NCBI GenBank assembly: GCA_016841185.1 | Contig: JAENZQ010000028.1 | Location: forward strand, 1-47,861 | Direction: 5' to 3' | DNA from: Anaerovorax odorimutans | GTDB lineage: Bacteria > Bacillota > Clostridia > Peptostreptococcales > JAAYPU01 | DNA: 47,861 nucleotides | Shown: positions 1 to 47,861 of the stretch, in pieces | Numbering within the stretch: position 1 is the first letter of the stretch | Layout: the number at the start of each line of letters is the position of its first letter | Notes under the pieces: generated by a model | What the model saw: the letters and a program-made list of their open reading frames with translations, nothing else | Told to the model about the DNA's origin: nothing | Database searches by the model: none | Position numbers and translations under genes: made by a program

Positions 1-96
1 CCAGAAGCATCCTCCTGCAAGCCAGATTTCCTTTAGCATCTGCTCTTCACAATCAGCATTATTAATTTGATTCTTAGAAGGATTATTGTTGACCAT
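1..96 (-). CDS. msrA: MsrA, peptide methionine sulfoxide reductase, 5' fragment
   Basis: The first 32 codons of a gene that runs off the left edge. Reading leftwards from ATG at 94-96, the residues end in the motif LAGGCFW, the hallmark of MsrA, whose Cys in GCFW is the catalytic nucleophile reducing methionine-S-sulfoxide. A good Shine-Dalgarno (GAGGTGA, about 105-111) sits upstream. The roughly 24 residues before the motif are Asn/Glu-rich and look like an ordinary N-terminal extension. Whether it is fused to MsrB cannot be seen because the rest is outside the window. Confidence 0.85.
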   Translation of the reverse strand, partial: MVNNNPSKNQINNADCEEQMLKEIWLAGGCFW

Positions 97-1073
97 GGAT
101 ATTTCACCTCACTGTGTTATTTTCTTATACTGATATACTGATATACTGAAAAAACTATTACTAAAACTATACCCAAAACAATGAGAAGGAATACCAATAA
201 AATAGCCACTCGTTTTAGGAACTATGAATATCTTGGATGGCATCGGAAAAATAAGCTTCTAAGGCAATAACATTGCTTTCTTATACATTATGTGAAGAAT
301 ATGCAGGATCTAAATACAAGTTTACGGTTTATACCTGTAATGAATTTTGAAATACTGTAGATAATAATCTTATTATAGTAAATCTAGAGTTAAATCGTGT
401 CCGTCCCGAATGACAAACGCTATCCATAATGATATTGTTTGGTATGTTGCTGATAACAGCTCTTTCTATTAAAAAGTTATAGCCACTCTGCTAGTCCAGA
501 GTGGCTATAACTTTAAGTACACTTTAGGGCACTCGCATTAGCGAATCCGATTACCTCTTAATAGCAATATTATATCACAAATTATCTTTATGTAATGTTT
601 CCTGGTTTTGCTGTCATTTCGAGAGGCATCTTCGAAGAGCCTATCGACGTGGGATCAATGGATTTATGTCACCCCACTTTTCTTTCCAGTGATACATTCC
701 GAGCAACCTGTAACGCAATCTCATTAGGTATCCCCATAATAAAGAAATGGGTAATTCTAAAAGGATCTGTTATTATTCTAAAAAATGCATCTATACATTA
801 TATCATATCCCTTTATAATTACTTGTAATTGGTCCAACAATTGGGATGTGCCAATATTGCCCTGTCCCCAAGCGTCCCTTTGACTGCATTTTGTTACACT
901 TTTATATTACATTAAACATATTTTATTTTTTTCTAATTGTGAAATTATTTAATTGCTTATTATTTTATCTAGGTCGCCGTTTGATTAACCAAACATATAA
1001 ACCACCATGTCTTCCATATGCCTAAATTCCTTCGTCCCTTTCGTCCCCTTTTATCCTTATATAATTATCAGTC
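97..1073. other. Intergenic stretch without a convincing gene
   Basis: Nearly 1 kb between msrA and the NERD gene. It contains a short direct repeat (tgatatac units near 131-148), a 16-bp perfect hairpin (475-512), and G/C-poor DNA with short tracts of gtccc/ccctgtcccc type (about 861-881 and 1031-1048) that recur elsewhere in the window. A 77-codon open frame at 595-828 lacks a ribosome site and a recognisable product. Around 268-352 one frame stays open without a start and may be a gene remnant, but I cannot identify it. Confidence 0.5.
475..512. terminator. Hairpin, 16-bp perfect stem
   Basis: Arms 475-490 and 497-512 are perfect inverted repeats around a 6-nt loop, with A-rich DNA on the left and a short T-run on the right. 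It may terminate leftward msrA-side or rightward transcription, although the T-run is weak. The hairpin at 8664-8694 has a related stem (ataaccg-like) and loop, suggesting a repeated element rather than two unrelated terminators. Confidence 0.5.
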
Positions 1074-1832
1074 TCATTTTAAAACAAACTTACACTTAGG
1101 GAAATTACTGCACCCTTTAAATTGACCGTATTTTCCATTTCGTGTAACTAATGTCCCTCCACATCTAGGACAAATATCCGAATCAATCTTTTTATTCTTT
1201 TCCGCTATATCGTTATGTATCGTTTTAACGTGTGCTTTTCTTTTTTCCTTATTATCTATATTAAGAGAAAGTAGCTTCTTATATATTTTCTCTTTATCGG
1301 AGTTAGAAATTGTCTTCTTATTATATTCATTAATAGTCTTTGATAAATTAATAGTATATACAACTTCTGTTTTAGTCTTAACTTTCAAATCAGCTTGTGT
1401 TGTAAATGTTATTATAGAGACATAATTAATAGAATCATATTCATCCAATGCTTGCTTCAGTGCTTGTATATGTCCGTAATTTTGCTTTATCGGATTACGC
1501 AGCTTTTCTTTACGCTTATAAATCACTTGGGTCCAATAATCATCATACTCATTACCCAAAATCCAACCTTTATAATTCTTTGTTTCTATTACAAATATCC
1601 CATAATTAGAAACAACAATATGATCAATCTGGGTTGTCTTACTTCCTGTTTGTAACATAATATTGTTTATTACTTTATACTTATCTGGGTCAAGCCTTGA
1701 AAGAAAAAAAGCAACAGATTTCTCCCCAAACAAACCTTTAATCTTAGGTAAAAACAGTCTATAAATAAACACTAGAATAATTAAAACCCAAATGTACCAT
1801 GAAGTAATAAACGTATTGATTAGTGATTCCAT
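1074..1832 (-). CDS. NERD-domain protein with C-terminal topoisomerase-type zinc finger
   Basis: About 252 residues. I start it at the internal ATG at 1830-1832 because AGGGG lies 7 nt upstream; the longer reading has no ribosome site. Order of parts: one N-terminal membrane segment (IWVLIILVFIYRLFL), a NERD (nuclease-related) domain with the signature GxxTTQIDHIVVSNYGIFVIETKNYKG, a Lys/Asn-rich linker, and a four-Cys finger (CPRCGG...GCSNFPKC) as in the C terminus of topoisomerase I. NERD proteins are thought to be membrane-linked, DNA-processing or stress proteins; the substrate is unknown. It stands alone, followed by T-rich DNA. Confidence 0.8.
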   Translation of the reverse strand: MESLINTFITSWYIWVLIILVFIYRLFLPKIKGLFGEKSVAFFLSRLDPDKYKVINNIMLQTGSKTTQIDHIVVSNYGIFVIETKNYKGWILGNEYDDYWTQVIYKRKEKLRNPIKQNYGHIQALKQALDEYDSINYVSIITFTTQADLKVKTKTEVVYTINLSKTINEYNKKTISNSDKEKIYKKLLSLNIDNKEKRKAHVKTIHNDIAEKNKKIDSDICPRCGGTLVTRNGKYGQFKGCSNFPKCKFVLK

Positions 1833-2030
1833 ATTACTACCCCTTTTTTCTATAGTCTCTACTTTAATCATTTATAATTATACCATATTTCCTTTAATCT
1901 GGATTGTAAAAAATTCCATAATATAGCAATAACGAGTTGTTATGTACCTTTCATTTTAAAATAACATAAAGACTACATTTATGTTAAAATAGTAGAAAAG
2001 ATACAATTCATAAATAAAGAGGTAAATCAT

Positions 2031-3263
2031 ATGTTTAACAAGTCGGGAATCCCTTCAAATGCAATCACGCGTATAATACTATCTTTACTCATTTTCACGA
2101 CAATGCTTTCAACGTATGTGTTTGCAGAAGATATTAAAATCGGAACAATTATTAACAAAGTACTTTCTACTGATATTAAAACTTATGTGAATGGGTATCA
2201 AATACCCTCCATGAACATCGATGGGTCTACTGCTGTCGTTGTAGAAAACTTAAGAAAATATGGATTTGATGTTGTATGGAACCCCCAAAAAAGGACGCTA
2301 ACGATTACTACTCATATTGATAAAGAAATAACACCTATTTCAGTAGGTCACGATAACAATGAAATAGGAAATAAAATAGCGGATGTGATTCATACCGATA
2401 TTAAAACTTATATAAATGGTAAAGAAGTCCCCTCTTTTAATATCAATGGCTATACAGCTATTCAAATGAAATCTCTTTCTGATTTAGGAACCATTACGTG
2501 GAATAAAGAGCTAAGAGAAGTACATTTTGTTTCAAATGATACAAGTACTAATGTCGATGCCAATAATCAAAACTTACTTTTTAACATTGAATATGTTTCT
2601 GAGGAAGAAATGTTAATTAAAATTATGGATGATAAAATAATAAATAATAAAGAAGAAATAGGTTTTATAGATAGAAGTAATAATGGGTACAAAGTAATGA
2701 TTTCTTCAAAAGCCATTGCTGAAAGGTTTAAATATGACATGTCTAAAAAAGATAGCAACGGTTATATATTTGAAAGAAACGGCTATAGCTTTGAAATAAG
2801 TAATAATAATAACTCTATAAAAAAATATTACTATGGGAAATTAATTGATTCAGGAATAGGAATGCAATATAACCCCATATCAAAAAATAATGATTTATAT
2901 ATATATGACTGCGATTTGCCACGTTTATTTGGATTAACTAATTACTATGATAAAGAAACGAACACAATCACTCTGAAATACAAAAATTACAGTATCGAAG
3001 ACCATGGAAATTATAAAATAGAAGGTGAAAAAATTCTAATAAAAGTTCCACATTATTTTGTACGAATAGATGTAGTAGATGACTCAGGAAGATATCAAGC
3101 CAACTACACAAGTGATTCTGTCGCTGCAAACGAACCTCGAAAAGCATATATAGATATTAAGAATCAAGATTATACATTTGATTTAGTTATATATAAAGAC
3201 AATAGAATACTATTATTAAAGGAATTTAACAACATAAAACCATATAACAAGCCATGTCATTGA
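2031..3263 (+). CDS. Secreted protein with two copper-amine-oxidase-like 'stalk' repeats
   Basis: 410 residues, with AGAGG seven nt before the ATG. A signal peptide is clear (hydrophobic residues 13-30, cleavage near VFA-ED). Two copies of the stalk domain (copper amine oxidase N-terminal-like) follow, at about residues 45-95 and 118-168; both contain TDIKTY(V/I)NG...(I/V)PS(M/F)NI(D/N)G, so they arose by internal duplication. The remaining 240 residues are Asn/Tyr/Lys-rich and unrecognised. These domains anchor or scaffold exported proteins in clostridia; no enzyme motif is seen. The 3' end overlaps the start of a broken reading frame, so the protein may once have been longer or had a partner gene. 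Confidence 0.75.
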   Translation: MFNKSGIPSNAITRIILSLLIFTTMLSTYVFAEDIKIGTIINKVLSTDIKTYVNGYQIPSMNIDGSTAVVVENLRKYGFDVVWNPQKRTLTITTHIDKEITPISVGHDNNEIGNKIADVIHTDIKTYINGKEVPSFNINGYTAIQMKSLSDLGTITWNKELREVHFVSNDTSTNVDANNQNLLFNIEYVSEEEMLIKIMDDKIINNKEEIGFIDRSNNGYKVMISSKAIAERFKYDMSKKDSNGYIFERNGYSFEISNNNNSIKKYYYGKLIDSGIGMQYNPISKNNDLYIYDCDLPRLFGLTNYYDKETNTITLKYKNYSIEDHGNYKIEGEKILIKVPHYFVRIDVVDDSGRYQANYTSDSVAANEPRKAYIDIKNQDYTFDLVIYKDNRILLLKEFNNIKPYNKPCH

Positions 3264-3656
3264 AAGAACAAGAATACTTAGTGCATTTTCATCTAGTAAT
3301 ATTATTAAACCGGAAAAAGTATATTAACACGAATCATTCGGAAATATTACTTGAAGGAAATATTATAAATGCAAATGATGCGTATGTATCTGTTAGAATA
3401 GAAAAGTATAACTCTGAATTGGAAGATTTTTAAATTTAAAGATAAGCAACGCATAGCTTTACAAGACGATTATTTCAAAGATTATATAAAATTGAAAGAA
3501 GAAGGACGATATCGAATTACCGTAATCGCCAATGTACATTCCTGTTATAATACTATGGATGTCGAAGTCTTTAGATTCTTCACAGATTTTACCCAGGGAA
3601 TCTTATATAACAATGTTAACATATGTTTTTCTCTTATTTTTCATCGCAAATTATAG
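3254..3656 (+). pseudogene. Frameshifted remnant of an exported-protein domain
   Basis: ATG at 3254 opens a frame that reads 59 codons and stops at 3431-3433. The frame one base over then continues (FKFKDKQRIALQDDYFKDY...EEGRYRITVIANV) to a stop at 3654-3656. The break falls in a run of five T at about 3427-3431, so a single-base indel splits what reads as one beta-rich extracellular domain (ILLEGNIINANDAYVSVRIEKYNSE... then ...GRYRITV). The second part is in the same frame as the stalk protein upstream, so it could be a lost C-terminal portion of that gene. A sequencing error in the T-run is possible. Confidence 0.5.
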
Positions 3657-3685
3657 TTCCCCGTACCCAACATCACATCTATCTA

Positions 3686-3746
3686 TGTAGGAGCGAACAC
3701 TGTTCGCCAACACCATAACGTAGGGGTTCAACGTTTCACTCCTACA
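3686..3746. repeat. Palindromic intergenic repeat (gtaggagcgaac type)
   Basis: Outer arms TGTAGGAG (3686-3693) and CTCCTACA (3739-3746) are inverted. Within lies a second short hairpin gcgaac-act-gttcgc (3693-3707). The tract has no coding potential and resembles the TAGGGGCGAAC-type palindromes scattered through many bacterial genomes. Confidence 0.55.
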
Positions 3747-3938
3747 CAAGCAAAACTCGATAAAGCTTAAATTCACACCATCATTCTTCAACATATTCCC
3801 TTCAGGCAAAGTCCCTGTCCCCCTGTCTGTCCGTCCCTTCTGTCTCCTGATAAAGTGGTATCCGTATATAAATTAAACAAGAAGGATTTTTCATAGTATT
3901 TTCGAATTAGAAATATATAATTTGATTAAGGTGATATC

Positions 3939-4127
3939 ATGAATAATTACTCGGAATGGTACAATGAAATTAATAATACAAAAATGGACAAATCCCATGG
4001 CGGTTTAAAGATATACAAGATGATACTACTTCTCTATGTTATTATGGGGTCAGGCATGAAAAATTGCCAAACTAACAAAAACCAGCCAACAACACATTAT
4101 TGTCAAACTGGTTTTATCTTTCTTTAA
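3939..4127 (+). CDS. Small hypothetical protein (doubtful)
   Basis: 62 codons with a good ribosome site (AAGGTG, 7 nt before ATG), which is the main reason to list it. The N-terminal half is hydrophilic (NNYSEWYNEINNTKMDKSHGG), then comes a hydrophobic stretch (IYKMILLLYVIM). The last 20 codons run into an imperfect hairpin (accag...ctggt, about 4080-4110), so the end may be non-coding. It may be the truncated head of a lost gene. No family recognised. Confidence 0.3.
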   Translation: MNNYSEWYNEINNTKMDKSHGGLKIYKMILLLYVIMGSGMKNCQTNKNQPTTHYCQTGFIFL

Positions 4128-4380
4128 ATATATATTCCCCCTACATCCATAATACCTTTATAACCCTTTTCTTATATTACAAGATAAATTGGGTAAATGA
4201 GCAATATTTTGTAAGGATGTCTTGTTTTTCTGGATTCTCCAGACCAGTGCCTGAATAGAAGATAATTGTTTATCGTTAATTGTCGAAAAATAATTAGTGT
4301 TTACCGAATTCTACCTTTATAATTGAGCGAACATATCTTCTGAAGTTTTCAAAATCAATATACCCTATAAGATTCATTTT

Positions 4381-6591
4381 TCAAGCCGTTTCTGATGACT
4401 TATTTTTGTATTTCGCTATAACCAATTTTATATCTGAATATGTTATATCTTCAGCGACTTTTTCCATTATTGGTTTAAGTTTGTTAGTACCAATATTTTT
4501 TATAACCCCTAAAATTTCATCTTCTTTAGATTTATCAATAAACTTATTCCAATCAATGAAATATCCTTTTTGACTAAGCTTCTCCAGATGTTTAACAATA
4601 GTGCTTGGTGTTAATTCTCTCATCTTTGATATGTCCTCTAGGCTAAAGCCTTTTTCATAAGCCTCATACGTTAATTCATATCTATCTTTTCCTTCGTTCC
4701 TTTTGCTTCCTGCGATATTGTCTGCTTCATACTCCTCATACATTTGATTACACCTTGCCGAAACATCCCTTGGACTAATGTCTTTTTCTATCATATACTC
4801 ACTAATGACTTTTATAAATGTATCGCCATAATTATCGAATTTCTTTTCTCCAACACCTTTTATTTTCAAAAATATTTCTTTGCTTGTGGGCATATAATAC
4901 GCCATTTCTTCCAATGCTGTATTATGAAATATGACATAGAGAGGAACTTTTTTAAGCTCTGCTATTTCTTTTCTTTTTTCACTTAGACGCGTGAATAAAT
5001 CAGAATCAAAATCCAAATCTGATTTTCTCTTTTGTTGAACCTTTTTATCTGCTTTTACCTTCATGGCTTCCTTTTTCATGAATATTTTTTCCTGTCCTTT
5101 CAGAACACCTCTCGAGCTTTTCATGAGTTTAAGGACCGGATAAGCATCTGTTGTCATCGTAATATATCCTCTGGCAATAAGGTTCATAGTCAGTTCTCTA
5201 AGAGCACCTTCAGAGTAATCCGCCATAATCCCATAGGTTGAAATCTTGTCTAAATTAAACCCTAATATCTTTTTATTCTTTGACCCTCTGAGAATCTGTA
5301 TAATCATATTGAGACCATATCTTTGATTACTTCTGTAAATACATGACATGACTTTCTGAGCTTCAATAGTCACATCAGTATATTCAGAATCATCTATGCA
5401 GTTTCCGCAACTTTCACAATTGGTTACATTCGTTTTTTCACCAAAATATTTTAAGATTTCACTTCTTAAACATTTGTCTGTATGGCAGAAATTTACTAAA
5501 TACTGAAGGTTTGTAAACTGTATTTTTTCTCTTTCTTTAGATGATGCTCCCTGAGCAATTAAAAGCTTCTGCTTGACAATATCCGAAGGAGAATACATTA
5601 AAATGCAGTCACTCTTCTTTTCATCTCTTCCTGCACGCCCAGCCTCTTGGTAATAAGCCTCCATATTCTTCGGCATATTATAATGTATAACAAAGCGCAC
5701 ATCAGGCTTATCGATACCCATTCCAAAGGCATTGGTTGCTACAATAATATTGGTATTATCCATCATAAAACTTTCTTGCACATTTTTACGTGTATCACTA
5801 TCCATGCCTCCGTGATATGCACCTACAGAAAATCCACTTTGTTTCAATTTATGACTCAAGGACTCTACAGTTTTTCTTGTCGCACAATAAATAATACCTG
5901 AACCACTTATAAACTCACTGTTCAGATATTCTTTTAAATATTTAAATTTATCATTTGGTTTTATCACCTTGTAAAACAAGTTCGGTCTATCAAATCCTGA
6001 GATTAATTCAAATGGCTCGTCAAGCCCTATAAGTTCCTTGATTTCTTTAATAACATATTTTGTCGCTGTGGCTGTAAATGCTGCAATAACAGGTCTTTTA
6101 TCAAGCAATGCTATAAACTTAGGAATATCTCTGTAACTTGGTCTAAAATCATGCCCCCACTGGCTGATACAGTGTGCTTCATCTATTGCTAAAAATGAAA
6201 CATCAATCGATCTAGTTAAATGATATATGTTATCTGTCAACAACCGTTCAGGCGCTAAGTATAATAACTGATGTTCACCATCTTTAATTCCTTTTATCCT
6301 ATTATTTATTTCACTGCTATTCAATGTACTGTTTATATAAGTAGCTTGAATACCCATTTCATCCAAACTATCCACTTGATCTTTCATCAACGCTATTAGC
6401 GGAGAAATCACTATCGTTATACCTTTTTCCATTAACAGAGCCGGCATCTGATAACACAAAGATTTCCCTCCACCTGTAGGCATAATCCCCAAAACGTCTT
6501 TTTCATCCATAATGTGATCTATAATATCTTCTTGACCTTTTTTAAATGCACTATAACCAAAATTCTTTTTTAACAATTCATATTTATTCAA
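4381..6591 (-). CDS. recQ: ATP-dependent DNA helicase RecQ
   Basis: 736 residues. Helicase motifs in order: Q-motif region with FKKGQ, motif I MPTGGGKS, motif II DEAH (AIDEAHCISQWGHDFRPSYRDI, the RecQ signature), motif III FTATAT, motif V/VI VRFVIHYNMPKNMEAYYQEAGRAGRD. Then an RQC zinc site (CHTDKCLRSEILKYFGE...NCESCGNC), a winged helix, an HRDC domain (about 535-610), and a C-terminal helix-turn-helix tail seen in longer Firmicute RecQ proteins. It unwinds DNA 3'-5' in recombination and fork repair. The start is TTG at 6589-6591 with GGGG upstream. Monocistronic as far as visible. Confidence 0.95.
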   Translation of the reverse strand: MNKYELLKKNFGYSAFKKGQEDIIDHIMDEKDVLGIMPTGGGKSLCYQMPALLMEKGITIVISPLIALMKDQVDSLDEMGIQATYINSTLNSSEINNRIKGIKDGEHQLLYLAPERLLTDNIYHLTRSIDVSFLAIDEAHCISQWGHDFRPSYRDIPKFIALLDKRPVIAAFTATATKYVIKEIKELIGLDEPFELISGFDRPNLFYKVIKPNDKFKYLKEYLNSEFISGSGIIYCATRKTVESLSHKLKQSGFSVGAYHGGMDSDTRKNVQESFMMDNTNIIVATNAFGMGIDKPDVRFVIHYNMPKNMEAYYQEAGRAGRDEKKSDCILMYSPSDIVKQKLLIAQGASSKEREKIQFTNLQYLVNFCHTDKCLRSEILKYFGEKTNVTNCESCGNCIDDSEYTDVTIEAQKVMSCIYRSNQRYGLNMIIQILRGSKNKKILGFNLDKISTYGIMADYSEGALRELTMNLIARGYITMTTDAYPVLKLMKSSRGVLKGQEKIFMKKEAMKVKADKKVQQKRKSDLDFDSDLFTRLSEKRKEIAELKKVPLYVIFHNTALEEMAYYMPTSKEIFLKIKGVGEKKFDNYGDTFIKVISEYMIEKDISPRDVSARCNQMYEEYEADNIAGSKRNEGKDRYELTYEAYEKGFSLEDISKMRELTPSTIVKHLEKLSQKGYFIDWNKFIDKSKEDEILGVIKNIGTNKLKPIMEKVAEDITYSDIKLVIAKYKNKSSETA

Positions 6592-6653
6592 GCCTTTATC
6601 CCCTTTTTAAATCAATAACATAGAATCTAGTATACTACAATTTCATTTTTTTG

Positions 6654-6681
6654 TTTACATATATGTGTCTTTGCATATAAT
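6654..6681 (+). promoter_or_regulatory. Promoter for the small convergent RNA
   Basis: TTTACA (6654-6659), 16-nt spacer, TATAAT (6676-6681). Predicted start of transcription is near 6688. It fires rightwards into an RNA of about 100 nt that ends at the hairpin 6750-6774 and encodes no protein. Confidence 0.65.
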
Positions 6682-6687
6682 ATAAAT

Positions 6688-6784
6688 AAGAGAGAGTGGG
6701 ACCAGATGGTTGGCTCTCAAAAGGGAATTACGCATAAAAAAATAGCTCTGTCACCCTAGTGTCAATAGGGTGACGATTTTTTTA
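6688..6784 (+). ncRNA. Candidate antitoxin RNA of a type I toxin-antitoxin locus
   Basis: About 97 nt from a strong promoter to an intrinsic terminator. It has no start codon with ribosome site. Its 3' half overlaps, in antisense, the 3' part of the minus-strand transcript that carries the holin-like toxin peptide, the arrangement of the Bacillus txpA/RatA pair. It carries GATGGTTGGCT (6705-6715), which also occurs, in the sense of its own strand, in the leader of the opposing transcript (6873-6883). Boundaries are inferred from promoter and terminator positions. Confidence 0.5.
6750..6784. terminator. Shared terminator between convergent small transcripts
   Basis: Nine-bp stem gtcacccta/tagggtgac (6750-6758, 6766-6774) with a 7-nt loop, followed on the plus strand by seven T (6777-6783). 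On the minus strand a T-run (6736-6742) lies 7 nt beyond the hairpin, so it may serve both directions, as in convergent type I toxin-antitoxin loci. Confidence 0.75.
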
Positions 6785-6847
6785 TTTCAAACGATATATT
6801 AATGTCGCAAATGCAATCATTAAAACTAATGCTTCAAAAATAGTTAT
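6782..6847 (-). pseudogene. Holin-like type I toxin peptide, start codon ATA (decayed or non-canonical)
   Basis: A 21-codon frame reading (I)TIFEALVLMIAFATLIYRLK. The core FEALxLMIAFATLI is the pattern of Firmicute holin-like type I toxins (Fst/TxpA-like), which insert in the membrane. A strong Shine-Dalgarno (GGGGGTG, about 6854-6860) is spaced for a start at 6845-6847, but that codon is ATA, directly after a TAA. The tail is shorter than usual and lacks the typical Lys-rich end. The SD is also caught in a hairpin (cccttttcaaggg), as expected for a toxin under translational lock. Most likely a crippled relic; use of ATA or of the internal ATG at 6818-6820 cannot be excluded. Confidence 0.6.
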
Positions 6848-6906
6848 TTACTCACCCCCTTGAAAAGGGATAAGCCAACCATCACCCTATTCAACTTTCA
6901 TATAAA

Positions 6907-6936
6907 ATTATATCCTTTATTGAGTAATATTTTCAA
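6907..6936 (-). promoter_or_regulatory. Promoter for the toxin-like transcript
   Basis: On the minus strand, TTGAAA (6931-6936), 18-nt spacer, TATAAT (6907-6912). Transcription would begin near 6900 and cross the GATGGTTGGCT motif, the SD-burying hairpin and the toxin frame towards the hairpin at 6750-6774. Confidence 0.55.
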
Positions 6937-6995
6937 TAATATATAATTTTTTACAAATTTTTCTTGAAGAATTTGTAAAGAAATGCCAATAACAC

Positions 6996-7024
6996 TTGCC
7001 TTAAAGCTTAATATTGTGTATAAT
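6996..7024 (+). promoter_or_regulatory. cspA promoter
   Basis: TTGCCT (6996-7001), 17-nt spacer, TATAAT (7019-7024). This predicts a leader of about 160 nt before cspA, a long leader being typical of cold-shock genes. Confidence 0.7.
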
Positions 7025-7077
7025 AGTTATTGAAATTGTTTGCTCTTTAATTTTAATATATGTTTAATTTTTTTAAG

Positions 7078-7146
7078 ATTCACATCATATTAGAGATTAT
7101 AAGAACTATTAACAATGGATAATCTGTAATATTATGTGAATTTTTT
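7078..7146 (+). promoter_or_regulatory. Long AT-rich hairpin in the cspA leader (thermosensor or attenuator candidate)
   Basis: Arms 7078-7092 and 7127-7141 pair over 15 positions with one mismatch; inside, gattat/ataatc (7095-7100, 7119-7124) extend the fold. Five to six T follow directly after the right arm, so the fold could act as a terminator as well as a temperature-sensitive structure. It ends about 45 nt before the cspA ribosome site. Confidence 0.5.
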
Positions 7147-7191
7147 GTTCTCATAAATTGCAGAAACAAAAAATAAAGGAGGTACCTCAAT

Positions 7192-7389
7192 ATGAATGGT
7201 ACAGTAAAATGGTTTAATGCAGATAAAGGATTTGGATTTATTACAACAGAAGAAGACAACGATGTTTTTGCCCACTTTTCACAGATTCGAGCAGATGGAT
7301 ACAAGACTTTAAATGAAGGTGATGATGTGAGCTTTGATGTTGTAAAAGCTGATCGTGGCGATCAAGCTGAAAATATAGTAAAGCTATAA
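7192..7389 (+). CDS. cspA: Cold-shock protein, CspA family
   Basis: 65 residues, the usual size, with AAAGGAGG before the ATG. RNP1 (KGFGFIT) and RNP2 (VFAHFS) RNA-binding motifs are intact, as is the opening GTVKWFN. It binds single-stranded RNA as a chaperone in the cytoplasm. The gene has its own promoter, a structured leader and its own terminator, so it is a single-gene unit. Confidence 0.97.
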
Positions 7390-7407
7390 TTAATTCAAAA
7401 TTGAGAT

Positions 7408-7974
7408 TTACAAAATAGAACATCTTAAAGATGTTCTATTTTTTTCACTAACTTTTGTATCCTTTAAGACATATTCAAAATGCGGGGTTCCTTCTTTACC
7501 ATTATATGAAATCAAATACCCTGCATTCTCACCTTCGTATTCAACAATTATTTTATGCTGCGGCATACCCTCCGGTCTAAATACTTCTAATAATACAGCG
7601 GAATTATCTTTAGTATTTGCTTGTTCAAAAACATCTTCCTCTTCTATTAAGCTACCATCTTCCATTGATACTGTAACAACTTTAATATTTGATCCATTGT
7701 AAGCTGGTATAATTAATATTTGCTGTCCCTCTTCTTCAAGTGTAGTTTTTTTAATGTGCTCTATCTTATCTACTTCTCCTTTATTCGGCTCATTAACTAT
7801 TAGCATTGCCATATTGTCAGGCATTTCTTCCTCGTGAAGCAACTCTAATTGTTCCACTGCTGTATTTTTTTTCTTTCCTTCTTCCGCTTCCTCATTAACG
7901 CATCCAGATAAAAGTCCAGTAGTTAATATTAAAACGATAAATCCTATCTTTAAAAATCCTTTATTCATATTCAT
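7408..7974 (-). CDS. Predicted lipoprotein of unknown function
   Basis: 188 residues, start ATG at 7972-7974 with AGGAGGG upstream. A type II signal peptide is clear: hydrophobic segment then LLSGC, with Cys-25 the lipidated residue. After an acidic/Lys linker (EEAEEGKKKN) there is a globular part of about 140 residues with many Glu and beta-prone segments (ILIIPAYNGSNIKVVTVSMEDGSLI). I recognise no domain. The C terminus overlaps the cspA terminator. Outer face of the membrane is the expected location. Confidence 0.75.
   Translation of the reverse strand: MNMNKGFLKIGFIVLILTTGLLSGCVNEEAEEGKKKNTAVEQLELLHEEEMPDNMAMLIVNEPNKGEVDKIEHIKKTTLEEEGQQILIIPAYNGSNIKVVTVSMEDGSLIEEEDVFEQANTKDNSAVLLEVFRPEGMPQHKIIVEYEGENAGYLISYNGKEGTPHFEYVLKDTKVSEKNRTSLRCSIL
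7414..7447. terminator. Terminator after cspA
   Basis: Arms 7414-7426 and 7428-7440 are a 13-nt inverted repeat followed by seven or more T on the plus strand. It overlaps the last codons of the convergent lipoprotein gene, so that protein's tail (VSEKNRTSLRCSIL) is partly terminator sequence. Confidence 0.85.
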
Positions 7975-7990
7975 TCTAAAATCCCTCCTG

Positions 7991-8203
7991 CATGGGTCAG
8001 ACAGTAATACTTAAAGTCATGGCAAATGAGATAAAGAAGATTAGCCTCATTATTACAACCAATATTGAGTTTGGAAGGTGAAAAGTTTCCTGTTTGATGA
8101 AAAGCTCACAGCTGCTGCAATGGTTGATAGGCTTGTTGCATCACTCACACATGTTGGTATTTACAGGCAAAAGCTATCGTATGATAATTCATTAATGAAG
8201 TAA
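7991..8203 (+). pseudogene. istB: IS21-family IstB remnant (3' end)
   Basis: Reads SLIITTNIEFGR and, after a one-base deletion near 8079-8081, WKSFLFDEKLTAAAMVDRLVAS...YRQKLSYDNSLMK, stopping at 8201-8203. This matches the C-terminal third of IstB, the AAA+ helper ATPase of IS21 transposition (IITTN...DEKLTAA..DRL...S.SLM). The 5' two-thirds and istA are missing, so the element is dead. Confidence 0.8.
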
Positions 8204-8280
8204 TCTAGGTTGGTGCTGGTAATTGTATTTTTGGTTGCCAAAAGTTGTAATTTTATATTGCCAAACACCTATATACTATC
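8204..8280 (+). mobile_element. Right-end remnant of the IS21 element
   Basis: Non-coding tail directly after the IstB stop, with gttggtgctggt, ttggttgcc and ttgccaaacacc, the kind of sequence that lies between istB and the terminal repeat in clostridial IS21 elements. The exact end is not resolvable. Confidence 0.45.
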
Positions 8281-8289
8281 ATTTTAGCA

Positions 8290-8510
8290 TATTAACGTGA
8301 AATGGGGACGGTGACTTTTAACACGTTATTTATAAAATATAAAATAATTAGCGGTGACTTTCGGAAGATAAAATTACAAAAATTAACATAATTAAGAATT
8401 GGCAAGGGGATGGCAGTATTGTCATAATAAAATGGCATCCGCTCAAAAATTATGTGACAAAATTGCCCTGTCCCATTGTCCACATGTCCCCATTGTCCAT
8501 GTCATCATTG
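8290..8510. repeat. Tract flanked by gggacgg / ccctgtccc motifs
   Basis: The left side carries ggggacggtgac (8304-8315), the right side ccctgtccc and cacatgtcccc (8467-8491). The interior is AT-rich with no plausible gene; a 63-codon frame on the minus strand (8292-8483) has no ribosome site. It looks like one of the GGGGAC-type palindromic interspersed elements common in clostridia. Confidence 0.4.
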
Positions 8511-8577
8511 TGCGATTTTAAACATGACTGGTAATAGCTACAGGTTGGAACACAGAAAATCAATTACACAAGGCTAA

Positions 8578-8640
8578 TTGATGTGTACACTTTGTAGCGA
8601 AAAAATGTACATTTTACTTGACTGCTTACATGCTTATAGT
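8578..8640. mobile_element. Second IS21-like terminal fragment
   Basis: Contains tgtgtacactttgtagcgaaaaaatgtacatttt, which resembles IS21-family terminal repeats (TGT.CA..TT..AGCGAAAAAATGTAC). No transposase sequence adjoins it. Together with the IstB remnant 370 bp away it suggests an IS21 copy eroded in place. Confidence 0.45.
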
Positions 8641-8663
8641 AACAATTCTGAATTTTGGAAATA

Positions 8664-8694
8664 ATAACCGTCCTGCTGACACCAGAACGGTTAT
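8664..8694. terminator. Hairpin, 12-bp stem
   Basis: Arms ataaccgtcctg (8664-8675) and cagaacggttat (8683-8694) pair with one wobble. AT-rich DNA follows. Shape and sequence echo the hairpin at 475-512. Confidence 0.45.
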
Positions 8695-8734
8695 AATTAA
8701 TTAAACCTCTGGGCAATTTAAAGTTCAGATGTAC

Positions 8735-8783
8735 GGGGACACACCTCTCGCTTATGGGATCTATCTTTCTGAGGAATGTCCCC
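8735..8783. repeat. GGGGACA palindrome
   Basis: Arms ggggaca-cacctc (8735-8747) and gaggaa-tgtcccc (8771-8783) pair around a 23-nt centre. Intergenic. Confidence 0.5.
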
Positions 8784-8808
8784 GACCCCTACAATATTTC
8801 TTTCTTTC

Positions 8809-9013
8809 AGACCGTTAAAAAACCCGAAGGTCCGCAGCCTCAACAACACAATCATAGATTGTTGTTTCGTTGCATGAGACCTACATCCGAATCATAGATT
8901 CGGCGTTAGGGCTTCAAGGCGCAGCAAGACCGAAAAGCGGAGCGTACTTTGAAGCTACGTGAGCATTTGAGGCCGCAGCTGCAACTCACAGATGCGGGGA
9001 ATTTTAGCGGTCT
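8809..9013. repeat. 205-bp element with terminal inverted repeats and nested stems
   Basis: Ends agaccgttaaaa (8809-8820) and ttttagcggtct (9002-9013) are inverted repeats with one mismatch. Nested inside: gcctcaa/ttgaggc (8837-8843, 8967-8973); then three branches, acaatc/gattgt (8848-8853, 8857-8862), ccgaatc/gattcgg (8887-8893, 8897-8903) and gcttcaa/ttgaagc (8911-8917, 8949-8955). It begins one base after the glmS stop codon and is more GC-rich than its surroundings. It could be a miniature mobile element, a structured RNA in the glmS 3' region, or both; no protein is encoded. Confidence 0.6.
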
Positions 9014-9014
9014 A

Positions 9015-10844
9015 TTATTCTACTGTGACGCTTTTTGCGAGGTTCTTGGGTTTATCCACATCACACCCCCGCAGCACCGCCATATAATACGCCAGCAGCT
9101 GGAGCGGTACGACACTCAATACCGGGGTCACTTCATCGATGCAGTCCGGTATATAGATCACCCTGTCTGCCTGTTTTTCAATCTCTTTGTTCCCTTCTTT
9201 TGCTACACCTATGACATAAGCACCTCTTGCTTTTACTTCCTGGATATTGGATAGCATCTTTTCAAACAGATGATCCTGGGTAGCCACTGCTGTCAGGAAG
9301 GTACCTTCTTCGACCAAGGCGATGGTTCCGTGCTTCAGTTCTCCTGCAGCTATGGCAAAGGAATTGATGTATGAGATTTCTTTAAGTTTCAAAGATCCTT
9401 CCAGGGCTACGGCTACATCGATGCCTCTTCCAATGAAGAAAGCATGTTGCTTTTCGTAATTTATCTTTGCAATTTCTTTTATCGTATCTGTATTTTCCAG
9501 CATCTTCTGGACTTTTGCCGGCAGTGCTTTCAGTTCTTTGACTATAAGATCATAATAATCTTGTGATATAGCATCTTTTGTCACTGCCATGTGAAGAGCT
9601 ATGAGATACATAGAGATCAGCTGTGTGGTATAGGCTTTTGTGGAAGCCACGGCGATCTCCGGTCCCGCCCAGGTGTAGAATACATCATCGGATTCTCTGG
9701 CTACGGAGCTGCCTACCACATTGACAATGGACAGGACCCGTGCCCCTCTTCTTTTGGCTTCACGAAGTGCTGCCAGGGTATCCAGCGTTTCTCCCGACTG
9801 GCTGATGGCAATAAACAGTGTCTGGTTGTCTATAAAAGGTTCCCGGTATCTGAACTCTGAAGCAATGTCCACATCCACCGGAATCTGAGCAAATTTTTCT
9901 ATGGCAAATTTACCTACAAGACCTGCATGGTAAGCCGTACCGCAAGCGACGATGTAGACTTTGTTGATTTTCTCAAGGTCTTCTTTTGTGATCTGTATTC
10001 CGTCCAAGGTAATCCGGTTGTAATCATCCAGCCTTCTGTTGAGAGTAGCATCAACGCCTCTCGGCTGTTCATTAATCTCTTTCAGCATGAAATGGTCGTA
10101 GCCCTCTTTTTCAGCGGCTTCCGCATCCCAGGTCACATGGAAAACATCTCTTTTGATTTCTTCCCTGCTTTCATTAAAAATCCTGACGCCTTCTTTTGTA
10201 AGAAGTACCACTTCACCGTTGTTGATAAGGTATACATCCCGTGTATATTTCAGCAGTGCCGGAATATCGGATGCAATAATGTTTTCGTCTTTTCCAAGCC
10301 CAACGACCAAAGGGCTGTCTTTTCTGACTGCTACAATTTTATCCGGCTCATCACAGCAAATAGCTCCTATGGCAAAGGCACCTTTCATTTTTTCCACCGC
10401 TTTAAAAACCGCTTCTAAAAGATCGCCCTCATAATAATGGTCAATGAGATGGACGACGACTTCCGTATCGGTTTCCGATTCAAATTGTACATGATGCTCA
10501 TTGATCAGCCATTCTCTAAGTTGTATATAGTTTTCAATTATGCCGTTGTGGACCAGTGCAATGGTACCCGACATATTTGAATGAGGATGGGCATTTTTGT
10601 CTGAAGGAGCGCCGTGAGTGGCCCATCTGGTATGGCCTATTCCCAATGGACTGTTGAATCCTAATGGGGCCAGCTTCTCTTCAAGATTTTTTATTCTGCC
10701 TTTATATTTATGAACTTCAATTTTTCCATTGATATTTAACGCTATTCCCGAGGAATCATATCCTCTGTATTCCAGTTTGTTTAATCCGTTTAAAATCACT
10801 TCGCAGGCATTTTTATTGCCGATATAACCTACAATTCCGCACAA
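9015..10844 (-). CDS. glmS: Glutamine-fructose-6-phosphate aminotransferase GlmS
   Basis: 609 codons. I start at TTG (10842-10844) because the next residue is the Cys of CGIVGYIG, which must become the N-terminal nucleophile after Met removal, and because GGGAG lies 8 nt upstream. N-terminal class II amidotransferase (GHTRWATHG, HNGIIENY), then two SIS sugar-isomerase domains (SQSGETLDTL, ASTKAYTTQL) and the C-terminal AKSVTVE. It makes glucosamine-6-phosphate from fructose-6-phosphate and glutamine, the first step to UDP-GlcNAc and the wall. Expression is controlled by the ribozyme in its leader. glmM lies upstream on the same strand, with a patatin gene between. Confidence 0.98.
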   Translation of the reverse strand: MCGIVGYIGNKNACEVILNGLNKLEYRGYDSSGIALNINGKIEVHKYKGRIKNLEEKLAPLGFNSPLGIGHTRWATHGAPSDKNAHPHSNMSGTIALVHNGIIENYIQLREWLINEHHVQFESETDTEVVVHLIDHYYEGDLLEAVFKAVEKMKGAFAIGAICCDEPDKIVAVRKDSPLVVGLGKDENIIASDIPALLKYTRDVYLINNGEVVLLTKEGVRIFNESREEIKRDVFHVTWDAEAAEKEGYDHFMLKEINEQPRGVDATLNRRLDDYNRITLDGIQITKEDLEKINKVYIVACGTAYHAGLVGKFAIEKFAQIPVDVDIASEFRYREPFIDNQTLFIAISQSGETLDTLAALREAKRRGARVLSIVNVVGSSVARESDDVFYTWAGPEIAVASTKAYTTQLISMYLIALHMAVTKDAISQDYYDLIVKELKALPAKVQKMLENTDTIKEIAKINYEKQHAFFIGRGIDVAVALEGSLKLKEISYINSFAIAAGELKHGTIALVEEGTFLTAVATQDHLFEKMLSNIQEVKARGAYVIGVAKEGNKEIEKQADRVIYIPDCIDEVTPVLSVVPLQLLAYYMAVLRGCDVDKPKNLAKSVTVE

Positions 10845-10974
10845 AGCAAAAACTCCCTTCAAAAATATTTCAATTGCAATTATAATCTGAATTTTGAAGC
10901 CATGGAAAATGAGCCAAGTTTTAGGCGCTCAAAAATCAGGGTAAAACCGCAGATTTTAGCAGCACACAGATTGG

Positions 10975-11150
10975 CTATTTTGCACAGCCGATGTGTTTTT
11001 GCATTGTTAAGGTTCACTTTGTTCTGCCGGTCACCCGGCAGGTTTGTAAAACCTCTTCGACCCGAAGAGCCGCAGGGGCATCCGCCGAATTTTCGATACT
11101 CCCCTGACCTCGTCAACTATAAGATACAACGATCTTACAGTTCTGGCGCT
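10975..11150 (-). ncRNA. glmS ribozyme (GlcN6P-sensing self-cleaving riboswitch)
   Basis: On the minus strand the sequence begins AGCGCCAGAACTG (cleavage expected between 11150 and 11149) and continues with the conserved GTTGACGAGG...GGGG...TATCGAAAATTCGGCGGATGCCCC core and the P3/P4-like stems (GCCGGGTGACCGGC). This is the glmS ribozyme: glucosamine-6-phosphate acts as a cofactor for self-cleavage, which destabilises the glmS message. The core ends about 130 nt before the glmS start; my 3' limit is approximate. Confidence 0.93.
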
Positions 11151-11241
11151 TTGTTTGAGTTATTTTCTCCTATCTGCTCATGAATCACCTCCTTAAAGGT
11201 TATGGTTTATAGATAAAGATTTATGGTTAAGTCTCTTGTAC

Positions 11242-11270
11242 ATTATAAAGCTTTTACTATATCTGTACAA
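11242..11270 (-). promoter_or_regulatory. glmS promoter
   Basis: On the minus strand TTGTAC (11265-11270), 17-nt spacer, TATAAT (11242-11247); start of transcription near 11235, about 85 nt before the ribozyme cleavage site. An orphan Shine-Dalgarno plus ATG (11188-11194, 11179-11181) follows in the leader and is stopped after three codons (ATG AGC AGA TAG). Confidence 0.7.
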
Positions 11271-11288
11271 TACAAAATATATGGAATT

Positions 11289-11349
11289 GAGATTGCCGCG
11301 CTCAGCTCACAATGACAGAAAATCAGATTATGGTTTATGGAGTATGGAG
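11289..11349 (+). repeat. Direct repeat, left copy (flanks patatin gene)
   Basis: gagattgc...ctcacaatgacagaa..tcagattatggtttatgga.tatggag. The same series occurs in the same orientation at 12242-12306, on the other side of the patatin gene. Confidence 0.7.
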
Positions 11350-11429
11350 TATAGATTGAGTTAGTAATTAGTGCATGGAGTTTTGGAACAAAACCCACCA
11401 TAATTGTCAATTCTTAAATCTGTCATCTG

Positions 11430-12224
11430 TCACCTGTTTCCTGTAACCTTACTAAGTGTTTTAAAGGTATCTTCATATCCCTGTTTAATATTCTTTAAAA
11501 CTCTTTCCTTGCTGAAATCAAGGGCTTTTCCCAGGTATTCCTTCGGATGGACGGTAATAACATGGACATCTGAAGGAATATCCTTCTTTTCTTCGTCGGG
11601 CTTTGGTGTGTAAAGCCTAATCTCTATAATTTTTTTATAGCCTTTTCTTATGAGCATATCCGTAGGCAGTCTGTCATAGTAGCTGCCGTCAAGGAAGTGA
11701 TCCCCGTTTAATGCCATGGTTTTATAAATAGGCAGATAGCAACTGGCAATCATATAATCTCCCAGCTGTCCTATTGGAATATCCTCTTTGAACAGTTTCA
11801 GCCCTTTTCTTTGTTTCAGCGAAATGGTCACCAGACCAAAGTCCTTTCCTGAGCCTCTTATGATATCCTCTTTTATCATGGTATTTACAGATTCCCTAAA
11901 ATGAGAGATATCAATGCCGTCTATACCAAAAACTTCCTGTATCTCTTTTTTGATTTCCACAGGATCTTTGCTTTTAAATTCATGAGCGGCCAATTGATGA
12001 TAGATTTCCGCTCCTATGCTTTCAGATGCTGAAATGTGAATTTTGTTCCACAGTTCACCGGCTGCCTTAAAATCATTTTGAACCATCAAAGCGGCATTTA
12101 TGGCGCCGATAGAAGTCCCTACTACACCATTATATTCGATTTCCAGTTCGTTTAGTGCTTTCCATGCACCAAACTGATAGGCGCCTTTTGCACCGCCGCC
12201 TTCCAGTACGATTCCATACATCAT
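11430..12224 (-). CDS. Patatin-like phospholipase (RssA/YlbK type)
   Basis: 264 residues. The patatin fold signatures are complete: oxyanion loop EGGGAKGAYQ at the N terminus, nucleophile elbow GTSIG (Ser about residue 38), and the catalytic Asp in DGSYYD. It therefore should hydrolyse acyl esters of lipids with a Ser-Asp dyad. Length and order match the short bacterial patatins of the RssA family. Start ATG at 12222-12224 with AAAGGA upstream (the second codon is also ATG). It lies between glmM and glmS but is bracketed by direct repeats, so it may be an insertion into that pair rather than a functional partner. Confidence 0.9.
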   Translation of the reverse strand: MMYGIVLEGGGAKGAYQFGAWKALNELEIEYNGVVGTSIGAINAALMVQNDFKAAGELWNKIHISASESIGAEIYHQLAAHEFKSKDPVEIKKEIQEVFGIDGIDISHFRESVNTMIKEDIIRGSGKDFGLVTISLKQRKGLKLFKEDIPIGQLGDYMIASCYLPIYKTMALNGDHFLDGSYYDRLPTDMLIRKGYKKIIEIRLYTPKPDEEKKDIPSDVHVITVHPKEYLGKALDFSKERVLKNIKQGYEDTFKTLSKVTGNR

Positions 12225-12241
12225 ATCCGTCCTTTCTGTTG

Positions 12242-12306
12242 GAGATTGCAGTAAAGTGGTTCGCTCGCAATGACAGAAGTCAGATTATGGTTTATGGATT
12301 ATGGAG
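12242..12306 (+). repeat. Direct repeat, right copy (flanks patatin gene)
   Basis: Matches 11289-11349 over gagattgc, the ctcRcaatgacagaa block, and tcagattatggtttatgga.tatggag; it differs by a few extra bases after gagattgc. Confidence 0.7.
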
Positions 12307-12421
12307 CATATGATCGCAATGACACAAAAGAAAATAAGGTCTAAGATTTATGGTAGAAATTTAGCTGCAGCTAAATTTCTGTCTATCCCCAACCTCTATA
12401 CTCTATACTCCATAATCCATA
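12291..12421. repeat. Large inverted repeat around a perfect 26-bp palindrome
   Basis: Outer arms tttatggattatggagcata (12291-12310) and tatactccataatccatac (12403-12421) are inverted; near the centre agaaatttagctg/cagctaaatttct (12355-12380) is a perfect palindrome without a loop. It lies just downstream of glmM on the minus strand. The arms belong to the ccataatctata series of simple repeats found in other gaps. Confidence 0.6.
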
Positions 12422-12456
12422 CTCTATACTCTATACTCATACTCTGTAATCTGTTT

Positions 12457-13803
12457 TCATCCCAATCTTTCTTCTATCAGCTTTGATAGATTTTCTGCCA
12501 GAGCTTTTATTTCTTCTTCGTCTTTGCCTTCGATCATAACTCTTACAAAGGGTTCTGTGCCGGAAGGACGGATGAGAATACGCCCTTCGGATGACATCTT
12601 TTCCTCTGCCTTTTTGATTTGAGACAGTATAACTTCGTCCTTCTCATATTCATATTTTTTATCATTTTGGACCCTTGCATTTACCAATACCTGAGGGTAA
12701 ATGGTGACTTCTCCTGCCAGTTCGGAAAGCTTTCTGCCGGATTTTTTAACGGCTCTTAACAACTGAAGAGCAGACAGGATGCCGTCTCCTGTGGTGGTAT
12801 GCTCTAAAAATATGATATGTCCGGACTGTTCTCCGCCAATCATACTGTCTTTTTCAATCATTCTTTCCAAAACGTATCTGTCTCCGACCTTTGTGGTTTC
12901 AGCCACACAGCCTATATTCTCCAGAGCCTTGTAGAAACCTATATTGCTCATGACTGTCGCCGTGACTCTGTTGTCTTTCAGTTTTCCTTCTTCTTTTAAC
13001 ATCTTTGAACATATATATATTATTTTATCGCCGTCAACAATGTTACCTTTTTCATCTACGGCAATCAGCCTGTCCGCATCTCCGTCAAATGCCAGTCCTG
13101 CATCCGCCCCCGCATCAACAACAGACTTTCTTAAATCTTCCGGATGAGTGGACCCGCATTTGACATTGATATTAATGCCGTCCGGCCGGTCATGAATAGC
13201 AGTCACATCTGCTCCCAATCCTTTGAGGGTCTTTTCTGCCGCCTGATATGCCGCACCGTTTGCACAGTCAATGATCACTTTCATACCGTCAAAGGAAACA
13301 TCCACCGTTTCTTTGAGAAACTCCGTATATTGGTAAAGCGCATCTTCTTTTACCATCCTTTTTCCCAGCGCCTCGCCCCATATTTTTTCATCTTCAGGCA
13401 TTCCATTCAATACCATACTCTCTATCCGGTCTTCAACAGCATCCTCCAATTTGTACCCGTCTTTGTTAAAAAACTTGATCCCATTGTATTCAAAGGGGTT
13501 ATGGGAGGCTGAAATAACAACGCCTGCTTCTGCGTTGTAATGTTTTATCAGATAAGCCGCCGCAGGGGTAGGCATGATTCCTATATATAATACGTCTGCG
13601 CCCATAGAAAGAATCCCGGCGGACAAAGCCGATTCCAGCATATCTCCTGATATCCTCGTATCTCTCGCAATAACGATCTTTGGCTTTTTATTCTTTTCAG
13701 CAAGTACGCAGGCACCTGCTTTCCCTAATTTAAAAGCCAGCTCAGGAGTAAGCTCAGTATTTGCAACCCCTCTTACACCATCTGTACCAAAAAGTCTTCC
13801 CAT
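12457..13803 (-). CDS. glmM: Phosphoglucosamine mutase GlmM
   Basis: 448 residues from ATG at 13801-13803 (GAAGGAG upstream; the longer frame adds 19 residues foreign to the family). Opens GRLFGTDGVRG; phosphoserine loop VVISASHNPFEYNG with the catalytic Ser; metal loop FDGDADR; sugar-binding GGEQSGH; phosphate site RPSGTEPFVRVM. It converts glucosamine-6-phosphate to glucosamine-1-phosphate. In Bacillus and others GlmM binds and inhibits CdaA, and the cdaA-cdaR-glmM order is preserved here apart from one inserted gene. The radical SAM gene upstream ends in a terminator, so glmM probably also has its own promoter. Confidence 0.98.
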   Translation of the reverse strand: MGRLFGTDGVRGVANTELTPELAFKLGKAGACVLAEKNKKPKIVIARDTRISGDMLESALSAGILSMGADVLYIGIMPTPAAAYLIKHYNAEAGVVISASHNPFEYNGIKFFNKDGYKLEDAVEDRIESMVLNGMPEDEKIWGEALGKRMVKEDALYQYTEFLKETVDVSFDGMKVIIDCANGAAYQAAEKTLKGLGADVTAIHDRPDGININVKCGSTHPEDLRKSVVDAGADAGLAFDGDADRLIAVDEKGNIVDGDKIIYICSKMLKEEGKLKDNRVTATVMSNIGFYKALENIGCVAETTKVGDRYVLERMIEKDSMIGGEQSGHIIFLEHTTTGDGILSALQLLRAVKKSGRKLSELAGEVTIYPQVLVNARVQNDKKYEYEKDEVILSQIKKAEEKMSSEGRILIRPSGTEPFVRVMIEGKDEEEIKALAENLSKLIEERLG

Positions 13804-13877
13804 CTCTTTTTCTCCTTCGTTTTTGCAGTTAATGTTTTCTACAAGTATTATGGATTCCATATATATTTTTCAGTCTT

Positions 13878-13906
13878 AAAAAAATCGACACACCGGTGCC
13901 GATTTT
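13878..13906 (-). terminator. Terminator after the radical SAM gene
   Basis: On the minus strand aaaatcg (13900-13906) pairs with cgatttt (13881-13887) around a GC-rich loop containing caccggtg, followed by a run of T (13878-13884). It separates the radical SAM gene from glmM. Confidence 0.8.
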
Positions 13907-13925
13907 TAATAAGGTTTACTGAAAT

Positions 13926-15299
13926 TTATTTACAAGCCACCGTAGGCGGCTCTTTTTCCTGATTTCTTTCATTCCAGAGTCTCTCCGCCGTACACTGCCA
14001 TTTGATAGACGGCACAATGCATTTTCTGGTCAGACATTCAACAGACTCCTTGTCTAAAGGCTGAGTCGATTTTGCGCATACCGCATTAACCATTTCCAGT
14101 AATTTGTCCGGGTTATCCAAAAGCGGGCAGGGCATTAGATGATTATGATTAAATGGCTGTTTCGTTTGATATTCTTTAAATAAATCACATTGAAGTGCTT
14201 CTAACAGGCTCACATCTTTAATATTTACATTGGAATAGTGAATAAATGCACATGGTTCCACATCCCCGTTGGCGTTGATATGAAAATAGTTTCTTCCGCC
14301 CGCAATACAGCCGTCTACATACTCACCGTCGTTCCAAAAGTCCAGGACAAACATGGGTCTTGTCCTTCTGGATTCTCTTACAGCATGATACATTTTTTCC
14401 CTTTCTTCGGGAGAACATATCAGATCTAAAACTGCATCTTTACCTAAAGGCATATAGGTAAAATACCACCCATATAAGCATCCCTTTTCCATGACCATAT
14501 CCAGATAGGCATTGGATGAAACGGCATCGACGTTCTGAGGATGATAGCATGTGGAAAATCCAAAGAAAATGCCTCTTTTTTTAAGAATATCCATGGCTTT
14601 CATGATGTAGTCAAAGGATAAATTTCCTCTCCTCAAGTCCGTCTCATCTTTAAAACCCTCCACACTTAATGCTAAAGTGAAATTCCCAACCCGGGCAAGC
14701 TCATCTGCAAATTGTTCATCTATCAGTGTTCCGTTGGTAAAAGCAAGAAAAATACACTCATCATGTTTTTCGGCTAATTTGATAAGATCTTTTTTCCGCA
14801 TCAACGGTTCACCGCCTGAATAAAGATAAGCATATATACCTAATTCTTTTCCTTCGGTAATAATCCGGTCAAGTGTTTCATAAGACAGACTATCGGTTTT
14901 ATTGTATTCCGCCGCCCAGCAGCCTTTACACTTCAAGTTGCAAGCCGATGTAGGATCAATCAGAATAGCCCAAGGTATTTTACAATTGTACTTTTTTTCA
15001 TTTTCAAAAGCTTTAGGTCTTCCGATAAAATAAGATTGGACGATAAAATTGGTTAACAGCTTTTCCCTGCATCTCGGATTAACCTCCGTAAAAATCCTAT
15101 TGATGAATTTTGCCGGTATGCTATCCGAATCCTTAATATTTTTTTTCACCCACGCGATTGCTTTTTTATGATCGTCCAATGCAGCAAATTTCTCAACCCA
15201 TTGTATGAGTTTTGCCGTGTTCTCTTGAGTGTCTTTTTCAATATATTTCAATCCTTCTTTAACAGCAATTTTTGTAATCTTGCTTTTTATAGATTCCAT
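13926..15299 (-). CDS. Radical SAM protein with SPASM-like C terminus
   Basis: 457 residues from ATG at 15297-15299, chosen because GGGAG is spaced correctly for it and not for the ATG three codons earlier. The [4Fe-4S]/SAM motif CNLKCKGC is at about residues 120-127, after a roughly 110-residue helical N-terminal region. Radical SAM barrel features follow (YLYSGGEPLMR, the GGE motif; LSVEG). The C-terminal part has many Cys (CIAGGRNYFHINANGDVEPCAF, MPCPLL, VCAK, CLTRKC, CTAERLW), so one or more auxiliary clusters are likely. The substrate is unknown. It sits between cdaR and glmM, 96 bp after cdaR. Confidence 0.85.
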   Translation of the reverse strand: MESIKSKITKIAVKEGLKYIEKDTQENTAKLIQWVEKFAALDDHKKAIAWVKKNIKDSDSIPAKFINRIFTEVNPRCREKLLTNFIVQSYFIGRPKAFENEKKYNCKIPWAILIDPTSACNLKCKGCWAAEYNKTDSLSYETLDRIITEGKELGIYAYLYSGGEPLMRKKDLIKLAEKHDECIFLAFTNGTLIDEQFADELARVGNFTLALSVEGFKDETDLRRGNLSFDYIMKAMDILKKRGIFFGFSTCYHPQNVDAVSSNAYLDMVMEKGCLYGWYFTYMPLGKDAVLDLICSPEEREKMYHAVRESRRTRPMFVLDFWNDGEYVDGCIAGGRNYFHINANGDVEPCAFIHYSNVNIKDVSLLEALQCDLFKEYQTKQPFNHNHLMPCPLLDNPDKLLEMVNAVCAKSTQPLDKESVECLTRKCIVPSIKWQCTAERLWNERNQEKEPPTVACK

Positions 15300-15395
15300 A
15301 ATAAGCATCTCCCTTTTATCTGATAAGCTTTCGTCTTTATCTTATAATATGAAAAACCCATATTTTTTAGAACTTTTGAAAACTCAAGTACTTCC

Positions 15396-16652
15396 CTATT
15401 CTTCCTTGGAAATCCTAACCTCTAAGGTATTTTCTTCCATCTCGATCATCTTAATATCCTTGTCGGTAGACCAAGTCACTTTTACGGAATGTTTTCCTTC
15501 CCCATCTAAATCACTTAAATCAAGAGAAAGTGTAATGTCTTCTTTTGAAAGAGTCCCGATAACGCTTTCAATATCTTGAACAGTTAGTCTGACAGGTTCC
15601 GAGGTTTCTATCTCGGCATCATATCCATCCGCTAACCCTGTAATTTGTATTTCTTCCGGATCGTAGAGCAAGTCCATACTTATAATCTTTTCAACATACA
15701 CCCTTATTTTGGGCTGCTTTTCAGGATTCACAAATTGTACATTTTCAGGCAAATCAATGGATAAAATAAAATCCTTAGTCTCTGAAATACCTTCAACAGA
15801 CACTTGTTGAGCTTTAATACCGTCTATTGCTTCTATATTTTCTGTCCTTCCCATAATTTCAACCTTGGAAGGTATCTGCACCGTGGATGTGATTTCATAC
15901 CCTCCGGCAGGAGACCCAGCGGTTGTTACGTCTATAGGCACGCTTTTTACGCGATATATGGGTACATATACATTCACATAGGGATCTTCCGATTGAACAC
16001 CTAATACTTCATCACCTCCACTATCTACCATCCTGAAAGTAAAGTTTTGCTGAATATCCTGATCCGTATCATTTAAATTAACGGTAGCAACCACATGATC
16101 TACAGATTTTACAAAGGTCTCTGGCCCGGACACCATAATTTCCGGCTGCTCAACAACAGGTGACCCATGAATATACCCTGAAGCGGCTGATCCTGTAAAC
16201 TCGATTTGAACAGGCTTAGGTCTTCTGACCACTTCATCCAGAGTAACCTTTATTTGAACCGGTTCCATAGACTCAACCTCCAGATTTGACGGAAGGTTTA
16301 CTTCAACAGGTACACTGTTTTCTCCTTTGCTAAAGCCTCTGATATCTGCAATGGCATTTATATCTTGAGGAGTGATGTCTACGATATCACTCCTTCTGCC
16401 CCTTACCTGAATATTAACGGAATAATAATCCTGCCCCATAACGATTAGGCCTGCCTGAGCCAATTTCTCCACATTTACCAGTTTAACTTCTATATTTTTA
16501 ACCTCAGATACAATTTCCGGGTTGACTTCTCCGATTACATACATCCATAAAACAATGGCAATAATAACGGATGCAATTTTAGTCATTATGCTGGTCCCTT
16601 TTTTAGGCATTTTTCTGCTTTTGTTAAGCAGGTTGTCAAAAAAGTTATTCAT
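15396..16652 (-). CDS. cdaR: CdaR, YbbR-domain regulator of c-di-AMP synthesis
   Basis: 418 residues. One N-terminal membrane helix (about 24-42, IASVIIAIVLWMYVIG) anchors a series of extracytoplasmic YbbR repeats, visible as repeated VxVxGxxxxV patterns (IQVRGRRSDI, IMVSGPETFV, VEIMGRTENI). Family members bind and modulate CdaA at the membrane. ATG at 16650-16652 has GGAGG upstream and overlaps the end of cdaA by 8 nt, so the two are translationally coupled. Confidence 0.95.
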   Translation of the reverse strand: MNNFFDNLLNKSRKMPKKGTSIMTKIASVIIAIVLWMYVIGEVNPEIVSEVKNIEVKLVNVEKLAQAGLIVMGQDYYSVNIQVRGRRSDIVDITPQDINAIADIRGFSKGENSVPVEVNLPSNLEVESMEPVQIKVTLDEVVRRPKPVQIEFTGSAASGYIHGSPVVEQPEIMVSGPETFVKSVDHVVATVNLNDTDQDIQQNFTFRMVDSGGDEVLGVQSEDPYVNVYVPIYRVKSVPIDVTTAGSPAGGYEITSTVQIPSKVEIMGRTENIEAIDGIKAQQVSVEGISETKDFILSIDLPENVQFVNPEKQPKIRVYVEKIISMDLLYDPEEIQITGLADGYDAEIETSEPVRLTVQDIESVIGTLSKEDITLSLDLSDLDGEGKHSVKVTWSTDKDIKMIEMEENTLEVRISKEE

Positions 16653-17481
16653 GCTCCTGCCTCCATATTTTTTTAATCAAAGGCATTAAAGAATTTTTTT
16701 CTTTTATTTTATTAAGATATATATTTAATAGTATGCGTTCTACAGATTTTATGTCTAAAAATCTTGACAATTTCCCATCGATACAAACGGAAATGGCACC
16801 TGTTTCTTCTGAAACAATTAAAGCAACGGCATCTGAACTTTCAGTTATTCCGATACCGGCCCTATGTCTTGTCCCTAATTCCTTGCTCAGATTTTTATTC
16901 TGTGACAGCGGCAGGACACATCCTGCAGCAAATATGACTTTTCCTCTTATAATAACCGCACCATCATGAAGCGGGGCATTCACATTAAATATATTGATCA
17001 GCAATTCTTCAGATATTTCCGCATTAAGTTTTGTACCGGTTTCAATAATATCACCGATGCCGGTTTCTCTTTCAATAATGATCAGTGCTCCCACATTATG
17101 TCTTGTAAAATATGTGATGGCCTTGATTATTTCGGAAGTGATTTCCTGTGCAACGCCTTTATCGATTTCCGTAAAGGATTTAGATAGAAACTTTCCTCTT
17201 CCCAAATACTCCAAAGCTCTTCTCATCTCCGGCTGGAATACGATAATCAATGCGATCATCCCTAATGTCATGGTGTTTTGCAAAATCCAATGAATGGTAT
17301 ACAAACCAAGCCATTGACTTATTTTTGTAACGATAAGAATAAAAGCCAGACCTTTAACAAGCTGTTCCGCACGTGTTTCCTGTATGAATTGAAGAATTTT
17401 ATACAGAACAAATGCTACAACCGCGATATCTATAATGTCTATAATCCTGATTTGTGAAAAAAGGCCCGGAAAAGCTTCCAC
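16645..17481 (-). CDS. cdaA: CdaA, membrane diadenylate cyclase
   Basis: 278 residues, GTG start at 17479-17481 with GAGGTG upstream. Three membrane helices (about 15-30, 40-58, 65-82) precede the DAC domain. Catalytic motifs NAPLHDGAVIIRG (DGA) and GTRHRAGIGITE (RHR) are both intact, and SEETGAISVCIDG is present. It condenses two ATP to c-di-AMP, which controls potassium and osmolyte transport and wall homeostasis. Operon with cdaR; divergent from apgM. Confidence 0.97.
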   Translation of the reverse strand: MEAFPGLFSQIRIIDIIDIAVVAFVLYKILQFIQETRAEQLVKGLAFILIVTKISQWLGLYTIHWILQNTMTLGMIALIIVFQPEMRRALEYLGRGKFLSKSFTEIDKGVAQEITSEIIKAITYFTRHNVGALIIIERETGIGDIIETGTKLNAEISEELLINIFNVNAPLHDGAVIIRGKVIFAAGCVLPLSQNKNLSKELGTRHRAGIGITESSDAVALIVSEETGAISVCIDGKLSRFLDIKSVERILLNIYLNKIKEKNSLMPLIKKIWRQEHE

Positions 17482-17516
17482 AAAAAATACACCTCGCTTA
17501 ATATGCCATTATATTA

Positions 17517-17545
17517 ATTTTAAACAACATTTATATTAGTTTCAA
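17517..17545 (-). promoter_or_regulatory. cdaA promoter
   Basis: On the minus strand TTGAAA (17540-17545), 17-nt spacer, TAAAAT (17517-17522). It lies 36 nt before the cdaA start. Confidence 0.6.
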
Positions 17546-17672
17546 TCGTTTAACAGAGAAAAACATAAATTTTTTAATAAATTCTATAATGTTTTGTAAT
17601 AATCCTTTTTTAAAATGAAAAAATAATGAAGATAAATGAGATTTTGAAAAATATTTTTAGGAGGTACATATT

Positions 17673-18890
17673 TTGACATATGAAGAAATCATAAAAAAAC
17701 ATATTTTAACAAATAACTCACAAATTGTTCTTATTATATTAGACGGATTAGGAGATATTCCTCATCCTGATTTTGATAAAAAGACACCGTTGGAATATGC
17801 AGCGACGCCTAATCTGGATTATCTGGCCAAAAACTCCATGTTGGGAAGAATCCACCCTATTCTCCCCGGTATCACCCCGGGAAGCGGCCCGGCCCATCTT
17901 GCTGTTTTTGGGTATGACCCCCTGCAGCATCAGATCGGGAGGGGCGTTTTGGAAGCATTAGGCTTAGATATCAAACTGAAACCCAATGATATTGCAGCAA
18001 GATCCAACTTTGCCTCCATGGATACAAAAGGCATTATAACCGACAGAAGAGCAGGAAGGATCAAAGATGATAAAGCGGATGCCCTTTGTGAGCTTATCAG
18101 CTCTGTTTCTGAAATCGATGGCGTAAGAATAAAGATAAAGCCCGGTAAAGAGCATCGTTTTGTCACGGTTTTCTCTTCTGAGACAAAAGAACTGGGATCT
18201 CTTATTTCCGATACGGACCCGCTTCATGATGATCTGCCGATACAGAAGGCAGCCGGAAATAACGAAAGTTCACAGTTTCTGGCTGACATCGTTAACAAAT
18301 TTACTGAAAGAGGCATGGAATTATTAAAAAATGAACACCCTGCAAATGCTTTTCTCATGAGAGGTTTTTCATCAAAACCCCGTATATTGTCCATAAGGGA
18401 TAAATACAAATTAGAAGCTGCTGCCATTGCAGCCTATCCCATGTACCGGGGAATCGCATCTCTCTTGGGTTTTTCCATATTGCCCTCTGCGGAATCCATT
18501 GAAGAACTGTTTGAAGTATACCGAAAAAATTCGAACAAATATAACTATTTTTATATTCATATCAAAGGAACCGATAAAGCCGGGGAAGACGGTGATTTTT
18601 CAGGAAAGGTAAAATGTATTGAATCCGTCGACAGAGCACTTCCTCATTTATTAAGTAAACTTCCCGATGTTTTATGCATTACCGGTGATCATTCCAGTCC
18701 TGCTCTTATGCATTCCCACAGCTGGCATCCTGTTCCCGTTCTGATCCACGGTAAATACTGCGGGTTTGACCCCACACAACGCTTTACTGAAAGTGACAGT
18801 ATAACAGGCGGCTTAGGAGATTTTGAAAGCAAATATCTCATGGGGCTTTTGCTTGCCAATGCAGGCCGGCTGCAAAAGTTCGGTGCTTGA
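17673..18890 (+). CDS. apgM: Cofactor-independent phosphoglycerate mutase, ApgM type
   Basis: 405 residues, TTG start (17673-17675) with AGGAGG 8 nt upstream. Alkaline-phosphatase-fold motifs: VLIILDGLGD at the N terminus (metal Asp), TPGSGPAHLAVFGYDP (the Ser that is phosphorylated in the family), and HIKGTDKAGEDGD...CITGDHSSPALMHSHSWHPVPVLI for the second metal site. This is the archaeal-type (COG3635) enzyme interconverting 3- and 2-phosphoglycerate; it differs from the longer GpmI. Some relatives act on homoserine phosphate, so the substrate is inferred. Stands alone on the plus strand. Confidence 0.9.
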   Translation: MTYEEIIKKHILTNNSQIVLIILDGLGDIPHPDFDKKTPLEYAATPNLDYLAKNSMLGRIHPILPGITPGSGPAHLAVFGYDPLQHQIGRGVLEALGLDIKLKPNDIAARSNFASMDTKGIITDRRAGRIKDDKADALCELISSVSEIDGVRIKIKPGKEHRFVTVFSSETKELGSLISDTDPLHDDLPIQKAAGNNESSQFLADIVNKFTERGMELLKNEHPANAFLMRGFSSKPRILSIRDKYKLEAAAIAAYPMYRGIASLLGFSILPSAESIEELFEVYRKNSNKYNYFYIHIKGTDKAGEDGDFSGKVKCIESVDRALPHLLSKLPDVLCITGDHSSPALMHSHSWHPVPVLIHGKYCGFDPTQRFTESDSITGGLGDFESKYLMGLLLANAGRLQKFGA

Positions 18891-18930
18891 CATAAGATGT
18901 CAGATATATGCTATATGATTTAAGGAAAAC

Positions 18931-18961
18931 AAAAAAAGAAAGATGGGCAGTATGCCCATCT
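18931..18961. terminator. Terminator between apgM and hpf (convergent)
   Basis: Nine-bp stem agatgggca/tgcccatct (18941-18949, 18953-18961) with a 3-nt loop. On the minus strand it is followed by a T-run broken by one C (18931-18940), making it a strong terminator for hpf; rightward it has only a weak T-run. Confidence 0.85.
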
Positions 18962-19017
18962 TACATAGATTTTCATCATAATCCTTACATCATAAATCAT
19001 ACATCTTAGATCTTAAA

Positions 19018-19545
19018 TTAATAGGTAGGTTCAATCAATCCGTATTGCCCTTGTTTTCTTTTATAAACCACGTTGAATTCATCTGTATCGGCATTGGTGA
19101 AAACAAAGAAATTATGTCCCAGCAGCTCCATCTGCAATACTGCCTCTTCGGCACTCATAGGTTTTACATCGAATCTTTTGGTTTTAACGATTTCAATTTC
19201 TTCTTCGTTCTCTTCATAATCAGGAACCTGCTCAAATCGAATGGTTTCATGAATCTTATGCTTTTTTTCAAGTTTCGTTTTGTATCTTGTGATTTGCATT
19301 GCCAGCTTATCCACTACACGGTCAAGTGCAGTGTACATATCATGGGATACTTCTTCTGCCCGAATATTAATTCCGTCAACTGTCAGCATACTTTCAATAA
19401 TCTGGCGGTTTTTCTTTACTTCAAGGGCAACATTGATTTCCATTTCATTTTTAAAATATTTCTCGAATCTGGCAAATTTGGATTCTATTGCATTTTTTAA
19501 CGCATCAGAAACCGTAAAGTTTTTTCCTGTGATACATAGTTTCAT
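19018..19545 (-). CDS. hpf: Ribosome hibernation-promoting factor, long form
   Basis: 175 residues from ATG at 19543-19545; GGGG is 9 nt upstream of it. The N-terminal beta-alpha RNA-binding domain (MKLCITGKNFTVSDALKNAIE...RVVDKLAMQITRYKTKL) is followed by a linker and the C-terminal dimerisation domain (KRFDVKPMSAEEAVLQMELLGHNFFVFTNADT..NVVYKRKQGQYGLIEP), which defines long HPF. It pairs 70S ribosomes into inactive 100S particles in stationary phase. A SigH-like promoter precedes it. Confidence 0.97.
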   Translation of the reverse strand: MKLCITGKNFTVSDALKNAIESKFARFEKYFKNEMEINVALEVKKNRQIIESMLTVDGINIRAEEVSHDMYTALDRVVDKLAMQITRYKTKLEKKHKIHETIRFEQVPDYEENEEEIEIVKTKRFDVKPMSAEEAVLQMELLGHNFFVFTNADTDEFNVVYKRKQGQYGLIEPTY

Positions 19546-19579
19546 ACAATTCAACCCCTTTCAGCAATATATATATAGT

Positions 19580-19607
19580 ATTCTTTATGTATCATTGATT
19601 TTCCTTT
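19580..19607 (-). promoter_or_regulatory. SigH-like promoter of hpf
   Basis: On the minus strand AAAGGAAAA (19599-19607), 12-nt spacer, AAAGAAT (19580-19586). This fits the sigma-H pattern RnAGGAwWW - 11/12 - RnnGAAT, and would start transcription about 30 nt before the hpf start. Bacillus yvyD, the hpf homologue, is also read by sigma-H. Confidence 0.55.
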
Positions 19608-19722
19608 CAAAATTTTATGATTTTTTGTTAATGGAAAAATATTCATTAAAAATCGACATTTATGCTTAATTTTTTTCTTGAATCCTCGACAATATTTGTG
19701 TATTTACCAGCTTTTAAATTTC

Positions 19723-19954
19723 TGTGGATAATGTGAATAACTCTGTTGATAATTGATTTTTGGCGATTCATTAGTGTGGAAAAAAACTATTGCAGAAAGC
19801 CTGCATAAATATACCTTTATTTGTTTAGCTTGATAATATAATTGTTTAAATTTAAATGATTTAACATTGCATAAATATACAGTTTCTTTTATGAGATAGT
19901 CCATGATTCTTAAAAAAAATAAATATTGCCGTCAAAATAAATTAATGTGGATAA
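19723..19954 (-). other. Cluster of DnaA-box-like 9-mers in AT-rich DNA
   Basis: All read on the minus strand: TTATCCACA at 19723-19731 and 19946-19954 (perfect boxes), TTATCAACA at 19744-19752 and TTTTCCACA at 19775-19783. The DNA between is very AT-rich and holds a 13-bp direct repeat tgcataaatatac (19802-19814, 19868-19880). No gene is supported here. A single perfect box also occurs inside glmS (about 9053-9061), so isolated boxes are not rare; four in 232 bp in one orientation are less expected. Confidence 0.5.
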
Positions 19955-20027
19955 TTGTAAAAAATTACTTTTTAGTCTTTTTTCCATCCTCTTTACTTTT
20001 ATTTGAATTCATTTTTTTGTCGAAAAG

Positions 20028-20256
20028 GTACACGATTCAGCTGACCTGGTCTTTGACCCCACACTCGCCTGCCGGAAGGTCCGCTCCGGGGTTACCGTCA
20101 CTACTACTCCTCTCAGAAAAGATAATCCAATCTGGCAGGTCTTACTTCTAAGCCGCACCATGCTCATTAACTAAGACTTTGCTTATTTAACTTACGTGGG
20201 TTCCTTCGCCTGCGACTGGCATGAACTTTCAACCACAGACCTGAACCGTGTGACAT
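20028..20256 (-). ncRNA. Stand-alone structured RNA, 6S-like
   Basis: About 229 nt from a strong promoter. The ends pair: 20241-20251 with 20030-20040 gives an 11-bp closing stem (one G-U). Inside, GGTCT...TTGA pairs with TCAA/AGACC; GTTC-GCC/GGC-GAAC forms a local hairpin; CCCAC pairs with GTGGG; and CCGGA/TCCGG caps a hairpin inside ACCCC/GGGGT. The result is an elongated rod with internal loops, GC-richer than its surroundings, without a reading frame. Size, own promoter and rod shape suggest 6S RNA (SsrS), which binds sigma-A polymerase. I did not recognise a diagnostic sequence, so the family is an inference. No clean terminator is visible. Confidence 0.5.
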
Positions 20257-20262
20257 TGATTT

Positions 20263-20291
20263 ATATTATATAATAATCATTTTATTGTCAA
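20263..20291 (-). promoter_or_regulatory. Strong promoter of the structured RNA
   Basis: On the minus strand a perfect TTGACA (20286-20291), 17-nt spacer, TAATAT (20263-20268); TATAAT at 20265-20270 gives a 15-nt alternative. It lies just after the comFC stop, so the RNA is transcribed independently. Confidence 0.75.
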
Positions 20292-20301
20292 GACCTTTTA
20301 T

Positions 20302-21051
20302 TTATTCATTTTTCCCTATGGCATAAGTAATTATGTAAATATTTTGTGCACCTTGTCCCATCAATGCTTTACTGCATTCATCAACAGTATTTCCGGTTGT
20401 ATAAACATCATCTATTAAAAGTATGCTTTTATTTATTAATACCCCATTTGGACAGGCTTTAAAAGCGTTTTGAAGATTTTTTTTCCTCTCTTCAAGGGAA
20501 AGTTTATTTTGCGGCTGTGTATATCGAACGCGTTTCAATGCATCTGCCTTTAGGGGTATCCCTGTCAGATAAGACAGGTATCGGGCTACAAGATGAGATT
20601 GGTTGTATCCCCTCTCTCTTTCCTTTAAGGGATGCAAGGGGACAGGAACTATATAATCTATAGAAATATCAAGGCTTTTAAGTTTATCATACATCATCTC
20701 TGCTATATTTTTGCTGTAATAGCTTTTTCCATTATATTTAAAACCGATAATAAGCTTTCTTTCAAGTTCTCCGTATTCAACACATGAAAAGCCTCTGGTA
20801 AAATGATGTTTCATTTGAGTGCAATCGCTGCATCTGTCCGGAAAATACCATGATTGTAAAGGTTTACCGCATCGGCTGCAGCTTTTGCCGGCTACCCAAG
20901 AAATCTTTTGTCTGCAACTTTTACAAAGTGCATAGGGTTCGTCAAAAATAGGTGCATGGCAAGAAATGCAATAGATATCCGATGGAAAAATCAGATCAAG
21001 AAAGGTCTCTTTCAACTCAAAAAAAAACTTAAATAAATTTCTCTTCCCCAT
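20302..21051 (-). CDS. comFC: ComF-family phosphoribosyltransferase-like protein
   Basis: 249 residues, ATG with GGGGG upstream. N-terminal zinc finger (CISCHAPI...CKSCRQK...CSRCGKPL...CSDC), then a type I phosphoribosyltransferase fold with VPVPLHPLKERERGYNQS and the PRPP loop ILLIDDVYTTGNT. ComFC helps bring single-stranded DNA into the cytoplasm during natural transformation, and the family also acts in DNA repair; the reaction is uncertain. It follows recD2 by 70 bp, with a small hairpin repeat in between. Confidence 0.93.
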   Translation of the reverse strand: MGKRNLFKFFFELKETFLDLIFPSDIYCISCHAPIFDEPYALCKSCRQKISWVAGKSCSRCGKPLQSWYFPDRCSDCTQMKHHFTRGFSCVEYGELERKLIIGFKYNGKSYYSKNIAEMMYDKLKSLDISIDYIVPVPLHPLKERERGYNQSHLVARYLSYLTGIPLKADALKRVRYTQPQNKLSLEERKKNLQNAFKACPNGVLINKSILLIDDVYTTGNTVDECSKALMGQGAQNIYIITYAIGKNE

Positions 21052-21084
21052 GATAATCCCCCGATATATAAGTGTAAGTGTATT

Positions 21085-21113
21085 GTAGGGATAGCCCTTG
21101 CGGCTGTCCGCAC
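21085..21113. repeat. Short dispersed hairpin (copy 1)
   Basis: ggatagcc-cttgc-ggctgtcc hairpin with a gtag prefix. The 25 nt at 21085-21109 are identical to the reverse complement of 26457-26481. It lies in the comFC-recD2 gap. Confidence 0.75.
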
Positions 21114-21121
21114 AATAAGTA

Positions 21122-23347
21122 TTATTCGATTATTTTCTCTTCCAGAAACTTTTTAAGGCGGATGCCGAGGCCGGAATATCTTTCGATAATGCGATTATTG
21201 TCAATCATGCCATGAAGGTATTTTTCTCCGCCTACCAGCACAACTGCACTTTTAGCTCTGGTTACAGCCGTATAAAGAAGATTTCTGGTCATAAGAACAG
21301 GCGGAAACCACCCCATAGGCATGATGATAATGGGAAACTCGCTGCCTTGGCTTTTATGTACCGTCACCGCATAAGCAAGCTCCAATTCATCTGTTTGTGA
21401 AAAATCATAATTTACAATTTTGTTATCATCGAAAAGAACCGTTATTTCACCGTATTCATTGTCTATTTTTTCTATAAAGCCCACATCTCCGTTAAAAACC
21501 CCCTGTCCCTCGGAAAAATCATCTGTCTTTCGCCATTGAGCATTATAATTGTTTTTTATCTGCATCACTTTATCCCCTTCACGAAAAAGTTTTTCTTTAA
21601 TGAGCTTTTCATTCTTATCAGGATAAGAAGGGTTCAAAAGATTCTGAAGCTCCTTATTCAAATTATGTGTCCCCAAAAGGCCTTTCCGTCCGGGCGTCAG
21701 TATCTGTATATCTCGCATAGGATCACAATCCGTATAGTATTCGGGCAATCTTTGATAGCTTAAAGACTTTATGGTTTCAAGTATTTGGGGATCGTTGTTT
21801 TTCCTCAAAAAAAAGAAGTCCTTATCTTTTTCATTATAATCAGGATATTCCCCTTTATTTATTCTATGAGCATTTACCACAATCAGGCTTTCGCGGGCCT
21901 GTCGGAAAATTTCATCGAGTTTTTCATAGGGAACCACTTCACTATCGATAATATCTCTCAGAACATTACCGGCTCCCACCGAAGGCAATTGGTCGGCATC
22001 TCCCACAAGAATCAGGCGGGTTCCGGGGACTATGGCTTTTAAAAGTCCGTTCATTAATAAAATGTCTACCATGGACATTTCATCAACAATAACAACATCA
22101 ACATCCAAGGTGTTTTCCTCATTTTTATTAAACCGCATTATAGCTTCATCTTCAGAAAAAGAATACTCCAGCAATCTATGAATGGTCCTGGCTTCATATC
22201 CTGAAGTCTCTGTTATCCTCTTTGCGGCGCGGCCTGTTGGTGCAGCAAGCGCCGTCTTCATGCCGTATCGGTTAAAAATATGTATCAAACTGTTTATGGT
22301 CGTTGTTTTTCCTGTTCCCGGGCCTCCTGTTATTACATAGATCCCATTGGCCAATGCTTCTTTAACAGCCTTTTTTTGGTTGTCCGCCAACTCAATATTC
22401 AGCTCACTTTCAGTAATCCGGATGAGCTCGTCAATATCTGCCTGAATAGGCTTAGGCTCTGCCTTTAACAGCTTAATCAAGTTCTTGCAAACATTTGTCT
22501 CTGCATAAAAATATGGCATGGCAGAAATAACGGTACGGTTCTCCAGATTTTCCAGATGGATCTCTCCCTCTAAAGCCAAAGCTGTCATTAGTTCATGGAC
22601 CTGTTCTTTGGATATATCTAATATGCCTGCAGTTTTTTCGGAAAAATATTCTGCAGGTACAAATGTATGTCCTTCTCCTGCGAAATAATTCAGCATATAT
22701 TTAATCCCTGAAGCAACTCTTAAAGGAGAATCATTGCTGATACCCATTTTTTTTGCAATATTATCGGCAGTTCTGAATCCGATTCCGAAGACATCTTCTA
22801 CCAGTTTAAATGGATTTTCTTTTATAACTTCAACTGTCTTTTCCTTATATATTTTGTAAAGCTTAACGGCATAAGATGCTTGAATGCCATATTTCTGTAA
22901 AAACATGGTGATATTCATCAGCTCTCTGTGATCATTGAAGGCTTCTACAACAGCCGCAGCTTTTACAGACCCTATGCCTTCAACTTCAGTAAGTCTGTCC
23001 GGGCTTTTCTCTATAATCTTAAATGTATCTTTTCCAAACTTATTAACAATGCATGCTGCAGTCTTCGGGCCGATGCCCTTTAATATACCTGAGCCCAAAT
23101 AGCTCTCAATGGCTTCCTCGCTTTCCGGCATTTCTTCAAAATATTCATTAAAATGAAATTGCTCCCCATAGGAAGCATGCATCTTCCATTCTCCTGTCAA
23201 TCGGTATATGCCGCCTTTTTTTACAGCACTGTGCATATAGCCCACAACATTGATTTCGTCCTCGTCTGTATGAAAAACACCTACCAGATAACCATTATCC
23301 GTGTTAAGATAGATGACCTCCACCAATTGTCCTCTTTTTTCTTCCAT
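21122..23347 (-). CDS. recD2: RecD2 (RecD-like) 5'-3' DNA helicase
   Basis: 741 residues, full length. An N-terminal OB-like part, tandem helix-hairpin-helix motifs (GILKGIGPKTAACIV, LTEVEGIGSVKAAAVV), Walker A VITGGPGTGKTT, DEMSMVD (Walker B), GDADQLPSVGAGNVL, and motifs V/VI LELAYAVTVHKSQGSEFPIIIMP and RNLLYTAVTRAK. RecD2 proteins act without RecBC in replication-fork and mismatch-related repair. It follows cca by 11 nt and precedes comFC: a likely three-gene unit. Confidence 0.96.
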   Translation of the reverse strand: MEEKRGQLVEVIYLNTDNGYLVGVFHTDEDEINVVGYMHSAVKKGGIYRLTGEWKMHASYGEQFHFNEYFEEMPESEEAIESYLGSGILKGIGPKTAACIVNKFGKDTFKIIEKSPDRLTEVEGIGSVKAAAVVEAFNDHRELMNITMFLQKYGIQASYAVKLYKIYKEKTVEVIKENPFKLVEDVFGIGFRTADNIAKKMGISNDSPLRVASGIKYMLNYFAGEGHTFVPAEYFSEKTAGILDISKEQVHELMTALALEGEIHLENLENRTVISAMPYFYAETNVCKNLIKLLKAEPKPIQADIDELIRITESELNIELADNQKKAVKEALANGIYVITGGPGTGKTTTINSLIHIFNRYGMKTALAAPTGRAAKRITETSGYEARTIHRLLEYSFSEDEAIMRFNKNEENTLDVDVVIVDEMSMVDILLMNGLLKAIVPGTRLILVGDADQLPSVGAGNVLRDIIDSEVVPYEKLDEIFRQARESLIVVNAHRINKGEYPDYNEKDKDFFFLRKNNDPQILETIKSLSYQRLPEYYTDCDPMRDIQILTPGRKGLLGTHNLNKELQNLLNPSYPDKNEKLIKEKLFREGDKVMQIKNNYNAQWRKTDDFSEGQGVFNGDVGFIEKIDNEYGEITVLFDDNKIVNYDFSQTDELELAYAVTVHKSQGSEFPIIIMPMGWFPPVLMTRNLLYTAVTRAKSAVVLVGGEKYLHGMIDNNRIIERYSGLGIRLKKFLEEKIIE

Positions 23348-23358
23348 ACAACACCTGC

Positions 23359-24585
23359 TTATCTTTTTCTTATGTTTTTTATCATCTCAAGAAGAATTTC
23401 TTTTTTGTTCTTGCCGGGATCTTTATGAACGATTCTGATGAGGGTTTCTATCGCTTTTTTGATGTCATGCCCTTTGAAACCCGCTTGAATCAAGTCTTTG
23501 CCGCTTATATCCAGATCTTTATAATCCACAGGCTCAGCCCTGCTCAGGATATCCTCATACAATCCTTTTAGAAAAACAGCATGTATCCCTTTCAAAGTCT
23601 CAACCTCATATAGTTTCAATAAAAGCAGTGCATCCTCTTTTCCGATCTCCTTGATCAATCCTTTCAATTCAAAGGAGGAACCGATGCCTTCAAGACAGGC
23701 TCTCGCCTTTAAAAGGGATGCTGCACCTATCACTGTTTTTCTGTCATATCTAAGTCTTTTTAAAATGGCCCTGCCTGTCTCCGCAGCGGGCATATCCTTT
23801 TCATCCGTCAATATATGCAGCAGTCCTGTCAGACGAAGCAGCAAATCAGGTTCCAACAGATCTATTCTTTCGATTTGATCCTTCTTATATGTAATCCTAC
23901 GGCATTCGGGAAACAGGACCGTTAATATACCCGTCCGGTCCATCAGTGAAATGCCCAAGGAAGGCTTTATAGACAGAAGTATTTTATTGAGCTCTTGTTG
24001 TATTCTTTCCCCGCTGATATCACGGAGTCTTTCTCTGTTGGCTATCATAGCTGAATAGGTTTTCTGATCCACTTTGAACTGAAGCTGTGATGCAAATCGA
24101 ATGCCCCTCAATATCCTTAAGGCATCTTCCTGAAATCTTTCATCCGCATCTCCCACACACATGATCTTTTCTTGAGTAAGATGCTTCTTGCCGTCAAATA
24201 GATCGATCAAACCTGTTTCCGGACCATACGCCATTGCATTGATGGTAAAATCTCTTCTTTTTAAATCGTCCCTGATCTCACTGGAAAAAAAAACCTCGTC
24301 CGGTCTTCGTGAATCACTGTATTTACCGTCTCTGCGAAAGGTGGTAATTTCATAATCATGGCCGTTGAGCAGTACTTTAACAGTTCCAAACCGTCTACCC
24401 ACTTCAATGGTTTTATCAAAGTATGAATTAACGGTCTTTGGTACCGCATCCGTAGTAATATCCCAGTCTTCAGGCTCTTTACCCAAAAGAGTATCGCGGA
24501 CACAGCCTCCGACGACATATGCCTCATGTCCGTTTTTTTCGAGTATATTTAAAATATATTGTACATCTTCAGGCAAGCTGATCAT
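23359..24585 (-). CDS. cca: CCA tRNA nucleotidyltransferase
   Basis: 408 residues from ATG at 24583-24585 (AGGTGA five nt upstream; a GTG three codons earlier lacks proper spacing). Class II nucleotidyltransferase head: YVVGGCVRDTLLGKEPEDWDITTDA with the DxD metal pair, RRFGTVKVLL, TTFRRDGKYSDSRRPDEV (motif B-C), RRDFTINAMAYG, then DADERFQEDALRILRGIRFASQL with the nucleotide-choosing EDxxR. It adds or repairs the 3' CCA of tRNAs. No HD domain follows, as is common in Firmicutes. First gene of the cca-recD2-comFC run. Confidence 0.95.
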   Translation of the reverse strand: MISLPEDVQYILNILEKNGHEAYVVGGCVRDTLLGKEPEDWDITTDAVPKTVNSYFDKTIEVGRRFGTVKVLLNGHDYEITTFRRDGKYSDSRRPDEVFFSSEIRDDLKRRDFTINAMAYGPETGLIDLFDGKKHLTQEKIMCVGDADERFQEDALRILRGIRFASQLQFKVDQKTYSAMIANRERLRDISGERIQQELNKILLSIKPSLGISLMDRTGILTVLFPECRRITYKKDQIERIDLLEPDLLLRLTGLLHILTDEKDMPAAETGRAILKRLRYDRKTVIGAASLLKARACLEGIGSSFELKGLIKEIGKEDALLLLKLYEVETLKGIHAVFLKGLYEDILSRAEPVDYKDLDISGKDLIQAGFKGHDIKKAIETLIRIVHKDPGKNKKEILLEMIKNIRKR

Positions 24586-24710
24586 ATCTTTCACCTGTGG
24601 ACAGAAATCCTTGCCAAAGGGAAGAATTTCTACCTTAAATCTCCAATCTTAAATCTTAATTCCTATTTCTTTGCTCCCTGTCAACTATACCCTGTAACCT
24701 GTACCCTGAT

Positions 24711-25658
24711 TCACTCTTTACTCTTGTATAGTTTCCTGTTGTGCATGGTCCATATTTTATCTGAGAAAGACCCGGCTTTTGTTTGATTCAATGCTTCTTC
24801 CATGTCGTAAATCCGTGCATCTATCTGGTCCAGATAATGGAGCATTTCCGCTTCAGGAAACATGGGTCTTTTAGGGCTTCCAAATTCCGGTTCATTATGA
24901 TGAGAGAGTATCATGTGTTCTATCATAAGCAGTTTTTCCCTGTCTATTCCCAGAGCTTCTCCTGCTTTCTCCACCATTTTGATCCCCTGAACAATATGCC
25001 CTAAGAGATGGCCCTCGGTGGTATAATCTGATACAATGCCGTATTCATTTGATTCCATTTCATAAAGTTTTGCTATATCATGAAGAATGACTCCGCACAT
25101 TAAATAATCTTTCCTGAGATTTGTATAAACCAGGCACATATTTTCAGCCATCATGAGCATTCTCTTTATATGAAACAAAAGTCCTCCCATAATAGCATGA
25201 TGGTTTTTCATAGCCGCAGGATAATACAGCAATTCCTTTTCCTGTTTTTTTATGAGCTCAAGAGTAATTTTTTTTAATTGGTCATCCTTGATACTTTCAG
25301 CTTTTTCCAGTATATACTTATACATTTCTTTGGATTCTTCCGGTGCTGTTTTTATGAAATCCTTCAGATCACATTGGTCTTTTTCCGAAGAGATTCTTAC
25401 TTTAATGATTTTGATCTGATTTGATCCGTTCCATTCGGATACTTTGCCTCTTATTTTAATGATTCTACCTTCTTGATAATCGCTTTTTTCCTCTGCTACG
25501 TCCCATAATTTTGCATTTATTTCTCCTGTTTTATCATACAGCGTAAAATCGAAATATTTTTTATTATTACTGGCAATTTTCGAAGCAAAGGATTTTATCA
25601 TAAAAAAATCTTCGACTTCATCTCCCGGATTTAAATCCAATATATATTTCTTCTTCAA
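24711..25658 (-). CDS. yhaM: YhaM-type 3'-5' exoribonuclease (OB fold + HD domain)
   Basis: 315 codons from TTG at 25656-25658, preceded by AGGGGGA at 7 nt; an upstream ATG has no ribosome site. OB-fold at about residues 5-90 (DFTLYDKTGEINAKLWD, GRIIKIRGKVSEWNG), then an HD phosphohydrolase domain with H..H (HHAIMGGLLFHIKRM), HD in VILHDIAKL, the downstream GHLLGHIVQG and ILSHH. This order is the YhaM/CBF1 family, which trims short RNA and single-stranded DNA. Confidence 0.94.
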   Translation of the reverse strand: MKKKYILDLNPGDEVEDFFMIKSFASKIASNNKKYFDFTLYDKTGEINAKLWDVAEEKSDYQEGRIIKIRGKVSEWNGSNQIKIIKVRISSEKDQCDLKDFIKTAPEESKEMYKYILEKAESIKDDQLKKITLELIKKQEKELLYYPAAMKNHHAIMGGLLFHIKRMLMMAENMCLVYTNLRKDYLMCGVILHDIAKLYEMESNEYGIVSDYTTEGHLLGHIVQGIKMVEKAGEALGIDREKLLMIEHMILSHHNEPEFGSPKRPMFPEAEMLHYLDQIDARIYDMEEALNQTKAGSFSDKIWTMHNRKLYKSKE

Positions 25659-25840
25659 AAAAATTCCCCCTAAACACGACATTATTATGTAATATTATAC
25701 AATAGACTTCTACTAAGGTCTATGGTGAAGGTCTTATCGGCGTTTTTATGGTCTCCTTGAAAGATTTTATTCATTAACAAGAGAAAGTTTTGCCTTACAG
25801 CAAAACTATCCATCATTCTATCTGTTTTTCTTCTTATTAA

Positions 25841-26347
25841 TTATTCTCTATCAGTCAGATGCCTGACGCTTTTATACCCGATAAATCCCAGGACAACCCC
25901 AAACAAATTCAAGATGATATCATCCACATCAAAAACACCCAGTCCGAAATAATGCTGTGTGACTTCAATATTCAGGACCACGAATAGGCTGATACCAACT
26001 GTGATTAGTAATTTATGCCGACTGCCTATCATAAGGGAAAGCAATAATCCGACGGGAATAAACAAGAATACATTTCCCAAAATATTGGATATCCAATCCC
26101 ATAATTTGAAATATGAAAAATACTCAAAATACCGGGATATGGTTTTAAAGGGTACTAAATTTAAATATGTATCTCTATTGGCGATCAAAATTTCACGCGA
26201 AAGCAATCTTTGAGGTTCCAATAGTAATTTATATATAAGAAACGACAAATATCCAATAAAAACAAAACGTATGATTTGCTTCTTTAAATCCAATACGATA
26301 AAGGTTTTATGTCTATGATTAAAAATTGTTTTCAAAATCCTTTCCAA
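25841..26347 (-). CDS. VanZ-like membrane protein
   Basis: 168 residues, TTG start with AGGGGG upstream. About four membrane segments (IIRFVFIGYLSFLIY, ILGNVFLFIPVGLLLSLMI, LLITVGISLFVVLNI, IILNLFGVVLGFIGY). The VanZ signature is present: NLVPFKTI, NILGNVFLFIPVG, EVTQHYFGLGVFDVDDIILNLFGVVLG. VanZ relatives include one that gives low teicoplanin resistance, but most have no known role. It stands alone. Confidence 0.9.
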   Translation of the reverse strand: MERILKTIFNHRHKTFIVLDLKKQIIRFVFIGYLSFLIYKLLLEPQRLLSREILIANRDTYLNLVPFKTISRYFEYFSYFKLWDWISNILGNVFLFIPVGLLLSLMIGSRHKLLITVGISLFVVLNIEVTQHYFGLGVFDVDDIILNLFGVVLGFIGYKSVRHLTDRE

Positions 26348-26456
26348 AAAATTTTCCCCCTAATGAACAGCTATTATATTTTATGTTATTCGACATACCC
26401 TTTATTTAGTCCTCCAATAAAATTTGAGAATATAATATTTATTTATACACCGGTCA

Positions 26457-26481
26457 GGACAGCCGCAAGGGCTATCCCTAC
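26457..26481. repeat. Short dispersed hairpin (copy 2)
   Basis: ggacagcc-gcaag-ggctatcc plus ctac. Identical over 25 nt to the reverse complement of 21085-21109, 5.4 kb away. It is followed by a stuttering tract (acttatacttacacttatatccatactt, 26487-26530) before nadE. Confidence 0.75.
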
Positions 26482-26526
26482 GATATACTTGCCCTTATAC
26501 TTACACTTATATCCATACTTATACTT

Positions 26527-28476
26527 CTACTCTATCTCCTGAATCCAGATGCTTACGTCTGCATCACTGGGCATTCTCCAGTCTCCCCGAGGAGATAAGC
26601 TGACTGTTCCCACTTTCGGACCGTCCGGCATACAGCTTCTTTTATATTGCTGAGAAAAAAATCTTTTATAGAATAGTATCAACCATTTTTTTATTTCTTC
26701 TCCGGAATAATCCTCCATAAAAGTGTTTCTTGCGATATGGAGTAATTTTGAAGGCCGCATTCCATATCTCATTGTATAGTATAAAAAGAAATCATGTAAA
26801 ATATAAGGTCCTACCGTATCTTCAGTCTTCTGTAGAATCTCTCCTGCCTCATTTGGCGGTAGAAGCTCCGGTGAAATAGGTGTATCCAGGATATTCTGAA
26901 GTGTACTTTTTAAAGTAAGGTTTTTAAATTTATTGTTCATGACCCACTCGATGATGAATCTTACCAATGTCTTTGGAATACTTGCATTGACACCATACAT
27001 GGACATATGATCACCGTTATAAGTTGCCCACCCTAAAGCCATCTCGGACAAGTCTCCTGTCCCCACAACAATTCCCTTTTCTTTATTGGCAATATCCATT
27101 AATACCTGCGTTCTCTCTCTGGCCTGAGCATTCTCATATGTGACATCATGAATTTCAGGATTATGATCTATATCCTTAAAATGCTGCAATACGGAATTTG
27201 CAATATTTATTTCTTTTATCTGTATGTTCAGATGCTGCATAAGTGAAAGTGCATTTTGATAAGTTTTGTCCGTAGTGCCGAATCCCGGCATGGTAACCCC
27301 GATAATGTTACGAGAATCTAAACCGAGAAGCTTAAAGGTCTCGCTGCAAACCAGCAGTGCCAGAGTCGAATCAAGCCCTCCGGAAATACCTACTACCACC
27401 CTTGAAGAACCTATGTGCTCAATTCTCTTGGCCAAACCCGCCGACTGAATATTGAAGATTTCTTCACAACGTTCGTTAATCATCGTATTATTGTCTGGTA
27501 CAAATGGTGTTTTAGGATATTTCCTTTCAAAGGTATCTGTTTGAGTCAAAAGACATAGGGGATCCAATAAAACATGTTGGTATATTTCTCTGCTGCTGTA
27601 AACAGTGGTGCATCTTTCAAAATTCTGTCCCTGACCTCTTTCAAATTTAATCCTCTCAATATCAATTTCTCCGTAGAGAATGGTATTATTTCTATCAAAT
27701 TTTTTTCCTGAAGCTAAAATATTACCGTTTTCACAAATATAGCAATCTCCGCCAAAAACCAAATCCGTTGTGGACTCATGCACACCTGAAGCGGCATAAA
27801 CATAACCGCATATGTTTTTAGCACTTCCCTGGGTAATGAGTGTTTTTCTGTAATCCGACTTCCCTACCATTTCATGGCTGGCAGACAGGTTCAAAAGAAT
27901 ATGTGCACCGTTCAGCGCAAGGTGTGTTCCCGGTGTAATCGGCGCCCAAAGATCTTCACAGATTTCAATTCCGATTTTTATATCATGTTTGCAATCTTCG
28001 AAAATAAGATAACCGAAGGGAATGTCCTTCCCATTAAACCGGATACTCTTTACTTCCCTGCCGACGGCACTTCCTGATACAAACCATCTGTCCTCATAGA
28101 ATTCCTTATAATTTGGAATAATGGTTTTAGGAACAATACCCTTAATCTCACCTTTTTGCAATAAAACAGCACAGTTGTAGAAGTTATTTTCCAGATATAC
28201 GGGCATCCCTACGGCTACCAAAGCTTCCACATCTTGAATCTCGTCAGCTAATTGATCAATTGCTTCCAATGCTTTTTCATATAAAATATTTTGTGCGAAC
28301 AGATCGCCACAAGTATATCCTGTAACGGATAACTCGGGAAATAAAATAATAGAAGCGCCCTGTGCATATGCCTGCTTTGTGCAGGATATTATTTCTCCTA
28401 TGTTGTATTTTGGATTTGCAACAAGCACCTTTGGGGACACTGCAGCAACTCGCATCATTCCTAAATTCTTTTTCAT
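26527..28476 (-). CDS. nadE: Glutamine-dependent NAD+ synthetase
   Basis: 649 residues. N-terminal nitrilase-type amidase with the Glu-Lys-Cys triad visible (LFPELSVTGYTCGDLF, VPKTIIPNYKEFYEDRWF, IGIEICEDLW), then an ATP-pyrophosphatase domain with VVGISGGLDSTLALLV, GTGDLSEMALGWATYNGDHMSMYGVNASIPKTLVR, and SPELLPP near the end. It amidates deamido-NAD using glutamine. ATG at 28474-28476 with GAGGT upstream. capA ends 1 nt before it, so the two are cotranscribed; no functional link is known. Confidence 0.97.
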   Translation of the reverse strand: MKKNLGMMRVAAVSPKVLVANPKYNIGEIISCTKQAYAQGASIILFPELSVTGYTCGDLFAQNILYEKALEAIDQLADEIQDVEALVAVGMPVYLENNFYNCAVLLQKGEIKGIVPKTIIPNYKEFYEDRWFVSGSAVGREVKSIRFNGKDIPFGYLIFEDCKHDIKIGIEICEDLWAPITPGTHLALNGAHILLNLSASHEMVGKSDYRKTLITQGSAKNICGYVYAASGVHESTTDLVFGGDCYICENGNILASGKKFDRNNTILYGEIDIERIKFERGQGQNFERCTTVYSSREIYQHVLLDPLCLLTQTDTFERKYPKTPFVPDNNTMINERCEEIFNIQSAGLAKRIEHIGSSRVVVGISGGLDSTLALLVCSETFKLLGLDSRNIIGVTMPGFGTTDKTYQNALSLMQHLNIQIKEINIANSVLQHFKDIDHNPEIHDVTYENAQARERTQVLMDIANKEKGIVVGTGDLSEMALGWATYNGDHMSMYGVNASIPKTLVRFIIEWVMNNKFKNLTLKSTLQNILDTPISPELLPPNEAGEILQKTEDTVGPYILHDFFLYYTMRYGMRPSKLLHIARNTFMEDYSGEEIKKWLILFYKRFFSQQYKRSCMPDGPKVGTVSLSPRGDWRMPSDADVSIWIQEIE

Positions 28477-28477
28477 T

Positions 28478-29617
28478 TTATCTTACCTCAACTTCAATAT
28501 TTCCTTCTGTATTGATATCGGTCCCAAATCTCTGTGACCGTTCCATAAGTTTTTCTATAATTTCTCTCTTCATAGGATCACTGTTTTCCAACAACTGTGC
28601 TTTACAATTATCAATATGTACAGGATAAAAGGAGCCTCCTCTGAAATTATTCTCCCCAAACTCAAGTTCAAATACCGCTGTTTTGCCGGCCTCTTCGTTT
28701 TTCTTCAAGAAAAGGAAGTTTCCAACACTATATAATATCGGTTTTCCCTTATATATCTCTATCCCCTGAAGTACGTGGGGATGATGACCTACGATGCCGT
28801 CAGCTCCTGCTTCAATGATTCTATGGGCCAATTCCACCTGATGTCCGGAAGGCTCATAAGCGTATTCCACACCCCAATGAAGCATTATAATTAAAATATC
28901 ACATTCTTCTTTTGATTTCGTAACGGTATCCAGCAATATTTTATTATCATCCTGATTGAAATATGCAATTCCCGGTTTATCTTCTCCTGCTTTATATACT
29001 GCGGATGAACGGACCTCCGAAAAACTGAGAAAGCCAACTTTTAAGTTATTCTTTTCCAATACCTTGACTTTAAAGGCTTCCTCGATATTCATGCCGCCTC
29101 CCGAATAAATGATACTATTTCCCTCAAGATGCTCTAAAGTATCTAAAAATGCGGCTTCACCATAATCATAGGTATGATTGTTAGCAAGGTTTACCAAATC
29201 AATGCCCGCGTTAACCAAACCTTCCAATGTATACGGCTGGGATCTGAATCCATATCCTTCTCTTTTTAGTGTCTGACCTCTTTCACTTACACAGGTCTCA
29301 AGATTAATAGCTGCAATATCCGCTTCCTGAAATATGGCTGCAACGCTTGTCCATGAATAATCAACTCCAAAATTGCTGATATAATCTTCAAAATAGCTGT
29401 CCATCATGACATCTCCGGCGAAGCACAGTAATACTTTATCATCAGGGCTATCCTCTGTACCCGGCTCATTTATTTTCTCAGGTATTTCTTCTTCGTTGTG
29501 CATTACTTGTTCCGTTCTCGCTTCATCCGGATAAAAATCAGAAAAAATCAGGATAGGTGACAGTAATAAAACAACCAATAATATTTTCAGGGGCATCCCT
29601 CTTCTTTTCTCAAACAT
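28478..29617 (-). CDS. CapA-family (PGA synthesis-like) metallophosphatase protein
   Basis: 379 residues, AAGGAGGG before the ATG. One N-terminal membrane segment (LKILLVVLLLSPILIF), an acidic linker, then the PGA_cap fold: FAGDVMMDSYFEDY, INLETCVSERG, NLANNHTYDYG, LHWGVEYAYEPSGHQVELAHRIIEAGADGIVGHHPHVLQGIEIYKGKPILYSVGNFLF. The His/Asp/Asn set resembles a calcineurin-type metal site. Relatives assist poly-gamma-glutamate capsule formation, but most, standing without capBC as here, have unknown substrate. Membrane-anchored, facing outside. Confidence 0.9.
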   Translation of the reverse strand: MFEKRRGMPLKILLVVLLLSPILIFSDFYPDEARTEQVMHNEEEIPEKINEPGTEDSPDDKVLLCFAGDVMMDSYFEDYISNFGVDYSWTSVAAIFQEADIAAINLETCVSERGQTLKREGYGFRSQPYTLEGLVNAGIDLVNLANNHTYDYGEAAFLDTLEHLEGNSIIYSGGGMNIEEAFKVKVLEKNNLKVGFLSFSEVRSSAVYKAGEDKPGIAYFNQDDNKILLDTVTKSKEECDILIIMLHWGVEYAYEPSGHQVELAHRIIEAGADGIVGHHPHVLQGIEIYKGKPILYSVGNFLFLKKNEEAGKTAVFELEFGENNFRGGSFYPVHIDNCKAQLLENSDPMKREIIEKLMERSQRFGTDINTEGNIEVEVR

Positions 29618-29936
29618 AGGCGCCCTCCTTTTCTTTTCCCGATGGCTGACAATTCTATCGCTTCAAATTGTCGAAACTGAGAATTGCAAAGCCCCTAAAT
29701 AAGGATTTCTGACCTTCAGATAGAGTTATGTACCTTTAGAAAATTCCATCTGAAGCCAAGAATTAATTTATGGTTATATTATATTATACATGTAAGGATG
29801 CTTAAAGGTTTTTTCAGATAATGAGGCCTTTTTTTATGATATTATATTAATATGGGTATATGCATTTTAATTGAAATTAAATTCATCTTATAGTAACATA
29901 TTATTAGTATATACATTGGGACAGGAGGGTTATTTG
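29618..29936. other. Divergent intergenic region, capA / bactofilin
   Basis: Holds a short hairpin gacaatt/aattgtc (about 29648-29675), two T-runs that could end leftover transcription (29809-29816, 29829-29836), and a possible promoter for the bactofilin (TTGAAA at about 29871-29876, 17-nt spacer, TAACAT). No gene is supported. Confidence 0.4.
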
Positions 29937-30323
29937 ATGAGCAAAAAAAATATTGATACAAATCCAAATGCTTTTGATACACTGATTGGAAAAAATGCCG
30001 TTTTTACAGGTAAATTGGAATCATCCGGGCTCACCCGGATTGAAGGAAAAGTTAATGGGGATATTATTTTAGACGGAAATCTTTTTGTCGGAGAAGACAG
30101 TATGATCCAGGGGAATGTCAAAGCGGTCAATGTGGAAATCTATGGGACCGTACATGGTAATATTGAAGCACAGGATTCCCTGACCCTCCATGAAACGTGC
30201 AGACTTGTGGGCGATGTCCACATTAAAACCTTTATCGTAAAAAGCAATGCCTCTTTCGAAGGAAATTGTAAAATGAAAACACCAAAATCAGAAAATACAG
30301 AAATAGATAAAAAGAAAAAGTGA
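29937..30323 (+). CDS. Bactofilin
   Basis: 128 residues from ATG at 29937-29939, with GGAGGG 8-9 nt upstream; an in-frame ATG 22 codons earlier lacks a site and would add unrelated residues. The core (about 15-110) is the bactofilin beta-helix: TLIGKNAVFTGKLESSGLTRIEGKVNGDI, then repeated hydrophobic rungs (GNLFVGEDSMIQGNV, VEIYGTVHGNI, RLVGDVHIKTFIV). The tail is Lys/Glu-rich. Bactofilins polymerise without nucleotide and serve in cell shape and wall modification. Confidence 0.93.
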   Translation: MSKKNIDTNPNAFDTLIGKNAVFTGKLESSGLTRIEGKVNGDIILDGNLFVGEDSMIQGNVKAVNVEIYGTVHGNIEAQDSLTLHETCRLVGDVHIKTFIVKSNASFEGNCKMKTPKSENTEIDKKKK

Positions 30324-30393
30324 TACTCACAATATGCTTTTCATTTCATAATATAATAGTGAAAAAATCTATTATATTGAGGAGGTTTACTCA

Positions 30394-30522
30394 ATGGCAG
30401 ATACTACCAATTGCGGCGGAATCGGCGGCATTTTTGGCGAAGATGGCAGCAGCTTATTGTTTTTCTTCTTACTGTTGGTCGTTCTATTTTGTAACTGCGG
30501 CATATTCGGATCAAAATACTAA
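30394..30522 (+). CDS. Small Gly/Cys-rich membrane peptide
   Basis: 42 residues with GAGGAGG at the right distance from ATG 30394-30396, ending before a strong terminator. Reads MADTTNCGGIGGIFGEDGSS, a run of Leu/Phe/Val long enough to cross the membrane (LLFFFLLLVVLFC), and NCGIFGSKY. It resembles the tiny YjcZ-like peptides of Firmicutes, several of them sporulation-associated, but the family assignment is by look only. It lies 70 bp after the bactofilin gene on the same strand. Confidence 0.75.
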   Translation: MADTTNCGGIGGIFGEDGSSLLFFFLLLVVLFCNCGIFGSKY

Positions 30523-30558
30523 AACTGAATCTTGCTTACATCCGAAAAGGAGCAAAAA

Positions 30559-30595
30559 AACAGGCAGCAAATTCCTCAAGCTGCCTGTTATTTTT
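30559..30595 (+). terminator. Terminator after the small membrane peptide
   Basis: Ten-bp stem aacaggcagc/gctgcctgtt (30559-30568, 30580-30589), then five T after an A. The A-run before it allows function on the minus strand too. Confidence 0.9.
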
Positions 30596-30678
30596 ATGTG
30601 AAAACTGTACAACGATGCATATGGAAAAAAAGACACCTGTCTCTCTTAAGGCGTAGGATAACGGAAAAAAGACAATCC

Positions 30679-32217
30679 TTACTCCCACTCAATGGTTGAA
30701 GGGGGCTTGGAGGTGATATCATACACAACCCTGTTGACCCCAACCACTTCATTGACAATCCTGTTGGATATTATCTCCAGTACATCATAAGGAATTCTTG
30801 CCCAATCGGATGTCATGCCGTCGATGGAAGTGACAGCACGGATGCCTACGGTATGAACGTAAGTTCTTTCATCTCCCATGACCCCGACACTTTTAATATT
30901 GGGAAGGACGGCAAAATACTGCCATATTTCATTTTCCAACCCGTTTATCCTGATTTCTTCTCTTAATATGGCATCTGCTTCTTTGATGATGTGAAGCTTT
31001 TCTTCGGTTACCTCTCCCAGACACCTGATGGCAAGACCCGGTCCGGGAAATGGCTGGCGCCAGACGACTTCATGAGGCATTTCAAGTTCTTCGCCGACTT
31101 TTCTAACTTCATCTTTGAAAAGCAGCCGCAAAGGTTCAAGGAGTTTAAGCTTCATATCTTCAGGGAGCCCTCCTACATTATGATGGCTCTTAATTACTGC
31201 AGCATCTCCGGAACCGCTTTCAACCACATCGGGATAAATGGTTCCCTGCAGCAAAAAGTCTATGTCTCCTATCGTTGATGCCTCATCTTCAAATACTTTT
31301 ATAAATTCTTCTCCTATTATTTTTCTTTTCTTTTCAGGATCATCAATGCCGTTCAGTTTTTTCAAAAATCTTTCTTGTGCATTTACCCGTATCAGGTTCA
31401 TATGGAATTTTTCTTTAAATAAAGTTTCTACCTGATCTCCTTCATTTTTTCTCAAAAGTCCATGATCCACAAAAATACAGGTGAGTTGATCTCCAATGGC
31501 TTTATGAACCATTACGGCAGCGACCGATGAATCTACACCTCCGGAAAGTGCACAAATAACTTTTTTATCTCCGACCTTTTCTTTTATTTCATTTATTTTC
31601 TCTTCTGCAAAATTGGCCATGGTCCAGCTTCCGGAGCAGCCACATATTTTATAGATAAAATTACTCAGAAGTTTCCTCCCAAAAGGTGTATGCTCAACTT
31701 CCGGATGGAACTGAACCGCATATAGCTTTTTTTCTGCATCTTCCATGGATGCAACCGGACAATGCAGAGTAGCAGAGGTCACTCTGAATCCTTTCGGAAC
31801 TTGTACAATATGATCTGTGTGACTCATCCAGCATTGATTTTCTGCAGAAATGCCGGAAAAAATATCGCTGCTTGGATCGTTTACAATATTCAGCTTTATC
31901 CGCCCGTATTCTTTCAATTCCGGCCTTTCGACTTTTCCTCCCAAAAGATATGCCATGATTTGAGCCCCATAACATATTCCCAGGACAGGGATTCCCATTT
32001 TAAATAATTCTGCAGGTACCGAAGGAGCATTTTCCGTATATACACTGGATGGTCCTCCTGTAAATATAATCCCCTTTGGTTTTTTTTCTTTAACAGATTC
32101 AAGAGCTTTAGAAAAAGGGACAACTTCGCAATATACATTTTCTTCCCGAACTCTTCTGGCAATCAGCTGATTATATTGCCCGCCAAAATCAATGACAAGA
32201 ATGCCTTCGTATTTCAT
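30679..32217 (-). CDS. guaA: GMP synthase (glutamine-hydrolysing)
   Basis: 512 residues from ATG at 32215-32217 with TAGGTG six nt upstream; the stop codon of guaB lies inside that site, so the genes are coupled. Class I amidotransferase with GICYGAQ (nucleophile Cys) and [10 protein letters not shown] (His, Glu), PP-loop [12 protein letters not shown], and the C-terminal dimerisation part ending [17 protein letters not shown]. It converts XMP to GMP. The guaB-guaA pair is the guanine branch of purine synthesis. Confidence 0.98.
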
Positions 32218-32226
32218 TTTTTTCAC

Positions 32227-33720
<1,494 letters not shown>

Positions 33721-33840
33721 TTATATACGTTATCAAAGAGTTCTTATGATGTCAATATAAATATTATAGCCCTCTCCGGCTAAATTTAGGATGTCACCGA
33801 CAGTAATTCTTATTCACATACAGATATCTCCATAAAATGT

Positions 33841-34749
33841 TTATTGCTTCTCAAGATATTCTTCAAGAGTCAGTCCTTCTTCATATATAGATTTAGCCGT
33901 ATCTTTTCCCACATATCTTAAATGCCACGGTTCATAGTTGTATCCGGTTATCTTCGTTTTTCCTTCCGGATACCGGATAATAAAACCAAAGCGGTGTGCA
34001 TTATCTGCCAACCACTCTGCCTCCTCAGTATCCCCGAATGAACTGTTAATCTGATATCCTACGCTGCTACAGGACATATCCACGGCAAGACCTGTCTGAT
34101 GTTCACTTTGTCCCGGCAGGGCGCTGGTTTCATTGGCTTTTTCAACCGAACCTTTTCGGCTGACATTGTTTTTAAAAATAATAGTCTGAAGGTCATAAGA
34201 CCGGTAAGCTGAAGCCGGCAAAATCTCCAGATTCTCTTCTTCCTCAGCGGTATTGACCAATTCAAGAACTGCCTCTGCCGCTTCTTCACGCATAAACATC
34301 TCTATTTCCGACCGTCCCGGTGCAAACACCTCCGGTTTTACCAGATCCGACGGCTCATAATCCGATTTCAGTACATTTTTCTTGTTCACCAATACCGTTA
34401 AGTGGTCAGGCTTGTCCACCACCGTAACCCCTTTATAATATTCTTCTGTTCCCGGAATTGGAACTTCAATCTCAGTCTCCGATCCTTCATCCTCTAAGCC
34501 CGAATCAGGACCCTGCTGATCTCTTTCATCGAGAGCTGTTTCCGCTTCTTCGGAATCTGTAGTGCTTTCTTCTGAAGAATCTGATTCCTCCAAGCGGTCT
34601 TCTTCAGTCTGAAAGTCATCCTCCCGGAATTCTTCCACAGGATCCGCTGTCTGCTGCGCTTGAGTCCCCGGGCTGAATCTACCGGAAGCATAGAAAAAAA
34701 TGAATACTGCTGCTATTAATAATATAAATAGAAATGTTAATTTTTTCAT
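33841..34749 (-). CDS. D-alanyl-D-alanine carboxypeptidase, VanY/DdcY type
   Basis: 302 residues. N-terminal membrane anchor (LTFLFILLIAAVFIFFY), an acidic Glu/Asp/Ser linker of about 75 residues, then the peptidase M15B domain. Zinc motifs are complete: SALPGQSEHQTGLAVD (SxHxxGxAxD), ADNAHRFGFIIRYPEG, and EPWHLRYVG (catalytic Glu/zinc His). It trims terminal D-Ala from wall peptides outside the cell. The long acidic spacer probably carries it through the wall. Nothing suggests a vancomycin-resistance cluster. Confidence 0.93.
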   Translation of the reverse strand: MKKLTFLFILLIAAVFIFFYASGRFSPGTQAQQTADPVEEFREDDFQTEEDRLEESDSSEESTTDSEEAETALDERDQQGPDSGLEDEGSETEIEVPIPGTEEYYKGVTVVDKPDHLTVLVNKKNVLKSDYEPSDLVKPEVFAPGRSEIEMFMREEAAEAVLELVNTAEEEENLEILPASAYRSYDLQTIIFKNNVSRKGSVEKANETSALPGQSEHQTGLAVDMSCSSVGYQINSSFGDTEEAEWLADNAHRFGFIIRYPEGKTKITGYNYEPWHLRYVGKDTAKSIYEEGLTLEEYLEKQ

Positions 34750-34950
34750 AAATATTTCCCCCTTTAAACAACTATATTATTTTAACGCATATCACAGCCT
34801 GCTTCAATAGATAGATGGTATTTTACTGCAATAATTAGACTTTAAAAAATAAATTTCGTTCCAATTCCTCACTATTATTCGACATATCGATTTCTCTTTT
34901 GGCCTCTTTATTAATAAACATGATGAATCATGGTTGAAATGGGCAAAAAA

Positions 34951-34986
34951 AAACGGGTAAAGTGTTAACTTTACCCGTTTTTTCTG
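34951..34986. terminator. Bidirectional terminator after groEL
   Basis: Perfect 13-bp stem aaacgggtaaagt/actttacccgttt (34951-34963, 34968-34980) with a 4-nt loop and A/T-runs on both sides. It ends groESL leftwards. Confidence 0.92.
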
Positions 34987-35062
34987 TTCAAGCTTTTTCT
35001 GTTCAAGCTTTTTCTGTTCAAGCTTTTTCTGTTCAAGCTTTTTCTGTTCAAGCTTTTTCTGT
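34984..35062. repeat. Tandem repeat, 15-bp unit x5
   Basis: The unit ctgttcaagcttttt is repeated exactly at 34984, 34999, 35014, 35029 and 35044, with a partial ctgt at 35059-35062. It fills the whole space between the groEL stop codon and its terminator. All copies are identical, so the array is young or kept uniform by slippage. Confidence 0.97.
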
Positions 35063-35063
35063 A

Positions 35064-37020
<1,957 letters not shown>

Positions 37021-37072
37021 AGATTTAACCTCCTTTTGTATGAATATGAAGTAAAATATTTTGACCATTTTG

Positions 37073-37099
37073 TTAGCACTCTTCCTTAATGAGTGCTAA
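37073..37099. promoter_or_regulatory. CIRCE operator (HrcA site) of groESL
   Basis: TTAGCACTC - 9 nt - GAGTGCTAA, a perfect CIRCE inverted repeat, 53 nt before the groES start. HrcA is expected to repress groESL here until heat or misfolded protein titrates GroEL. Confidence 0.98.
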
Positions 37100-37242
37100 G
37101 TATAATTTAATATATATGCAAGCGTTAATCAAGCATAAAAAATGATTAAAAACCGTAAATAATAACTATTTTATTCCAAATTAACGCCTATATTTTATTA
37201 TTACATTGATATTCTTAATTATACTACATTTTTCTTTGCTTT

Positions 37243-37938
37243 TTAAAAAAAATTAGGGAAAAAATCTTTAATAATAAAATAAATGAATGGAATCAGCAAA
37301 GCCGGAAGCATATTTGCTACCTTTATTCTTTTTATTTCAAGAAAGTTCAATCCCAAAGCGGCAATCAGGAGCCCGCCTACGGATGATATTTCGTTAACGA
37401 CTTCCGTGCTCAGAAAATCTTTGATATATGATGCACCAAATGCAATGCTGCCTTCATAGATAAATATAATAACTGCAGAAAAAATAACCCCGAATCCCAT
37501 GGTTGAAGCAAGAATGATGGAAGTGAATCCGTCAATAATGGATTTTGCAATAAGCATTTCATGGTCTCCTGTCAGCCCGCTCTGTAAAGCCCCTACAACA
37601 GCCATAGATCCTACACAGAAAATCAGGCTGGCAGTAACAAATCCTTTGGCAACAGAACCTTCTCCTTTTCCCGCCTTTTTTTCGATCCACTTTCCCATGC
37701 GGTCAAGATTTCCGTCGATATCTAAAATCTCTCCCATGATACTTCCCAAAACCATACTGAAGATCAGCAAGACAAAATGCTGGACCTCAAATGCACCTAA
37801 CAAGCCCAGAAGCAGTACCGTCAATCCTAATGCTTTCATAATTGTATCTTTAAATCGCTCCGGTATTCCTCCATGCAGAAACGTTCCGATCAATGCACAA
37901 ATAATAACGGTTACCGTATTAATAACAGGCCCTAACAT
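37243..37938 (-). CDS. DUF554 membrane protein
   Basis: 231 residues, AAAAGGAGG before the ATG. About seven membrane segments with the family's Gly-rich features: MLGPVINTVTVIICALIGTFL, GLTVLLLGLLGAFEV, the loop GEILDIDGNLDRMGKWIEKK, FVTASLIFCVGSMAVVGALQSGLTGD, and GGLLIAALGLNFLEIKRIKVANMLPALL. This is the DUF554 (YdfK/YqgA) family, often described as a putative transporter; function unknown. Stands alone. Confidence 0.93.
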   Translation of the reverse strand: MLGPVINTVTVIICALIGTFLHGGIPERFKDTIMKALGLTVLLLGLLGAFEVQHFVLLIFSMVLGSIMGEILDIDGNLDRMGKWIEKKAGKGEGSVAKGFVTASLIFCVGSMAVVGALQSGLTGDHEMLIAKSIIDGFTSIILASTMGFGVIFSAVIIFIYEGSIAFGASYIKDFLSTEVVNEISSVGGLLIAALGLNFLEIKRIKVANMLPALLIPFIYFIIKDFFPNFF

Positions 37939-37965
37939 TTATATTCCTCCTTTTCGAATAAGTGA

Positions 37966-38012
37966 TTATGGGATAATAGATTATAGATAATAGATTATAG
38001 ATTATGGATTGA
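37966..38012. repeat. Stuttering gattatagata tract
   Basis: Repeated (g)attat(g/a) units (gattatgggataatagattatagataatagattatagattatgg) between two divergent genes. It is of the same type as the tracts at 11325-11355, 12285-12305, 12395-12440 and 40664-40680. Confidence 0.7.
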
Positions 38013-38137
38013 ATTATCAGTCTCCTATTCCCTTGTTTTCTGTTTACTTTTCCATTTATGACACTTATAATAATAAATGAAAATCCTCATGGTTAAACAT
38101 TATTTATAAATTATACTCCTTTGAAAGGTGTGATACA

Positions 38138-39139
38138 ATGAAAAAAATCGTTTTATGTTTAATTCTTGGCTTATTAGTCTTTGGTGCTGCAGGTTGTTCG
38201 GAACAAAAAAGTGAAGAACCTACGCCTCCGGTAGAAGTAAAAATAGCGGGATTGAAAGGCCCCTCCTCTATGGGCATGATAAAAATGATCGACGAGCAAA
38301 TTTCCTTTGGAGAAAATGTATCCGTTAACTATGACATTGTCCCTGCCCCGGATACACTTGTTGCTAAGTTATTAAACGGTGAGTATGATTTTGCAACTCT
38401 TCCGACAAATACCGCATCTATTATATACAATAAAAAAGAAGCCTATCAGATATCCGGTATTTGTACATGGGGAATGTTATACGTGGTTTCTAACGAGGAA
38501 GAGATAAATGATTGGCAGGATTTTTCCGGAAAAACTATCTTTCCCTTTGCTCAGGCTTCCACACCGGATGTCCTTTTTAAATATCTTTTGAACATGAACG
38601 GTCTGGATCCTGAAAAAGATGTCAATTTCGACTACAGCTTTCAACAGGCTGAACTGGTCCAAGCCTTTGCAGCCGGTCAGGTCTCTATTGCCGTACTTCC
38701 GGAGCCGTTTGTTACGGCTGTCACCATGAAAAACCCGGATGTGAAGATTCCAATGAATCTGCAGGAGGAATGGAAGAGTGCCCATGCAACCACTTCCGTA
38801 TTGCCGATTGATGCTTCATACCCCATGACAGCTGTTGTCGTCAGAAAAGAGTTTGCATCCCAGCATTCTGAAATTGTAACACAGTTTATGAACGAATATG
38901 AAAACTCTGTAAATTGGGTAAATGAAAATCCGGCCGAAGCATCGCGCCTTATTGAAAAGCATGAGTTGGGCCTTACTGCCAAAGCAGCAGAAAGCGCGAT
39001 CCCACGTTGCAATATAGAACTTGTAAGAACATCTGACTGTAAACAATTGATAGAATTCTATCTGAATGTCTTTAACGACTTTTCACCACAGTCAATAGGA
39101 GGCAAACTGCCTGATGAAAACTTCTACTATGGAGAATAA
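38138..39139 (+). CDS. ABC importer substrate-binding lipoprotein (SsuA/NMT1-like)
   Basis: 333 residues, AAAGGTG upstream of the ATG. Lipobox GAAGCS near residue 21. The two-lobed periplasmic-binding fold of the NitT/TauT/SsuA/THI5 kind is suggested by LKGPSSMGMIKMIDE, LLNGEYDFATLPTNTASIIY, the DFSGKTIFPFAQASTPDVLFKYLL segment, and AGQVSIAVLPEPFVT. The substrate (sulfonate, taurine, nitrate, thiamine precursor or other) cannot be told. No metabolite riboswitch is seen upstream. First gene of a three-gene operon. Confidence 0.9.
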   Translation: MKKIVLCLILGLLVFGAAGCSEQKSEEPTPPVEVKIAGLKGPSSMGMIKMIDEQISFGENVSVNYDIVPAPDTLVAKLLNGEYDFATLPTNTASIIYNKKEAYQISGICTWGMLYVVSNEEEINDWQDFSGKTIFPFAQASTPDVLFKYLLNMNGLDPEKDVNFDYSFQQAELVQAFAAGQVSIAVLPEPFVTAVTMKNPDVKIPMNLQEEWKSAHATTSVLPIDASYPMTAVVVRKEFASQHSEIVTQFMNEYENSVNWVNENPAEASRLIEKHELGLTAKAAESAIPRCNIELVRTSDCKQLIEFYLNVFNDFSPQSIGGKLPDENFYYGE

Positions 39140-39890
39140 AAAAATATCTCTTATTTCTGTCATCATCATCATTCTGATATGGAAAGCTGCTTCGTTATGC
39201 TATCATAACGAAGCACTTTTACCCTCACCCGAATCCATTATTATTAGTATGATAAGAATATTTCAGTCGGCGGAAGCTTTCAAAACCCTGATATTTACAC
39301 TTTTCAGGGGCTTATCAGGTTTTATTCTGTCTCTTGTCACCGGAATGATATTCGGAACACTTGCAGGCATAAATCACTATATAGAAAAATCTTTACATCC
39401 GCTGCTGGCAGTGATAAAATCAACGCCTTTTATGTCGGTTATCCTTCTGCTGCTCATCTGGTTTGGGACAGAAAAAACACCGATATTTGCCGGGTTTCTG
39501 GTGTCTTTTCCTATTATCTACACCAATGTCCTTCAGGGAACTAAAAATATAGATAAAAACCTGATCGAAATGGCAAAAGTATATGGTATTGGTATCTTTC
39601 AGATTATAAGAAACATTTATCTTCCTTCTACCGCTCCTTTTATATTTGCCGGAATTGCTTCTGCCTTCAGCATTGGATGGAAGGTGACCGTGGGTTCCGA
39701 AATTTTGAGTCAGCCTCGTTACGCCATAGGTACCCGAATGTGGGAATCCAAATTATATATCGAAATCGATATGCTTCTTGCCTGGACTGTTACAACCATA
39801 CTCATAAGTTATCTCATCGAGCTTCTGATTAAAAAATTTGAGGGGAAAATAGTAAGGTGGAAATATGAAACAGAATCTGACAATCACTGA
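39114..39890 (+). CDS. ABC importer permease (SsuC/TauC-like)
   Basis: 258 residues, six predicted membrane segments. The EAA loop is clear: LIEMAKVYGIGIFQIIRNIYLPSTAPFIFAGI, as is GLSGFILSLVTGMIFGTLAG. It overlaps the binding-protein gene by 26 nt; AGGAGG lies 11 nt before the chosen ATG, and a second ATG (39129) is possible. It forms the membrane channel. Confidence 0.94.
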   Translation: MKTSTMENKKISLISVIIIILIWKAASLCYHNEALLPSPESIIISMIRIFQSAEAFKTLIFTLFRGLSGFILSLVTGMIFGTLAGINHYIEKSLHPLLAVIKSTPFMSVILLLLIWFGTEKTPIFAGFLVSFPIIYTNVLQGTKNIDKNLIEMAKVYGIGIFQIIRNIYLPSTAPFIFAGIASAFSIGWKVTVGSEILSQPRYAIGTRMWESKLYIEIDMLLAWTVTTILISYLIELLIKKFEGKIVRWKYETESDNH

Positions 39891-40584
39891 TTTAAAAAAA
39901 ACCTATCATAACCATACCATTTTTGAAAATCTGTCTCTATCAATACCTCTTAACCGGATAACATGTATTTTAGGACCCTCCGGATGCGGTAAAACAACGC
40001 TGCTCAATTTGATAAGCGGTATAGAAAAAGCAGATTCAGGGATACTTGAAGATTTTAAAAATCTTACTTTTTCCTATGTTTTTCAAGATTCCAGGCTTCT
40101 CCCCTGGAAAAGCATCCGTGATAATCTGGAATTTGTTCTTAAAAGTAAATATACACCTGAAGAGAGGACTTATATAACCGAGAAATATTTGGACATAGTT
40201 GGACTTGGTGATTTCAAAAATTATTATCCTGAACGGGTCAGCGGCGGCATGAGACAACGCGCATCCATTGCAAGGGCTTTTGCTTTTCCCTCGGAAGCCT
40301 TAATTATGGATGAGCCCTTTAAAGGCTTGGATATCAAAACAAAAAAGTACATCATGGAAAAATTTATTGAACTCTGGCATGAAGATAAACGGACTGTCAT
40401 CTGTGTCACCCATGATATTGAAGAAAGCCTGATGATTGCTGATAAAATATTTGTCTTTTCAATGCCTCCTGCACAAATCAGCTATGAAGATACCATTGAA
40501 ACACCTCAAGATAAAAGAAATCTGAAAAATCCAACCCTGTTATCCGTTGAAGAAAAGATCAGGAGAGTTTTCTTCGAAGAATAA
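39865..40584 (+). CDS. ABC importer ATPase (SsuB/TauB-like)
   Basis: 239 residues. Walker A LGPSGCGKTT, Q-loop FQDSRLLPW, signature SGGMRQR, Walker B ALIMDEPF, and the H-loop CVTHDIEES are all intact. It overlaps the permease by 26 nt, the same overlap as the pair before it, so the three genes are translated as a coupled unit. It powers uptake at the inner face of the membrane. Confidence 0.96.
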   Translation: MKQNLTITDLKKTYHNHTIFENLSLSIPLNRITCILGPSGCGKTTLLNLISGIEKADSGILEDFKNLTFSYVFQDSRLLPWKSIRDNLEFVLKSKYTPEERTYITEKYLDIVGLGDFKNYYPERVSGGMRQRASIARAFAFPSEALIMDEPFKGLDIKTKKYIMEKFIELWHEDKRTVICVTHDIEESLMIADKIFVFSMPPAQISYEDTIETPQDKRNLKNPTLLSVEEKIRRVFFEE

Positions 40585-40611
40585 AATGAGTCCCATCAGT
40601 GCCTTGGAAGT

Positions 40612-40636
40612 GGACAACCGCAAGGGTTGTCCCTAC
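40612..40636. repeat. Short dispersed hairpin (copy 3, variant stem)
   Basis: ggacaacc-gcaag-ggttgtcc followed by ctac. Relative to 26457-26481 the stem differs at three positions in a way that keeps it fully paired (a G-C pair becomes A-T and a mismatch becomes C-G). Confidence 0.7.
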
Positions 40637-40670
40637 GAATTATCCTGTATTTCGATCTATGCTCCATAAT

Positions 40671-41564
40671 CTATAAACTGTTTTTTTGCTTTCCTATTCC
40701 CTTTTCCCTTGCATAGTAGAAAAGATATTGCTGTGCAAATCCACCATAAATATTGAAATATTTCAAAGCATATTCATGAATGGCCTGGGCATTCTTTAGC
40801 CCGTATAATTCTTTCATGATCCGCATAATCCAAACATCTACGGGAAAGCTTTCATACTTTTGCATAGAAAAAAGCATGATACAATGTGCCACTTTAGGTC
40901 CAACCCCAGGTAAACTTAACAAATACTGCTGTACCTCTCTCATGGATCGTTTTCGCAGATGGTGCAATTCTCTATTTTCCTTCACAATTTGGGCAGTTTT
41001 ATTGATATATTTGGCTCTATACCCTACTTTACACAACCCGATATCCTCGACACCCGCTTTAGCCAGCTTCTCCGGAAAAGGAAAATCATAATAATCTTTT
41101 CCCCTGAATTCTCCAATGCGGTTTCCGTATTTTGAACATATTGCTTCAATATTTTTCTTGATAATCGGAATGCTTCGATTCTGCGATATGATAAAAGAAA
41201 TAAGGGTTTCCCATTCGTCCTGATTTAAAATCCTTATACCTTCGCCATATTGAACAGCTTTTTTAATAATTGGATCGTTCTGAGAAAGCTTTTTTTTGAT
41301 TGCATCATAATCCCGGTTTAAATCAAAATATTCATACCAAAATCCATAAAATTCTTCTATTGTTGTATTTGAAAAGATCCATCGCTGCTCTTGCTGCTTA
41401 ATATTCAGTATCCTGCCGGAGGCAACTCCGGTATAACTGCCGTCTGTTTCTTTGTTCCAGCGAAAACATTGTCCGCACTCAAAAGTCTGCTTCAAATCAA
41501 AATCACGAATGCCTTTGACGATGACCGTATTATCTTTTTGCTCAGCTGTTATTATAGACATCAT
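40671..41564 (-). CDS. ogg: 8-oxoguanine DNA glycosylase, OGG1-like
   Basis: 297 residues; the first two codons are both ATG, with GAGGT upstream. N-terminal OGG_N-like beta part (FDLKQTFECGQCFRWNKETDGSYTGV), then the HhH-GPD domain: LISFIISQNRSIPIIKKNIE, the hairpin LPGVGPKVAHCIMLFSMQKYESFPVDVWIMRIMKELYG with the catalytic Lys (GPKVA) and Asp (PVDVW). It excises oxidised guanine and nicks by beta-elimination. It stands alone, convergent with the ABC operon. Confidence 0.94.
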   Translation of the reverse strand: MMSIITAEQKDNTVIVKGIRDFDLKQTFECGQCFRWNKETDGSYTGVASGRILNIKQQEQRWIFSNTTIEEFYGFWYEYFDLNRDYDAIKKKLSQNDPIIKKAVQYGEGIRILNQDEWETLISFIISQNRSIPIIKKNIEAICSKYGNRIGEFRGKDYYDFPFPEKLAKAGVEDIGLCKVGYRAKYINKTAQIVKENRELHHLRKRSMREVQQYLLSLPGVGPKVAHCIMLFSMQKYESFPVDVWIMRIMKELYGLKNAQAIHEYALKYFNIYGGFAQQYLFYYAREKGIGKQKNSL

Positions 41565-41602
41565 TTTTACCTCATAATAATTATAATGTGCACACAGACA
41601 CA

Positions 41603-41638
41603 GGACAGCTCTTGTAGCTGTCCTGTTAGGGCAAGCCC
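41603..41638. repeat. Short dispersed hairpins (copy 4, divergent)
   Basis: ggacagct-cttgt-agctgtcc (41603-41623), followed by agggcaagccct (41628-41639). Related to the other ggacaRcc hairpins by stem and loop. Intergenic. Confidence 0.6.
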
Positions 41639-41650
41639 TGTTTATGCAAA

Positions 41651-41679
41651 AGAAGATTTTGAATAAACAAAATCCTCCT
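41651..41679 (-). terminator. Terminator of the SLH/CAP gene
   Basis: On the minus strand aggaggattttg (41668-41679) pairs with caaaatcttct (41651-41661) around a 6-nt loop, then TTTTGC. Moderate strength. Confidence 0.65.
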
Positions 41680-41718
41680 AAATATTTATCTTTTATTTAT
41701 ATGACCTTTTCAGGCTGC

Positions 41719-43434
41719 CTAATCTATTGCTTCCATAAGTCTGTCTATCATCACAACGGCTTCCGCCCTTGTAGTACTATCGAATGGATCAAAGCTTCCA
41801 TCAGTCCTTCCATTGATAATACCCAGTTTGCTACAGAGTTTGACGCTGTCCACTGCCCAGCTGCTGATATCTGCGTTATCTGTAAACCGGATACTATAGT
41901 CAGTGGTATCGGTGGTTGACCGTGTTTTGATTTCATATGTTCTTTTCATCACTGCTGCCATTTCCTGTCTGGTCATCAGCTTATTTGGCTGAAAAGTTCC
42001 GTCCTGATAACCTTTGATAATGCCGTATCTCTGTGCAGCTTCAATATAGTTACTATTGGGTGTATCGGAAGAAACGTCTGAAAAGGTACCTTCAATATTT
42101 CTCAAATTCAAGCCCAACATTTTAGATACATACAAGGAAAATTCGCCTCTTGTAATTGCCGCATCCGGTCTGAAGTGGTTAGCATCCCTTGCTGTTACGA
42201 TTTTCTTCTGAGCCAGTTCGTCTATCACATCTACCGCCCAGTGATTTTCAATATCATCATATGCATATGTTTTTTTATTTTCTGTCCTGAAACTAAAAGT
42301 ATGAGAAACTTTTTTATGTTCTCCTCCTTCAAAATATACTGTCAGAATAGCAGAAACATAATATTTTGTATTGCCTTTTAAAGGTTCTTCAGGGATTATA
42401 ATAATGCTATCGATTAAATATTCATCATTCTCAGGACTTTTTGAATATTTTTTTATGTCATTGCCTAAACTGTCTTCTATTGTGAATTTTTCTATTTCTA
42501 CCGAAGTAACCTTTCTATCACTGAAATATGAAATGGTAATAGGATATCCGATTTGACTGTCCGAAGTATTTCTAAGAGGATCAGGTGTTTCAGTATTCTC
42601 CCAATTTATGGGAACATCTGTTTGATTGCTGTAAGGGTACGTAACAATTTCGTCATGGCGTGCCATCATACTTCCAAACAGGAGCGTATGATAACCATTT
42701 TTTCCGAAATACCCGAAATCCTGAGCATAAGGATTCAGCCATGCCAATCTATGATATGGCGCAGAAATAAACTCCTGAAGTGCTTTTGTCAAATCATTAA
42801 AGCCGCTTGAAACATTTTCTGCTATTGCAATCCCATTATAACCATAGGATTTTGCTCTGGTAAAAGGTGTTCCTCCTGAATATCCTTTGTTGCTCTGCAG
42901 TTCATCATGTGTCGTCCGTGAATTAAGAATCATGTAATTTGTATGGGCATTTGCTGCAGCATTCAATGAATAGTTTATACTCAGCGAAGATAATCCCAAT
43001 GATTCTCTAAAAGCATTCACATAATTTAAAGCCTGTTTCTGCTCATCCGATACGGAGGGAAAGCTGGTAAGTGCATTTTCCCTGACGGTAAAACTCCAAC
43101 TCTGAGCCAGGAAGTTTGACCAACCGCTGATATGAACCTCCAAATCTATGGTATGAAGCCCCGGAGAAAGTGGGCTCATCGGCTTATAAACAATCATCTC
43201 TCTCTCAGCGTCATATGTTGCTCCTACTTCCTTCCCATCTAATTTCATCTTGATGGTTTCAATAGAATTATCATTCAGCATAAGCTTCATGCTGATTTCA
43301 GGTCTGGAAATATATATGGAAATATCTTTTGGATAGCGGGAAAAATAAGCAATGGTACTGTCGGCAAATGACACAATCATCGTACATAAAGTAATGATAA
43401 CAAGCAGGGTAATAAATTTGATCATTCTTTTCAT
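41719..43434 (-). CDS. S-layer-homology surface protein with CAP (SCP/PR-1) domain
   Basis: 571 residues from ATG at 43432-43434, where GGTGA is well placed; 32 codons upstream of it look untranslated. Signal peptide (IKFITLLVIITLCTMIVSFA), an N-terminal beta domain (about 30-125), a CAP domain (ALNYVNAFRESLGLSSLSINYSLNAAANAHTNYMI...THDE...IAENVSSG), a beta domain, then three SLH repeats (YDDIENHWAVDVIDELAQKKIV..., FSDV...YGIIKGYQDGTFQP, and ...LGIINGRTDGSFDPFDSTTRAEAVVMI). SLH repeats bind pyruvylated wall polymers. The CAP domain's role is unknown; SafA/YkwD-like proteins are relatives. Confidence 0.93.
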   Translation of the reverse strand: MKRMIKFITLLVIITLCTMIVSFADSTIAYFSRYPKDISIYISRPEISMKLMLNDNSIETIKMKLDGKEVGATYDAEREMIVYKPMSPLSPGLHTIDLEVHISGWSNFLAQSWSFTVRENALTSFPSVSDEQKQALNYVNAFRESLGLSSLSINYSLNAAANAHTNYMILNSRTTHDELQSNKGYSGGTPFTRAKSYGYNGIAIAENVSSGFNDLTKALQEFISAPYHRLAWLNPYAQDFGYFGKNGYHTLLFGSMMARHDEIVTYPYSNQTDVPINWENTETPDPLRNTSDSQIGYPITISYFSDRKVTSVEIEKFTIEDSLGNDIKKYSKSPENDEYLIDSIIIIPEEPLKGNTKYYVSAILTVYFEGGEHKKVSHTFSFRTENKKTYAYDDIENHWAVDVIDELAQKKIVTARDANHFRPDAAITRGEFSLYVSKMLGLNLRNIEGTFSDVSSDTPNSNYIEAAQRYGIIKGYQDGTFQPNKLMTRQEMAAVMKRTYEIKTRSTTDTTDYSIRFTDNADISSWAVDSVKLCSKLGIINGRTDGSFDPFDSTTRAEAVVMIDRLMEAID

Positions 43435-43554
43435 AAAAATCACCGACTTTCCAGTATTTCTTATTACTATCATAAAGGATTTCACATGAGTTTTCACTAC
43501 TTTTGCGGTTTTGTAATATAAATATAACATTACCCGAATCTTTATTTTTTTCTT

Positions 43555-44373
43555 CTATTTTTCTATTTTAAATACATTTCTCACATGTATATGAACACTG
43601 AGAACATTCAATGCTGTCATTTTTTCCACTTCTTCTTTTACTTTTTTTTGAAGCTTCTGAGATATTTGAATAATATTAGTCCCAAGATGAACAGTAATAT
43701 CTATATCAATAACAATACCTTTTTCACTGCTGATGGTGCTCACTTTTGTCGTTTCAGCCATCCCTTTGATGCAAAATACATTATAGATCACAATATCTGT
43801 TACGACCCTGTCCGAAATAATATATTCTCCAAGATAGCTGTATGTAGGCCTTACAACAGATTTTTCCGTTAACTCATGTTTTCCCGAGCTTATTTTTCTG
43901 AATATCTTTAAAGGGTCTAAAAAATATCCCGAAAATTCATGCTTAAGCTGAAAAGTAGGTACGGGAATGACATGTTTACCCATTTCATGTCTTTGCTTCC
44001 GGGCATTTTCTCTTTCTTTTTCATCTGTTATTTCTTCAATTCTGATGGTTTCTTCGATGGGCGGAAGTTCAAGACGTTCTGCAATTTTGCAGACCATCTT
44101 GTCTGAAGTCCCAATGATCAGAATACTGGACGGATCATATTTTCCAATGGTCTCTATAACCTGTTTTCTGTGCTCTTCATCTGAAAACAGTGCTGTTTTT
44201 ACTGCTCCTACCTTTGTAGCTTGCCTTTTAGCTGATTTTCCCGACAATATTTTATTGCCGTGGATAAACAGCCCATCGTCTATAATAAAATCGATTTCTT
44301 TATTTTTTGCTAAAATAAGAGATTGATAACTTTTACCGGTCCCGCTTTTTCCTACTAAGGCTATTATCTTCAT
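43555..44373 (-). CDS. P-loop ATPase fused to an Asp23/Gls24-like domain
   Basis: 272 residues from ATG at 44371-44373 (GAGG upstream; GTG 4 codons earlier is an alternative). The N-terminal part has Walker A ALVGKSGTGKSY and IDFIIDDGLFIHGNKILSGKSAKRQ. The middle (about 140-180) has VIPVPTFQLKHEFSGYFLDPLKIF. The C-terminal 85 residues follow the Asp23 pattern: GEYIISDRVVTDIVIYN, GIVIDIDITVHLGTNI, VKEEVEKMTALNVLSVHIHV. Asp23 proteins associate with the membrane and wall stress; here the domain is attached to a nucleotide-binding module. The role is unknown. It follows the terminator-free gap from the ferredoxin region. Confidence 0.8.
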   Translation of the reverse strand: MKIIALVGKSGTGKSYQSLILAKNKEIDFIIDDGLFIHGNKILSGKSAKRQATKVGAVKTALFSDEEHRKQVIETIGKYDPSSILIIGTSDKMVCKIAERLELPPIEETIRIEEITDEKERENARKQRHEMGKHVIPVPTFQLKHEFSGYFLDPLKIFRKISSGKHELTEKSVVRPTYSYLGEYIISDRVVTDIVIYNVFCIKGMAETTKVSTISSEKGIVIDIDITVHLGTNIIQISQKLQKKVKEEVEKMTALNVLSVHIHVRNVFKIEK

Positions 44374-44399
44374 TTGCCTCACCAACCTGTCTTTATTGG

Positions 44400-44524
44400 A
44401 GTTTATCTAATTAAACAGTTCTAAGGTTCCCGCCTCTATAGACGGCGCAAGAGCTGCTAAATTCAAAATTCTTGCCATCAATGGAGAGTCTGAAACTCAC
44501 GCTGATGGGACTCACTTCATCATT
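44400..44524. other. Unexplained hairpin-rich tract before the ferredoxin gene
   Basis: Contains three short stems (GCC/GGC near 44437-44452, CAAGA/TCTTG near 44448-44475, CCATCA/TGATGG at 44475-44507) and is open on both strands. The 13-mer ctgatgggactca (44502-44514) is the reverse complement of 40587-40599, just after the ABC ATPase stop. No product recognised. Confidence 0.35.
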
Positions 44525-44537
44525 TTATAAATTTTCG

Positions 44538-44566
44538 TTGTCTAATCCCTGTTCTTTTGCTATAAT
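44538..44566 (+). promoter_or_regulatory. Ferredoxin promoter
   Basis: TTGTCT (44538-44543), 17-nt spacer, TATAAT (44561-44566), about 30 nt before the ferredoxin start. Confidence 0.75.
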
Positions 44567-44597
44567 GAGTATGAATCTGAAATAGGAGGTATACATC

Positions 44598-44768
44598 ATG
44601 ACATATGTAATCGAAGATTCATGTATAAGCTGTGGAGCTTGTGAACCTGAATGTCCGGTTGAAGCAATCACCGAGGGTGATGGTAAATATGTAATTGATC
44701 CGGATAAATGCATAGACTGCGGGGCCTGTGCCAATGTTTGTCCTGTAGATGCACCTGTTGAAGCTTAA
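44598..44768 (+). CDS. 2[4Fe-4S] ferredoxin, clostridial type
   Basis: 56 residues, AGGAGG before the ATG. Two complete cluster motifs, CISCGACEPECPVEA and CIDCGACANVCPVDA, in the classical order and at the classical length. It is a small low-potential electron carrier of anaerobes. It has its own promoter and terminator, and converges on the RACo gene, whose reductive activation could draw electrons from such a protein. Confidence 0.97.
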   Translation: MTYVIEDSCISCGACEPECPVEAITEGDGKYVIDPDKCIDCGACANVCPVDAPVEA

Positions 44769-44789
44769 ATAATCAAATACATGTCCATC

Positions 44790-44826
44790 AAATAATCGTT
44801 CAATAAGAACGATTATTTCTTTTTTA
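44790..44826 (+). terminator. Ferredoxin terminator
   Basis: Twelve-bp stem aaataatcgttc/gaacgattattt (44790-44801, 44807-44818) with a 5-nt loop, then T-rich DNA. Confidence 0.88.
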
Positions 44827-44894
44827 ATTTACCTGCTAACTTTTTTTTTCGTTATTATATTATGTTTATTATACTCTTTTAAAATATCTTTCTG

Positions 44895-46724
44895 TTAATA
44901 CTCCGGAAAATTCATTGCTTTTATATATTCTGTCTGAAAATCCGCATGACCTGAAAGCTCGATATGCTCAACCTTCTGTGCTTGAATACGCGCCTTTTCT
45001 CTCTCATTCACAGATAGAAGGGCCATACTTGCTCCGATACCTGCGGCATTTCCGATGGAAATTATTTTTTCCGTTGAAATCTCGGGTAACAAACCAATCC
45101 TAAGAGCACTTTCTTTCTTTATATAGTTTCCAAAAGCGCCGGCAAGAAATATCCTGTCAAGATCATTGATCTGAACACCTGTTTCCTTCAGCATTATGAC
45201 AATACCGCCGTAAATTGCACCTTTTGCCAACTGCACTTCACGGATATCTTTTTGTGTCAGTACAATATCCTCCTGTTCATTCCTCCATGAAAGGACGAAT
45301 TCTTTACCCTTCGGTCCTGTCCGTAATCGTTCTGCAAGAGTTGCGTGAATTCCTTTCTCTAAAGCAGTTTCCTTATCCGTTAATTTGCCTGTATGGTCAA
45401 TGATACCTTTATCCAACAGCTCTGAAACCGCATCGATGAGACCAGAACCACAAATACCTTCAGGCTCTTTATCATCAATTACTTTTAAATTGACTTCTCC
45501 ATATTTGATACAAACTCCTTCCACCGCTCCCGGAGCAGCTCGCATTCCCTGATATATGGAAGCGCCTTCAAAAGCCGGTCCTGCTGCTGTTGAACAAGCG
45601 AGGATACGGTTTTTCCCTGCCAAAACGATCTCTCCGTTGGTTCCAACATCAATAGCCAGACTCAAGCCTTCAAGATTTATTATATCCGAAGCCAATAACA
45701 TACCTGTAATATCCGAACCTACATGGCCGGCTATGTTGGGTAAGAGGTGGATATTTCCCTGAGGATTTATATTGATCTTCATTTCACTGCCATTTAAATC
45801 GAAAGGCATACAAAACACAGGGGTAAAAGGAGATCTGGCAAGCCGAGCAGGGTCCGCACCAGTAAATAAATGACTCATAGTGGTATTTCCAACCACAGCC
45901 GCTTCATATATATGTATGCTCTGTAACTTCAGCCTGTTCAGAAAATCCTGAATTATATGATTAAAACACTCTTGTATTTTGGCCTTCATCAATATCAGAT
46001 TATCCGGATTATTCCCGACAAAATGGATCCGGGAAATAACGTCAGCGCCAAAAACACTTTGAGGGTTTGTCAGTGCAGAAACCTCTATCAGCTTTCCTTT
46101 ATTTAAATCCCAGAGCATGCCTACTACTGTTGTCGTACCAATATCAAAGGCAATGCCGTAACAATGGTCCGTGGTATCTCCTTTTTCAACAGAAATAATC
46201 TGTTTATCTTTTACTGCTGCAGTTATACAGGAACCGCCTTCTTCTAAAATACCGGGGATTTTTGGAATTAATGACGGTGCTATTGAATAGCTTTCTTCCG
46301 GTAGTGCATTTATAATACGCTGTACGTCGCTTGCCTGATTTTTTAAGGTGGCCTTTTCTATTTCAAGATAGTATTTTTTTATATGCTTTGTCTCATCCAA
46401 GGTTTCCGGCATCCATGTGAGTCTTGTCTTACGGGAGATATTGTCTCCTGTTTGTAAAACCTTAACGGTCAGATCTCCTTTCACCGGCAGCCGGCAAGCC
46501 AAACGATATCCTTGTTCTATTTCTTTTTCAGTCAATACGGATTTTTCTGCAAAATCAGGCTCCGGTACTGTTCCGGATATGATTTGAACTTTGCATTTTC
46601 CGCATTTGCCTTTGCCTCCGCAGCTGCCGTCGATCATAATGTTCGCTTTTGAAGCAATGTTCAGTAAAATATCTTCTTCTTGAACCTGATACGTTATATT
46701 TGCCGGTAAAAATGATACGATCAT
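44895..46724 (-). CDS. RACo-type corrinoid activation protein (2Fe-2S + ASKHA ATPase)
   Basis: 609 residues. An N-terminal plant-type [2Fe-2S] ferredoxin domain has Cys at 35, 41, 44 and 77 (CGGKGKCGKC...LACRLP). A linker is followed by the ASKHA domain (DUF4445): FDIGTTTVVGMLWDL, VVGNTTMSHLF, AIDVGTNGEIVLAG, AAGPAFEGASIYQGM, GICGSGLIDAVSELL, FLAGAFGNYI. RACo proteins use ATP to reduce an inactive Co(II) corrinoid back to Co(I) in methyltransferase systems such as the corrinoid Fe-S protein. No corrinoid protein or methyltransferase is inside the window. Confidence 0.92.
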   Translation of the reverse strand: MIVSFLPANITYQVQEEDILLNIASKANIMIDGSCGGKGKCGKCKVQIISGTVPEPDFAEKSVLTEKEIEQGYRLACRLPVKGDLTVKVLQTGDNISRKTRLTWMPETLDETKHIKKYYLEIEKATLKNQASDVQRIINALPEESYSIAPSLIPKIPGILEEGGSCITAAVKDKQIISVEKGDTTDHCYGIAFDIGTTTVVGMLWDLNKGKLIEVSALTNPQSVFGADVISRIHFVGNNPDNLILMKAKIQECFNHIIQDFLNRLKLQSIHIYEAAVVGNTTMSHLFTGADPARLARSPFTPVFCMPFDLNGSEMKININPQGNIHLLPNIAGHVGSDITGMLLASDIINLEGLSLAIDVGTNGEIVLAGKNRILACSTAAGPAFEGASIYQGMRAAPGAVEGVCIKYGEVNLKVIDDKEPEGICGSGLIDAVSELLDKGIIDHTGKLTDKETALEKGIHATLAERLRTGPKGKEFVLSWRNEQEDIVLTQKDIREVQLAKGAIYGGIVIMLKETGVQINDLDRIFLAGAFGNYIKKESALRIGLLPEISTEKIISIGNAAGIGASMALLSVNEREKARIQAQKVEHIELSGHADFQTEYIKAMNFPEY

Positions 46725-46750
46725 ATTATTCCCTCTCGATATTGTGCATT

Positions 46751-47467
46751 CTATTCACTATCAACGTTTAGCTTATTTTTTGCTCTACAATAGCAGCATC
46801 CTTTTTCATTAGACAGACAGGCTCTGCAGTCCTTTCCAGGCAGATTGTTCTGGTCTCGTACAGCTATATAAAAACCCGCTATGGATTTAACCGGTTCCAT
46901 CAACCCGCTATCTTTGAGTTTAACTCCTATCTTTTTCGAATCTAAGGCTTTAAAGAAATTTCTGACTTCAATGACATCCATGCCGTAATATCCGGGTCCG
47001 AAAGAATCGGAAACAAAATTTTCATCATTCTCATTGCTTTTATTGTAAGTATCCATGCTTAGAACCGATCTCAAAATGTCTCTGCCTGCATCTACATAGG
47101 CTGTTCCCCATGCATCCGCATATACCGATTCTAACATAGATCCATCCTTTAGTTCAAAAAATCCGGCAGTTAATATATAAATATATATTCTTCTGATGTT
47201 TTCTCTGTGTATTTGCTCAAAGGCATTGCATTTGAATCGGACTCCATTTATATCGATGCTATTTCCCGAAATAACATTATTATCAAATGAAGAAATAATT
47301 GCTTTGATACTTGATTTTTTTAATAGCTTTTTTCTTATGGAATAGCTGTCCTGTAACATGGTTTTATATTTATCCATTTCTCTGTTAAAACCACAAATTT
47401 TAATAAAATAGTCTTCAGCTATCTTATCTGTTTCATTTCTTTCTATTATGAATACCTTGTTTCTCAA
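46751..47467 (-). CDS. MetH-activation-domain-like protein
   Basis: 238 residues, TTG start (47465-47467) with GGGAG upstream. The middle and C-terminal parts match the vitamin-B12-dependent methionine synthase activation domain, with YADAWGTAYVDAGRDI and SFGPGYYGMDVIEVRNFFKALDSKKIGVKLKDSGLMEPVKS. The tail carries five closely spaced Cys (CRACLSNEKGCCYC), which suggests a metal or Fe-S site absent from MetH itself. It lies 26 nt before RACo, the usual pairing for servicing a corrinoid methyltransferase. It is the first gene after the rRNA operon. Confidence 0.85.
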   Translation of the reverse strand: MRNKVFIIERNETDKIAEDYFIKICGFNREMDKYKTMLQDSYSIRKKLLKKSSIKAIISSFDNNVISGNSIDINGVRFKCNAFEQIHRENIRRIYIYILTAGFFELKDGSMLESVYADAWGTAYVDAGRDILRSVLSMDTYNKSNENDENFVSDSFGPGYYGMDVIEVRNFFKALDSKKIGVKLKDSGLMEPVKSIAGFYIAVRDQNNLPGKDCRACLSNEKGCCYCRAKNKLNVDSE

Positions 47468-47689
47468 AACAATAATCTCCCATTTATAATGCTTAAAATC
47501 ACTTGGATTTATATTTTGAGTTTACCATTTTCCTTAAATAAAGAAAAGCTCTTTCTATCATAGACGGTCCTGACGGCTGCTCGCATCAAGACCATACCAA
47601 AACTGACCTCTCTTACAAATTTTTATGCCTATAGTTCGCTCTACTCACTGACAATTTTTAATTCATAAGATTTAATGAAAATTACAACT

Positions 47690-47713
47690 AAAAAAGACTC
47701 GATTTCTCGAGTC
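47690..47713 (-). terminator. Terminator of the rRNA operon
   Basis: Seven-bp stem gactcga/tcgagtc (47696-47702, 47707-47713) with a 4-nt loop and a six-T run on the minus strand (47690-47695), directly after 5S. Confidence 0.92.
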
Positions 47714-47724
47714 TTTTTTTCAAA

Positions 47725-47839
47725 CCAGCGACGACTTACTCTTCCGGGCGGTCTCCCGCCAAGTACCATCAGCGCTGAAGGGCTTAACTGCTGTGTTCGG
47801 GATGGGAACAGGTGTAACCCCTTCGCTATAGTCACTGGA
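47725..47839 (-). rRNA. rrf: 5S ribosomal RNA
   Basis: About 115 nt, minus strand. Contains the conserved TTCCCATCCCGAACACAGCAGTTAAG-type loop, GATGGTACTTGGCGGGAGACCGCC and paired ends CCAG...CTGG. The 20 nt beyond (47842-47861) are spacer towards a presumed 23S gene outside the window. Confidence 0.97.
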
Positions 47840-47861
47840 TTACGCATCCTAACCCAATTTA

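What the first reader, a model, noticed from the sequence alone, without database searches (positions are those of the whole stretch)
20025..20291. Promoter-driven 229-nt structured RNA, possibly 6S RNA
A perfect TTGACA promoter just past comFC drives a GC-rich tract whose ends form an 11-bp stem and whose interior forms several nested stems. There is no reading frame. Shape and size fit SsrS, but I see no diagnostic sequence, so it could equally be an undescribed RNA.
Basis: partly seen in the sequence, partly recalled or inferred. Interest (0 to 1): 0.6.

Follow-up and report, generated by a model that had tools for sequence, protein, structure and literature searches.

The report
raiA-motif (ModT) RNA beside hpf
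The stretch encodes a known, abundant bacterial non-coding RNA called raiA motif or ModT (not 6S RNA), and next to it, in front of the ribosome-hibernation gene hpf, lies a conserved cluster of binding sites for the replication initiator DnaA that I found no report of.

Summary
Window 20032-20249, minus strand, matches Rfam raiA motif RNA (RF03072, also called ModT) over its full length: 175.6 bits, gathering score 101.3, E 1e-44. It is not 6S: no 6S model matches here, and the genome's own 6S lies on another contig. The 11-bp closing stem and TTGACA promoter are there. Folding energy is no better than shuffles; the evidence is family match and covariation: 187 two-sided changes against 78 shuffled, and 104 of 105 conserved positions kept. 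Neighbours are comFC and hpf (the "raiA" gene).

It is most likely a separate sigma-A transcript acting in trans at the growth transition, as shown for ModT in C. difficile (PMC11706538), not a leader of hpf.

Outside the finding, the gap between RNA and hpf holds a DnaA-box array with fixed spacing (19723-19783), conserved in Clostridia in front of hpf whether or not the RNA is there. It occurs in 33 of 60 genomes, with none for a reversed-pattern control. I found no report of it.

The parts
20032..20249 (-). raiA-motif / ModT non-coding RNA (RF03072), full length
   Evidence: 175.6 bits, gathering 101.3, E 1.1e-44, model 1-209 of 209; covariation; 104 of 105 conserved columns kept
20030..20251 (-). 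extent with the closing stem lengthened to 11 bp (20251-20241 with 20030-20040)
   Evidence: sequence
20263..20291 (-). predicted sigma-A promoter TTGACA-17-TAATAT; start of transcription expected near 20254-20258 (inferred)
   Evidence: sigma-A-type pair before the RNA in most relatives
20302..21051 (-). comFC, upstream neighbour
   Evidence: ComF family E 1.5e-31, below the model's curated cut-off
19018..19545 (-). hpf (long-form ribosome hibernation factor, the 'raiA' gene), likely start ATG 19545
   Evidence: TIGR00741 above cut-off, two Pfam S30AE domains, start
19578..19607 (-). sigma-H-like promoter of hpf, AAAGGAAAA-12-AAAGAATAC
   Evidence: 14 of 15 consensus positions; sister genome 15 of 15
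19723..19783 (-). conserved DnaA-box array in front of hpf: 19723 TTATCCACA, 19732 TTATTCACA, 19744 TTATCAACA, 19775 TTTTCCACA
19946..19954 (-). further DnaA box TTATCCACA, kept in the sister genome

Best explanation
Window 20032-20249 (minus strand) is a raiA-motif/ModT non-coding RNA (RF03072). SHOWN HERE: family match, covarying structure including pairs that I identify with P3 and the pk-1 pseudoknot, and conserved family residues. PREDICTED from sequence: its own sigma-A promoter. INFERRED from the family: an abundant transcript made during growth folds into a compact core with two pseudoknots and acts in trans to time the passage from exponential to stationary phase; in C. difficile its loss raises c-di-GMP and lowers sporulation (PMC11706538). 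The family's molecular activity is unknown. My best guess, not shown, is an RNA that binds a ligand or a protein and acts as part of an RNP, rather than a base-pairing sRNA or a cis riboswitch. The hpf gene downstream most likely has its own control: a sigma-H-like promoter and a DnaA-box array.
For: Rfam match at 175.6 bits over all 209 positions. 50 of the 57 Rfam pairs are standard in this sequence. Covariation well above shuffles and slid controls. 104 of 105 conserved columns kept. Single copy in the genome; 44 of 60 genomes searched carry it. Promoter before the RNA in most relatives, terminator-like hairpins after it in 25 of 30 loci against 8-15 shuffled. hpf not found within 1.5 kb downstream in 13 of 30 loci. 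Trans action and transition-phase role in C. difficile: PMC11706538.
Against: No expression data for this organism. No terminator near the 3' end in this window, so the 3' end is not defined and read-through towards hpf is possible. Seven of 57 Rfam pairs are not standard here, and the model's P4 register is poorly paired on this alignment (40%; RNAalifold shifts it). Function is carried over from relatives.
Confidence: 0.9

Rival explanations
1. The element is a cis-acting leader or riboswitch of hpf, transcribed together with it (Rfam files the family under cis-regulatory; riboswitch).
For: hpf lies downstream on the same strand, 477 nt from the RNA by ORF start, with no strong terminator between; same order in the sister genome.
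Against: hpf is not found within 1.5 kb downstream in 13 of 30 loci; terminator-like hairpins follow the RNA in 25 of 30; hpf has its own sigma-H-like promoter; trans complementation rules out a purely cis role in C. difficile (PMC11706538).
Confidence: 0.06
2. 6S RNA (SsrS), which binds sigma-A RNA polymerase.
Against: No RF00013 match at E up to 10; the genome's 6S is elsewhere with 85.4 bits.
Confidence: 0.01
3. A decayed or silent copy of the raiA motif RNA with no present function.
For: No terminator here; some pairs of the model not standard.
Against: 104 of 105 conserved positions are kept; the sister genome keeps RNA, promoter and neighbours.
Confidence: 0.02

Closest known systems
raiA motif RNA / ModT (Rfam RF03072; C. 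difficile ModT, PMC11706538; C. acetobutylicum structure, PMC11751092)
   Same: Full-length model match, conserved residues, P1, P3 and pk-1 pairing, sigma-A-type promoter, place between comFC and hpf, which PMC11706538 reports as the commonest neighbours (74% and 66%).
   Different: A longer hairpin loop region than most relatives (218 nt against 201-213 in nearly all others of the alignment) and no terminator close to the 3' end; expression untested.
6S RNA (RF00013)
   Same: Size, closing stem, separate gene.
   Different: No match to the model; the genome has its 6S elsewhere.
DnaA-box clusters of Bacillus subtilis outside oriC (for the neighbouring array)
   Same: Several DnaA boxes in an intergenic region away from oriC; in B. 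subtilis such regions (for example sda, yqeG, vpr) bind DnaA and some regulate transcription (PMC4447404, PMC8203912).
   Different: hpf/yvyD is not named in the main text of those papers; here the cluster sits in front of hpf with fixed box spacing. Binding is not shown.

Membership tests
raiA motif / ModT (RF03072) | Covariance-model score over the curated gathering score, full length | tested here: met
   175.6 against 101.3 bits, 1-209 of 209
raiA motif / ModT (RF03072) | Conserved secondary structure supported by covariation, with P3 and pk-1 | tested here: met
   29 of 59 pairs with two-sided changes; helix identified as pk-1 99.5% paired; P4 register weak (40%)
raiA motif / ModT (RF03072) | Highly conserved nucleotides of the family | tested here: met
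   104 of 105 columns that are at least 95% conserved in 29 relatives
raiA motif / ModT (RF03072) | Own sigma-A promoter | tested here: met
   sequence only: TTGACA-17-TAATAT, 10 of 12, similar in most relatives
raiA motif / ModT (RF03072) | Abundant, stable, trans-acting transcript | not testable with these tools
   needs RNA-seq, Northern, deletion and complementation
6S RNA (RF00013) | Match to the 6S covariance model | tested here: not met
   no match at E up to 10; the genome's 6S is on contig C77
cis riboswitch of hpf | Fixed position in the leader of the regulated gene | tested here: not met
   hpf not found within 1.5 kb downstream in 13 of 30 loci
DnaA-box cluster (the neighbouring array) | At least three boxes of the DnaA consensus close together | tested here: met
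   four boxes in 61 nt, three of them within 1 mismatch and one perfect; fixed core spacing in relatives
DnaA-box cluster (the neighbouring array) | Binds DnaA in the cell | not testable with these tools
   needs DnaA ChIP-seq or gel shift

The most novel reading that the evidence does not exclude
In many Clostridia the ribosome-hibernation gene hpf is directly controlled by the replication initiator DnaA, through an array with fixed spacing (TTATCAACA-3-TTATNCACA-0-TTATCCACA, often with a further box 31 nt upstream). This would tie ribosome shutdown to the state of chromosome replication, with or without a ModT gene in the same gap.
Probability: 0.5. Interest if true: 0.6.

Novelty: new member of a known kind. 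Interest (0 to 1): 0.35.

Why it matters
The RNA itself is one more copy of a widespread RNA whose biochemical activity is still unknown. Comparison with Spo0A shows that the RNA persists where Spo0A is not found, so its role is wider than sporulation, as others have argued. The DnaA-box array in front of hpf, if it works, would be a direct link between replication initiation and ribosome hibernation that I found no report of, and it can be tested simply.

Tried and rejected
Minimum-energy folding does not separate this RNA from shuffles on either strand, so it was not used as evidence. A first alignment was thrown away because loci on the minus strand had not been turned. A first pair count failed on a string one letter short. 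Weak Rfam matches in the RNA-hpf gap are taken as chance, all below their gathering scores. The terminator-like site at 19805-19791 is not kept in the sister genome. The idea that the DnaA boxes belong to the RNA was rejected: most arrays go with hpf, also where the RNA is not adjacent or not found, though G010 keeps an array after the RNA without hpf within reach (L038). Sporulation as the sole role of the RNA was rejected.

Full report
WHAT IS THERE. The finding spans 20025-20291. Read on the minus strand it holds a promoter (TTGACA-17-TAATAT, 20291-20263), a predicted start some 5-9 nt later, and an RNA whose ends form an 11-bp stem (20251-20241 with 20030-20040). Rfam identifies it clearly: RF03072, raiA motif RNA, window 20032-20249 minus strand, 175.6 bits against a gathering score of 101.3, all 209 model positions. 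It is the only copy found in the 3.56-Mb draft genome. The genome's 6S RNA is elsewhere (G000:C77:16215-16395, 85.4 bits) and the 6S model does not match here even at E 10. Folding energy alone is not above chance (z -0.50 and -0.77), so the 'nested stems' could not be trusted from energy.

COVARIATION AND CONSERVATION. 44 of 60 genomes (the own genome and relatives, nearly all of the same order) carry the RNA. In an alignment of 30 the Rfam structure plus two P3 pairs gives 84.5% standard pairs, 29 of 59 pairs with two-sided changes, 187 such cells (78 in shuffles, at most 100 when slid), and a covariation score of 0.272 (0.125 shuffled; 0.160 at best when slid). The helix I identify with pk-1 (P3 loop AGUCGCA with UGCGGCU; the cryo-EM structure has a seven-pair pk-1 between the P3 loop and the junction after P5, PMC11751092) is 99.5% paired with two-sided changes. 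The P4 region is poorly paired in its Rfam register on this alignment (40%), while RNAalifold finds a shifted, covarying stem. 104 of 105 columns at least 95% conserved in relatives are kept in the window.

TRANSCRIPTION UNIT. A sigma-A-type promoter precedes the RNA in most relatives. Terminator-like hairpins follow within 120 nt in 25 of 30 loci (8-15 in shuffles), though not in this window; the sister locus L017 has only a weak one 92 nt on. hpf was found downstream within the fetched 1.5 kb in 17 of 30 loci and not in 13. The hpf gene of this window has its own sigma-H-like promoter (19607-19578, AAAGGAAAA-12-AAAGAATAC, 62 nt before ATG 19545). In the sister genome it is a perfect match; 12 of 28 distinct hpf upstream regions score at least 14 of 15 (1.75 expected). 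So the RNA is best read as a separate gene. Published trans complementation in C. difficile agrees and, as reported in the same paper, so do results in C. acetobutylicum (PMC11706538).

FUNCTION. [quoted passage not shown] difficile, its levels fall on entry into stationary phase, and its loss delays the growth transition, raises c-di-GMP and lowers sporulation (PMC11706538). Its fold is a compact structure with two pseudoknots (PMC11751092). Its molecular activity is unknown. From the genomes: of 44 RNA-bearing genomes, 25 have no Spo0A over the cut-off (one split gene counted as present), and 9 Spo0A-bearing genomes have no match to the RNA (some assemblies are incomplete). The RNA's role is therefore probably wider than sporulation, as PMC11706538 argues from hosts that do not form spores.

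AN UNEXPECTED NEIGHBOUR. The gap between RNA and hpf contains DnaA boxes: TTTTCCACA 19775, TTATCAACA 19744, TTATTCACA 19732, TTATCCACA 19723 and an outlier TTATCCACA 19946, all on the minus strand. Over 30 RNA loci the 500 nt downstream hold 50 TTATNCACA where 0.8 are expected; upstream 1 against 0.95. The core geometry TTATCAACA-3-TTATNCACA-0-TTATCCACA occurs in 33 of 60 genomes (up to 3 mismatches), usually once per genome, and never for the reversed pattern; at class level in 52 of 291 (up to 2 mismatches), again 0 for the control. Of 60 such loci examined, 44 have hpf downstream on the same strand within 1.5 kb (25 of 30; 19 of 30). These include genomes in which no RNA was found (families f6 and f12) and loci where it was not found within the stretch searched, so the array goes with hpf. 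In the window's draft genome it is the only place with two perfect TTATNCACA within 30 nt on one strand. In seven genomes where the array and dnaA lie on one contig, the distance from dnaA is about 195-525 kb. B. subtilis has DnaA-box clusters outside oriC, some regulatory (PMC4447404, PMC8203912); hpf is not named in the main text of either, and full-text searches for DnaA boxes with hpf, raiA or hibernation factors found no report. The library holds only open-licence papers, so an earlier report may exist. Binding and regulation are inferred, not shown. The loci come from related genomes, so the counts are not independent events.

VERDICT. I score the whole a little higher than a plain known RNA because of the array.

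Noticed in passing
19723-19783 and 19946-19954 (minus strand): DnaA-box array with fixed spacing between the RNA and hpf, conserved in front of hpf in many Clostridia with or without the RNA; 0 hits for the reversed-pattern control.
   Followed up: partly
19578-19607 (minus strand): sigma-H-like promoter of hpf, 14 of 15 consensus positions, perfect in the sister genome.
   Followed up: partly
L038 (G010:C7, array at 18722-18751): A genome that keeps the DnaA-box array after the raiA RNA although no hpf was found within 1.5 kb downstream.
   Followed up: no
G011, G022, G033, G041, G050, G059 (family f10): Shortened raiA RNAs of about 164-178 nt with lower scores (119-141 bits), which suggests that a stem is missing or reduced in one family.
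   Followed up: no
G002, G007, G018, G029, G047, G056 and others: Genomes with Spo0A but no match to the raiA RNA, family f6 throughout; a natural set for asking what replaces it.
   Followed up: no
10999-11161 (minus strand): glmS ribozyme RF00234, 109.8 bits.
   Followed up: no
47723-47839 (minus strand): 5S rRNA, 107.9 bits, near the end of the contig.
   Followed up: no
16645-17481 (minus strand): CdaA-type diadenylate cyclase, DAC domain and CdaA N-terminal domain, about 1.5 kb from hpf.
   Followed up: no
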